Virus record (IMG/VR): IMGVR_UViG_3300009618_000014
Coordinates: 1-39,813 of that record
DNA length: 39,813 bases
Origin: a virus
Direction: 5' to 3' (one strand)
This document shows positions 1 through 39,813 of the stretch, one piece after another. The first letter of the stretch is position 1, and each line of letters starts with the position of its first letter. The position numbers were made by a program, and so were the translations under genes. Under the pieces are notes generated by a model. The model was not told where the DNA came from and made no database searches. It saw only the letters and a list, made by a program, of their open reading frames with translations.

Positions 1-1
1 A

Positions 2-3000
2 GGAGGGTTCGACAAGGCCGAGCTTTACGACGACCCCGGCTTCGCCACGGAGCAGCACCATGCCAGGCCGGGGGAGGACGACGACTACAACATGCCGTTC
101 GGGGAGAAGGGGACGGAGCCGGAGAGGACCAAGCACGGGGGCCGCCGGGGCAACACGGACTGGGAGGTCCTGACGGGCCTGGGCGACACGGAGGAGGTCC
201 GCAGGATAGTCTCGCAGGTCTTCGGGGAAGGGTTCAGCGCTGCCATATCCCGTTTCCCGGAGGGCGTAAAGGTGTACCTCGACACCCCCCCCTCCGAGCT
301 TCCGAGGGTGAAGGAGCTTGCCAGGGCCCTGGGGGCCAGGAGCCTGGAGGAGGTCAAGAGGACGGGCAGAAGGGTACCGCACGCCCTTACCGCCTCCCAT
401 AGGTGCGAGTGCCACGGCTTCACGGAGAGCGAGAAGGACAAGTCCGTATGCACCTGCGGCCACCAGTGGCACGAGCACTGGCACAAGGGGGGCTTCGGGT
501 GCAGGTTCAAGGAGGCCGGCACGGGCAGGGGCAACCCCCCCATCCCTGCCAAGACACGCAAGGAGCAGGACCGCCTCCAGCGCAGGTATGAGCGGGGGGA
601 GGCCACCCCGGAGGAGATGCAGCGCCTTTGGCAGATGAAGGGCCTTGTCAAGAAGAACGCTGCCCATCCCTCTGAGCCGGCCTACCGTGCCGCCCAGGTC
701 CTAGCCCAGTTCGGGCAGATTAAGGACAACGACGTCAGGAGGATAGCCAGGGAGATTGACCTCCTGGTGTCAGGGGCCGCCCCCAGGGCGGCCAGCGGGG
801 CCAAGCAGGCGGTGTCCGAGACCCCCATCAAGGTGGTGGAGGACCTGGAGGACGCTCCCCTCCTGCTCAAGTCTGCCCATACGGACGCCGAGAGATTCCG
901 GGAAGACCTCAAGGAGGAGGCACCGGGCCTCGACGCCTACCTCTACCGGTCCGAGGTCTACTGCCCCACCTGCGGGCAGGACATCATCGACGAGCTGGTG
1001 GACAAGCACCTTATCCTCCCGCCCGCCCCCGGCACGGATGCCCCCTGGGCCACGGACTCCGAGCACGTCCCGCAGCCCCTCTTCTTCATGGAGCAGGACG
1101 AGTCCTGCACGAGGTGCGGGGACGACATCGGCAGGGGCAGGAGGGAGCCTGCGGAGCTGTTCACCGAGGAGGACAGGGGATTCCTGGGGGGCATGGGCAT
1201 ATCCGCCTCCCTGAAGGGGCTTACCCAGCAGGTGCTCCCCTCCAACCCCCTCCTCGTCCCCAAGGAGCCTGACCCGGAGACAGCCACGTTCTTCAAGGAG
1301 AGCGAGGGGGACAAGCCCTGCTGCCCGTACTGCGGCTCCGACGACTATGGCCTGATGCCGGCCGACTTCGAGACCGCAAAGTGCAACAAGTGCGGGAGGA
1401 ACTGGCACCACGGGATTGTCGAGGGGATAAACGACCCCAAGACCGCCACCGAGAAGTCGTACGGCACGGGCACCCCGATAGGCGGCACCGAATCCGGCCT
1501 CCCTGCCTCCAAGGAGGACCCCTCCCATCCACGCTCGACCCCCCCTGCCCCCCCTAGCCCCACGATGCCCCCGCAGCAGCAGCCCCAGGCCGAGCCTGGC
1601 CAGCCTGCCCAGCCGCCGCCCACCCCCCAGTCCCAGGTCAGGCAGGTGGTCAACGAGGTGGCCCAGGACAACCCCCAGGCGGACAGGAAGGCCCTGGAGC
1701 AGGTTGCGGAGGGCCTCCAGGAGAGGACTGGTGCCGTGCTCGTCCCCGACATCGACCCGCACGAGACCCCCGAGTTCCTCCCCCCCAAGCCCCGCAAGCA
1801 CCTCGACGACTCCCTTATCGACGAGACCGGCAACCCCCCTATCCCCCTGCACAAGGGGGCAGGCACGGCGGAGGACGAGCCGGACGAGGACGTGACCGAC
1901 CTCGGGACCATATACGGGAGGCCGCTAAGAAGGAGCGCCCCCCCTCCCCAGGGGCCGGGCAGGACGTTCATCAACCAGCCTGCCGCCCAGTACCCTACGG
2001 AGTACCCCGAGGGGTGGATGGAGGCCTGCTACGAGTGCGGGAGGTTCATCCCGGACCTAGACGGCGAGAGCCAGTTCTTCGACTCGGCGGACTTCGCCCG
2101 CAGCGCCCTCATCGACCACTATGCCATAGACCACCCGGACCTGAGGCCCCCCAAGTACCTGGACGAGATTGACGAGCCTACAGGCGGATGGGAGTGGAGG
2201 ATAACCTGCCCCGAATGCGGGGTCGCCCTCAAGAACTTCACGAAGGACGGCGTTGACAGCGTCTTCTACAAGCACTGGACCGCCAACCACTCGGGACGGC
2301 CAGCCCCGTCGAGGAACGACGTGGAGGCGGTCCCGTACAGGAAGGGCAGCGAACCTCCGAAACGGCCCCAGAAGGGGGGAGAGCCGTCCCTCGACCTTAC
2401 CGATAGGGACAAGCAGGAGCTTAGGGCCATGGGCATCCAGGCGAGGAGGAAGACAGCGGAGGACGCCGCCTCATGGTGGGCCGGCACCCCTGCCGACACC
2501 AGGCGCAGCATGGCGGACAGGCTGGGGATAGACAAGTACTGGACCCACTTCAGGTGGACCTCCCTTCCCCCCGGCGTGCAGGACACGGTGAGGATACGCA
2601 TCCAGGAGCCTACCCTGGAGCTTACGGAGGAGGACAGGAAGCACCTCAAGGAGATGGGGGTGCAGGCAGCCAGGGGCAGGGGGGACCCGCTGCTGGCCAA
2701 GAAGCTCTACGAGGAAGGCAAGGAGGCCTTCGAGCACGGCAAGCCGGACGAGGCAGCGGACCTCCTGAAGAAGTCCCTGGACAGCAACCCCTACAACGGC
2801 CCAGCACACTTCATGCTGGGCATCGCCCTGGCACAGGAGGGGGAGATAGGGGGGGCGATATACGAGCTGGAGAGGGCGCTGAGGATAAGGCCCCAGGACA
2901 GCTACGCCTACCACTCCCTTATCAAGGGCATGGAGAAGGGGGGGCTGCTGGACTCCCTCCCGAAGGAGGTCTCGGACCTCCTCCGTGACAAGATGGTGTC

Positions 3001-3676
3001 CAAGGAGGCGGCCGCCCAGGACGTGCTGTGGAGCAGCGAGAAGCTCCTGCCCCCTGAGATGGTCATGAAGTACCGGGGGTTCGAGAGCGCCTACTACACC
3101 AAGACCCCCGAGCAGATGAAGCTCGACCTCGGCCTTACCGACGCTGAGCTGGCGAGGTTCAACCAGCTCCACGACGAGATGGAGGAGAGGGTCCGCAAGT
3201 GGCAGGCAAGGCGTGACAGGCCCCTGTCGGACTTCAGCGGCAAGGACGACGGGGCCCCGGATGAGGCAATCGGCGAGATAGAGGACTACGAGCGAAGCTA
3301 TGGCCCGCAGGCCAAGGCGATGCGTGACAGGGATATCATACGGACCCACAAGAAGCACCAAAAAAAGCGTGCCGACTGGCCGTACAGGCAGATGCCCCCT
3401 CCGGGAGAGATATCCCGCATGAAGACGGACACGGGGGTATGGAGGGGGGAGGACGGCCCGTTCGACACCCCGGCCAGCACCTATGGCAAGGGCCCGAAGC
3501 CCCAGCCCATGCCGGACGAGTACCGCCTGCCCGACTTCCCGTCCGTGCAGCCCCACGGGGAGGCAAGGGCATGCCCCAACTGCAAGGCCACGGACGCCCG
3601 CCCTGTCGAGGACCCGGACAGCCCTGGCGAAAGCCTAATGGAATGTGGTAGTTGCGGGGCGTTCTTCTCCCTCTAG
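2..3676 (+). CDS. Giant multi-zinc-ribbon, TPR-containing phage protein, 5' end outside window
   Basis: I do not recognise a named family. The frame is open from base 2, so the ATG at 92 (1,194 residues) is probably internal and the gene starts to the left of the window. Counting from that ATG there are repeated Cys pairs at about residues 104-140 (also His-rich), 290, 339, 410-440, 646, 706 and 1161-1190 (CPNC...CGSC at the C-terminus). A Pro/Gln-rich linker lies at about 470-520. Two TPR-like helical hairpins sit at about 868-950 (ALAQEGEIGGAIYELERAL). A short motif T-x2-D-R/K-x2-L-x2-MG-I/V-x-A recurs three times. It is the first gene of the head block, directly before the prohead protease, where portal or portal-associated genes are often found. 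A structural or packaging-associated role is inferred only from position. The modular composition suggests several fused units. Confidence 0.85.
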   Translation, partial: GGFDKAELYDDPGFATEQHHARPGEDDDYNMPFGEKGTEPERTKHGGRRGNTDWEVLTGLGDTEEVRRIVSQVFGEGFSAAISRFPEGVKVYLDTPPSELPRVKELARALGARSLEEVKRTGRRVPHALTASHRCECHGFTESEKDKSVCTCGHQWHEHWHKGGFGCRFKEAGTGRGNPPIPAKTRKEQDRLQRRYERGEATPEEMQRLWQMKGLVKKNAAHPSEPAYRAAQVLAQFGQIKDNDVRRIAREIDLLVSGAAPRAASGAKQAVSETPIKVVEDLEDAPLLLKSAHTDAERFREDLKEEAPGLDAYLYRSEVYCPTCGQDIIDELVDKHLILPPAPGTDAPWATDSEHVPQPLFFMEQDESCTRCGDDIGRGRREPAELFTEEDRGFLGGMGISASLKGLTQQVLPSNPLLVPKEPDPETATFFKESEGDKPCCPYCGSDDYGLMPADFETAKCNKCGRNWHHGIVEGINDPKTATEKSYGTGTPIGGTESGLPASKEDPSHPRSTPPAPPSPTMPPQQQPQAEPGQPAQPPPTPQSQVRQVVNEVAQDNPQADRKALEQVAEGLQERTGAVLVPDIDPHETPEFLPPKPRKHLDDSLIDETGNPPIPLHKGAGTAEDEPDEDVTDLGTIYGRPLRRSAPPPQGPGRTFINQPAAQYPTEYPEGWMEACYECGRFIPDLDGESQFFDSADFARSALIDHYAIDHPDLRPPKYLDEIDEPTGGWEWRITCPECGVALKNFTKDGVDSVFYKHWTANHSGRPAPSRNDVEAVPYRKGSEPPKRPQKGGEPSLDLTDRDKQELRAMGIQARRKTAEDAASWWAGTPADTRRSMADRLGIDKYWTHFRWTSLPPGVQDTVRIRIQEPTLELTEEDRKHLKEMGVQAARGRGDPLLAKKLYEEGKEAFEHGKPDEAADLLKKSLDSNPYNGPAHFMLGIALAQEGEIGGAIYELERALRIRPQDSYAYHSLIKGMEKGGLLDSLPKEVSDLLRDKMVSKEAAAQDVLWSSEKLLPPEMVMKYRGFESAYYTKTPEQMKLDLGLTDAELARFNQLHDEMEERVRKWQARRDRPLSDFSGKDDGAPDEAIGEIEDYERSYGPQAKAMRDRDIIRTHKKHQKKRADWPYRQMPPPGEISRMKTDTGVWRGEDGPFDTPASTYGKGPKPQPMPDEYRLPDFPSVQPHGEARACPNCKATDARPVEDPDSPGESLMECGSCGAFFSL

Positions 3677-3717
3677 GGCAAATACATACTAGGGAACACC
3701 TTTAGTAGGCAGAGCAA

Positions 3718-4617
3718 ATGGCCTTTCCCAAGACGGCGAATGCGGTGGTCAGAGAGCCGGTGCTCTCCTCCCATGACTGGGAGAGGGCATGGGGGAGCCT
3801 TGCCTTCCATATCCCCCTGTCCCCGGAGGCCAGGGGGTTCTGGAAGACCGCCTCGTCCGCCCAGAGCAAGTACCTGCTGAGCCACTGCACCATCATGTCC
3901 TCCGTGGCCACGGAGGAGGAGCCTTACGACTACCTCATCCGCCCTGCCAGCGCCCACCTGGTGAACAACAACGACGACGCCTGGTCCAACGAGGTCATGA
4001 AGATGTCCCACCGTACCTTCGTGGGGGCGTTCAACTTCGTGGAGCACTTCCAGAACTCGAAGTACGCCAAGGGGCACATCATCGACAGCATCCTGCGGAG
4101 GATACACCTCACCCAGGACCCCAGGGACAGCGTCTACTTCGTGGACATCCTGGTCGCCACGGACCTCTCCCACAGGAAGCTGGCGAACGACATACGGACC
4201 GGCAAGGTCAAGTACCTCAGCATGGGGTGCGTGACGGACCTCGTCATCTGCTCCTTCTGCGGCCAGAGGGTGGCCGACGCAGGCTCCTACTGCCACCACC
4301 TCCAGTTCAACAAGGGGGCCTTCCTGCCCGACGACGACGGCGTGCCGAGGCGGATAGCCGAGCTTTGCGGCCACAAGTCCCTGCCAGGAGGCGGGGTACG
4401 GTTCGTGGAGGCGTCCTGGGTACAGACCCCGGCGTTCCCAGGGGCGGTCAAAAGGTCCATAGTGGCGGAGGAGTGGCTCGGCCCTGCCACCCAGTACACC
4501 CGGCAGGTGGCCTCGGACGAGGAGTTCGCCAAGGCAGCCTCGGAGAACGACAACTACCAGGGCCTTAATGTGGGAGAGTACCTCCTCTCCATGGACGACG
4601 GGAGGAACCTAAGATAA
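3718..4617 (+). CDS. Prohead (capsid maturation) protease
   Basis: 299 residues. The pattern fits phage prohead serine proteases of the herpesvirus-assemblin-like fold. A 'THRTFVGAFNFVEHF'-type strand carries a candidate catalytic His110, followed by YAKGHIID and a hydrophobic strand. The candidate nucleophile is Ser168 in YLSMGC, immediately followed by CSFCG...YCHHL (Cys178, Cys181, Cys192), a small Cys/His cluster often seen after the catalytic strand in phage relatives. Such enzymes cut scaffold and the N-termini of capsid proteins during head maturation. The context supports this: the scaffold-like gene follows with a one-base stop/start overlap (TAATG) and the capsid gene is 3 kb downstream. 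The ribosome site is weak (AGGCAGAG). No second catalytic His could be assigned with confidence. Confidence 0.8.
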   Translation: MAFPKTANAVVREPVLSSHDWERAWGSLAFHIPLSPEARGFWKTASSAQSKYLLSHCTIMSSVATEEEPYDYLIRPASAHLVNNNDDAWSNEVMKMSHRTFVGAFNFVEHFQNSKYAKGHIIDSILRRIHLTQDPRDSVYFVDILVATDLSHRKLANDIRTGKVKYLSMGCVTDLVICSFCGQRVADAGSYCHHLQFNKGAFLPDDDGVPRRIAELCGHKSLPGGGVRFVEASWVQTPAFPGAVKRSIVAEEWLGPATQYTRQVASDEEFAKAASENDNYQGLNVGEYLLSMDDGRNLR

Positions 4618-6809
4618 TGGCAGGACCCAACCCCCTAATCGCCGCCTACCAGCGCAAGCTGGCCGAGCTGGGCGAGCTTGACAGCGAGATAAACAGGCTG
4701 GACATGACCCTCCCCGAGGGCGAGGGGGGGAAGACCTTCGACTACCTTGCCCAGAAGCGCCAGGAGATAGAGCGTGAGATACGGGGCATGAAGGAGAAGA
4801 TTGACCTCCTGTCCGCCTGGCAGAGGCTCAAGGAGGGCATGCACTGGTCCGAGGGCCTCCGCTCCCAGCTAGACGGCCTGGACGAGAGCATAGGGGAGAT
4901 AGCCACCAGCAGGTCCGCCGAGGGCGGGGCCGGGGAGGCCGGGGCACTACCCCCGGAGCAGCCCCCTGCCGAGGCCCCGGAGCAGCCTGCGCCTGCGCCA
5001 GAGGCACCCCCCGAGCCTTCCCCCACCGAGGAAACACCGCCTCCGCCACCCCCAGCGCCCGTCCAGGCGGCCAAGAAAGACAACTATCCGATTCCTGATA
5101 AGAAGGGCAGTAGTGGCCCTAACCCTGAGAGAGGAAAGACTATGGCAAACGATTCCAAGACCTCGCTGAAGACAGCGCTAGCCGACATGAAGGCCAGCAG
5201 GGAGGCGGTAACCAGGGAGGCCAAGACCCGTGTCGCAGCCGCCTGGACCATCGCCAAGACCATGCTGCCCACAGCGCCCCCGGAGGCGCAGAAGGCCTTT
5301 GCGCAAACGCTGCTGGCGAACGGCACCAAGGCGCTGATTGCGGCCCTGAAGCAGACCGCCGTCAATGCCCACTATACCAAGGTGGCCGAAGAGTTCAAGA
5401 AGGTCCACAAGGTCGAGCTGAACGACCTGCTTGAGGACCCCTCCGTCCTGACCAAGGAGAAGGGAGCTGTCAAGTCCGAGGTCAAGGGCGACCCGAAGAG
5501 CGCCACCGGGAAGCAGGCAGACGACCGTAAGGACTCCGGCCCCCAGCCCTCGACCTACAACGACGGCCGTGGCTGCGGCGGCGGCACCCACTCCGAGCCG
5601 AAGGAAGTCGATGCAGGCAAGGCTGCGGAGCGCCCAGGGGCAGGAGAGCGCCCCGGCGACACCGTGAACCTGTCCGAGGGCAAGTCCGCTGGCAAGGAGA
5701 GCGACAAGGCGGACGAGAAGCTGGAGAAGGCCAAGGCGAAGCAGGAGGTCAAGGACGCCAAGAAGGACGCCTCTGCCAAGACGGCCCAGCCCGTTCCTCC
5801 CCCGGCACCGCCCGCAGCACCGCTCGCACCGCCCGCCGAGGGCGGGGCAGCACCGCCAGCGGAGCCTCCTGTCGAGGAGACGCCCGCTGAGGAGCCTCCC
5901 GCCGACATCCCGCCCGTCGAGGGCGAGGGCGCACTCCCGCCCGCACCCCCTGCCGAGGGGGGGGCGGCCGAGATGGTGACCGAGGAGAAGATTAAGGACA
6001 TCGTCGAGAAGGTCGAGGAGGTCGCCGAGGAGATTAAGGAGCTTGAGAAGGACATCTCTACGGAGACCAGGGAGGGCGAGGAGGTCCCTGAGGGCGTCCT
6101 TGAGACCGAGGGCAAGGAGCTGGAGGAGACCGGAGAGCAGCTTGAGGGGGAGGGCGAGTCCCTGGAAGGAGAGGGGGAGGCGCTCAACCTCGACAGCATC
6201 TTCAACGAGGAGGCCATCGACGACAAGACCTCCGCACTCGCCAACGAGGGGGACAACTCCGGGGCAGAGTTCTTTGCACCCTCTGCCGCCGTGGAGCTGG
6301 AGGCCGCCATCGACGACAGCGGCATGGGCAGCATCCAGGACATGTTCTCCGTCGTAGGCTCCGACGCCGACCCGCTGGCAGCCCTGCTCGACGTCAAGAC
6401 GGCTGCCCAGGTGGCAGGCATAGACGTGGTCCCCAGCTTCACCGGGGAGGCGGCCAAGAAGTTCCAGAGCGACACGGCCGGCAGTGACGGCAGGGACTTC
6501 GAGGACGACCACTCCGCCACCCTGTGGGCAGAGGTCATCAAGACCTCCGACCTGCCGGAGTTCAAGGACTCTGGCCCTGGCAAGGGCCCCGTCCGGGTCC
6601 CGCAGGACTCCCAGCCCAAGCTGGAGTCCCCCAAGGACGGCGAGGCACCCTCTTCCCAGGGCAAGGCGGCCGCCAAGCCCGCTGACAAGAAGGCCCCGGC
6701 TACCCTGAGGAAGATAAAGCCGGTTATCGCCTCCGACAAGGACGCTGTCCGCAGCATCGACCTCGCCGACGCCCTGTTCGGGGACGGCGGTGCCGGAGAG
6801 GGCCGGTAG
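4617..6809 (+). CDS. Scaffold / prohead core-like protein with internal start
   Basis: 730 residues, very acidic and low in complexity, as expected for a scaffolding protein; the assignment rests on composition and position between protease and capsid genes. Residues 1-85 are coiled coil (EINRLDM... EIEREIRGMKEKIDLL) and 100-150 are Ala/Pro/Glu-rich. A helical basic-acidic segment begins at an internal Met176. A Pro/Ala-rich linker lies at about 385-440, a strongly predicted acidic coiled coil at 450-515 (KIKDIVEKVEEVAEEIKEL) and a more complex acidic C-terminal third that may contact the capsid protein. Start ATG 4617 overlaps the protease stop by one base, so translation is probably coupled. 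The internal ATG at 5142 has its own good ribosome site and could give a 555-residue short form. A terminator-like hairpin follows the stop. Confidence 0.7.
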   Translation: MAGPNPLIAAYQRKLAELGELDSEINRLDMTLPEGEGGKTFDYLAQKRQEIEREIRGMKEKIDLLSAWQRLKEGMHWSEGLRSQLDGLDESIGEIATSRSAEGGAGEAGALPPEQPPAEAPEQPAPAPEAPPEPSPTEETPPPPPPAPVQAAKKDNYPIPDKKGSSGPNPERGKTMANDSKTSLKTALADMKASREAVTREAKTRVAAAWTIAKTMLPTAPPEAQKAFAQTLLANGTKALIAALKQTAVNAHYTKVAEEFKKVHKVELNDLLEDPSVLTKEKGAVKSEVKGDPKSATGKQADDRKDSGPQPSTYNDGRGCGGGTHSEPKEVDAGKAAERPGAGERPGDTVNLSEGKSAGKESDKADEKLEKAKAKQEVKDAKKDASAKTAQPVPPPAPPAAPLAPPAEGGAAPPAEPPVEETPAEEPPADIPPVEGEGALPPAPPAEGGAAEMVTEEKIKDIVEKVEEVAEEIKELEKDISTETREGEEVPEGVLETEGKELEETGEQLEGEGESLEGEGEALNLDSIFNEEAIDDKTSALANEGDNSGAEFFAPSAAVELEAAIDDSGMGSIQDMFSVVGSDADPLAALLDVKTAAQVAGIDVVPSFTGEAAKKFQSDTAGSDGRDFEDDHSATLWAEVIKTSDLPEFKDSGPGKGPVRVPQDSQPKLESPKDGEAPSSQGKAAAKPADKKAPATLRKIKPVIASDKDAVRSIDLADALFGDGGAGEGR
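5129..5144 (+). promoter_or_regulatory. Internal ribosome binding site and in-frame ATG inside the scaffold gene
   Basis: An AGAGGAA Shine-Dalgarno-like stretch (5130-5136) sits five bases before an in-frame ATG at 5142, in the middle of the scaffold-like gene. The following residues (MANDSKTSLKTAL) look like a normal protein N-terminus, and codon choice changes noticeably around this point. A nested shorter scaffold product would parallel lambda C/Nu3 and herpesvirus UL26/UL26.5. This is inferred from sequence only. Confidence 0.5.
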
Positions 6810-7195
6810 CCAGGTAGGCATGCGCAGTCAACGCCCCCCGGGCCAGCCGGGGGGCTATCCCCTTGCCCCTATGCAACCCAACCCATCCTACGGCCCCATC
6901 ATGGGGGACCTTATAACATATACGGGGGAAGGCCTTCCCTCCCTCGTCCCTGTCCCCTCCGTCCTCCTTCCCGTACCCAAGATGCCAGCGAGTCGGGCTT
7001 ACACGGCTGGAACCCCGCCAAACAAGCGCCCGGAGCCGACTTCCGGGCGTCCCTTCTAGCCGGAATTTCCCAAGTTCCACAACTACGGACCCCCTTATAT
7101 GTAGGCGTGTGTGGCATGCTATAGCCCCGGATGTCCCTCCCTGGACGACGGGCTGGCTGGCCGCATAATCCAACCGCCTACGATGGAGTAGTCAA
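6810..7195 (+). other. Gene-free control region between scaffold and capsid genes
   Basis: 386 bases with no convincing gene; short frames here lack plausible codon use. It holds a perfect hairpin just after the scaffold stop (6833-6855), a CCCCAT-C-ATGGGG inverted repeat near 6896-6908, an AT-rich TTATAACATATA segment (6911-6922), a 14-base perfect palindrome GGGAAGGCCTTCCC (6926-6939) and a second AT-rich CTTATATG tract near 7095. It precedes the two genes expected to be expressed most strongly (decoration and major capsid), so it probably carries a terminator plus a dedicated late promoter. Exact promoter elements are not proven. Confidence 0.6.
6833..6855 (+). terminator. Strong hairpin after scaffold gene, terminator-like
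   Basis: A perfect 9-base-pair stem (GCCCCCCGG / CCGGGGGGC) with a GCCAG loop lies 24 bases after the scaffold stop. The downstream tract is pyrimidine-rich but not a T-run, so it may attenuate, terminate with a factor or protect RNA rather than act as a classic intrinsic terminator. Confidence 0.55.
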
Positions 7196-7843
7196 ATGGG
7201 TCTAAAGCTCATCTACTACGGGCAGAACGACTCGGTGAACTGCACGCCCGACGTGCTCCTGACCGGCGACCCCGGCACCGACCAGCAAACGCTGATTAGC
7301 GCCGGATACCTGGGCGGGCGCATCATGGCGCTGGCAGGAGACCCCCAGAACGCAGTCGGGGTCAGCACTGTCATCGTGCCCTGCGACGTGGACTCTACCC
7401 CCGGTGTCTCGGGGATGGAGACCGCCAAGGCAGGCATCGTCGGCCCTGGCCCGTACAACCCGAACGACAATTACTACACCTCGACGGCGACCACCACCGT
7501 GGCGGCGGGCAACATCCCCTTCGGGACGCTGCTCAACGGCCCTGGCGAGTTCTCTGGCGCAGTCGGGCCTGCCGGTTCCAAGAAGGCCCCGATTGTCCGG
7601 GCGCTTTGGCAGGGGAACCTCAACCAGGAGTCGTACGACACGAACTCCTATGCCCTGGCGGCCTATGCAGTAGGACAGTACGTCTACGCCGGGGGCAGCA
7701 CCAGCCCTCACGCCTCCAACGTGGGACTGTACACCTCGTCTGGAAACTACTCCCAGACGGCGGGCAACCGCATCCCCGTGGGAATCTGCACTCACGTGCC
7801 GACCACCCAGGAGCCTTGGCTCGGCGTAGCCAGCCTGCTATAA
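7196..7843 (+). CDS. Putative head decoration protein
   Basis: 215 residues, rich in Gly, Ser, Thr, Asn and Tyr, with a beta-type pattern and no membrane segment. It lies directly upstream of the major capsid gene, the usual place of lambda gpD-like or other head-stabilising proteins, and is separated from it by only 22 bases. Codon use resembles the capsid gene (CGC/CGT, ATC/ATT) and differs from the AGG- and ATA-rich neighbours, which suggests strong expression. The start at 7196 has a GGAG ribosome site nine bases upstream. The function is inferred from position, composition and codon use; I cannot tie it to a named family. Confidence 0.6.
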   Translation: MGLKLIYYGQNDSVNCTPDVLLTGDPGTDQQTLISAGYLGGRIMALAGDPQNAVGVSTVIVPCDVDSTPGVSGMETAKAGIVGPGPYNPNDNYYTSTATTTVAAGNIPFGTLLNGPGEFSGAVGPAGSKKAPIVRALWQGNLNQESYDTNSYALAAYAVGQYVYAGGSTSPHASNVGLYTSSGNYSQTAGNRIPVGICTHVPTTQEPWLGVASLL

Positions 7844-7865
7844 GGCAGCGAGAGGAGACAAACAG

Positions 7866-8867
7866 ATGGCAAACCTTTCCCGCACTCAACAGCAGACGGC
7901 AATGCTAGGCCAACTGCTGAAGACGGCCGGCGGCCGGCAGAAGCTAGCCGCTAGCCTCGGACCGTCCCTCCGCAGGCGTCGTGACTACATGAGCATCGCA
8001 CGCAAGGCGCTCATGGTCGAGACCCTGCCGGACGGCGCTCTGCCCATCTACGACAAGGAGTTCGACATTGCCGCCCAGACCGTTTCCGGTCCTGCGGGCG
8101 GGTCCTTTGTCGAGGCCTTCGTGGTGGGCGAGGAGGGCGGCGACATCGTTCGGGTCACCAAGCCGAAGCGTGTCACCGTTCCGACGTTTGAAATCGTGTC
8201 GAACCCGATGATTCCCATCACGCAGATTAAGGAGCGTCGGTTCGACCTGGTCGCCCGCTCCCTCAACCTGGCGAAGGCCGAGGTTGGGGCAGCCGAGGAC
8301 GGGTACGTCTTCGGGCTGTTCGACGCCGTGGCAGCCGCAGCCAACGCCCAGGTGGTGCTGGACAACGCAGCCAGGGCCGGCAGCGGCCTGTTCGACCCCG
8401 TCTACAACGGGGACATAGCCATCAGCCCGCCCATCGACCTCAACTCGATGGCTGACGGCTTCGGGCAGGTGCAGCGGCACGACCTGTCTGTGGCGTTCTG
8501 CTTCTTCAACCCGAGGGACTACACGGACCTCCTGAAGTGGACGCAGCAGAACATCGACCGTGAGACGCAGCGCAAGCTGCTCAAGACCGGCGTCATGGGA
8601 TACCTGTGGGGAGCCACCCTCCTCCAGTCCCGTAAGGTCGGCTTCGGGTGCGTCTACATCCTGGCGGACGCCGAGTTCCTGGGCGTCATCCCGGAGCGTA
8701 TCCCGCTCACCGTCATGTCCGCCGACAGGCCGGACCTCAGGCAGATTGGGTTCAGCATCTTCGAGAACCTGGGCTTCCTGGTGTTTAACCCCTCCGGCGT
8801 GCAGCGGCTCACCGTCACCGGGCGCTACAAGGCCTGGGACGGCTCGACCAACCAGGGCGAGAACTAA
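7866..8867 (+). CDS. Major capsid protein (HK97-type)
   Basis: 333 residues. The N-terminal about 45 residues are basic and helical (SLRRRRDYMSIARKAL), typical of a segment removed or rearranged in maturation. The body has the alternating helix/strand pattern of HK97-fold capsids: an E-loop-like 'PLKV..TFEIVSNP'-type region at about 95-125, a long spine-helix-like stretch at 130-160, and a C-terminal A-domain with YLWGATLLQSRKV and VYILADAEFLGVIPERIPL. The ribosome site GAGAGGAG is good. The codon mix is the most host-like in the window. It is followed by a 13-base-pair hairpin that ends the capsid transcript. Protease and scaffold-like genes upstream support the call. Identification is by pattern and context, not by alignment. 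Confidence 0.8.
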   Translation: MANLSRTQQQTAMLGQLLKTAGGRQKLAASLGPSLRRRRDYMSIARKALMVETLPDGALPIYDKEFDIAAQTVSGPAGGSFVEAFVVGEEGGDIVRVTKPKRVTVPTFEIVSNPMIPITQIKERRFDLVARSLNLAKAEVGAAEDGYVFGLFDAVAAAANAQVVLDNAARAGSGLFDPVYNGDIAISPPIDLNSMADGFGQVQRHDLSVAFCFFNPRDYTDLLKWTQQNIDRETQRKLLKTGVMGYLWGATLLQSRKVGFGCVYILADAEFLGVIPERIPLTVMSADRPDLRQIGFSIFENLGFLVFNPSGVQRLTVTGRYKAWDGSTNQGEN

Positions 8868-8889
8868 AGCCCTTCATCAACAGTCCTCC

Positions 8890-8919
8890 AAGGCGGGGGC
8901 CCAACAGGGCCCTCGCCTT
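8890..8919 (+). terminator. Hairpin terminator after the major capsid gene
   Basis: The arms 8890-8902 and 8907-8919 form 13 base pairs (one G-T wobble) around an AACA loop, 22 bases after the capsid stop. The following bases are pyrimidine-rich. The strength and position match a terminator or RNA-stabilising hairpin for the highly expressed capsid unit. Confidence 0.75.
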
Positions 8920-8966
8920 CCTGTCTCTCCCCCCCCGACACACCGAAAACCTCAGTATTATGGGGC

Positions 8967-9446
8967 ATGAGCCTGCCTATACGCTTCGAGAAGGTGGACT
9001 CCCGCTACTACCGCAGCGGACGCCCCGCCCTCAGGGACTACGAGGAGCTGGCCACCAAGGTCAGGTCCATCGTCAACCTGGAGGGGCATAGCCAGGCCTC
9101 CGCCGAGGTAGAGGCCTGCCTCCCCTACATCATCGAGCACCTCTGGTTCCCTATCAGCGTGGAGCAGATATACATGGAGGGGGTGCCGCAGCCGCTCCTG
9201 GACTGGGCGCTGAACTCCATGGATAGCCTCCCGACCCCGGTGCTCATCCACTGCCAGCACGGGGAGGACCGTACCGGGATGGTGGTGGCCATAATACGCA
9301 TCCGCTCGGGATGGAGCTACGGGGATGCTATTAAGGAGGCTGTCTCCCACGGCTACCGCCAGCTACTCAACCGGGGGCTGGACGAGGTCCTGGAGAGGTA
9401 TGCCGCTTGCCTTGGGGACAAGGCCAAGGACGGGGAGCAGGGATGA
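8967..9446 (+). CDS. Tyrosine / dual-specificity protein phosphatase
   Basis: 159 residues. The active-site loop is clear: HCQHGEDRTG at about residues 93-102, matching HC-x5-R-T/S with Cys94 as nucleophile and the following Arg binding phosphate. The N-terminal YYRSGRPALRDYEEL...VRSIVNLEG is the usual start of bacterial and plant-type dual-specificity phosphatases (the region before the general-acid loop). The length is normal for a compact domain, so the enzyme looks complete. It would remove phosphate from Tyr/Ser/Thr residues or possibly from inositol phosphates. It sits directly behind the capsid gene, after the terminator, and its stop overlaps the next start (ATGA). A poor ribosome site (GGGGC) suggests low expression. 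A host-takeover or virion-packaged role is speculation. Confidence 0.85.
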   Translation: MSLPIRFEKVDSRYYRSGRPALRDYEELATKVRSIVNLEGHSQASAEVEACLPYIIEHLWFPISVEQIYMEGVPQPLLDWALNSMDSLPTPVLIHCQHGEDRTGMVVAIIRIRSGWSYGDAIKEAVSHGYRQLLNRGLDEVLERYAACLGDKAKDGEQG

Positions 9447-10078
9447 CGAACTATGTGGCCAGCACGACCATAAACTTCGAGAAGTCAAGGTTCTACGTCC
9501 GCCCAGGGGACATGCTCTCCTACGACCCCCAGCACAGCGGCGGGTCGCTTGCCATATACCGGAACGGACAGCTTGTCAAGGTCCTCAGGGTAGAGTCCCT
9601 GGCCATCGAGGCGTTCCTGAAGAGCAGGTTCATATCCGAGGTCAGGGTACCTGCCAAGCCCGGCCCCCCGGCGACCAAGGAGGCTCCTCCCAGGGAGAAT
9701 GCCGGGACAATCACCATAGATACCCTCGCCAGCGGGTATGCCAGCCCGCTCAAGGCGGCCGAGCCTGCCCCCGACCCGCACGGCCTGCTTACCCCGCCAA
9801 GCGACCCCCCTCTTACCAGCCCGCACCTTACCGGCTTCAAGCGCCTGCTCCCTGACTACAATGCATTCCCCTCCGACCTGGGCGTGGCGCTCGTGGACGG
9901 CCAGGCAAGAGTCGGGCCTCCAGGGGAGACCCCCAAGAGGGAGAGGAAGAGGAAGAAGCCTGCCCCCGCAGGCGAGATTGACTTCGCCGTGCATCCTCCC
10001 GACCCTCCCCCGTCCCAGGTACAAGGCCCTAGTGACCCGCCAGAGCAACCCGAGCATAACCGAATAAGCGAACCATAG
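9443..10078 (+). CDS. Unknown phage protein with beta-rich N-terminal domain and proline-rich tail
   Basis: 211 residues from ATG 9443, chosen because it overlaps the phosphatase stop by four bases (ATGA); longer starts lie inside the phosphatase gene. Residues 1-70 read as a small beta domain (INFEKSRFYVRPGDMLSYD, GSLAIYRNGQLVKVLRV) that ends in a helix. The rest is Pro-rich and probably disordered, with a basic RERKRKKPA stretch near 160. No catalytic motif is visible. Its place between capsid and virion-fibre genes suggests a head-to-tail or virion-associated role, but I do not recognise a family. Confidence 0.7.
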   Translation: MTNYVASTTINFEKSRFYVRPGDMLSYDPQHSGGSLAIYRNGQLVKVLRVESLAIEAFLKSRFISEVRVPAKPGPPATKEAPPRENAGTITIDTLASGYASPLKAAEPAPDPHGLLTPPSDPPLTSPHLTGFKRLLPDYNAFPSDLGVALVDGQARVGPPGETPKRERKRKKPAPAGEIDFAVHPPDPPPSQVQGPSDPPEQPEHNRISEP

Positions 10079-10090
10079 ATTGAGGGGTCT

Positions 10091-11074
10091 ATGGCCTTTG
10101 CAAGCCTCCCATCCAGCCTGGACACTAGGCTCTGGGTACAGGTTCCCGTAATCGTCCTCCACCCTCCGTACACGAAGGTGGCGATAAGCCTCCCGGAGCT
10201 GGTGAGGCAGACGAACGCCTTCAGCGTGAAGCGGAGGGCAGGGTGCCAGCCTACCCTGAAGCGGAGCCGTCCCAAGGAGCTTTACCTGGAGTACAACGTG
10301 GTGTGCCACGAGAGCTACTCCGACCCCCGTGGCCATGACGTGCAGGTCCAGTTCGACCTCTCCCAGGTGGAGGAGACCCAGGACGCCAAGAGGCTGGACG
10401 TAAGGGTAAGCTGCTCCTGCCCGGCGTTCCTCTACTGGGGGGCGCAGTGGAACCTCCATCAGCGGGACGGGCTGCACGGGCAGGCCCGCCCCCTCCTCCA
10501 GGCACCGACTCAGAGGCTCGACCTGCGGGGGAACTTCGTCATCTGCAAGCACGTCAAGGCCGTGTTCGAGCGCATACTGCCGGCCATCCAGCACAACATC
10601 ACCAAGGTCGTGCGTGAGCGGGAGGTGAAGCGCACCAAGGAGCGCATGCTGAAGGAGGAGCGCCCGACCGAGAAGGAGAAGCGCCTGCACCGGGAGCAGA
10701 TGGAGATGAGGATGAAGAAGGACATCGACCGCATCCTCAGGACCAGGGACCCGGACGAGAGGGAGAGGCTGATAAAGGAGCTGGTGGAGAAGGAGAAGAA
10801 GCGCCTCTACAAGCAGGTGGAGACGGAGCGGGGGGAGAGGCCCAGGAGGAAGCCCCCTGCCGTGCCCCGGCCATCCCCCCCGGCGGCCCCAGGCCCTCCC
10901 CCCGAGGAGAAGAAGAAGGTCGTCAAGAGGGACGAGCCTGCCACTGCCCCCCCCAAGCCCCCCGTGCCTCCCAGGCCCCCCAGGGAGGAGCCTGGCCTGG
11001 AGGACCTGGTCAAGGAGGAGGAGAGGAAGCTGCGGGCCAGGAAGCCCCCCGAGAAGGGAGGGGTGCGCAAGTGA
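10091..11074 (+). CDS. SWIM-type zinc-finger virion-block protein
   Basis: 327 residues with a GAGGGG ribosome site. The N-terminal half contains CSCPAFLYWG at about residue 107 and NFVICKHVKAVF at about 150, which gives the C-x-C...C-x-H ligands of a SWIM zinc finger. The roughly 40-residue gap between the ligand pairs is longer than in classic SWIM domains. From my knowledge of large phages, similar 'CSCP-FxYWG...CKH' proteins occur among their virion genes. Residues 165-240 form a highly charged helix or coiled coil rich in Lys, Arg and Glu, and the tail (240-327) is Pro-rich. SWIM domains bind DNA or protein; which applies here is unknown. The stop overlaps the next GTG start by four bases (GTGA). 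Confidence 0.75.
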   Translation: MAFASLPSSLDTRLWVQVPVIVLHPPYTKVAISLPELVRQTNAFSVKRRAGCQPTLKRSRPKELYLEYNVVCHESYSDPRGHDVQVQFDLSQVEETQDAKRLDVRVSCSCPAFLYWGAQWNLHQRDGLHGQARPLLQAPTQRLDLRGNFVICKHVKAVFERILPAIQHNITKVVREREVKRTKERMLKEERPTEKEKRLHREQMEMRMKKDIDRILRTRDPDERERLIKELVEKEKKRLYKQVETERGERPRRKPPAVPRPSPPAAPGPPPEEKKKVVKRDEPATAPPKPPVPPRPPREEPGLEDLVKEEERKLRARKPPEKGGVRK

Positions 11075-13203
11075 TTACAGCGATAGTGAACGCCCCGTAC
11101 TCCAACCGTATCCAGCTCGCCCTGGAGGGATGGGTAGGGCCCTTCGTGCGCCCGCTCAGCCCCCCTGTCCCCTTCGACCCCACGGACCCCAAGGTCCTGG
11201 AGGTGTACATAGACGGCAGGCCCGCCAGGGTCAGCACCTTCTCCTTCGACAGCATCAACAACCGCTACCTGCTCTTCATGGAGGACGCCTTCGACCCCTC
11301 CACGGCGGTGGTCCAGACCATACACCACATGCCCAAGCCCCCGTACCAGTACGGGGTGCCCGTGCCGGCCAACCCCATCCCAGCCATCACCAGCCTCGAC
11401 CCCCCGTCGGCCCCCTCCGGCCACAGCGCCCAAGTGCTGACCATAGACGGCGCAGACTTTATGCCTACCTCCACTGCCACCTACAACGGCGTCCCCCACA
11501 CCTTTACCTACGCCTCCGCTGGCCAGGGGGCCATACCCCTTACCTCGGGCGACCAGGCGGCGGCGGGCAGCTACCCCGTGGTGGTCACCAACCCCCCTCC
11601 CGGAGGGGGGGCGTCCAACGCCGTGGACTTCAGCGTCGTCTCGTCCCTGCTGCCCGCCCTCTACATAGGCGACGCCGACAACGGGGCAGTCCGCCTCGTT
11701 GACCAGGCCGGGGACATCCACACCCCCGTGTTCGCCAGCGCCGACCCGCTGCTCTCCTATACCCAGGGCATATGGGCACCGCTCAACTTCGCAGCCGGGG
11801 CAGGCGGAAGCCTCTATATCCTTGACGCCAACACAGTAGGCATATGGCAGGTAAGCACGTCCTATGTAATGACCAGGGTGGCCGGCACCGCTACCGGGAC
11901 GACCGGCACCCCCATCCCCGGCCCTGCCACGAGCAGCCCGCTCCCCACCGAGCCTTGGCTGGCCGCCGACCCCTCGGGCAACCTGTTCGTCGGGGACTTC
12001 CAGCACCACAAGGTCTATGCCGTCAACATGCAGGCCTCCCCCCAGACCATCCTCGGGGTGAGCATCGCCGCAGGCGACATCGCCCTGGTGGCAGGCACGG
12101 GCACGGCAGGGTTCAGCGGCGACGGCGGGCCGGCGCTCAGCGCCACCTTCCGCTACCCGCAGGGCCTTGCCTGCGACTCCTCCGGCAGCCTGTACGTGTG
12201 CGACGAGCAGAACTACTGCGTGAGGAAGATTGACACCTCGGGCAACATCAGCACAGTGGCGGGGCAGGGGCATGTCTACGGGCAGGCAGGGGACGGCGGC
12301 CTGGCTACCCTGGCCACCATGACGGAGCTTTACGGCCTGGGGATAGACCCCAGCGGCAACCTCTACATAGCGGACATGGACTCCCCCAAGATACGGGCCG
12401 TCAACATGACGGGCGGGCCTGCCGTCATCTGCGGCATAGCCATAGCGGCCGGGCACATCGACACCGTGGCAGGCACGGGGACGGCGGGGGATACCGGCGA
12501 CGAGGGCCCCGCCATCTCGGCGGAGATAGGCGCAAACATACTACAGCTCTGCACCGACGCTTCCGGCAGCCTCTACCTCACGGACTTCTACAACAACCGT
12601 GCCAGGAGGGTGGACTCGGGCGGCACGATACATGCCTTCGCAGGCACGGGGACGGCGGGGTACAGCGGGGACGGGGGCGCAGCCACGGCCGCCGACCTGG
12701 GGGAGGCAGAGGGCATAATATACCTCCCTGCCCCCGTGCAGAGCACCCCGACCTTCACGGTCGGCCTGGTGCCCAGCACCCCCCTGCCCCACACCCTGTC
12801 CTATGCCACCGAGAACAGCCTGACGGCGTCCCTGGCGTCCCTGGGCGGGAACTCCGTGCCAGCCGCCAAGACCAACGTAGGCTACCTGGAGGTGGGCGGG
12901 GACGCCGACATCCTGAGCCTGGACATGGCCTCCTTCCCGCAGCTATTCTACCTGGACTGCCACGGGAACTCGGGCATGGCGTCCCTCGCCCTGGCGGGAA
13001 CCTACGTGACATACCTCAACGCCAACTCCTGTGCCCTAGGCCAGGCGTCCGTGGACGCCGTGCTGGTGGCCCTGGACGGGAACGGCCTGCTCAACGGGAC
13101 CGTCAACCTCGGCGGGGCAGGGAACTCCGCCCCCTCCGCCACGGGGCTTGCCGCTGCCAGCAGCCTGCAAACCAGCAAGGGATGGAGCGTGACCCACAAC
13201 TAG
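11071..13203 (+). CDS. Virion adhesin-like protein: IPT/TIG + NHL beta-propeller + leucine-rich-like tail
   Basis: 710 residues from GTG 11071 (GTGA overlap with the previous stop). Residues 1-105 form a beta-type anchor domain. About 107-190 is an IPT/TIG Ig-like domain (SLDPPSAPSGHSAQVLTIDG ... YPVVVTNPPPGGGASN). About 191-550 contains at least four NHL-type repeats (GLACDSSGSLYVCDEQN, GLGIDPSGNLYIADMD) joined by AGTGTAG-SGDGG links, forming a propeller. About 565-710 is a leucine-rich-like domain ending in NGTVNLGGAG...GWSVTHN, a C-terminal module that from memory is frequent in phage tail and adhesin proteins. A GC-rich direct repeat encodes AGTGTAG three or more times. The module combination is typical of Acidobacteriota secreted proteins, so capture from the host lineage is plausible. 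The likely role is host or surface binding. Confidence 0.8.
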   Translation: MITAIVNAPYSNRIQLALEGWVGPFVRPLSPPVPFDPTDPKVLEVYIDGRPARVSTFSFDSINNRYLLFMEDAFDPSTAVVQTIHHMPKPPYQYGVPVPANPIPAITSLDPPSAPSGHSAQVLTIDGADFMPTSTATYNGVPHTFTYASAGQGAIPLTSGDQAAAGSYPVVVTNPPPGGGASNAVDFSVVSSLLPALYIGDADNGAVRLVDQAGDIHTPVFASADPLLSYTQGIWAPLNFAAGAGGSLYILDANTVGIWQVSTSYVMTRVAGTATGTTGTPIPGPATSSPLPTEPWLAADPSGNLFVGDFQHHKVYAVNMQASPQTILGVSIAAGDIALVAGTGTAGFSGDGGPALSATFRYPQGLACDSSGSLYVCDEQNYCVRKIDTSGNISTVAGQGHVYGQAGDGGLATLATMTELYGLGIDPSGNLYIADMDSPKIRAVNMTGGPAVICGIAIAAGHIDTVAGTGTAGDTGDEGPAISAEIGANILQLCTDASGSLYLTDFYNNRARRVDSGGTIHAFAGTGTAGYSGDGGAATAADLGEAEGIIYLPAPVQSTPTFTVGLVPSTPLPHTLSYATENSLTASLASLGGNSVPAAKTNVGYLEVGGDADILSLDMASFPQLFYLDCHGNSGMASLALAGTYVTYLNANSCALGQASVDAVLVALDGNGLLNGTVNLGGAGNSAPSATGLAAASSLQTSKGWSVTHN

Positions 13204-13204
13204 C

Positions 13205-16027
13205 ATGAGCCTACTGCGCCCCAGCATCGTCTACCTGTCGAGCAGCGAGAACCCCTCCCTGACCGGCGACAACGTGACCTTCACGGCCGACGTGTACCCC
13301 AGCGTCACGGTGGTGCAGAGCACCAGCGGCACCAACGGGCTGTACTCCCCCTCCGTGACCCTCACCCTCGGGAGCTTCCCCACCCTGGGCAACACCCTCC
13401 TGGTGTTCGGCGGCATCCCCATCTCGGCGGCCGGCGCTGCCTCCGCCCTAGGGTTCACGGCGGCGGCGACGTACTACGGCTCCGGAGGCTCGTCCTTCGT
13501 CCTTACGAGGACCGTCCTGCCGGGGGACGGCAAGAGCTGGACGGTGTCCGGCCTCCCCTTCAACAACGTGGCCAACCAGGGTAGGGTATTCCTGCTGGAG
13601 ATACAGGGCACCCCCAGCATCCTCGCCGACGCAGGGGTGACGGCAGGCAGCCAGTACTACTACACCGCCCCGCTGTCCACCTCGGCCGTCTTCGGCGGGC
13701 CGGGGCTTGCCATAGCAGGGTTCTGGCACTACTTCCTCGGCAACGTGGAGAACATCCTCCCCACGGCCTACTCCTACCCCTCCTGGCTAGGGGGTACAGG
13801 GGCCGGGTATGATATCGTGGCCTGCAACGGGGACGTCCCCGCCAGCACCGCCGTGACGGCCACGCTCCTCTCCACGGTGGACAGCGGCATCATAGGGCAG
13901 GCGGTGTACGTGGACATCATGCTGCCCATCCCTACCGTCCCTACCGGGCACGTGGACTTCTACGACAGCTCCAGCCCCCCTGGGTACATGGGCACCGGCA
14001 CGCTGTCCGGCAGGCAGACCTCCATATCCTCCTCCTCCCTGCCGGTAGGCAGCCAGACTATCACCGCTGCCTACAGCGGCGACTCCGGCTTCCTGCCCGG
14101 CAGCGGCAGCCTGGTGCAGACGGTCAGCTCCGGCACCTCCCCGACGACGACCTCCGTCGCCAGCAGCCAGGACCCCTCCGTGCAGGGGCAGGCGGTCAAG
14201 TTCACCGCCACGGTCTCCCTTGCGCCCGAGCTGGTCCAGTACAAGGGGGCATACTCCAGCCAGGCTGGGCGGTACGGCTTCCCCGTCTCCGTTACCCTCA
14301 CCAGCAGCCCTACGGCCGGCAACACCCTCATAGCCCTGGCCAGCCTGTCGGAGCCGTACAGCGACTACTACTTCGACCTCCCTGCGGGGTTTACCGAGCT
14401 AGCCTCCTATAGGCCGGGCGTCAACATACGCAACAGCGAGATAGTAGGCTACCGCATAGCCCAGGGCGGGGACCCGGCGACATGGAGCTTCCCCTGCAAC
14501 ACGGGGTCGGACGTGGCCCCGGGCCAGGTCTACATCTTCGAGTTCCTGGGGCAGCCCACGGTGCAGGCATCGTGCGGGGCGGCAGGCACCCAGGGCACAT
14601 ACCCCTGGTGGCAGACCCCTCCCCCCCTCCCGGTCACCACCGGCTCCATCGGCTCCAGCAGCCCCTTCATAGCCATCTGCCAGTTCATGATGTGGATGAT
14701 GGCCGCCCCCTACGACTGGAACCCGGCCTTCTCGGAGATGGGGGGACCGTACGAGCCTTACACGGACGCCCATCCCTGGGAGCTGGTGGGGGCGTCCCTT
14801 GCCAGCGGCCCTGTGACCGCCATGATGGGCGTAGGCTCGGCGGAGACGGTAGGGTACGCCCTCATCCTGCTCAACTACAGCAGCCAGGTCAGCGGCACGG
14901 TGAACTTCTTTGACAGCTCTAGCCCTCCCGGCTACCTGGGGAGCGCCGACGTCTTCAATAGCCAGGCATCCGTCTCGACCTCCCTGCTCCCCGTGGGGCT
15001 TCAGACCATAACGGCGGACTACCTGGGCAACGCCGTCTTCCTGGCCAGCAGCGGGAGCACGCCGCAGACCGTCACCGCCGCCCCGCTGGTAGCGGTGGAC
15101 GGCACCCCCAACCCGAGCTACGTGGGCAGCCCCGTCACCATCGACGTGTCCGTCTCGGGCAGCAGCGGCACCCCCACCGGCACCGTGACCATCGCCGACG
15201 GCCTCGGCTCCCCTCCCTATGTCATAGGCACCATTACCCTGTCGGGGGGGAGCGGCTCCCTCGTCACCTCCTCCCTGTCGGCCGGCAGCCACACCATCTG
15301 GGCGCTGTACAACGGGGACGTCAACTACCCCGCCGCCTCCAGCTACTACATCCAGGTGGTGGTGGACAAGTACGCCCCCGTGGTGGGCATCGCCAGCGAC
15401 CACAACCCCCAGTTCTTCGGGCAGGAGCTTACGCTGACCGCCACGGTATCCCCCCCCGCAGGGGTGCTTACCCTCCCTACCGGCACGGTCACCCTGACGG
15501 ATTCCGTGACGGGCGGCATGGGCACCTATGCCCTCCCCCCCTCGGGCACCGTGCAGTGGACCATGGACCCCTCCAGCCCGTGGGCCGTGGGGACGCACCT
15601 GGTGACGGCGTCCTACAGCGGGGACGCTCACTACTACCCCGGCACGGCCACCCTCTCCCAGCTCATAGTCGCAGAGGGGGGCATATACGCCGACCTGCCG
15701 GGGTTCGCCCTGGTGGCCTACTGCTCACCGGGGGGGGACGACAGCCTCCCCCCCTGGGCGTCCTTCGTCGCCGACCCCTCCACAGCAGCGGCGGGGCAGC
15801 CCGTCTACCTGCTGTGGACCGGCCTCAACATCGCCTCTGTCAGGATGTACGGCGACAACGGGGTGGGGGACTCCCTGGACACGGGGGTGCTCCAGACCAG
15901 CGGCTCCGGCATCTATACTGTTTCCAACGGCTTCCAGCATAGCATAACCCTTAGCTGCGTCGCCTACGACTCCTCCGCCCCCCCGGACGTGGTGGCGTCC
16001 CAGGCCTTGGCCATCACCGTCACGTAG
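13205..16027 (+). CDS. Large Ig-repeat virion protein with two Ig folds interrupted by inserted domains
   Basis: 940 residues, starting two bases after the preceding stop. It carries four Big_3_5-like Ig units, each recognised by 'NPSxxGQxVTFTATV...TGTVxFxD...LPVGxxTITAxYSGD'. Units 3 (about 629-720) and 4 (about 723-825) are continuous. In units 1 and 2 the N-terminal strands (about 10-35 and 318-340) are separated from the C-terminal strands (about 243-310 and 563-628) by about 200 residues of a different domain that begins with PSVTLTLG...GNTLLVF or VSVTLTSS...GNTLIAL. The final about 110 residues form another beta domain. No signal peptide is present, so this is a virion surface or fibre protein. 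The inserted domain resembles the stand-alone product at 38932. Ig units of this kind on phage particles usually bind carbohydrate surfaces weakly. Confidence 0.75.
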   Translation: MSLLRPSIVYLSSSENPSLTGDNVTFTADVYPSVTVVQSTSGTNGLYSPSVTLTLGSFPTLGNTLLVFGGIPISAAGAASALGFTAAATYYGSGGSSFVLTRTVLPGDGKSWTVSGLPFNNVANQGRVFLLEIQGTPSILADAGVTAGSQYYYTAPLSTSAVFGGPGLAIAGFWHYFLGNVENILPTAYSYPSWLGGTGAGYDIVACNGDVPASTAVTATLLSTVDSGIIGQAVYVDIMLPIPTVPTGHVDFYDSSSPPGYMGTGTLSGRQTSISSSSLPVGSQTITAAYSGDSGFLPGSGSLVQTVSSGTSPTTTSVASSQDPSVQGQAVKFTATVSLAPELVQYKGAYSSQAGRYGFPVSVTLTSSPTAGNTLIALASLSEPYSDYYFDLPAGFTELASYRPGVNIRNSEIVGYRIAQGGDPATWSFPCNTGSDVAPGQVYIFEFLGQPTVQASCGAAGTQGTYPWWQTPPPLPVTTGSIGSSSPFIAICQFMMWMMAAPYDWNPAFSEMGGPYEPYTDAHPWELVGASLASGPVTAMMGVGSAETVGYALILLNYSSQVSGTVNFFDSSSPPGYLGSADVFNSQASVSTSLLPVGLQTITADYLGNAVFLASSGSTPQTVTAAPLVAVDGTPNPSYVGSPVTIDVSVSGSSGTPTGTVTIADGLGSPPYVIGTITLSGGSGSLVTSSLSAGSHTIWALYNGDVNYPAASSYYIQVVVDKYAPVVGIASDHNPQFFGQELTLTATVSPPAGVLTLPTGTVTLTDSVTGGMGTYALPPSGTVQWTMDPSSPWAVGTHLVTASYSGDAHYYPGTATLSQLIVAEGGIYADLPGFALVAYCSPGGDDSLPPWASFVADPSTAAAGQPVYLLWTGLNIASVRMYGDNGVGDSLDTGVLQTSGSGIYTVSNGFQHSITLSCVAYDSSAPPDVVASQALAITVT

Positions 16028-16097
16028 GGGCCTGGAGGGGGCCTGAAAACGCACTATGGCATACCTTAGTAGGGCAACACTGCCCAAGGAGAGGAAA

Positions 16098-16325
16098 ATG
16101 GCCAAGAAGATAGCACGCATCGACGCAGAGAACATGAACTCCCTCTACGCCGCCGAGCTGGAGAAGCTGGGTGCCAAGGTCGCTGCCAAGGACGACACCG
16201 GGCAGCCCAAGGACATCCAGGCCTTCAAGGACCACGAGGAGTACCTCAGCACCCTGGAGGCCGCCTTCAAGGAGGACAAGAAGGCAGAAGGCTCCACCGA
16301 CCCCAACGACGTGGTCCTCGACTAA
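16098..16325 (+). CDS. Small helical protein of unknown function
   Basis: 75 residues from ATG 16098, chosen over an in-frame ATG at 16056 because AAGGAGAGG lies directly before it. The product is Lys/Glu/Ala-rich, probably two helices (MNSLYAAELEKLGAKV, YLSTLEAAFKEDKK). There are no Cys ligands or membrane segments. It follows the long Ig protein and precedes the sigma-like gene, whose AAGGAGGG ribosome site overlaps its stop. No function can be assigned. If the upstream ATG is used the protein has 89 residues. Confidence 0.65.
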   Translation: MAKKIARIDAENMNSLYAAELEKLGAKVAAKDDTGQPKDIQAFKDHEEYLSTLEAAFKEDKKAEGSTDPNDVVLD

Positions 16326-16338
16326 GGAGGGCAAGCCG

Positions 16339-17700
16339 ATGTTCACCTGCAAGGCGGCGGACGCCCGCCTGCTCGTCCCAGGCAGGCTTGTCGGCTCGAC
16401 CGACGGCCAGCCGTGGGTAGTTGTCTCTGCCGTCAGGACCGAGGACGGCGTCCTCGTGAGCCTTGCCGACATCACGGGGGAGCCTGCCCCGCCCTGGACC
16501 CACTTCGACCCCGTCCCCCTGGGCATGTCCCGCTTCGCCGCCCTGCTGCGGCGGCTCGCCTACAACAAGGACTACGACCTCTATGTCAAGGGGGCCATCC
16601 GGGAGGCGGGCCTCCCGGTGGACCAGTCCATGGACTGGTCGAAGTACCTCTTCAACATCATGAGCAAGGGCCTGGGGCCCGCCGAGGACGAGGACATCGA
16701 CGAGGTTACCCACTGGGCCATCACCAAGGAGCTGTACGAGCTTAAGAAGCTCAACCCCAACAACCCCTCCGGCTTCCAGCAGACCATAGACAGGTTCAAG
16801 TGGGGGCCGGGCCAGACGGAGGAGCTGCCGCTGGAGAAGCAGGTCACGGAGTTCCTGAAGAAGACCTTCCTGTACTCGGTGGACAAGGGCAAGAAGTACC
16901 TCAGGCGGATTATCAGGGGCCTGCCGAAGGGCTGGAAGCAGGAGGACGTGGTAAGCCTGGACCCGGTCGAGATAGGGGGGGAGGAGGCATATGGCCCGAT
17001 AGACTACCTGGAGCATCCCGAGTCGGGCAAGGAGTTCCGTGAGGCCGAGGAGACCGCCGAGCTGGGCGACTACAGCCTCCGGCGCAAGAAGGTCATCAAG
17101 GGCAGGTTCACCGAGGGCCTGTACCACTGGCTCCTGGAGCAGAAGAAGCGGCCGGAGGGCAGGAAGAGGTACCCCTACTCCCCGAGCCAGTACGTGCGGC
17201 TGCTGCGCCTGATGCACGAGCATGCCCAGACCTACGGGGCCAAGCCCTCCCTCCCCGACATAGAGGGGCGCTGGAGGTCCCTCCAGCAGGAGGTGGGGAG
17301 CCACAAGCGCCTGGGGCACGACGACTTCGCCAAGCTCTTCGCCATGTTCCCCGAGACCATGGAGACATACGTCAGGACCTTCCTGCGCCTCCCCCCCGAG
17401 GAGCACCACGTGCTGCCCAACATCGTCCGCCTCCTGGTGAGGGAGGGGGAGATGAGGCGTCAGAGGAGGCTGGAGGAGTCCGACAAGGACAGGGAGTCCC
17501 GCAGGACGGGGCCGGAGCCGGGCGGGCCGCAGGACGCCCCCGAGGCGGGCAAGACCTCCGCCAAGCAGGTAGAGGTGCCCCGCTGCGCAACCTGCAAGAC
17601 GGCGAGGGAGGTCAGCAGGTGCCCAGGCTGCGAGCAGAGCTACTGCGCCCTGTGCGTGAGGGACCACTTCGCCAACAACCCAGGGCACGACAGGACATAG
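16339..17700 (+). CDS. Unknown protein with sigma-like central region and C-terminal zinc finger
   Basis: 453 residues from ATG 16339 (ribosome site AAGGAGGG); the longer open frame upstream is out of context. Residues 1-55 read as a small beta barrel (LVPGRLVGSTDGQPWVVVSA). Residues 95-240 are helical, and segments such as EFLKKTFLYSVDKGKKYLRR followed by VVSLDPVEIGGEEAYGPIDYL resemble the region 2-to-3 linker of divergent sigma-70 factors ('SLDxPVGxxxxxxLxDLL'). Residues 410-450 carry CATC...CPGC...CALCVRDH, a B-box- or HIT-like double zinc finger. A role as a phage transcription factor is a hypothesis from these resemblances only. It could equally be a virion protein. The stop is adjacent to the next ATG, so the genes are co-transcribed. 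Confidence 0.7.
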   Translation: MFTCKAADARLLVPGRLVGSTDGQPWVVVSAVRTEDGVLVSLADITGEPAPPWTHFDPVPLGMSRFAALLRRLAYNKDYDLYVKGAIREAGLPVDQSMDWSKYLFNIMSKGLGPAEDEDIDEVTHWAITKELYELKKLNPNNPSGFQQTIDRFKWGPGQTEELPLEKQVTEFLKKTFLYSVDKGKKYLRRIIRGLPKGWKQEDVVSLDPVEIGGEEAYGPIDYLEHPESGKEFREAEETAELGDYSLRRKKVIKGRFTEGLYHWLLEQKKRPEGRKRYPYSPSQYVRLLRLMHEHAQTYGAKPSLPDIEGRWRSLQQEVGSHKRLGHDDFAKLFAMFPETMETYVRTFLRLPPEEHHVLPNIVRLLVREGEMRRQRRLEESDKDRESRRTGPEPGGPQDAPEAGKTSAKQVEVPRCATCKTAREVSRCPGCEQSYCALCVRDHFANNPGHDRT

Positions 17701-17701
17701 C

Positions 17702-18310
17702 ATGGCCGACGTAGAGGTGAAGAACGAGGGGTCAGTCGTCCTCCTCATCCCCATGAGCGACAGGGGGAAGGACTGGATTGACGAGAACCTCCAGCTTGAG
17801 AGCTGGCAGTGGTACGGCAACGCTGCGGCCGTCGAGGCACGCTATGCCGACCCTATCGTGGACGGCATGATGGACGACGGCCTGGAGGTGAAGGGGACCA
17901 CGAGGGTCATACCCGAGGAGTCCGACCTCACCCCCGAGCAGGAGGAGGACATGGTCAGGAGGGGCCAGCTCCCCCCCATGGAGATGCGCTCCTCCAGGAC
18001 GGCCGCCCTCCCCGCCCAGCAGCGGCCCCCTGAGGGCACCCCCGCCGCAGACATGAGGGAGGACCCCTGGGCGGCCGCCTCCCAGGCCATATCCCAGCCG
18101 GACGACCAGGCCGCCCGCCGGAGGCTGAGGCACACCGTGGAGCCTGAGATACCCGGAGGCCCCTACCACATGGTATCGTCCGGCAGGGGGTTCAGGTCAG
18201 CCTTCCTGCGCCAGCCGAGGAGGGATGGCTACTGCGACGCCTGCGACCGCCCCGAGGCGCAGTGCGTGTGCAGCCCCGAGGACTGCGACCTGACAAGGGA
18301 GAGGGCATAG
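17702..18310 (+). CDS. Unknown phage protein with conserved N-terminal small domain and Cys-rich tail
   Basis: 202 residues, ribosome site AGGA within the end of the previous gene. Residues 1-60 (NEGSVVLLIPMSDRGKDWID... WYGNAAAVEARYADPIVDGM) match a small domain that I recall as a stand-alone hypothetical protein in many phages and plasmids. Residues 85-150 are low-complexity. About 145-170 (EIPGGPYHMVSSGRGFRS) looks ordered, and the C-terminus carries CDACDRPEAQCVC, a possible metal site. It appears to be an extended version of the small family member. The function of the domain is unknown. Confidence 0.7.
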   Translation: MADVEVKNEGSVVLLIPMSDRGKDWIDENLQLESWQWYGNAAAVEARYADPIVDGMMDDGLEVKGTTRVIPEESDLTPEQEEDMVRRGQLPPMEMRSSRTAALPAQQRPPEGTPAADMREDPWAAASQAISQPDDQAARRRLRHTVEPEIPGGPYHMVSSGRGFRSAFLRQPRRDGYCDACDRPEAQCVCSPEDCDLTRERA

Positions 18311-18360
18311 AGACTACAGGAACCATTTTAAGAGCCGCCAGGAAGGCGGCGGAGGAGAAC

Positions 18361-19065
18361 ATGGCAAAGACGTCGAGGGAAGCCCTAAGGGAGAAGATAG
18401 CGGCGATAGCCGAGGACAGGAAGGCCCAGGAGTACGGCCTGCTGAGGGAGGTGGCCGCCAGGGAGCCTGAGAAGGTCGGGGAGGCCCTCGGGGAGCTGGC
18501 GCACGCCGCCAGCGCATGGGGGGCGTCCGCCGCCGCCCTGCGTGAGAACCTGGACCTGGTGAGCGCCCCGCATGCGGCGTCCCTGAGGGCCAGGACAGCG
18601 GCCAGGAGGAAGTACGCCGCCGAGTTCCGGCGCATCGCCGAGGTGGCCCCGGAGCAGGTCGAGGACGCCGTGGTCGAGCTTTACCGCTCCATCGACGAGA
18701 TTGCCGCAGGGCTGGAGAACCTGGCGTCCCACCTGGGGATAGACCTTGCGGAGGCCGGCGAGGAGGAGCTTCCCCCTGCGGAGGGCGCAGGGGACGGGGA
18801 CGAGGGCCTGCACGGCGAGATGCCTGTCGGGGGGACCGAGCCTGCCGAGGAGGACGACCTTGCCAAGGAGGCCGGCGGCGAGGGGGCGTTCACGACCGAC
18901 CGTGACGAGGAGGGCAAGCCCAAGCCCCCTTCCAGGATGGAGAACCGGACGGCCACCGGGAGCGGGGCCTTCGTCACCGACCGTGACCAGGGGGCAGAGC
19001 CTAAGCCCGTGGAGAAGGCCGAGATTCCCGTCTCCCAGGGCGAGGCCGCCATCAAGCAGAAGTAA
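18361..19065 (+). CDS. Helical protein of unknown function with acidic repeat tail
   Basis: 234 residues from ATG 18361, preceded by GGCGGAGGAG; an earlier in-frame ATG lies inside the previous gene. Residues 1-135 are almost entirely helical and Ala/Glu/Arg-rich, suggesting a helical bundle. The tail is acidic and disordered and contains two copies of a GAF-T/V-TDRD...KP motif about 30 residues apart (at about 178 and 200). No catalytic or membrane features are visible. Being at the end of the late block, it could be a virion or assembly protein. Confidence 0.65.
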   Translation: MAKTSREALREKIAAIAEDRKAQEYGLLREVAAREPEKVGEALGELAHAASAWGASAAALRENLDLVSAPHAASLRARTAARRKYAAEFRRIAEVAPEQVEDAVVELYRSIDEIAAGLENLASHLGIDLAEAGEEELPPAEGAGDGDEGLHGEMPVGGTEPAEEDDLAKEAGGEGAFTTDRDEEGKPKPPSRMENRTATGSGAFVTDRDQGAEPKPVEKAEIPVSQGEAAIKQK

Positions 19066-19121
19066 CCCTGCCGCCGCTGCCAGCATCTAAAAGCCAAGGT
19101 ATTGTATAGGTGGAGGTGCGT

Positions 19122-19898
19122 ATGAGCAAGATACTGCTCTCTGCTCTCGTGTTCCTGCTTCTCTCCCTGCCTGCCCCTGCCCAGCGCCACGGCGGGCCGG
19201 CTGCGGGAGGAAGGTCCCCTTCCCCTGCTGCCGCCCCCAGGCCGGGCGGAGGGGGTACCCATGCCCAGGCACCTGCCAGGGCGGGAGGGCGCTCCTACGG
19301 GCGTCCTGGCGCTCCTGCGGGGCATCCTGGCGAGGCCCACGGCAGTATACGGGCACCCGGCCAGTCTTCCTACCATAGCCCCTACCATGCCTCTATCCCA
19401 GGGGGACGCTACAGCGCCTACTTCGGGAGGGGGCACCGGTTCGTCCCCTGGCACGGGTCCCCCTACTTCCATGGCGGACGGGGATGGCACGGGCACCGGG
19501 GGTTCCGGTACGGCGGGTTCTACTGGGGGTTCGACATCTGGCCCTACGGCGTAGGGCCCTGGTGGTGGGGCTACGACGACCCGGTATACATCATAATCGA
19601 GGGGGGCTGCTACTATGCCTACGACGACCTGCACCCTGGGCAGAGGGTAGAGGTGACCCCGCAGCCCGATAGGGAAGAGACAGGCACGGTGGTCATCAGG
19701 GGCGGGGCCAGGGGTGACCAGGTCCTCGTGGACAAGGCGCTTGCCGGGTATATAGGCGAGCTGGGTGCGTTCTCCCTCCCGGCAGGCCCCCATGCCCTTG
19801 AGGTCAAGGGCAGGGGGCCGTACTTCGGGGAGGACATAATGGTCCTTGCAGGGCACGAGCTTGACATCGACGTGCCGGGCGCTCCGCCCTCCGACTAG
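19122..19898 (+). CDS. Exported His/Gly/Trp-rich protein with PEGA-like C-terminal domain
   Basis: 258 residues. ATG 19122 is favoured by GGTGGAGG just upstream. Residues 1-22 form a clear signal peptide (SKILLSALVFLLLSLPAPAQ) with an Ala-x-Ala cleavage site. Residues 25-110 are Gly/Pro/Ser-rich. About 110-155 is strongly aromatic (RGWHGHRGFRYGGFYWGFD, WPYGVGPWWWGYDD). About 165-258 is a PEGA-like beta domain (VLVDKALAGYIGELGAFSLP AG-H-LEVKG). Bacterial envelope proteins, notably in Acidobacteriota and Myxococcota, share this layout of aromatic segment followed by PEGA domain. This is probably a host-derived cargo gene (moron) that alters the infected cell envelope. A TATTGTATAGG promoter-like tract precedes it. 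Its stop overlaps the convergent gene in a shared CTAG. Confidence 0.8.
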   Translation: MSKILLSALVFLLLSLPAPAQRHGGPAAGGRSPSPAAAPRPGGGGTHAQAPARAGGRSYGRPGAPAGHPGEAHGSIRAPGQSSYHSPYHASIPGGRYSAYFGRGHRFVPWHGSPYFHGGRGWHGHRGFRYGGFYWGFDIWPYGVGPWWWGYDDPVYIIIEGGCYYAYDDLHPGQRVEVTPQPDREETGTVVIRGGARGDQVLVDKALAGYIGELGAFSLPAGPHALEVKGRGPYFGEDIMVLAGHELDIDVPGAPPSD

Positions 19899-20368
19899 CC
19901 GTTGATGGGCTGTAGCCCGTGCGGCCACTTCTCGACAGCGGGGGCATCGGGGGCCTTCTTGCGCCCCGGCTCCTGCTGCTCCAGGGCACGCCGCACGCCG
20001 TCCACGGGGAGGCAGAACACCTTGCCGTCCTTCGCACGCTTCGCCAGGATGGGGAAGCGTGTAGCCTTGGGGCGCATGCCTGTGATGGTGTACCTCTCGA
20101 AGCTGAAGGTGATGGTCTTGCCGAGGTCGTCCGCCTGGAGGTCGTAGAGGGTGGCGTAGCTCTTGAAGTCCTCCGCCTCCTTGCTGTTCACGGTCCCGTC
20201 CTGGGACACGGTGCTGCACTCGACCTTGAGGGTGAAGTGCCCGCCCGAGAACGTCCCCCTCCCCGGCCTGATTACGATTCCGTGCTTGGCCGCTATCGCC
20301 TGCAACGCCTCCTCGATGTCCCTGCTGAGGATACGGCACGACGTCCTGTCGAAGCCCGTGATAGCCAT
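19895..20368 (-). CDS. Conserved phage hypothetical protein
   Basis: 157 residues. The sequence MAITGFDRTSCRILSRDIEE...IAAKHGIVIRPGRGTFSGG...DFKSYATLYDLQADDLGKTITF...PILAKRAKDGKVF is a familiar small-protein pattern in many tailed phages, always without an assigned function as far as I know. It appears to be a complete alpha/beta domain with a charged tail. The ribosome site AGGAGGAAGGG lies in the 3' end of the upstream gene, so both belong to one transcript probably started at the promoter-like site 20548-20586. The stop overlaps the convergent plus-strand gene by four bases (CTAG). Confidence 0.8.
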   Translation of the reverse strand: MAITGFDRTSCRILSRDIEEALQAIAAKHGIVIRPGRGTFSGGHFTLKVECSTVSQDGTVNSKEAEDFKSYATLYDLQADDLGKTITFSFERYTITGMRPKATRFPILAKRAKDGKVFCLPVDGVRRALEQQEPGRKKAPDAPAVEKWPHGLQPING

Positions 20369-20371
20369 AGG

Positions 20372-20542
20372 TTACCCTTCCTCCTGGTTTAGCATCCGCC
20401 TTACCGCCCGGTTCGCCGACACCCCTGCCTTGCCCTGCGGGTGCTCCTCCAGCGGCCTGCCGCAGACGGCGCATCCGGGGCCCGTATAGGTGGGGTTCTC
20501 GGTATAGGGGTGGTTCTCCGGCTTGAAGAAGTCTCTGTCCAT
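20372..20542 (-). CDS. Small Cys-containing protein, possibly from a leaderless transcript
   Basis: 56 residues with GPGCAVCGRPLEEHPQG, a C-x2-C plus His pattern seen in many phage microproteins. There is no Shine-Dalgarno sequence. The start ATG begins eight bases after the TATACT box of the promoter-like motif at 20548-20586, so the predicted transcript would start at or next to the start codon. Its stop is three bases before the start of the next gene, whose ribosome site it contains. The function is unknown. Confidence 0.6.
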   Translation of the reverse strand: MDRDFFKPENHPYTENPTYTGPGCAVCGRPLEEHPQGKAGVSANRAVRRMLNQEEG

Positions 20543-20547
20543 CGGGT

Positions 20548-20586
20548 ATAGTATACACCGTCCTACACGGAGCAGGCAGGGGATTC
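20548..20586 (-). promoter_or_regulatory. Bipartite early-promoter-like motif, copy A
   Basis: Reading leftwards: GAATCCC (20586-20580), 20 bases, then GGTGTATACTAT (20559-20548), with TATACT as a -10-like box. It is one of five copies in the minus-strand small-gene block. It overlaps the last codons of the gene at 20563 and lies directly before the gene at 20542. Copies A and B are nearly identical over the whole element. Confidence 0.6.
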
Positions 20587-20736
20587 TGCCCGGCTGTAGT
20601 AGTTCTTCACCAGGCTCCTCATCGTCTCGTCCACCGACATGTGCCAGGAGAGGTACCCGTCCTGCCCCTCCCGGAGCAGCGCCACGAGGCGCTCGGCGTC
20701 CCTCAGCATCTCCTCCCTGCGGGCCTTCTCTGCCAT
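20563..20736 (-). CDS. Small charged helical protein
   Basis: 57 residues from ATG 20736, preceded by GGAGGAAG; the longer open frame upstream is a shadow of the next gene. It is mostly helical (ARREEMLRDAERLVALLREG) with a Trp/Tyr-rich middle (DGYLSWHMSVDETM). Its last eight codons run through promoter motif copy A. It is translationally coupled to the upstream 29-residue membrane protein by a one-base overlap (TGATG). No family recognised. Confidence 0.65.
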   Translation of the reverse strand: MAEKARREEMLRDAERLVALLREGQDGYLSWHMSVDETMRSLVKNYYSRAESPACSV

Positions 20737-20825
20737 CACTTCCTCCTCCCTGCCCCCCATATCACCAGGGCATTGGGCACCAGCATGGCCAGGAACAGGC
20801 CTATGACCGCTAGCCCTGCGCTCAC
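20736..20825 (-). CDS. 29-residue single-pass membrane microprotein
   Basis: GTG start at 20825 in a GTGA overlap with the upstream stop, and a GAGGAGGGG ribosome site. The product is one hydrophobic helix (AGLAVIGLFLAMLVPNALVIW) followed by a basic end (GAGRRK), consistent with a small inner-membrane protein. It ends in a one-base overlap with the next gene. The tight coupling on both sides supports a real gene despite its length. Similar tiny membrane proteins in phages act in lysis control or membrane takeover; no specific role is assigned. Confidence 0.55.
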   Translation of the reverse strand: MSAGLAVIGLFLAMLVPNALVIWGAGRRK

Positions 20826-21031
20826 CTGCCCCTCCTCGGGAAGTCCGCCTCGAAGTCCCGGTCGTTGAGGTCATGGTAAAGCTCCCATACCCGGCAGCCT
20901 ACCTCCTTCTCCCATCCCAGGGCCTCCCGGTCCGTCTCCAGCCTGGGCTTCTCCAGCAGCCCCAGCAGGGCCCTGGCGTGCCCGAGCATGGACTCCCTGC
21001 GGGTCCCTGGGTGCAGTATCCTCTCGTCCAT
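20822..21031 (-). CDS. Small soluble protein of unknown function
   Basis: 69 residues from ATG 21031, preceded by GGAGGAGG. It is probably helical (RESMLGHARALLGLLEK, GWEKEVGCRVWELYHDLNDRD). The stop overlaps the next GTG start by four bases. It sits directly after the sugar transferase gene in the same transcript. No family recognised. Confidence 0.65.
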   Translation of the reverse strand: MDERILHPGTRRESMLGHARALLGLLEKPRLETDREALGWEKEVGCRVWELYHDLNDRDFEADFPRRGR

Positions 21032-21051
21032 ACCTCCTCCTAACCGGCAGG

Positions 21052-21642
21052 CTATACCCCCCTGCCCCTGAGCACATGGGAGACGGTGACCGCCAGCAGC
21101 AGCAGGTCGTAGGCAAGCCCCCTGCGGCGGCGGTAGCAGCGGTGCAGGCGCACCTCGTACCCCCTCCCCAGCGAGTTGACCCTCTCCCGCCCCACGAGCT
21201 GGGACAGCCCTGTGATGCCGGGGGGCATGTCCAGGCAGTCGGAGTAGCCGGGCACCGTCCTGGACAGGTGCTCGGCTATGCCGTACTCGTCCGGCCGTGG
21301 GCCGACCATGCTCATGTCGCCCACGAGGACGTTCCAGAGCTGCGGCAGCTCGTCCAGGTGGGTGCGCCGCAGCAGCCACCCCAGCGGGGTCACCCTGGGG
21401 TCGCCCCTCTCCACCAGGTCCAGCCTGCGGGCCGAGCCGTTGCGCATGGTCCGCAGCTTGTACATGGTGAAGGGCCTGCCGTGCCTGCCCATCCGCTTCT
21501 GCCTGAACAGGGCGGGCCCGGGGGAGGTCAGGCGCACGGCGGCGGCCAGGGCGGCAAGGAGCGGGGACACGGCCGCCAGCAGCAGCACGGCCAGGGCCAC
21601 GTCGAGCGCCCGCTTGGCATGGTAGTACCTGGCGTCCGCCAC
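21052..21642 (-). CDS. Initiating sugar transferase (monotopic phosphoglycosyl transferase)
   Basis: 196 residues from GTG 21642, with GGAGGG before it; an upstream in-frame ATG lies inside the neighbouring gene. It has the full compact bacterial sugar-transferase domain: KRALDVALAVLLLAAVSPLL as membrane re-entrant helix (10-36), LTSPGPALFRQKRMGRHGRPF (38-58), MYKLRTM (60-66), the catalytic Asp-Glu dyad in THLDELPQLWNVL (Asp97, Glu98), GDMSMVGPRP (108-117) and PGITGLSQLVGR (141-152). Enzymes of this family (PglC/WbaP-like) move a sugar phosphate from a UDP-sugar onto undecaprenyl phosphate and so start O-antigen, capsule or glycoprotein glycan synthesis. The minimal length without a four-helix N-terminal region resembles PglC. 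It may provide the first step for the glycan cassette at 32951-38372. Confidence 0.88.
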   Translation of the reverse strand: MADARYYHAKRALDVALAVLLLAAVSPLLAALAAAVRLTSPGPALFRQKRMGRHGRPFTMYKLRTMRNGSARRLDLVERGDPRVTPLGWLLRRTHLDELPQLWNVLVGDMSMVGPRPDEYGIAEHLSRTVPGYSDCLDMPPGITGLSQLVGRERVNSLGRGYEVRLHRCYRRRRGLAYDLLLLAVTVSHVLRGRGV

Positions 21643-21653
21643 TATCCCTCCCC

Positions 21654-21920
21654 CTAGCGTGGGTGCGGCCCCCCTGCGCAGTAGCATATGGCCCTGCCGC
21701 TCGCCCTCGCCTTCCTCAGGCGCTCCTCCCTGCGGGCCTCGGCCGCAATCTGGTTCGCCCGGTTCCACATCTGCGCCCAGGATATGCTGACCTCGTGCCT
21801 GCACCCCTTGGGGCGCAGCCTCAGCCCCCATGCCTCCACGTGGGCCACCATCAGGCGCTTCCCCACGAGGAGCGGCGTCTCCAGGCACAGCTTGGTCTTG
21901 CGCCTCAGTATGCTGGTCAT
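21654..21920 (-). CDS. Small basic conserved-type phage protein
   Basis: 88 residues. The N-terminal half is beta-type (TKLCLETPLLVGKRLMVAHV EAWGLRLRPKG), followed by a helix (SWAQMWNRANQIAAEARREER) and a Cys-containing basic tail. From memory, the combination 'LRPKG-R-E...S-..IW..A...AAE..R.ER' occurs in small unannotated phage proteins. It begins in an ATGA overlap with the preceding membrane microprotein gene. The function is unknown. Confidence 0.7.
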   Translation of the reverse strand: MTSILRRKTKLCLETPLLVGKRLMVAHVEAWGLRLRPKGCRHEVSISWAQMWNRANQIAAEARREERLRKARASGRAICYCAGGPHPR

Positions 21921-22081
21921 CGGTACCTTCCCCTCCTTGGCCCCTGCCCTGCCACGTGCCCTGCGATAGCGCCCATGTTCCCTGCGATGCCCAGGATGGC
22001 GGCCACCGCTACGAGGAGCACTGCCGCTACCGCCGACAGGAGCGCCACCTCCAGCCAGTCTACCGCATACCAGTTCACCAT
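21917..22081 (-). CDS. 54-residue membrane protein
   Basis: ATG 22081 with a GAAGGGCAG ribosome site. One long hydrophobic helix (VALLSAVAAVLLVAVAAILG) is followed by a Gly/Ala stretch and a basic tail (RRGRYR), which indicates a small inner-membrane protein. The stop overlaps the next gene's ATG (ATGA). The function is unknown. Confidence 0.65.
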   Translation of the reverse strand: MVNWYAVDWLEVALLSAVAAVLLVAVAAILGIAGNMGAIAGHVAGQGPRRGRYR

Positions 22082-22092
22082 GGCTGCCCTTC

Positions 22093-22392
22093 CTACTCTA
22101 TGGTCATCACCACGAGGCCCCTGTCCTCCAGCGACACGGTGACCACCGTGCCGGGCGGGAGGGGGCCTGCGCAGTGCCATACCGACACGTGGTAGCGCCC
22201 CTTGGGGAACTCCATGTCCCTCGTCCATGCCGTCCCCCCGCCGTCCGTGAGGCATGCCACGGGGGCACGGCTCCTGAGCACCAGGACGGTTGCGTCCTGC
22301 GGCCCCTGGTGCTTCCACCACTCGACCTTCACGCCCGCCCCGCTGTCCTCCATGTGCCCCCAGGACACGAGGCGGTTGCCGTTGCTAGGCAT
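22093..22392 (-). CDS. Beta-rich small protein of unknown function
   Basis: 99 residues. The pattern alternates hydrophobic residues over its length (VKVEWWKHQG, ATVLVLRSRA, RYHVSVWHCAGPLPPGTVVTVSL), suggesting a small Ig-like or jelly-roll beta domain. There is no signal peptide. It overlaps the upstream gene by eight bases. No family recognised. Confidence 0.65.
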   Translation of the reverse strand: MPSNGNRLVSWGHMEDSGAGVKVEWWKHQGPQDATVLVLRSRAPVACLTDGGGTAWTRDMEFPKGRYHVSVWHCAGPLPPGTVVTVSLEDRGLVVMTIE

Positions 22393-22771
22393 CCTTGCGG
22401 TCCCCCGGTGCCTCCCCTGGGAAGTATACCCCCAGGTCCCTGACCATCTGCACGATTGCCTCGCACATGTCGATGTCGAACCACCCCTCGTCCGGCACGG
22501 GCCTGACGGAGTAGCTGCGCAGCTTGCCGGACTCCTTGAGGCGCTGGAGGCCTGCCGTGAACTCCTGGTAGTCGTCGTAGCTGAGCATGGCCCTGAAGGC
22601 CCGCTCCTCGTCCGGCACGGCGACCTTCGCCCTGGAGCCGAGCAGCATCCTTACCTCGAAGAGGCAGGTGTTGTCGGTCACCCTTATGGCCTCCAGGATA
22701 AGCTCGTCCATCCCCTGCCTCCCCCCCGTGAAGGGGAAGCCTGCCTTGTCGTCCCGCTCCCTCTTGTGCAT
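22385..22771 (-). CDS. Alpha/beta protein of unknown function
   Basis: 128 residues from ATG 22771. An alternative ATG at 22711 has an equally good GGAGG site and would give 108 residues. The core (MDELILEAIRV.. CLFEVRMLLGSRAKVAVPDEERAF, YDDYQEFTAGLQRLKESG, WFDIDMCEAIVQMVRDL) looks like a complete compact domain with conserved-looking aromatic and acidic residues. No family or catalytic motif recognised. Confidence 0.65.
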   Translation of the reverse strand: MHKRERDDKAGFPFTGGRQGMDELILEAIRVTDNTCLFEVRMLLGSRAKVAVPDEERAFRAMLSYDDYQEFTAGLQRLKESGKLRSYSVRPVPDEGWFDIDMCEAIVQMVRDLGVYFPGEAPGDRKDA

Positions 22772-22782
22772 CCCTGCCCCCC

Positions 22783-23109
22783 TCAGTACCAGTGCTCCGT
22801 CAGCTCGCTGACCAGCTTCCTTATCTCCCCGCCGATGACGGAGGCGTATGCGGGGGAGATTACCTCCCCCTCGGGGTAGTCCTGCCCGTTCATCAGCCTG
22901 TAGAGCCGCTTGATGATGCGGATGGTCGTGGCATCGACGTGCTCCTCCCACTCCGGCTCGAAGCCGTCGCTGGGCCTGCGCACGTCTATCCATCCCATGC
23001 CGTCGCCGATGGTGCCGGTCAGCATGTCCGTCTTCCTGCCTTCCTCCCTGGGCACGCCGCACCTTACCGTTCCGCATGGTACACAGTTGAACTCGCTATG
23101 GGTTTTCAC
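22783..23109 (-). CDS. Small protein with N-terminal Cys pair
   Basis: 108 residues from GTG 23109, chosen because AAGGAG lies six bases before it in the end of the upstream gene; a later ATG at about 23022 is possible. The N-terminus has NCVPCGTVRCG, a possible metal site. The C-terminal half is helical (VDATTIRIIKRLYRLMNGQ, YASVIGGEIRKLVSELTEHW). It overlaps the nucleotidyltransferase-like gene by 14 bases. The function is unknown. Confidence 0.6.
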   Translation of the reverse strand: MKTHSEFNCVPCGTVRCGVPREEGRKTDMLTGTIGDGMGWIDVRRPSDGFEPEWEEHVDATTIRIIKRLYRLMNGQDYPEGEVISPAYASVIGGEIRKLVSELTEHWY

Positions 23110-23653
23110 TGGTCTCCTTCTCCGCCAGCCGGTATGCCCCCAGGTACCTGTCCCTTACCGACGCATCGACTCCGTATCCCCTCGGCAGCCGGTTCAGCTT
23201 TATCAGCTCTACCACGTCCGCAAGGTCCTTCTGCCTTCCCGAGGACAGCTTGGTGGATACGAGGTCTTCGAGGGTGAGCAGCAGGGGCCTTCCCGATACC
23301 TTCGTGGGCATAGGCAGGGAGAACTTCCCCCCCTTGGACACCGTGCTCCCCCCTTGCAGGAGGTCTACCGGCACCCTGGTCTCCCTGTCCGTCACGGTCA
23401 TCCCCGACCCCTGGTTCTTCCTGAACAGCCCGCTCTGCTGGAGACGCCAGATTGCCTCCGCAGGGTCCGGCACGATGATGTCCACGTCGATGGTCATCCT
23501 GGGGTACCCGTGCTCCTGCACGGCGAACCCGCCACAGACGTAGTGCGGTATGCCCCACCCTGCCAGGACGCCCACGGCCTTCCTCAGGGTCCTGGTCAGG
23601 GCGGTCGTGCCCGTCGCCCTCCTCAGGAACTCCGCCTTGAGGTTCATCGGCAT
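23096..23653 (-). CDS. Nucleotidyltransferase-fold protein, AbiEii-like
   Basis: 185 residues from ATG 23653. The motif YVCGGFAVQEHGYPRMTIDVDIIV (residues about 36-59) has the GG...T-x-D-x-D arrangement of the polymerase-beta-like nucleotidyltransferase fold, as in AbiEii/MNT-type toxins and related phage and bacterial proteins. Downstream LLTLEDLVSTKLSSGRQKDLADVVELI (about 138-164) is the typical helix with Lys and Asp residues that follows the catalytic sheet. AbiEii-type enzymes transfer nucleotides to tRNA or proteins. No antitoxin-like partner is obvious nearby, so a toxin-antitoxin reading is not supported. It may be a takeover or anti-defence enzyme. The length fits a single-domain member. 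Confidence 0.7.
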   Translation of the reverse strand: MPMNLKAEFLRRATGTTALTRTLRKAVGVLAGWGIPHYVCGGFAVQEHGYPRMTIDVDIIVPDPAEAIWRLQQSGLFRKNQGSGMTVTDRETRVPVDLLQGGSTVSKGGKFSLPMPTKVSGRPLLLTLEDLVSTKLSSGRQKDLADVVELIKLNRLPRGYGVDASVRDRYLGAYRLAEKETSENP

Positions 23654-23742
23654 GTCATCTCCCACAGGCCCTTCGCCTGCACTGCCCTGATGGTGCGCCT
23701 GAGCGCCTCTGCCTCGCTGCGCCCCCTGCGCCGTACCAGCAC
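23644..23742 (-). CDS. Possible tiny basic protein, start uncertain
   Basis: The frame ending at 23644 (VRRRGRSEAEALRRTIRAVQAKGLWEMTCR) looks protein-like and has the high third-position GC of neighbours. It fills the gap between the 71-residue zinc protein and the nucleotidyltransferase gene and overlaps the start of the latter. There is no ATG: the frame is open from a stop near 23790, and GTG 23742 (32 residues) is the only common start, without a good ribosome site. A competing frame from ATG 23777 has an ATGA overlap but implausible codons. A sequencing error or a remnant is possible. Confidence 0.3.
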   Translation of the reverse strand: MLVRRRGRSEAEALRRTIRAVQAKGLWEMTCR

Positions 23743-23773
23743 CCCGTGGTAGGGGGCCTTCGGGCACGCTCCC

Positions 23774-23989
23774 TCATGTCTCCATCCTTAGCCGCTTCCT
23801 CTGGTACTTCCGGTAGCATCCAGGGCAGTCCTTCTCCGGCTCGAACCTGTCCCGCAGGTAGGGCATCCGCCCCGCTCCCTTGCCGCACAGGGTGGTGCTC
23901 TCCCCGAACGGCACCAGGTGCCCCCTTCTGCCGCCTGTGCTCACCACGGAGTAGCCTTGCAGGTCTACCTCTTCTCCGGCTTCAGCCAT
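23774..23989 (-). CDS. Small zinc-ribbon-type protein
   Basis: 71 residues. HLVPFGESTTLCGKGAG...CPGCYRKYQRKR follows a common phage microprotein pattern (His, T-LCG, then C-x2-C with basic residues) consistent with one zinc site. Start ATG 23989 overlaps the end of the upstream zinc protein by 25 bases. GGAG lies nine bases upstream. These proteins are often early genes; none has a safe function. Confidence 0.65.
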   Translation of the reverse strand: MAEAGEEVDLQGYSVVSTGGRRGHLVPFGESTTLCGKGAGRMPYLRDRFEPEKDCPGCYRKYQRKRLRMET

Positions 23990-24129
23990 TCCCTGTACTC
24001 CTGGTCGTACCTCTCGCAGGCCTTGCAGCAGTAGGGGCTTCCCCCCTTCGCTGTGTTTATGCCGCAGTAGAGGCATACCGGTATTTCCCTCTTCTTGCGC
24101 TTCTTCTCACGTGGGTCCCTGTCTCTCAT
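23965..24129 (-). CDS. 54-residue zinc-ribbon microprotein
   Basis: ATG 24129 with ribosome site GGAGAG. It has a basic N-terminus (RDPREKKRKKREIP) followed by CLYCGINTAKGGSPYCCKACERY, a four-Cys ribbon of C-x2-C...C-x2-C type. The basic charge suggests nucleic acid or RNA polymerase binding. It overlaps the next gene by 25 bases. The function is unknown. Confidence 0.65.
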   Translation of the reverse strand: MRDRDPREKKRKKREIPVCLYCGINTAKGGSPYCCKACERYDQEYREWLKPEKR

Positions 24130-24147
24130 ACACTCTCCTGTCAGTGC

Positions 24148-24345
24148 TTAGCGGTCATACCTGAAGACCAGCGGGACCTTTTCGTCCAGGTGGTACATGG
24201 GTCGGTCCAACTTCCTTACCCGGTCCTTTGCCCCGAGCGGGGGGCCGTCCCCCACAAAGTCCCTCGTGATGCAGTACCCTAGCTGTATCCCGGAGACGTA
24301 GGCATGTTGCAGGGCGTTCCTGAACTCTGTCTCGCTCAGCCTCAC
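24148..24345 (-). CDS. Small protein of unknown function
   Basis: 65 residues from GTG 24345, preceded by G-rich sequence and, further away, by AGGAGG. The sequence SETEFRNALQHAYVSGIQLGY...LDRPMYHLDEKVPLVFRYD is plausible as an alpha/beta microprotein. The frame is open for about 20 more codons upstream without an ATG. No family recognised. Confidence 0.5.
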   Translation of the reverse strand: MRLSETEFRNALQHAYVSGIQLGYCITRDFVGDGPPLGAKDRVRKLDRPMYHLDEKVPLVFRYDR

Positions 24346-24373
24346 CCCCCCGTGCGGGTCAACCTCCTGGCTG

Positions 24374-24433
24374 TTATAGTAGTCCGAGAAGGCGCTGGGT
24401 ATGCTCCTTCAGCCCTTTCGCTAGCTTTTTCAT
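24374..24433 (-). CDS. Possible 19-residue leader or microprotein
   Basis: MKKLAKGLKEHTQRLLGLL is preceded by a perfect GGGAGGAACA ribosome site and begins in an ATGA overlap with the upstream stop. It is basic and amphipathic. It may be a genuine microprotein or a leader peptide coupling translation to the gene at 24345. The evidence is only the start context. Confidence 0.35.
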   Translation of the reverse strand: MKKLAKGLKEHTQRLLGLL

Positions 24434-24789
24434 TGTTCCTCCCGGTAGATGTCGATGAAGGTGGGCTGCGAGGGGGCGTCGGTGCCGCCGCTCCAGCCCA
24501 GGGCGTTCGCCATGGCCACTATCCTGGGGAAGGATGCGGCATGCCGCCTGCCCCTGCCGTCTACCCTGTGCATCAGCGCCAGCGGCAGGGCACGGTGGTC
24601 CTTGAACACCATCCTGCCCGTCAGGGAGTTGTAGGCCACCCATCCTGGGAGCAGCCAGAAGCACTGGTGGGCGCAGACGCCGCTCCCGGGGACCATCTCA
24701 CGGGCGCACCCGCACACGGCGCAGCAGGGGCGGCCTACGCCCCGCCGCCCGACCGCCCTTACCGTATAGCGCTGCGACTGGCTCTTCAT
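24430..24789 (-). CDS. Cys-rich protein of unknown function
   Basis: 119 residues. The N-terminal third has CCAVCGCAR...GVCAHQC, a multi-Cys cluster likely to bind metal. The rest is alpha/beta (WLLPGWVAYNSLTGRMVFKDH, ASFPRIVAMANALGWSGG). ATG 24789 overlaps the upstream stop (ATGA), with GGGGAG as ribosome site. No family recognised. Confidence 0.6.
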   Translation of the reverse strand: MKSQSQRYTVRAVGRRGVGRPCCAVCGCAREMVPGSGVCAHQCFWLLPGWVAYNSLTGRMVFKDHRALPLALMHRVDGRGRRHAASFPRIVAMANALGWSGGTDAPSQPTFIDIYREEQ

Positions 24790-25061
24790 CGGTCTCCCCT
24801 TGCCGTGCCCCTCTTCCTGCGGGGCCCCCTCTTCCTGTCCAGGCACTTGAGGAGGTCCTCCTCCTCCCATACCATGGACTCCTGGAAGCAGCCCAGGAAC
24901 CTGACCTCGGCCCTCCCCTTGCCCTTGAAGGTGTCGCCAATGGCCCTCTGGATGTCGTCGAACTGCGGTATGCTTATCAGCCACTCCCCACGCACCCCGA
25001 CCAGGAAGTCCTGGGATGCGTCCCCGTCCGTCAGCGTCACCTTGAATGCCCTTACTGCCAT
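24786..25061 (-). CDS. Small protein of unknown function, first gene after promoter copy C
   Basis: 91 residues. The N-terminal half is beta-type (AVRAFKVTLTDGDASQDFLVGVRGEWLISI), followed by a helix with acidic stretch and a very basic tail (RKRGPRRKRGTARGDR). ATG 25061 follows GCGGGAGGG and lies directly downstream of the promoter-like motif at 25080-25118. The function is unknown. Confidence 0.65.
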   Translation of the reverse strand: MAVRAFKVTLTDGDASQDFLVGVRGEWLISIPQFDDIQRAIGDTFKGKGRAEVRFLGCFQESMVWEEEDLLKCLDRKRGPRRKRGTARGDR

Positions 25062-25079
25062 GGGTAATCCCTCCCGCTA

Positions 25080-25118
25080 CTACTATACACCAGGATACAC
25101 AGGGCGCTGGCGGGATTC
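25080..25118 (-). promoter_or_regulatory. Bipartite early-promoter-like motif, copy C
   Basis: Leftward GAATCCC (25118-25112), 20 bases, GGTGTATAGTAG (25091-25080), with -10-like TATAGT. It overlaps the last codons and stop of the gene at 25083 and precedes the gene starting at 25061. Like copies A and B, it has a second GTGTA ten bases upstream of the conserved one. Confidence 0.6.
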
Positions 25119-25304
25119 TCTCCGTAGCTGCCTCCGCAGGTTCCTCCTGGCGCTGGCCACGGCGTCCGCCTTGAAGGGACCTTCCCCCCTGGCGGTATGG
25201 TACATGCCGCTGCGGTCGGACCTGGAGGCATAGGCATGCCACCACCCGCCCGCAAAGTAGGTGAGGCGCACCCTGTAGGCGCTTATGGAGGTCCTCTCCC
25301 TCAT
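25083..25304 (-). CDS. Small basic protein of unknown function
   Basis: 73 residues, rich in Arg and aromatic residues (YRVRLTYFAGGWWHAYASRSDRSGMYH, then ADAVASARRNLRRQLRRES). The ATG 25304 overlaps the upstream stop (ATGA). The C-terminal codons double as promoter copy C, so the C-terminus is constrained by both functions. No family recognised. Confidence 0.6.
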   Translation of the reverse strand: MRERTSISAYRVRLTYFAGGWWHAYASRSDRSGMYHTARGEGPFKADAVASARRNLRRQLRRESRQRPVYPGV

Positions 25305-25675
25305 GCCGCTGCCTGTGCCGCCCCCTCTTCCTTCTTCCCGCTCCAGAGCTTGCTCCACTCCCGCTGGCGCTGCACCTCCTGGCGCAGCCCCCTGGCGGAG
25401 AAGTGCTCGATGCCCCGGTACTGCCATGCGTCCCCCAGCGGGATGTGTATCAGGACTGCCGGGCTGAGGCTGTACACCATGTAGATGGCGTGCCCGTCCG
25501 CCACGGGGAAGGTGATTGTCTCCCCCTTGCAGTCGCCGCTGCCGTGCTCCGTGCAGTACTGCCGGAGCTTTCCTATGTACTCCGCCTCGGTCCTCTGCCA
25601 TGCCTTCCAGTCGAAGTGCTCGAAGTCCATCTCCGGGACGGGCAGTTCCCTGGGCGGTCCGTAAACCTTGGCCAT
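25301..25675 (-). CDS. Conserved-type phage hypothetical protein
   Basis: 124 residues. The pattern AEYIGKLRQYCTEHGSGDCKGETITFPVADGHAIYMVYSLSPAVLIHIPLGDAWQY is familiar from small unannotated phage proteins ('GE.I.FPVADG.A.YMV'). It looks like a complete alpha/beta domain. ATG 25675 has a CAGGAGGAGGG ribosome site and follows promoter copy B with a leader of about 35 bases. The function is unknown. Confidence 0.75.
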   Translation of the reverse strand: MAKVYGPPRELPVPEMDFEHFDWKAWQRTEAEYIGKLRQYCTEHGSGDCKGETITFPVADGHAIYMVYSLSPAVLIHIPLGDAWQYRGIEHFSARGLRQEVQRQREWSKLWSGKKEEGAAQAAA

Positions 25676-25713
25676 TCTGCTTCCCTCCTCCTGCCTGGTA
25701 TTGTCTTCCAGGC

Positions 25714-25751
25714 ATAGTATACACCGTCCTACACGGGGCAGGCGGGGATTC
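25714..25751 (-). promoter_or_regulatory. Bipartite early-promoter-like motif, copy B
   Basis: Leftward GAATCCC (25751-25745), 19 bases, GGTGTATACTAT (25725-25714), with -10-like TATACT. From CCGTGTAGGAC through TATACTAT it is identical to copy A, which points to recent duplication of this control element. Confidence 0.6.
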
Positions 25752-25755
25752 TACG

Positions 25756-25899
25756 TCACATCCTGGGGCCCAGCATCTCTCCCAGCCTTTCCTTGTAGCG
25801 CTCGAAGCGGAAGGACTCCCTCGCCCACCGCCTTATCCAGGCAGGGGCCATCCTCCAGGCGGTCCGAGGGTTCCTTGGGAACAGCCTTCTCTTCCTCAT
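25756..25899 (-). CDS. 47-residue highly basic protein
   Basis: ATG 25899; the product is rich in Arg, Trp and Phe (RTAWRMAPAWIRRWARESFRF), probably one amphipathic basic helix that could bind nucleic acid or membrane. A GGTATAGTAG tract resembling the right half of the promoter motif lies just before the ATG, with no GAATCCC and no good ribosome site. The function is unknown. Confidence 0.5.
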   Translation of the reverse strand: MRKRRLFPRNPRTAWRMAPAWIRRWARESFRFERYKERLGEMLGPRM

Positions 25900-25945
25900 G
25901 GCTCTACTATACCTTGGTCTTCGGCGGGCGGGGGGTAATACCGGT

Positions 25946-26641
25946 CTAGTTCATGGTGTTCAGGAGTTCCAGGGCCTTCCTGCGCCTCTCGTCCCCGTGG
26001 GGGATGCGGGCCCTGGCCCCCCTTGGGGTACGGCATGGCAGGCCAGCAGCCTGCCCGCACTTGGGGCATTCTGAGAAGCGGGTACTGTCCGTGAACAGCC
26101 AGCCCGAGAACAGGGCGGCCGTGACCGGCAGGTCCAGGCTGGTCGGGTCGGGGTCTAGCCCCCTCCAGTCGTCGTCAAGGGGCTGCGGAGTGCCGTCCAG
26201 GAGGAAAGCAGCAAGGGAGGACATACGCATCTTTGACGGCTTCGATACCTGCCAGTTGGGGGGCCTCGTCTCCGGGCTGCTGAGGTGGCCCCACCATACG
26301 GCAAGCTCCCTCCCAGCCCTCATGCGCCTCCCGATGATGGTCTTTACCCCGTCATGGATGCCAACAAGCTGCGCCCCGTCCCGGAGCCTCCAGCTCCACT
26401 CCTCGTGGGCCGGGGCCCAGACAGGGAACAGGTCAGGGATACTGAGCCAGAGCCGAACCTCTGCGAAGCCCTCCGTTGTCACCCTGACATGGGCGGGGTC
26501 TACGATGTTCAGCCCCTCATCCCTTCCTTCTCTGTAGGCATCCCACAGGTGGTCCATTCGCCATTCTTCTAGCTTCTTCTCTATGGGGACAATAAGGCCT
26601 TTCTGTCTTAGTGATTCGAGCTTGGCGGGAGAAAGCGGCAT
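25946..26641 (-). CDS. Unknown protein with C-terminal zinc-ribbon
   Basis: 231 residues from ATG 26641; the longer open frame runs through the next gene and a promoter and is not used. The N-terminus is helical, and the middle contains WLSIPDLFPVWAPAHEEWSWRL and GRRMRAGRELAVWWGHLSS, an alpha/beta region without known motif. Residues 190-225 carry ECPKCGQAAGLPCRTPRG...RIPHGDERRRKA, the C-x2-C...G-x-PC...H-x3-R ribbon found in many actinophage and soil-phage small proteins, here fused to a larger domain. The ribosome site is weak. Confidence 0.65.
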   Translation of the reverse strand: MPLSPAKLESLRQKGLIVPIEKKLEEWRMDHLWDAYREGRDEGLNIVDPAHVRVTTEGFAEVRLWLSIPDLFPVWAPAHEEWSWRLRDGAQLVGIHDGVKTIIGRRMRAGRELAVWWGHLSSPETRPPNWQVSKPSKMRMSSLAAFLLDGTPQPLDDDWRGLDPDPTSLDLPVTAALFSGWLFTDSTRFSECPKCGQAAGLPCRTPRGARARIPHGDERRRKALELLNTMN

Positions 26642-26646
26642 AGGGG

Positions 26647-26805
26647 CTACGCCTTGTTGCAGACGACCGCCATGAACTTGCGCCAGTCCGCCAGGGTACG
26701 GGGGGACTTCCGGTAGACGTCCTCCGCTGCTGTGACCTTGCGGACGGCTTCCTTTTTGGCGGCGGCTAGCTTTGTGGCGGCTTCCTTTTTGGTCTGCTTT
26801 GCCAT
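26647..26805 (-). CDS. 52-residue Lys/Ala-rich basic protein
   Basis: ATG 26805 with GGTGGAGGG, directly downstream of promoter copy D. MAKQTKKEAATKLAAAKKEA... resembles a histone-tail- or HU-like basic helix followed by SPRTLADWRKFMAVV. DNA binding is possible but not shown. The stop lies five bases before the next ATG. Confidence 0.6.
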   Translation of the reverse strand: MAKQTKKEAATKLAAAKKEAVRKVTAAEDVYRKSPRTLADWRKFMAVVCNKA

Positions 26806-26825
26806 GGGTGTTTTTCCCTCCACCT

Positions 26826-26863
26826 ATATAATACACCGGAAAGCCTCTTTCCGGGAGGGATTC
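26826..26863 (-). promoter_or_regulatory. Bipartite early-promoter-like motif, copy D, with hairpin in spacer
   Basis: Leftward GAATCCC (26863-26857), 19 bases, GGTGTATTATAT (26837-26826), with -10-like TATTAT. The spacer contains a perfect 8-base-pair inverted repeat CCGGAAAG-CCT-CTTTCCGG (26836-26854). Upstream lies an AT-rich stretch with three TCTAC/GTAGA copies (26861-26887) that could act as an UP element or operator. Confidence 0.6.
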
Positions 26864-26882
26864 TACACGTAGATACATATTT

Positions 26883-27023
26883 CTACATGTTTTTCTTGGC
26901 AGGCTTATCCCGCTTCTTATCAGGCACTTCCGCTTCCGGCCGCCTGTAGCACTTCGGGCAGCGCTCCAGCTTTGCGATGCTGTTCCCGCACCCTGGGCAG
27001 ACGCTCCCTATCGAGTATGCCAT
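26883..27023 (-). CDS. 46-residue zinc-ribbon microprotein
   Basis: ATG 27023 with GGGAGGC. SVCPGCGNSIAKLERCPKCYRR is a C-x2-C...C-x2-C ribbon, followed by a Lys-rich tail (DKKRDKPAKKNM). It starts in a one-base overlap with the upstream stop (TGATG). Probably nucleic-acid or polymerase binding, by analogy only. Confidence 0.65.
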   Translation of the reverse strand: MAYSIGSVCPGCGNSIAKLERCPKCYRRPEAEVPDKKRDKPAKKNM

Positions 27024-27256
27024 CACTGCCTCCCTCTGCATGGGTCCCTCGGGGGCACCATGCCCCCCCTCTCGCATACGTCATGGAGGTACAGCACCCT
27101 GTGCCTGGCCCCCCGCCTGTCCACCAGGGTTATCCCCCGGCGTGGGACGCCGGCCCCGTAGAGCCTGTTGCAAGGGGGCCTTCCACGCAGCAGGTGGCCC
27201 ACTACCACCTGCCTGCACCTGGTGCATAGCCCCAGGAAGTACGGTACCCTCTTCAT
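27023..27256 (-). CDS. Small basic Cys-containing protein
   Basis: 77 residues from ATG 27256 (GGGAGC site). It has LCTRCRQVVVGH, PPCNRL and DVCERGG, four Cys that may form one metal site, in a strongly basic beta-type sequence (RRGITLVDRRGARHRVLYL). The function is unknown. Confidence 0.6.
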   Translation of the reverse strand: MKRVPYFLGLCTRCRQVVVGHLLRGRPPCNRLYGAGVPRRGITLVDRRGARHRVLYLHDVCERGGMVPPRDPCRGRQ

Positions 27257-27269
27257 GGCAGCGCTCCCT

Positions 27270-28196
27270 CTAGTCATACCAGCACCTTGCATAGCGCTTC
27301 CCTACCTCGAACTCGTCGGCCCTCCCGAAGGCCTCCCTGAACGCCTTCCCCTCCCTGGTGCCGACCCTCCCCTCCTTCTCCAGCCCCTCGATGGTAAGGC
27401 GGACGTCGCCCCTGTCGGGGGAGACAGCGTAGCCGTGCGCCGTCCAGGAGGGGTGCTTGCGCATGAACCCCAGGAAGGCGGCGTTGCCGGGGCAGTTGTT
27501 CCAGGGTCCCTCTGAGGCGACCCCCAGGCGGGTCAGCCTCTCCAGCGCCCTCAGGCTCAGCCCCTTGAAGTTCCGGGTGCCGCCGCAGGGGAACCCGCTG
27601 GGGCTGGAGCCGAAGCGCTCCTTCCAGTAGGCGTCGGACTTGGCGAAGAAGGGGGCGAGTATCAGGTCCCTCTTGTCGTATACCCCGTTGCCCAGGGCCT
27701 TCCTCACCTGCCTGTCCAGGGCGATGTCCCAGAACGGCATCGCCCGGACCAGCCTCTCCGTCCTCGGGCTGTTGAACCGGTAGGTGTCCATGTCGGGCAG
27801 GGCCAGGGGGCCGTCGGAGTTGCCGGGGGTCGTCATCACGCAGCGCTCGCACTGGCGCACGCACCACTTGTTCATCTTCTCCCCGGTCCTGGGCCTCCAG
27901 TCGGGCTTGCCGTGCCCCCCCTCGTAGGTGCCGAGGTCCGTAGGGGCCTTTCCCAGGAGGCGGTCCGGGATATAGGCGTGGTTGTCGGGGTCTACCTCCT
28001 CGTCCCTCTTGAGGAACGGGAGCGTCCCCTCCTCTATCTCCTGCATGTCGCTGGTACTGGTGCCGATGCCCACCAGGCTCCCCCCTGCGTCGAAGTACAC
28101 ACGGGGGCGGCACTGGATGCCCCATGCCTTGCGGCAGTCGTTGTCGCACCCCACCCTTGCGCCCTGTGCGAAGTACACGATGCGCTTCTCAATCAT
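27270..28196 (-). CDS. Two-domain protein: conserved Cys-rich phage module fused to an unknown domain
   Basis: 308 residues from ATG 28196 (GGGAGG site). Residues 1-115 (VGCDNDCRKAWGIQ, DNHAYIPDRLLGKAPTDLGTYEGG, MNKWCVRQCERC) match, as far as I recall, a stand-alone small protein common in tailed phages with conserved Cys pairs and a 'KAWG' motif. Residues 130-308 form a second, different domain (FNSPRTERLVRAMPFWDIALDRQVRKALGN, LILAPFFAKSDAYW, LRALERLTRLGVAS) with no known motif. The length is about three times that of the usual family member, so a fusion is likely. No function can be assigned. Confidence 0.75.
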   Translation of the reverse strand: MIEKRIVYFAQGARVGCDNDCRKAWGIQCRPRVYFDAGGSLVGIGTSTSDMQEIEEGTLPFLKRDEEVDPDNHAYIPDRLLGKAPTDLGTYEGGHGKPDWRPRTGEKMNKWCVRQCERCVMTTPGNSDGPLALPDMDTYRFNSPRTERLVRAMPFWDIALDRQVRKALGNGVYDKRDLILAPFFAKSDAYWKERFGSSPSGFPCGGTRNFKGLSLRALERLTRLGVASEGPWNNCPGNAAFLGFMRKHPSWTAHGYAVSPDRGDVRLTIEGLEKEGRVGTREGKAFREAFGRADEFEVGKRYARCWYD

Positions 28197-28218
28197 GCCA
28201 CGGCCTCCCATGCCAGCT

Positions 28219-28473
28219 TTAGCAGCGTGCGTTCCACCAGTCCCAGATGCCCTTGCCGTAGATGGCCTCCAGGACGGCCTCGAAGCACCAGTGTGCCTGG
28301 TCGTCGTCGTCCTTCCCCTCGGCATGCGCCTCGACTATCTCCTTCGCCAGGCGCACGACGCCGTCGAAGCTCGGGCTGGCAAGCGCCTCCGGGGGCGCAC
28401 TGGCCTCCTTCTGCCGCCGCTCCAGCTCGGCCTTCAGCTCCTCGTCGCTTACCCCCCTCAGCCTGCTTGCCAT
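28219..28473 (-). CDS. Conserved-type small phage protein
   Basis: 84 residues. The N-terminal RGVSDEELKAELERRQKEA is a charged helix, and the C-terminal HWCFEAVLEAIYGKGIWDWWN is a pattern repeatedly seen in small unannotated phage proteins ('YEAALEAIYG..IWDWIN'). ATG 28473 with CGGAGGG. The function is unknown. Confidence 0.75.
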   Translation of the reverse strand: MASRLRGVSDEELKAELERRQKEASAPPEALASPSFDGVVRLAKEIVEAHAEGKDDDDQAHWCFEAVLEAIYGKGIWDWWNARC

Positions 28474-28512
28474 GCGTATCCCTCCGTTTCAGGGGAGGAG
28501 CAGGCCAGGCGC

Positions 28513-28701
28513 TTACAGCCCCGCCAGCCCCTCCCGGATTCTCAGCGCCAGAACGGCGCACTTGCCGGCCTCCTGCCTGTTGAACTCTACCTGGACGGTG
28601 CTCCACCCCCCTGCCTCTATCCGCCCGTTCCACTCCTCCAGGTCCAGCGAGAGCCTCTCCAGCTTCCCTGCCGTCTCCTCCATCAAGGCCTTCATGTTCA
28701 T
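28513..28701 (-). CDS. Small helical protein
   Basis: 62 residues, ATG 28701 with GGAGGA. Almost entirely helical (MKALMEETAGKLERLSLDLEEWNGRIEAG) with a second amphipathic helix (AGKCAVLALRIREGLAGL). No family recognised. Confidence 0.65.
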   Translation of the reverse strand: MNMKALMEETAGKLERLSLDLEEWNGRIEAGGWSTVQVEFNRQEAGKCAVLALRIREGLAGL

Positions 28702-28725
28702 GCTGTATCCTCCGTATGCCTCCGC

Positions 28726-28932
28726 TCAGCCTCCTGCTCGGCAAGCCGTGCCATCGCCCGTTGCTCGCCGCCGCAGGTCCAGCTCGTCCAGCAGGCCCGG
28801 CAGCTCGGGAGGAACACCTTCTCCATCGGTGCGCCTGGGGCCGCACTCGAAGCAGCAGTGGGCGCACTGGTAGCAGCACCTTGTGGTCAGGCGGACCGTG
28901 ATGACACGCCCCTCCGGGGTCTTCTTACCCAC
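28726..28932 (-). CDS. Cys-rich protein resembling the N-terminal cluster of a radical SAM enzyme
   Basis: 68 residues from GTG 28932, overlapping the upstream stop by eight bases. VRLTTRCCYQCAHCCFECG contains C-x3-C-x2-C in the same 'xLTxRCxxxCxHC' setting that begins the radical SAM core, followed by GPRRTDGEGV as in some members. The protein then ends where a roughly 200-residue barrel would be expected, so it cannot be a complete radical SAM enzyme. It may be a truncated remnant, a short iron-sulfur or zinc protein, or a mimic. I favour a metal-binding small protein derived from such a domain. Confidence 0.6.
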   Translation of the reverse strand: MGKKTPEGRVITVRLTTRCCYQCAHCCFECGPRRTDGEGVPPELPGLLDELDLRRRATGDGTACRAGG

Positions 28933-29269
28933 TCTTGTCCCCCTGCCACATCTCCTCCGTGTGCCCGCACTCCCTGCACTGCCAGGAGTCGCCCATCACG
29001 TCGTGGACCTCCTCCATCCTCTTGCCGCACCCTGGACAGACGCCAAAGCGGGCGTCCGCCTCCTTGAGTAGCTGCCGCAGGGCCTTACTGACCCTGTATA
29101 CCCTTTCCTCGGGCTTCTTCTTCCTCCTGGGGGCCTGGAGGCGGGCCACCACCTCGACATAGACGTCCCCGCTGTCAATGCCCAGAGCCTTTGCCACCCC
29201 CCCGCCTACCAGGAGGTCCAGCTTCCCCTGGCGCAGGGGGACATATCCCTTGTAGCTGAACCGCTTCAC
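28925..29269 (-). CDS. Protein with N-terminal beta domain and C-terminal zinc ribbon
   Basis: 114 residues from GTG 29269, in a GTGA overlap with the upstream stop and preceded by GGAGGGG. Residues 1-45 (KGYVPLRQGKLDLLVGGGVAKALGIDSGDVYVEVVARL) read like an AbrB/SpoVT- or SpoU-type small beta domain with a 'GDxVxV' strand. The C-terminal CPGCGKRMEEVHDVMGDSWQCRECG is a standard zinc ribbon. DNA binding is plausible from both parts, but is not shown. Confidence 0.65.
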   Translation of the reverse strand: MKRFSYKGYVPLRQGKLDLLVGGGVAKALGIDSGDVYVEVVARLQAPRRKKKPEERVYRVSKALRQLLKEADARFGVCPGCGKRMEEVHDVMGDSWQCRECGHTEEMWQGDKSG

Positions 29270-29571
29270 TGCCCCTCCAGTGCCTTGATTTTCTCGGGGT
29301 CCGCCGCCCTGGCTATGGCTATGAGGTCGGCCAGGTTGACGTTCAGCAGGCCGGAGGCCCCCTTCACGATAGTCAGGAAGAGGTTGTATCCCCCTACCAT
29401 GTTGGGGGTCATGCTGGCGTCGCTCAAGCGGAGGTGGGGCACGCAGCCGTTGTCCAGGCCGTGCCCGTGGACGCACCCGAACACCCCCTGCTTGTCCGGG
29501 GTGCGCATGTCGGGCCAGCAGTCCTTGGTTATCTCCACCAGGGCCTCGTGAAGGTCGGCGAGCCTGCTCAT
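29266..29571 (-). CDS. Unknown protein, first gene of the minus-strand small-gene block
   Basis: 101 residues, ATG 29571 with GCGGAGGGA, directly downstream of promoter copy E. The sequence has a helical N-terminus (LADLHEALVEITKDCW), a Gly/His region (GVFGCVHGHGLDNGCVPHL) and a C-terminal helical part (MVGGYNLFLTIVKGASGLLNVNLADLIAIARA). No family recognised. Its position next to the divergent terminase makes it a boundary marker between the two transcription directions. Confidence 0.65.
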   Translation of the reverse strand: MSRLADLHEALVEITKDCWPDMRTPDKQGVFGCVHGHGLDNGCVPHLRLSDASMTPNMVGGYNLFLTIVKGASGLLNVNLADLIAIARAADPEKIKALEGQ

Positions 29572-29591
29572 CGGGGTTGGTCCCTCCGCTA

Positions 29592-29630
29592 TAAGAATAC
29601 ACCGGGCGGGCCTGCCTTCCCCTGGGATTC
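29592..29630 (-). promoter_or_regulatory. Bipartite early-promoter-like motif, copy E
   Basis: Leftward GAATCCC (29630-29624), 20 bases, GGTGTATTCTTA (29603-29592), with -10-like TATTCT. It lies in the divergent gap between the terminase gene and the minus-strand block and would drive the latter. Confidence 0.55.
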
Positions 29631-29658
29631 CTCTATTGCTCTCTCATATAGGAGGGGT

Positions 29659-31683
29659 ATGCCCAGCGCAGGCAGGTTCAGGAGGGGAGAGGGCTTCATC
29701 AGCAAGTCGGTGGAGGAGAGGGGGATATCCGTCCCCCACGAGACCCTCAACGCCGTGGACTTCATAGAGTCCCACCGTGGCCTGAGCGTCAGGCTCTTCC
29801 CCGTCCAGCGCCTCATCATAAAGTGCGTGTTCGGCGTCCCGATGGATTACAAGGAGAAGAAGGTCCCCCTCTACGACGTCTTCCGGGAGCGCCTGCTCAC
29901 CACGGTCACGGAGTCCGAGGCCCTGCATATCTTCCACGAGGAGGGGCGCTGCAACATAGGGGACTGGCGGGACATCCCCGAGAGGGGGTACAACGAGGCC
30001 TGCATCATCGCTGGCCGCAGGGGGGGCAAGTCCCAGCTAGTCAGCGCCATGGCGGCATACAAGCTCTACCTCCTCCTCAACTTCCGCAGCCCCCAGGAGT
30101 ACTTCGACCTCGTCCCGAACTCCCACATAGACTTCACCTTCCTGGCCCAGGACGAGGAGGGGTCGGACCGCCTCTACGACAAGCTGCGTGAGGACGTCAA
30201 CCGGGCCCCCTTCTTCGCCCCCTTCTTCAAGGCAGGCACCGGCACCTGGATGGGGTTCATCACCGAGTCCGACCGTGGCAAGAGGGATGTCACCCCCACC
30301 GTCAACGTGGACTCCCACCCCTGCACCACCCGCTCCGTGCGCAGCCCCAGCAGCCTTATGCTGGCCCTGGACGAGTTCGCCCACTTCCGGTCGGAGAAGG
30401 GTTCCACCTCGGACGAGGTCTACCAGGCGGCCACGCCCAGCACCCTCAACTTCCACCATGCCGAGCTGCTGAACGGCTCCTGGATAAGCCAGGAGCAGAT
30501 GAAGCACCTCGACCCCCCGCAGTACAGGGAGTTCCAGGACTCGCTCATCGTCAGCATCAGCTCCCCCTGGACCAAGGTCGGCAAGATGTACGACCTCCAC
30601 AGGCTGGCCCTGGACAAGGGGAAGGACTCCAGCATCTTCACCCTGAGGGTATCGACGGCGGAGATGAACCCCACCGTCCTCCCCAAGATACTCCACGAGG
30701 AGCACGAGAAGAGTCCGATGACGTTCAGGGCGGAGTACGGGGGGCAGTTCCTCGACTCCTCCGAGACCTACGTCACCGAGGCCACTATCCGGGCATGCAC
30801 GGACGTCAGGTACACCGAGGGGCCCGACCCCAAGCCCATCCCCGAGACCGCCCGCCTCAACCTGACGGTCTTCGCCCCCTCCTGCATCGGCCGGCAGTAC
30901 TTCTGGGGCCTGGACCTGGGCATGATGAGGAACGCCACGGCGGTCGCCATCGGGCACCTGGAGCACGTCGGGGGCAAGAACCCCCTGATGCTGGTGTACG
31001 ACTACATCGACCGCATGATGGTCGGGGAGAGGTTCGAGGGGCCCGGGGTGGAGGCGGTGCCCGGCGCTACCAAGTACGTCGGCTACCGGGCGCTGCCCCT
31101 GGAGGACATCGTCCTCTGGCTGCGGGCGCTCAACCGGGTCATGCCCTGCTTCCGTGGGGCCACCGACCAGCACGGCGGGCAGCAGCTCGTCCAGCTATTG
31201 GAGATAAACGAGATATACAATATCGAGCTGCTCAACCTCACTACCATTATAAACTCCCAGATGGCCTTCGCCCTCAAGGGGTACATGGACAACACCAGGT
31301 GCAGGTTCCCCTACGTCCCCAGGTTCATGCACGAGCTGAGGACGGTGGAGGCGGAGTACGTCGGCAAGTACCAGATTAGGGTCCAGGCACCCCCGGAGAA
31401 GGGGGCCACGGACGACATGTGCGACGCCGCCGAGGAGGTCGCCTACGTCGCCCAGAAGTGGCTGATGGACGAGGGGGGCCTGCACGTGGACCCCTCCGGG
31501 GCCAGCCTCGCCATCCAGGAGCAGATGCAGAAGCCGCCCGCCCCCCTCATGTCCCTGGACGGGGTAAGCATGACGGACATCAAGGTCATAGAGCGGATGC
31601 GCAGGCTACAGAGGGGGCTGATGATGTCCCCCGGCACGGTGGTGGTGGCCAACCCCTTCCACCGGAGGACGAGGCTGAGGTAA
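29659..31683 (+). CDS. terL: Terminase large subunit (DNA packaging ATPase/nuclease)
   Basis: 674 residues from ATG 29659, with GGAGGGG and CATATAGG just upstream; the open frame further left is antisense to the small-gene block. ATPase: Walker A AGRRGGKS (118-125) and Walker B LMLALDEF with catalytic Glu (233-240), followed by a coupling motif SISSPW (299-304). RNase H-like nuclease: FWGLDLG (415-421), a further acidic site near TDQHGG, and DDMCDA late in the domain. Both domains look intact and the length is at the long end for phages. Terminase pumps concatemeric DNA into the prohead through the portal. A small subunit is not evident in the window. Confidence 0.93.
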   Translation: MPSAGRFRRGEGFISKSVEERGISVPHETLNAVDFIESHRGLSVRLFPVQRLIIKCVFGVPMDYKEKKVPLYDVFRERLLTTVTESEALHIFHEEGRCNIGDWRDIPERGYNEACIIAGRRGGKSQLVSAMAAYKLYLLLNFRSPQEYFDLVPNSHIDFTFLAQDEEGSDRLYDKLREDVNRAPFFAPFFKAGTGTWMGFITESDRGKRDVTPTVNVDSHPCTTRSVRSPSSLMLALDEFAHFRSEKGSTSDEVYQAATPSTLNFHHAELLNGSWISQEQMKHLDPPQYREFQDSLIVSISSPWTKVGKMYDLHRLALDKGKDSSIFTLRVSTAEMNPTVLPKILHEEHEKSPMTFRAEYGGQFLDSSETYVTEATIRACTDVRYTEGPDPKPIPETARLNLTVFAPSCIGRQYFWGLDLGMMRNATAVAIGHLEHVGGKNPLMLVYDYIDRMMVGERFEGPGVEAVPGATKYVGYRALPLEDIVLWLRALNRVMPCFRGATDQHGGQQLVQLLEINEIYNIELLNLTTIINSQMAFALKGYMDNTRCRFPYVPRFMHELRTVEAEYVGKYQIRVQAPPEKGATDDMCDAAEEVAYVAQKWLMDEGGLHVDPSGASLAIQEQMQKPPAPLMSLDGVSMTDIKVIERMRRLQRGLMMSPGTVVVANPFHRRTRLR

Positions 31684-31738
31684 ACCCCTAGCTACACGGC
31701 CCATATATGAGGGAACCTACCCTCTAGGAGAAGACTGG

Positions 31739-32287
31739 ATGCTGTTCTTCCTGGACCCCAGCGCAGCGCAGCCCGGCCCGTGGACCTGGCTGATAAAGTA
31801 CGCCCTCCCCGGCCTGGGATGGCCTACCCTTATCCTAATCGCCTGGAAGATAAGCAGATACCTTGCCAAGGCGGAGGACAAGGCCAAGGAGGTCCTCACC
31901 TCCGCCGTGAAGGACATCGAGGCCAACACCAAGACCATCAAGTCGGCCGACGAGAGCCTGTCCAGGCTTGCAGGCACCTTTGAGCAGCACACCAAGGACG
32001 ACGACCGCAACTTCAAGGACATCTATGACACCCTGAAGGACCACCGGGAGCAGTCCAGGGCCATGCTGGAACTCCTGAACAGCCGTACGACGCTCTTCGG
32101 GGACGTCTCCAAGGCCATCCAGTCCCTTGCCGAGGCGATACACCACCAGTCGGACGTGCATGCCTCGCAGTTCGAGATTATCCGGGGGATAGCCGAGAGG
32201 CAGGCCACGCTTGCCGCCAACCAGGAGCATATCACGCAGGGCTTCCAGAGGGTGGTCGAGCAGCTCATCTCCCTGATGAAGGAGTAG
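31739..32287 (+). CDS. Membrane-anchored coiled-coil protein, holin- or spanin-like candidate
   Basis: 182 residues from ATG 31739 with TAGGAGAAG. One hydrophobic segment (ALPGLGWPTLILIAWKI, about 22-38) is followed by a long charged coiled coil (AKEVLTSAVKDIEANTKTIKSADESL...) to the C-terminus. This resembles small phage membrane proteins with one N-terminal helix and a long cytoplasmic or periplasmic coil, including some holin families and inner spanins. No endolysin is next to it, so lysis function is not established. A CATATATGAGGGAACC tract before the gene may be a promoter. Confidence 0.65.
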   Translation: MLFFLDPSAAQPGPWTWLIKYALPGLGWPTLILIAWKISRYLAKAEDKAKEVLTSAVKDIEANTKTIKSADESLSRLAGTFEQHTKDDDRNFKDIYDTLKDHREQSRAMLELLNSRTTLFGDVSKAIQSLAEAIHHQSDVHASQFEIIRGIAERQATLAANQEHITQGFQRVVEQLISLMKE

Positions 32288-32296
32288 CGGGACGGT

Positions 32297-32557
32297 ATGG
32301 GTACAGAGGACAAGGACGACAAGGGGAAGGGCAGCGGCCTCCCTATGGGGAAGCTTGAGGACGCCCTGGTCCGGTTCGAGAACACGGGCCTGGCGGGCCC
32401 CGTGCTTGCCTCCCCCATGGAGAAGCTGGAGGATACCCTGGTCCGGTTCGAGACCATGTGCCTGAACGGGACAGGGCAGCATTTCAGGAACAGGCTGAAG
32501 GCAAGGGTGGGCACCAGGCTCCATACCATGCTGGCCCGGCTGGGAAGCCTGTCGTAG
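32297..32557 (+). CDS. Small protein with internal duplication
   Basis: 86 residues. Residues about 18-35 (GKLEDALVRFENTGLAGP) and 41-58 (EKLEDTLVRFETMCLNGT) are clearly a tandem duplication, also visible in the DNA (around 32350 and 32420). A basic C-terminal helix follows (RNRLKARVGTRLHTMLARL). The ribosome site is weak. The function is unknown; its location near terminase and a membrane protein suggests a virion or lysis-block accessory. Confidence 0.6.
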   Translation: MGTEDKDDKGKGSGLPMGKLEDALVRFENTGLAGPVLASPMEKLEDTLVRFETMCLNGTGQHFRNRLKARVGTRLHTMLARLGSLS

Positions 32558-32567
32558 GGGAGAGCAG

Positions 32568-32954
32568 ATGATTATAAAGCACTTGACAGCACTCGACACC
32601 AAGGCGGCCGCCGATGGCACCTGGACCTGGGTAGGCAACTGGTCGGCCATGTCCGTCCATATCGTAGGGCTGGAGGGGGACGTCTGGGTGGAGGTCTCGA
32701 ACGACCCGGCCGCCGACCCGGCCCGCTATGCCAGCCCCCCCACCATACCGGAGGGGTGCGACATCACCGGCAACCTCACCTCCGGCGGCTCCCCCCCGGC
32801 CATCGTCGAGGAGGTCAGCATCGCCTACAGCCGGGACGGCACGCAGGTCATGGTCAGCCCCTCTGCCCTGGTATGGAAGTGGCTCCGTGTGTGCAAGAGC
32901 GGGGGGGGCGCTACCGATACCGTCGCCTACCTGATGGGCCAGGTGGAGGCCTAG
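32568..32954 (+). CDS. Beta-rich small protein, putative virion decoration
   Basis: 128 residues from ATG 32568 with GGGGAGAG. Pattern: TWTWVGNWSAMSVHIVGLEGDVWVEVSNDP... ALVWKWLRVCKSGGGATDTVAYLMG, i.e. paired strands with 'VEGSNDP'-like and C-terminal 'RVxxSGG...VxxMGQ' elements that I associate with small phage head or tail decoration beta-sandwiches. No signal peptide. The stop shares a CTAG with the convergent pyruvyl transferase gene. Confidence 0.65.
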   Translation: MIIKHLTALDTKAAADGTWTWVGNWSAMSVHIVGLEGDVWVEVSNDPAADPARYASPPTIPEGCDITGNLTSGGSPPAIVEEVSIAYSRDGTQVMVSPSALVWKWLRVCKSGGGATDTVAYLMGQVEA

Positions 32955-33793
32955 CCCGTGAAGGGGTGCATGGCGCACTCCAGGAACCGCAGGTAGTCCT
33001 CCCGCAGCCTCGGGGCACCTACCGGCTCCGGCCTTCCCAGGGCGGCAGGCGGCAGGCCCCCTTCCCTCCCTACCACCTTGACTCCTACCTCGCCGAGGAT
33101 GCTGGTACGGTCGTCGTCCGGGCCGACGTACACGACCGGCGTCCCGAACGCCACGCAGGGTAGGGCCGCATGCAGGCGGGACGTGAACACCAGCTCCGCC
33201 CTGCGGTACCGTGCGAGGAGGCCGTAGGCCTCCCTGTACTGCCCTGCCACCGTCTCCTCGCTGGCCTCCTCGTAGGAGAAGGGGGGGAGGGTATGGGACA
33301 CGGCGACGGCGTCCCCGTAGGCCCCGGACACCGCCCTGTAGACCTCCTCCCCCGTGTCAACGCAGAACACCCCCTCCCTCTTCCCCTGGTACGGCGGCAG
33401 GGTAAGGGTGGCGCACCCCACCAGGACGGAGGGGAGGCCGTGCCTGCGGAGGAACCCCTCCGTGGCCGGGTCCCTGCACCCGACTATGCCGCAGGGCCTT
33501 ACCGCCTCGGCCGTCTCCGTGGTCCGGCAGAAGGGGGCTATATGGATGCCCACGTACCTGACGTCACGGAACCAGTCCCTCCTGGGCATGCCGTAGAACG
33601 CCATCCACCCGTTCGCCAGCAGGACCAGGTCCCCCTGCTCCGTCAGGTGGTCCCGTGGCACGAGCCTCCGTGGGGCCACGTGCTGGAGCAGGGCAAGGGT
33701 CTGGATATGGTCCCCCAGGTTGTGGTTGAAGTACGAGAGCACGCAGAAGGGCGAGTCGTCGTCCAGGGCCATCAGTTCTTCGAGGCTTTTCAT
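32951..33793 (-). CDS. Polysaccharide pyruvyl transferase family protein
   Basis: 280 residues. Near the N-terminus SYFNHNLGDHIQTLALLQHV matches the 'N.GD.iQt.A' start of the family. The middle has GIVGCRDPATEGFLRRHGLPSVLVGCATLTLP ('RD..T...L...G......DP/ATL'), and the C-terminal part has ELVFTSRLHAALPCVAFGTPVVYV ('TSRLHA...A...G.P...'). Enzymes of this family add a pyruvyl ketal to sugar residues of cell-wall or exopolysaccharides, or act on related transferase reactions. The protein is slightly short but all segments are present. It is the last gene of the glycan block, separated from the GT6 fusion by two hairpins, so it may be controlled separately. Confidence 0.82.
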   Translation of the reverse strand: MKSLEELMALDDDSPFCVLSYFNHNLGDHIQTLALLQHVAPRRLVPRDHLTEQGDLVLLANGWMAFYGMPRRDWFRDVRYVGIHIAPFCRTTETAEAVRPCGIVGCRDPATEGFLRRHGLPSVLVGCATLTLPPYQGKREGVFCVDTGEEVYRAVSGAYGDAVAVSHTLPPFSYEEASEETVAGQYREAYGLLARYRRAELVFTSRLHAALPCVAFGTPVVYVGPDDDRTSILGEVGVKVVGREGGLPPAALGRPEPVGAPRLREDYLRFLECAMHPFTG

Positions 33794-33835
33794 CTACCCG
33801 CCCCTTTCTTAGAGGTCCCCGGTGCCCATCCAAGA

Positions 33836-33853
33836 GGGGGGCTTTAGCTCCCC
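33836..33853 (-). terminator. Small hairpin between pyruvyl transferase and GT6 genes
   Basis: GGGGGGC-TTTA-GCTCCCC forms seven pairs, one wobble. It lies between the larger hairpin at 33905-33947 and the start of the pyruvyl transferase gene. It could be an attenuator or part of a termination region; no T-run follows. Confidence 0.35.
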
Positions 33854-33904
33854 TGGGCCACGAGCCATAGGGACTGCCACTGAACTGGCTCCCGCACCGT
33901 GGCA

Positions 33905-33947
33905 GGGGAGGAGGGGCCGGGACCGGGGAAAGTCGGTCCTCCTCCCC
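33905..33947 (-). terminator. Large imperfect hairpin after the GT6-fusion gene
   Basis: GGGGAGGA (33905-33912) pairs with TCCTCCCC (33940-33947), and inside it GGACCG (33920-33925) pairs with CGGTCC (33934-33939), leaving an internal bulge. It sits three bases downstream of the fusion gene's stop on the minus strand. It would terminate or attenuate transcription of the glycosyltransferase operon before the pyruvyl transferase gene. Confidence 0.55.
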
Positions 33948-33950
33948 AAC

Positions 33951-35648
33951 TTACCTCACCAGGAACAGCACCTTCTTGCCCTGCGGCGTATCTACCACCT
34001 CCTCCAGGTGCTCCGGCATCGTCTTGCGTAGCTGCATATGGTAGGACGACCCCATAGGGCATACCGCTGCCACCCTGAACCCCCTGGATACCGCATGGTT
34101 GACCTTGTTCCCCAGTATGGTGCTCTGCCAGTCCGACCTCGGCGGGGGGGCAGGAGGGCGCTGCGGCACGGGGCGCTGGGGGATAGTGGGGCGCTGGGCT
34201 GGCGGCCGCTGGACCTGCACGGGGCGCTGGGGCCCGGGGACGGGCATGATTATCGGGACTGGCCGGGGCGGCACGGCCGGGGGCCTGGGCGGGAAGGGCT
34301 TCCTCCCCGTCAGCATGTCGTGGCACTCCTCCATGTCCCCGGCGCTCGGGAGCTGTGTCACCACCACCGTATCCTTGCTGATTATCTTCTGGAAGGGGAC
34401 CTGGTTCCTGTGCGGGTCGAGGAACGGGGGGATAAGGTACCCAGGGAGGGGCTTCAGCCTTATGCCCGCCTTCCCTAGCACCTGCCCTACCCACCTGTCC
34501 TCCGCCCAGTCCCCGTAGAAGGGGGCGTCGGCCACCATCCCCATCGCCTTCCTGGAGAGCCAGTATGCCCCGCCGCTGGCGTAGTCGTACCTGATGGTCC
34601 CGTTGGGCAGCGGCGGGATTCCCATCGCCACGCTGCCGCAGTCGTTCCTGGGCAGGAACAGCCCGGCATAGTCCTCCCTCGGCACCGCCAGGTTGGCGAC
34701 GTTCACGTAGCAGTCGTCGTCCGTCTTCATCATGCTGTCGTAGCCCTTCCCCAGCGCCCACCCGCACAGGGCCTTGGTCTTGAGCGGCAGGGACAGGTAG
34801 TCGTCCGGTACCCCCAGCTTCTCCCCGTCGAAGGCCACGACGTCGTAGCCCGCCGCCTCGGCGGCCGGCACCCACGTCTTCCTCTGTATGGCGAGCCTCT
34901 CCCTGTACCTCGGCTGGCCGCAGGTCACGATGGCTATGAGGGCGTTCTTGCGTGCCTTCCACCTTGCCTGGTCGGGCTTCTCCAGGTGCTTTATCTTCGG
35001 GGAGAAGGCGGCAGGGCTTACGGTCATCCAGCGCTCCGGGTGCCTTATGGCCCTGGGGTCCGGGTAGGCGTATGCGGGGGTCAGGGCCCTTGCCGGGGGA
35101 TGGTCCAGGAGGTAGCGGTTGAGGTGCGACTCGTCGTGCCATACCGCCGTTATGCCCTTGGCCTTGTCGGCGTCTATGCTCGCCGCCAGCACCCTGCACA
35201 TCTCCAGGAAGGGGTCTGTCCTCCCCCCTTGCAGGCACCCCTGGTAGTAGGCGGGGTCCCCCTCCACATAGGCCGTGGACTCCCTCCTCCTCTCGAAGGT
35301 CCCTGGGTACCCTGGGTGGATGACGGCCGTTATGCCGTCCGAGAAAAGCTCCTCCTCCGTCACCCTCTGGCATGCCAGCATGTCCACGTCCAGGTACAGG
35401 AGGTGCTCGTAGCCCCGCAGCGCCTCCTCCTGCGACAGGAAGGCATGGTAGCGCATCAGGGAGGCCCCCGGCCACCCCAGGTCCGCCCAGGGGGCCTTCG
35501 TGACGCCCCCGAACTCCTCCTCGCTGTCCGTGAACAGGATGACGTCGTGGGGGGGGAAGTTCTCCCTCAGGGAGGCCACGAGGGGGGCCACGAACTTGGT
35601 GTACCTCTCTCCCCCGGTCGCAATCAGCAGTATCGCCAGCTTATGCAT
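33951..35648 (-). CDS. Fused glycosyltransferase: GT6 (ABO-like) + GT31-like domain with proline-rich linker and extra tail domain
   Basis: 565 residues. Residues 1-215 are a GT6-type domain: LIATGGERYTKFV (8-20), a YLDVDM metal site (85-90), HPGYPG (111-116), WHDESHLNRYLL (170-181) and the following PAYAYPDP, the same landmarks as in ABO and alpha-1,3-galactosyltransferases. Residues 235-410 are GT31-like: RERLAIQRKTW (249-259), TDDDC (309-313), YASGGAYWLS (356-365) and the WAEDRWVGQ equivalent of the 'EDVxxG' motif (381-389). A Pro/Arg/Gln linker (452-503) leads to a C-terminal about 60-residue domain (SDWQSTILGNKVNHAVSRGFRVAAV). GT6 enzymes add alpha-1,3-Gal or GalNAc, usually to fucosylated galactose; GT31 enzymes commonly add beta-1,3-Gal or GlcNAc. 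Bacterial GT6 studied so far mostly have NxN in place of DxD; here DxD is kept. The gene overlaps the upstream methyltransferase-like gene by eight bases. Confidence 0.87.
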   Translation of the reverse strand: MHKLAILLIATGGERYTKFVAPLVASLRENFPPHDVILFTDSEEEFGGVTKAPWADLGWPGASLMRYHAFLSQEEALRGYEHLLYLDVDMLACQRVTEEELFSDGITAVIHPGYPGTFERRRESTAYVEGDPAYYQGCLQGGRTDPFLEMCRVLAASIDADKAKGITAVWHDESHLNRYLLDHPPARALTPAYAYPDPRAIRHPERWMTVSPAAFSPKIKHLEKPDQARWKARKNALIAIVTCGQPRYRERLAIQRKTWVPAAEAAGYDVVAFDGEKLGVPDDYLSLPLKTKALCGWALGKGYDSMMKTDDDCYVNVANLAVPREDYAGLFLPRNDCGSVAMGIPPLPNGTIRYDYASGGAYWLSRKAMGMVADAPFYGDWAEDRWVGQVLGKAGIRLKPLPGYLIPPFLDPHRNQVPFQKIISKDTVVVTQLPSAGDMEECHDMLTGRKPFPPRPPAVPPRPVPIIMPVPGPQRPVQVQRPPAQRPTIPQRPVPQRPPAPPPRSDWQSTILGNKVNHAVSRGFRVAAVCPMGSSYHMQLRKTMPEHLEEVVDTPQGKKVLFLVR

Positions 35649-36204
35649 TTCTCTTCTCTTGGAACGGGCGGTGCGCCCTTGCTATGTCGTCCTGCACGTA
35701 GAAGGACCAGTCCGGATGGGCGTCCAGCAGCCTCCTCCTTATGTCCTCCACGGGGGGATAGTCCTTCGCCGTGCCGAAGGCCCGCATGTCGTCTATGACG
35801 ACCACGATGTCGTCCCTCCCCCACCCCAGGATGGCGTCCAGCTCCCCCTGGATGGCGCTGTCCTGCGGGCCACGTGCCGTCCTCCCCTCCGACCAGTGGG
35901 CGTCCAGCCAGAACACCGCTGGCCTTCCTATGCCGTGCAGGATGCAGGGCAGGACCACGGCGCTGTCCCCGTGGAAGAGGTGGACGTTGGGGCACCCTGC
36001 GAACCTTTGCAGGCAGAGGCCGTAGAAGAAGTCGGACAGCTCTATGGAGTAGACGTCCCTGAAGAACCACCTGGTGTACTCTATCGTGTCCCCGTCGCAG
36101 GAGCCTGTCTCCACCAGGGTGTCTATGCCCGCCCTGAGGGCGTACTCCACGAGGGTCCACCGCTTGTACTCGCCTGGGGGCGAGGGGTTATGCCATGCTC
36201 CCAT
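35641..36204 (-). CDS. Class I SAM-dependent methyltransferase-like protein
   Basis: 187 residues. TLVETGSCDGDTIEYTRWFF (about 29-48) is the glycine-rich SAM site, VYSIELSDFFY (51-61) the acidic strand-2 end that binds the ribose, NVHLFHGDSAVVLP (73-86) motif II, and PAVFWLDAHWSEGRTARG (95-112) plus VVVIDDMRAFG (134-144) the later strands. This arrangement is common for small methyltransferase-like proteins in glycan gene clusters, where they may methylate sugars. The start lies in the middle of the glycosyltransferase operon with overlaps of 17 bases upstream and 8 downstream. The exact substrate is unknown. Confidence 0.78.
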   Translation of the reverse strand: MGAWHNPSPPGEYKRWTLVEYALRAGIDTLVETGSCDGDTIEYTRWFFRDVYSIELSDFFYGLCLQRFAGCPNVHLFHGDSAVVLPCILHGIGRPAVFWLDAHWSEGRTARGPQDSAIQGELDAILGWGRDDIVVVIDDMRAFGTAKDYPPVEDIRRRLLDAHPDWSFYVQDDIARAHRPFQEKRNA

Positions 36205-36895
36205 CTTTCCCCCTCCTGAAGCCCAGCACCCTCTCGGGGTCCAGGCCCTTGCCGTGCCCGAGGTGGGACAGCTCTGCCACCCATGCCCCCATCCCCGTTA
36301 TGCGGTGGTAGTTTATGCCGTTCCTCCGCATGATGTCCCCCACCCACCAGTCCTCTGCCCACAGGTCCATGGGGGCGTCCAGCAGCAGCCCTGCGGCGGC
36401 GGCGGTCAGCCAGTAGCCGTGCGCCCCCCAGATGGCCTCGTCGCCTGGGTTGCACGTCCCGGCGTACTGGTGCCCCTCAAAGCCGCTGCCCCTTATGCCC
36501 TCCCAGTCCAGCACGTAGCTGTCGGCCACGAACTGGAGGCAGTGGGTGTACCCCCGCTCTAGCTGGAACCTGGTAATCTCCTTCTTCTTCCACGGGAGGG
36601 CGATATAGGCGTCGCAGCAGCCCACCTCCACCTCGTCGGGCAGGAGGGGCCTCCCCATCTCCTCCCTGGAGAAGAACCCGTGGAACCTCCTCCCCCTCTC
36701 GTCTATGAACCCGTGCTTCTTGCAGTCGTCCAGGAAGCGGTCGGTGAGAGGCTCCAGCGGCACCTCCCCCGGCCTGCCCACGAAGAGGAACAGCGGCCAG
36801 GGGCACCCCCTCCCCCATGTGTCCCTTATCGCCTGGTGTACCCCGGTCATGGCGAACTTCACGCAGGAATGCACTGCTACGAACGGTCTCAGCAC
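36188..36895 (-). CDS. GT31-like glycosyltransferase
   Basis: 235 residues from GTG 36895, overlapping the fucosyltransferase stop by seven bases. VAVHSCVKFAMTGVHQAIRDTWGRG contains the GT31 hallmark R/Q-x-AIR-x-TW (22-27), followed by PLFLFVG. YWLTAAAAGLLLDAP and LWAEDWWVGDIMRRNGI (179-195) match the late 'EDVxxG' region. At the place of the usual DDD metal motif it has FVADSYV (122-128), so only one acidic residue remains; catalysis may be metal-independent or altered. It resembles the second domain of the 33951 fusion, suggesting duplication. Probable function: transfer of Gal or GlcNAc in glycan assembly. Confidence 0.75.
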   Translation of the reverse strand: MLRPFVAVHSCVKFAMTGVHQAIRDTWGRGCPWPLFLFVGRPGEVPLEPLTDRFLDDCKKHGFIDERGRRFHGFFSREEMGRPLLPDEVEVGCCDAYIALPWKKKEITRFQLERGYTHCLQFVADSYVLDWEGIRGSGFEGHQYAGTCNPGDEAIWGAHGYWLTAAAAGLLLDAPMDLWAEDWWVGDIMRRNGINYHRITGMGAWVAELSHLGHGKGLDPERVLGFRRGKDGSMA

Positions 36896-37722
36896 TTTAG
36901 CCACCTCTCCGGCACGATGTCCCCGGTGTCGAGCCTGGCCATCGGCCCCATCCATACGGCGGGGGCCACTACGGTCCTCCCCGCCGCCCAGTCCCCCAGC
37001 CATGCGCCCCACCACGAGAAGGAGCTGTTGGCGACGACGGCGTGCCTGCACAGGGACATCAGCCACAGGTCCTCGTTCTCCCTGCCCGGCATGCCGGAGC
37101 CGAACAGCCTCCCTCCCGGCCTGTTGTGCCCGACCACCCTGAGGCCCGGGAACGCCTCCCTGCACCACTCCGGCTCGTCCGAGAAGACGAAGAAGCGGGC
37201 GTCCTCCACCCTCTCCCTCACCAGGGCCATGGCGGGGGGGTAGTACCCGGTGTCCCAGAGGTTGCGGTGGTACTCCGCCTGCTTCAGGTAGTCCGTCCTG
37301 CGCACGTGCAGGAAGGCGCTCCTCCTCCCGGCCGCTGCAATCTCGTCCGCCGCCCTCCTGGAGGCCTCGCTCGGGCTGCGGCACGTGGAGAACCAGGACC
37401 TTACCAGCGGGGGGTCGTCGTAGTACCTCTCCGTCTGCCAGTAGCCGTCGAACAGCACCCCGTCCGGCACCGTGTAGACCTGGGGGTTGAAGGAGAAGGG
37501 GTCCTCGTGGTAGACGCCCGTGCCCGCCCTCCCGCCCGCCCCGAACACCGCCGTGAACTCCACGGGGATGTCGAACACCCCCAGCATGTAGCAGCGCTTG
37601 TGGTCCGAGTCCGCCCCGTCCCTGGCGAAGCACAGCCTCTCCCCCCTCCTCGCCGCCACGGAGCGCCCGAAGGCGTACTGGAACATCTGGTTCCCCAGCC
37701 CCCCCACCAGCCTTACTATCAC
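36889..37722 (-). CDS. GT11 alpha-1,2-fucosyltransferase
   Basis: 277 residues from GTG 37722 (GTGA overlap with the upstream stop). The family signature is excellent: RLVGGLGNQMFQYAFGRSVA at the N-terminus (4-23), FLHVRRTDYL (137-146, the H-x-R-R-x-D GDP-fucose site), FFVFSDEPEWC (177-187) and VVANSSFSWWGAWLG (229-243). The length is typical of bacterial FutC/WbwK-type enzymes. It transfers L-fucose from GDP-fucose to the 2-position of a terminal galactose, which creates the H-type structure that GT6 enzymes normally require as acceptor. It is flanked by a GT2 gene and a GT31-like gene in an overlapping operon. GDP-fucose would have to come from the host or from phage genes outside this window. 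Confidence 0.93.
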   Translation of the reverse strand: MIVRLVGGLGNQMFQYAFGRSVAARRGERLCFARDGADSDHKRCYMLGVFDIPVEFTAVFGAGGRAGTGVYHEDPFSFNPQVYTVPDGVLFDGYWQTERYYDDPPLVRSWFSTCRSPSEASRRAADEIAAAGRRSAFLHVRRTDYLKQAEYHRNLWDTGYYPPAMALVRERVEDARFFVFSDEPEWCREAFPGLRVVGHNRPGGRLFGSGMPGRENEDLWLMSLCRHAVVANSSFSWWGAWLGDWAAGRTVVAPAVWMGPMARLDTGDIVPERWLKC

Positions 37723-38372
37723 AGCAGCGTCCCCCCCGTGGCCCCCTCTACCTCCTCCCACGGCACCTCCACGAAGGAGGGCGAGGGCACCCGCTTGGGG
37801 GCGGCGTTCCTGGGGTGTATGGTGGACACCAGCAGCCCCAGGTCGTTCAGGTCCCTGTGCCTCTCGGGGGGAATCCTGCGCTGGAAGCTGGTGTCCGCCC
37901 CCTGCGGCAGGTCGTCGAACCTGCCGGCCTCCCATACGGAGCGCCTGAAGGCCGGGGCGGCCAGCCACCACCCCTTGGTCATGTTCCTGTACACGAACGC
38001 CCGCCGCTGCCCGTGGAGGTAGTAGTACAGCCTCCCCGTGCCGCAGATGTCTACCCCCGCCTCGTTCAGGGGCGCTGCCTGCCTCGACACCCTGTCCGGG
38101 GCGTACCAGTCGTCGTCGTCCCATACTATGGCCGCCAGGCCCGTGGAGGACTCCATGGCACGGTTCATCAGCGCCCCGTGCCTGAGCCTGGGCCCGGGCA
38201 GCCTTATGTACCTTATGCGGGGGTCCTGCGGCAGGAGGTCCTGGATAGGGTCCGAGCCGTTGTCCACTATCACCCACTCCAGGCTGGGATAGTCCTGCGA
38301 GAGGAAGCACCTCAGGCACCGGGGCCAGAACTCCCTGCGGTCCGCCGTTGGGGTGATGCAGGATACGAGCAT
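37719..38372 (-). CDS. GT2-family glycosyltransferase
   Basis: 217 residues from ATG 38372 with GGGGGGTAG. VSCITPTADRREFWPRCLRCFL (3-24) and YPSLEWVIVDNGSDP (28-42) form the GT-A nucleotide-binding start; AALMN..ESSTGLAAIVWDDDDWY (about 68-90) provides the DxD motif (DDDD 85-88). FVYRNMTKGWWLAAPAFRRSVWEAGRFDDLPQGADTSFQRR gives the later acceptor-side segment with a catalytic-base-like Asp. It is short but complete for a cytosolic GT2. It would add a sugar early in the glycan chain. It is the first glycosyltransferase after the endonuclease VII-like gene. Confidence 0.85.
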   Translation of the reverse strand: MLVSCITPTADRREFWPRCLRCFLSQDYPSLEWVIVDNGSDPIQDLLPQDPRIRYIRLPGPRLRHGALMNRAMESSTGLAAIVWDDDDWYAPDRVSRQAAPLNEAGVDICGTGRLYYYLHGQRRAFVYRNMTKGWWLAAPAFRRSVWEAGRFDDLPQGADTSFQRRIPPERHRDLNDLGLLVSTIHPRNAAPKRVPSPSFVEVPWEEVEGATGGTLL

Positions 38373-38374
38373 CG

Positions 38375-38800
38375 CTACCCCCCTGCCCCCCTTCTCCTCC
38401 GCTCGAACGCTTGCAGGTACCCAAGCAGCTCCCTTATGACTATCTGGTTCCCCTGGAAGCACCCGACTCCTGCCTTGCACCTGGAGCACAGCAGGCCCCT
38501 TACCTCCCGAGTAGCGGGGTCGTGGTCCACGTGCGACGCCCTGCGGTCTCCGTGGGGGATAGGCTCGTGGCATACGGCGCACCTCCTCCTCTGCGCCTCC
38601 CAGAGGGCCAGCAGCTCGCTGTCGGCCATGCCCTGGCGGTACTTCCGGGTATAGGCGGTGCCCTGCTTCCTGGAGCATTCCCGGCAGCGGCTCCTCCTGC
38701 CGCTCGGGTGGTAGGAGGACCCTCCGAACCTGCCCAGGTCCAGCCACGCCCGGCATCCGGGGCACCACTTCTCCCTGTCCGTATAGAGGCGCTTCCTCAT
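38375..38800 (-). CDS. Recombination endonuclease VII-like HNH protein
   Basis: 141 residues from ATG 38800; a GTG at 38839 lacks a ribosome site. An N-terminal zinc site (KWCPGCRAWLDLGRFG...SRCRECSRKQ, about 13-44) precedes the endonuclease VII signature: RCAVCHEPIPHGD...SHVDHDPATREVRGLLCSRCKAGVGCF (about 73-115), with the HVDHD catalytic His/Asp, a C-x2-C pair and the 'LLCxxCNxxxG' end (here CK instead of CN). T4 endonuclease VII resolves branched DNA before packaging; free-standing relatives also act as nicking or homing nucleases. It heads the glycan operon and faces the divergent adhesin gene. A resolvase for packaging is as likely as a mobile nuclease. Confidence 0.82.
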   Translation of the reverse strand: MRKRLYTDREKWCPGCRAWLDLGRFGGSSYHPSGRRSRCRECSRKQGTAYTRKYRQGMADSELLALWEAQRRRCAVCHEPIPHGDRRASHVDHDPATREVRGLLCSRCKAGVGCFQGNQIVIRELLGYLQAFERRRRGAGG

Positions 38801-38931
38801 GCTAATGCATCCGGAAGTCAGTTTGCCTTGCGGGGGCACCGGGCAGCTAATCTGGCAGGGGGGGCTGAATGTTCAGTCTACCGGCCCCCTATTTAGAGGC
38901 ATGCCCCGCTAGGGCACAGGAGAGGATTGAC
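38801..38931 (+). other. Divergent intergenic control region
   Basis: 131 bases between the minus-strand glycan operon and the plus-strand adhesin-domain gene. It contains an inverted repeat CTGAA-TG-TTCAG (38865-38876) nested within a G-run/C-run stem (38857-38862 with 38885-38890), a CTATTTAGAGG tract (38889-38899) that could be a -10-like or late-promoter element, and GGAGAGG before the ATG. The nested inverted repeats would suit an operator or an RNA structure. No copy of the GAATCCC motif is present. Confidence 0.45.
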
Positions 38932-39705
38932 ATGGCACTAAGCATCTTGCAGTTTGCACGCAACTACACCGTATACCCCGAGGTCCCGCTCCAGGTATCC
39001 CTTCCCAGTCCCACGACTGCCAAGAGCCTCCTGGCGCTGCTGGTCTTCGGACACCGCACCAACTATGGCTTCAACATCGGAAGGGAGAGCGCAGAGACAG
39101 TGGCCCCCGTCATCACCGACGACAAGGCCAACACCTGGACCCTCCTTGAGTACATCCTCAACATCGCACAGGACTACGGAACCAGCCCGCCTGTCATCTC
39201 TCCTGACGCCTCTGGGAACTTCCCGAGCGTCTACCTGTACGTGGCCCCGTCCAGCGGCAGCCTCAAGAGTGGCGGCGTCACTGCCTGGGTCACCGACGCC
39301 GGGCTGAGCAACGCCAGCGTCTCCCCGCCCATAGAGTACGGGAGGCCCGTCTTTGACAGCGGCATCAGGGCGGTCCTTCTGGAGTGCGCAGGCACCACGG
39401 GGGCACCGGGCACGCAGACGGCGGTGGACGTCCACGGCAACACCATCACCGCCAATGCCAAGCTGGGCTACCAGCTCATCAACCCCAGCAACAACAACGA
39501 GCTTATCATCGAGGCGGGGGCGCTCATCGACAGCTCCGCCCTGGGCCTGGGCACGGGGGCCAGCTACGTCACCTCCGCCTCCTACCCGGCAGGAAGCTCC
39601 TACTGGCTCGTCCAGCAGACCCTACAGGGGACCAAGGCCAAGAGCGCCGGGTTCTCCAACCCCATAGGGTACATGGGCGCAGCAGCCGCCGTGGCGCTGA
39701 GCTAG
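38932..39705 (+). CDS. Stand-alone adhesin-like virion domain protein
   Basis: 257 residues from ATG 38932 with GGAGAGG; the longer open frame starts upstream of the likely promoter. VSLPSPTTAKSLLALLVFGHR, WTLLEYILNIAQDY, PSVYLYVAPSSGSL and IRAVLLECAGTTGAPG correspond in order to the segments of the domain inserted twice in the Ig protein at 13205 (SVTLT-S-P-TAGNTLLV, W.., FLLEIQGTP). The sequence is Ser/Thr/Ala-rich, beta-type, without signal peptide. Codon use is close to the capsid gene, suggesting high expression. It is followed by a strong hairpin. Probably a virion surface or fibre component that binds carbohydrate; no named family. Confidence 0.7.
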   Translation: MALSILQFARNYTVYPEVPLQVSLPSPTTAKSLLALLVFGHRTNYGFNIGRESAETVAPVITDDKANTWTLLEYILNIAQDYGTSPPVISPDASGNFPSVYLYVAPSSGSLKSGGVTAWVTDAGLSNASVSPPIEYGRPVFDSGIRAVLLECAGTTGAPGTQTAVDVHGNTITANAKLGYQLINPSNNNELIIEAGALIDSSALGLGTGASYVTSASYPAGSSYWLVQQTLQGTKAKSAGFSNPIGYMGAAAAVALS

Positions 39706-39725
39706 GGCCCGGCAAGCATACACGG

Positions 39726-39755
39726 GGAGGGCACGGCCGCAGGACCGTGCCCTCC
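39726..39755 (+). terminator. Strong hairpin after the adhesin-domain gene
   Basis: A perfect 11-base-pair stem (GGAGGGCACGG / CCGTGCCCTCC) with an 8-base loop lies 20 bases after the stop. The following sequence (TGCTATATCC) is not a T-run, similar to the other hairpins in this genome. Confidence 0.7.
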
Positions 39756-39761
39756 TGCTAT

Positions 39762-39802
39762 ATCCGTATGTCCCCCCGTGTTTTCTGGTATTTATCCGTA
39801 TG
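39762..39802 (+). repeat. Direct repeat ATCCGTATG with AT-rich flanks, possible promoter pair
   Basis: ATCCGTATG occurs at 39762-39770 and again at 39794-39802, each preceded by TAT/TTT-rich bases (CTATATCCGTATG, TATTTATCCGTATG). The spacing of start points is 32 bases, about three helical turns. It lies just after a terminator and before whatever gene follows the window, so tandem promoters or activator sites are plausible. Confidence 0.4.
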
Positions 39803-39813
39803 AGGCTTGTAGA

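Follow-up and report, generated by a model that had tools for sequence, protein, structure and literature searches.

The window, the whole stretch of 39,813 nucleotides that was analysed (IMG/VR record IMGVR_UViG_3300009618_000014), carries a real and recurrent glycosyltransferase cassette for a glycan that is probably fucosylated. The best explanation is a phage glycan-assembly cassette with a fucosylated, branched product, a reading that we give a somewhat better than even chance, leaving the target of the glycan aside. An ABH-type linkage of the predicted product is likely, although sequence does not specify the acceptor and donor sugars.

The window is a jumbo-phage-type fragment. Its major head protein shares 68.6% identity with that of Tunturiibacter phage Tunturi_5, whose host belongs to the Acidobacteriota. 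Compared with phage records at the DNA level, the operon gave no match, and only three of 20 other window genes tried (protease, head protein and terminase) have a PHROGs match. The first-pass annotation had missed both the jumbo-phage-type origin and a Bac_transf gene in the window.

The overlapping operon and its enzymes

The operon is headed by an HNH-type endonuclease VII gene (38375-38800, minus strand; Pfam PF02945, 5.2e-14; PHROG 2633), a homologue of which stands at the cassette border in record G002, with the neighbour in locus L192 as the evidence. After a gap of 2 bp follows a GT2 glycosyltransferase gene (37719-38372, minus; PF00535, 1.3e-19), which overlaps by 4 bp the gene of a GT11 protein of the alpha-1,2-fucosyltransferase family (36889-37722, minus; PF01531, 4.4e-18; PHROG 2644, 2.6e-45). 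An overlap of 7 bp joins the latter to the gene of GT31b, a GT31-fold glycosyltransferase with a GTG start that was identified by phage-profile convergence, alignment and fold (36188-36895, minus). This gene overlaps by 17 bp a methyltransferase-like gene (35641-36204, minus), which in turn overlaps by 8 bp a GT6-GT31 fusion gene (33951-35648, minus; PF03414 and PF01762). The fusion features a DXD-type GT6 domain (residues 1-225; 34974-35648, minus; PF03414, 1.3e-21), a GT31 domain, GT31a, with an intact DDD motif (34446-34958, minus; PF01762, 9.4e-6), a proline-rich linker visible in the sequence and as a region of low pLDDT (34137-34301, minus), and a C-terminal domain (CTD) with the stop codon (33951-34136, minus), modelled from few aligned rows with a pLDDT of 71-85 by blocks. 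A polysaccharide pyruvyl transferase gene (32951-33793, minus; PF04230, PS_pyruv_trans, 1.3e-12) lies 157 bp beyond the fusion. Gene coordinates, Pfam matches and folds confirm the first-pass claim that the enzyme set forms one overlapping minus-strand operon.

The GT6 and GT11 assignments made in that annotation are borne out by Pfam scores above the cut-offs, at 77.1 bits for the GT6 domain with PF03414 (cut-off 25) and 66 bits for GT11 with PF01531 (cut-off 23.9); a PDB search with GT11 returned chance matches only. The GT6 domain contains both a DVD and an HDE motif, and its nearest solved relative is Bacteroides ovatus GT6a (BoGT6a; phmmer 1.8e-28), which, like other bacterial GT6 proteins, shares the GT6 domain and the HDE motif. 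The human ABO transferases belong to the same GT6 family (phmmer 1.4e-18 and weaker), however, they are remote in sequence and without the GT31 fusion. Human FUT1 and FUT2 are GT11 proteins, like the fucosyltransferase of the window, and both they and the ABO transferases are single-domain Golgi enzymes. According to the available text of PMC3961637, BoGT6a is a metal-independent enzyme with an NXN motif that forms A-antigen-like products on 2'-fucosyl-lactose. In contrast, the window domain and 73 of 75 phage domains, taken from the best 80 of 255 viral matches, have DXD, and HDE is present in 74 of these 75.

Two GT31-like domains had been proposed from the sequence alone; GT31a is upheld by both Pfam and fold, whereas GT31b is upheld by fold and phage profile and not by Pfam. 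GT31a scores 26.0 bits with PF01762 (cut-off 23) and has the intact DDD in MKTDDDCYV. A model of residues 228-565 of the fusion has a best Foldseek E-value of 1.9e-10 for this domain, and the first 36 Foldseek rows (B3GNT2, B3GalT5, B3GalT6, C1GalT1, chondroitin synthase and fringe) are proteins that we take to be GT31 members. GT31b has no GT31 match in Pfam, PF01762 included, and a search of the PDB gave no match; however, its profile and that of GT31a converge on the same 30 ORFs. The best PDB matches of its AlphaFold2 model (mean pLDDT 82) are of GT31 type, namely B3GNT2, B3GalT5 and B3GalT6, with Z 15.3 to B3GalT5 (196 residues, 4.2 A) and 15.0 to B3GalT6 on a scale where unrelated folds reach Z 13, and the first 24 Foldseek rows have TM values of 0.52-0.59 at 8-10 A. 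By structure comparison GT31b was counted as a GT31 fold. Its DXD motif is incomplete in the alignment, where the first Asp is Val and the second Asp is kept, and this loss may leave GT31b with little or no activity.

Of the neighbours named in the first-pass annotation, GT2 and the pyruvyl transferase hold by Pfam. The methyltransferase label, given to a protein with no Pfam match, is tentative because its homologues yielded weak, sub-cut-off methyltransferase matches in only two of seven tested. In L006 and L009 a homologue of this protein forms a fusion with GT2, and in L021 with both GT2 and GT6; across phages the cassette domains are fused in differing orders.

In the proposed mechanism, GT2, GT31a and GT31b, the last of which may contribute little or nothing, would build a short backbone. 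Going by its family, GT11 would transfer alpha-1,2-fucose from GDP-fucose onto a terminal galactose. To the galactose that now bears fucose, the GT6 domain, judged by its family and its recurrent pairing with GT11, would attach alpha-1,3-Gal or GalNAc, so that the glycan would end in an A/B-type branch. Methyl and pyruvyl groups may be added as caps. The order of enzyme action is guessed, and the GT2, GT31 and methyltransferase families are functionally diverse.

Recurrence of the gene set

The first-pass reading would have fallen if related phages carried these genes singly and never together. That is not the case: the same set was found together in other phages, and it is therefore more than a chance grouping. 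The first-pass interpretation as a whole is supported in part. A viral scan by way of the fusion protein kept the best 80 of 255 matches, which gave 79 loci, and a bacterial genome scan kept the best 80 of 151; the patterns of both include WHDESHLN, so the scans favour GT6 near this motif. Adjacency was counted in the DNA around each match, up to 10 kb per side. Among the loci from the best 80 of 255 viral matches, 62 of 79 have a GT11 gene on the strand of GT6 and no more than 2 kb from it, and in 44 of 79 the distance is at most 20 bp; GT6, GT11 and GT31 occur together in 17 of 79 (about 14 lineages), with GT2 also present in 16 of the 17. When these matches are clustered at 90% identity, GT11 is found within 2 kb in 43/61 and GT31 in 17/61. 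The pairing extends to bacteria, where 40 of 80 loci (best 80 of 151) have GT11 no farther than 2 kb from GT6.

A second set was not chosen for GT6 and consists of 37 head-protein relatives of at least 20 kb; it excludes G003 (L007), which came from the GT6 scan, and G022, which is the same phage as the window. GT6 is present in 7 of these, GT11 in 8 and GT31 in 10, and all seven records with GT6 also have GT11 and GT31. Fisher's test for GT6 with GT11 gives 7.8e-7, or 1.8e-5 with three near-identical records merged and 1.1e-4 without the window's own phage. The near-identical records are G002/G003, G011/G012/G014, and G001/G022/G023 with the window, and many of the compared records are fragments. 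The enzymes could instead be loose cargo, unrelated glycosyltransferases gathered in a hotspot without a common product, as the varying contents of the slot among close relatives would allow; additionally, of the head-protein relatives, 30 of 37 gave no GT6 match, as did 8 of the 15 that reach 90 kb. Against this explanation, which we regard as improbable, stand the link between GT6 and GT11 in records selected without regard to GT6 and the repeated fusion of the same domains.

The GT11-GT6 pairing in phages is already known from isolated cyanophages, which counts against the novelty suggested in the first-pass annotation, whose author was not aware of a described phage pathway of this kind. 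T4-like cyanophages such as Synechococcus phages Bellamy, S-8S55, B23, S-PRM1 and DSL-LC02 carry GT11 and GT6 next to each other in the same orientation, as judged by coordinates among the matches listed (60 of 71 and 60 of 102 records), at about 27-36% protein identity. The annotation of phage ACG-2014f already carries both family names. GT6 in "two cyanophages" appears in the available text of PMC3961637, and that of PMC9602691 describes, for cyanophage S-SCSM1, an alpha-1,2-fucosyltransferase together with GMD and GDP-fucose synthase.

The genome slot and the supply of GDP-fucose

Gene maps place the cassette in a slot between the terminase large subunit gene (29659-31683, ORF open from 29434, plus strand; PHROG 2, 5.1e-9, and synteny) on the left and a conserved right-border gene (38869-39705, plus); in G002 and G008, 57% and 45% homologues of this gene take the border position. 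Close relatives carry other enzyme sets in the same slot, and the cassette behaves as cargo. The CTD is common to differently built enzymes in this slot of the relatives. For L178 the gene coordinates are those of the first gene calling; a second caller picked antisense frames.

Tunturi_5 has homologous head, protease and terminase genes that are largely collinear with those of the window, and a small sugar set of its own (gp300, pyruvyl transferase-like; gp301, GT2/GT7C-like). No GT6, GT11, GT31 or CTD was found in the 111 kb of its 309 kb examined, it is absent from the GT6- or GT11-matching records listed (60 of 71 and 60 of 102), and its whole genome has no PF16363 match. The assignment of L168 1954-2685 to Tunturi_5 gp3, a sigma factor, was wrong; the homologue is gp346 (54% identity). 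Tunturi_5 is therefore rearranged here, and the claim is limited to the cassette not being found in it.

Some other cassette phages appear, by profile, to encode the step from GDP-mannose to GDP-fucose, with GDP-fucose synthesis genes close to the cassette. A GDP-mannose-4,6-dehydratase (GMD)-type gene lies within 7.2 kb of GT11 in 9 of 17 GT6 records and in none of 10 others. This excess is confounded with lineage: among the head-protein relatives alone it comes down to two of 6 records, near-identical to each other, versus 0 of 8, which is not significant after merging. All three proteins tested (L011, L012 and L015) passed the gmd model TIGR01472, and in both L011 and L015 a neighbouring protein resembles GDP-fucose synthase, which is its best NCBIfam match at 291-298 bits, under the cut-off of 500. 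The 127-kb parent record of the window has no GMD match; the host, or sequence missing from the record, would then have to supply GDP-fucose.

Candidate targets of the glycan

Phages do glycosylate DNA, for example T4, and the enzymes might decorate a hydroxymethylated phage base. The thymidylate synthase/hydroxymethylase family was matched in only one of 27 records (G006), which lends DNA hypermodification little support, and the DNA methylases found in the parent record are of the ordinary kind. To our knowledge, GT6, GT11 and GT31 are not among the DNA-glucosylating families. A DNA target is very improbable.

The cassette may instead extend a lipid-linked host oligosaccharide that the host flippase and ligase would place in the envelope, changing the receptor and excluding other phages. 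Pyruvyl transferases are typical of exopolysaccharide and cell-wall polymers, and the slot version in G008 carries two PEP-CTERM surface-protein signals. The Bac_transf gene, 11 kb from the cassette (21052-21687, minus; PF02397, 8.4e-51; NCBIfam TIGR03025, 9.1e-66, under its cut-off), is by its profile matches the catalytic part of a polyprenyl-phosphate sugar-1-phosphate transferase and speaks for a lipid-linked envelope glycan. However, Bac_transf is found in only 2 of 18 GT6 records and in 1 of 12 others (four of the 12 without a GT6 test), and an initiating transferase was rejected as a constant cassette part. Additionally, flippase PF01943, the one family searched, was matched in 0 of 27 records, with 13 of 14 control genomes positive. 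In the available text of PMC9602691, envelope remodelling is the authors' reading of the cyanophage sugar genes. We consider a host-envelope target a strong contender with somewhat less than an even chance.

Decoration of the virion, in which cytoplasmic phage enzymes would put the glycan on capsid or tail proteins, comes close to an even chance, and we lean slightly towards it over modification of the host envelope. The missing PF01943 match tips slightly towards virion proteins decorated in the cytoplasm, the slot adjoins the terminase gene, and the CTD on swapped enzymes could act as a docking piece. Against this stands the Bac_transf gene, and the protein acceptor is putative. Precedents are found in the available texts of PMC11256854, where mycobacteriophage capsids are reported to be glycosylated, and of PMC7826918 and PMC5408694, where chlorovirus PBCV-1 decorates its virion by means of fused glycosyltransferases of several domains that the virus itself encodes, along with a GMD and a GMER of its own. 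PBCV-1 resembles the cassette in these features; unlike it, PBCV-1 is a eukaryotic algal virus with different enzyme families and known capsid N-glycans.

A broader proposal, which we hold to be rather unlikely, is that large phages, including jumbo phages of soil bacteria, use a swappable and sometimes self-sufficient pathway to give their own virions a coat of branched, blood-group-like glycans; the pathway would comprise GDP-fucose synthesis, GT11, DXD-type GT6, GT31 and GT2. In the group of the window, the CTD would be a docking domain moved between catalytic modules, with the coat exchanged and the delivery site kept. Tunturi_5 and Tunturiibacter are a laboratory virus-host pair with related structural genes that is available for comparison. 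If the reading of the cassette as a glycan pathway is right, such phages would offer metal-dependent (DXD) GT6 enzymes of non-animal origin, and the single-chain GT6-GT31 enzymes may be useful for blood-group oligosaccharide synthesis. This reading would also give a testable reason for the variable glycosyltransferase islands of large phages, and some bacterial viruses would bring along a pathway for complex fucosylated sugars, as chloroviruses do in algae.

Operon organization and the two GT31 domains

The cassette is a minus-strand sugar operon (32951-38800) in which an endonuclease VII gene is followed by genes for GT2, GT11, a GT31-fold protein, a methyltransferase-like protein, and a 565-residue fusion, and from GT2 onward the gene ends overlap by 4 to 17 bp. 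A pyruvyl transferase gene lies 157 bp past the fusion gene on the same strand. The fusion features GT6, GT31, a proline-rich linker, and a small C-terminal domain (CTD). GT2, GT11, GT6, the fused GT31, and the pyruvyl transferase score above Pfam cut-offs, which upholds the GT6 and GT11 assignments of the first-pass annotation, and in PHROGs the GT11 and GT6 proteins belong to the phage families phrog_2644 and phrog_3317, respectively. The endonuclease VII-type gene (38375-38800, minus strand) adjoins the cassette in several phages (also loci L006 and L010) and might aid cassette mobility. The 127-kb parent record carries a second GT11 gene (locus L164, 5586-7034, plus strand), fused to a methyltransferase-like domain (weak match, below cut-off).

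The fused GT31 domain keeps the DDD motif. The separate protein (36188-36895) is below the Pfam threshold for GT31 and does not have the first Asp of DXD. Iterated profiles seeded with either domain converge on the same 30 ORFs. For a model of the separate protein (mean pLDDT 82, from 16 sequences), Foldseek placed B3GNT2 at the top (E 1.9e-9, TM 0.52-0.59, 8-10 A), with B3GNT2 entries filling the first 24 rows, and VIA-align placed B3GalT5 (Z 15.3) and B3GalT6 (Z 15.0) at the top. Unrelated folds reached Z 12-13.5 in VIA-align, therefore the GT31 lead of this model is only modest. The model that covers the fused domain likewise matches B3GNT2, B3GalT5, and B3GalT6.

Association of the families and fucose supply

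Viral contigs were scanned with the fusion protein, using a pattern that favours GT6 near WHDESHLN, which gave 79 loci from the best 80 of 255 matches. Among these best matches, GT11 is within 2 kb of GT6 on the same strand in 62/79 loci and within 20 bp in 44/79; GT6, GT11, and GT31 share one strand in 17/79, and 16 of those 17 also have GT2. These 17 loci collapse to about 14 lineages: L003-L005 all come from the window's own phage, and one GT6 is common to L006 and L007. Merging GT6 domains at 90% identity leaves 61 clusters, 43 with GT11 within 2 kb and 17 with GT31. Pfam searches over whole records found GT11 in 45 of 50 GT6 records and GT31 above cut-off in 21, 47 of the 50 being from the GT6 scan. 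A set not chosen by GT6 consisted of 37 head-protein relatives of at least 20 kb, mostly short fragments, with G003 left out. GT6 is present in 7, GT11 in 8, and GT31 in 10 of these, and all seven GT6 records have both GT11 and GT31. The Fisher p for GT6 with GT11 is 7.8e-7 (1.8e-5 with near-identical GT6 records merged, 1.1e-4 without the window's own phage); for the 15 relatives of at least 90 kb it is 0.0014 (merged, 0.0047; also without the window's phage, 0.010).

PF16363, the GDP-mannose-dehydratase family, exceeds 400 bits in 9/17 GT6 records (two of them, G011 and G012, near-identical) versus 0/10 others, a comparison confounded with lineage because 7/9 are outside the listed head-protein relatives. 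In these nine records the match lies between 8 bp and 7.1 kb away from GT11. The TIGR01472 gmd cut-off is exceeded by all three proteins tested; next to two of them lies a gene product that matches GDP-L-fucose synthase best, with a score under the cut-off of that model. Among head-protein relatives, matches above 400 bits occur in 2/6 records with GT6, the two being near-identical, versus 0/8 without (merged p 0.38), and any match in 5/6 versus 1/8 (merged p 0.03). The parent record has no PF16363 match in its 127 kb. Phage GMD and fucose genes are already published for cyanophage S-SCSM1 (PMC9602691), and isolated cyanophages have GT11 and GT6 as neighbouring genes, like the family pair of the cassette. 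A search of open-licence PubMed Central papers yielded no description of the four-family cassette, of GDP-fucose genes accompanying it in these phages, of GT6-GT31 fusions, or of the swapped CTD.

DXD is kept in 73/75 distinct phage GT6 domains from the best 80 of 255 matches, the other two having DxC. Bacterial loci, from the best 80 of 151, are 27/80 DXD and 53/80 NXN or NXT; 14 of these 27 DXD loci are from Dependentiae/Babeliales or Chlamydiota. A quick tree places the NXN group on one side of a branch with support 94 (the program's mark is 95) and the phage GT6 on the other, intermixed with bacterial DXD lineages (9 changes). Genomes of Dependentiae, Babeliales, and Chlamydiota carry DXD-type GT6 at L201, L207, L213, L224, L225, L239, and other loci; PMC3961637 knows of just two DXD GT6 from bacteria.

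Phage relatives and the cargo slot

The window is a complete virus record of 39,813 bases. Records identical to it over the compared genes are longer, 52 to 127 kb, and the window is therefore a fragment. In its major head protein the phage shares 68.6% identity with Tunturiibacter phage Tunturi_5 (308,711 bp, infecting Tunturiibacter psychrotolerans), a jumbo phage according to PMC11924767, and 33% with Bacillus phage G. Ten window genes match in the same order within one 50-kb piece of Tunturi_5, and head-protein relatives occur on contigs up to 463 kb. The head-protein and gene-order relationship suggests a host among Acidobacteriota. Directly after the head protein gene is a dual-specificity-phosphatase-like gene (8967-9446, plus strand; Y_phosphatase2, 4.8e-12). 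Two annotations differ from Pfam: locus L168 (1954-2685, plus strand) matches sigma-70 region 4 (2.2e-6) and its homologue, Tunturi_5 gp346, is annotated exonuclease; gp300 (L170, 8959-9726, plus strand) is annotated galactosyl transferase and matches polysaccharide pyruvyl transferase (1.4e-8).

In the parent record and its relative G002, the cassette is located between the terminase plus three small genes and the 38869-type gene. In G008 this position is taken, among other genes, by one for a methyltransferase-like protein and one whose product joins two Gly_transf_sug (GT32-type) stretches to the same CTD; a GT11 match lies farther along. Two proteins beside this alternative cassette (L178, 16937-17530 and 17708-18355, minus strand) have PEP-CTERM surface-protein signals. 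After the G081 terminase are two GT11 genes, another Gly_transf_sug-CTD protein, methyltransferases, GT31, and an epimerase, in a stretch that ends short of the right border. Six more distant relatives have no cassette families within ~10 kb after the terminase except one GT2 gene in G010, and the 111 kb of Tunturi_5 examined have no GT6, GT11, GT31, or CTD match. The CTD (33951-34136, minus strand), behind its proline-rich linker, is common to differently built glycosyltransferases of the window's phage, G002/G003, G008, and G081. Since it follows both GT6-GT31 and Gly_transf_sug enzymes in the slot, the CTD is constant and the catalytic modules ahead of it are exchanged; it is a putative docking piece.

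Possible targets of the glycan and evidence for a common product

A Bac_transf sugar-1-phosphate transferase, catalytic part only, is encoded at 21052-21687 (minus strand) within a block of small minus-strand genes. This enzyme and the pyruvyl transferase favour a membrane-linked route that would place the glycan on the host envelope, but flippase family PF01943 matches 0/27 records (control genomes, 13/14 positive) and Bac_transf occurs in just 2/18 GT6 records. Virion and envelope are nearly evenly balanced as targets, and DNA is an improbable one. The cassette domains are fused as GT6-GT31-CTD in the window, GT31-GT6 in L009, L010, and L011, GT6-GT2 in L016, GT2-MT (MT, methyltransferase-like) in L006, MT-GT2 in L009, GT2-MT-GT6 in L021, and GT31-GT6-GT2 in L032. 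That the same domains are fused in varying orders is good evidence that the cassette enzymes share a common product.
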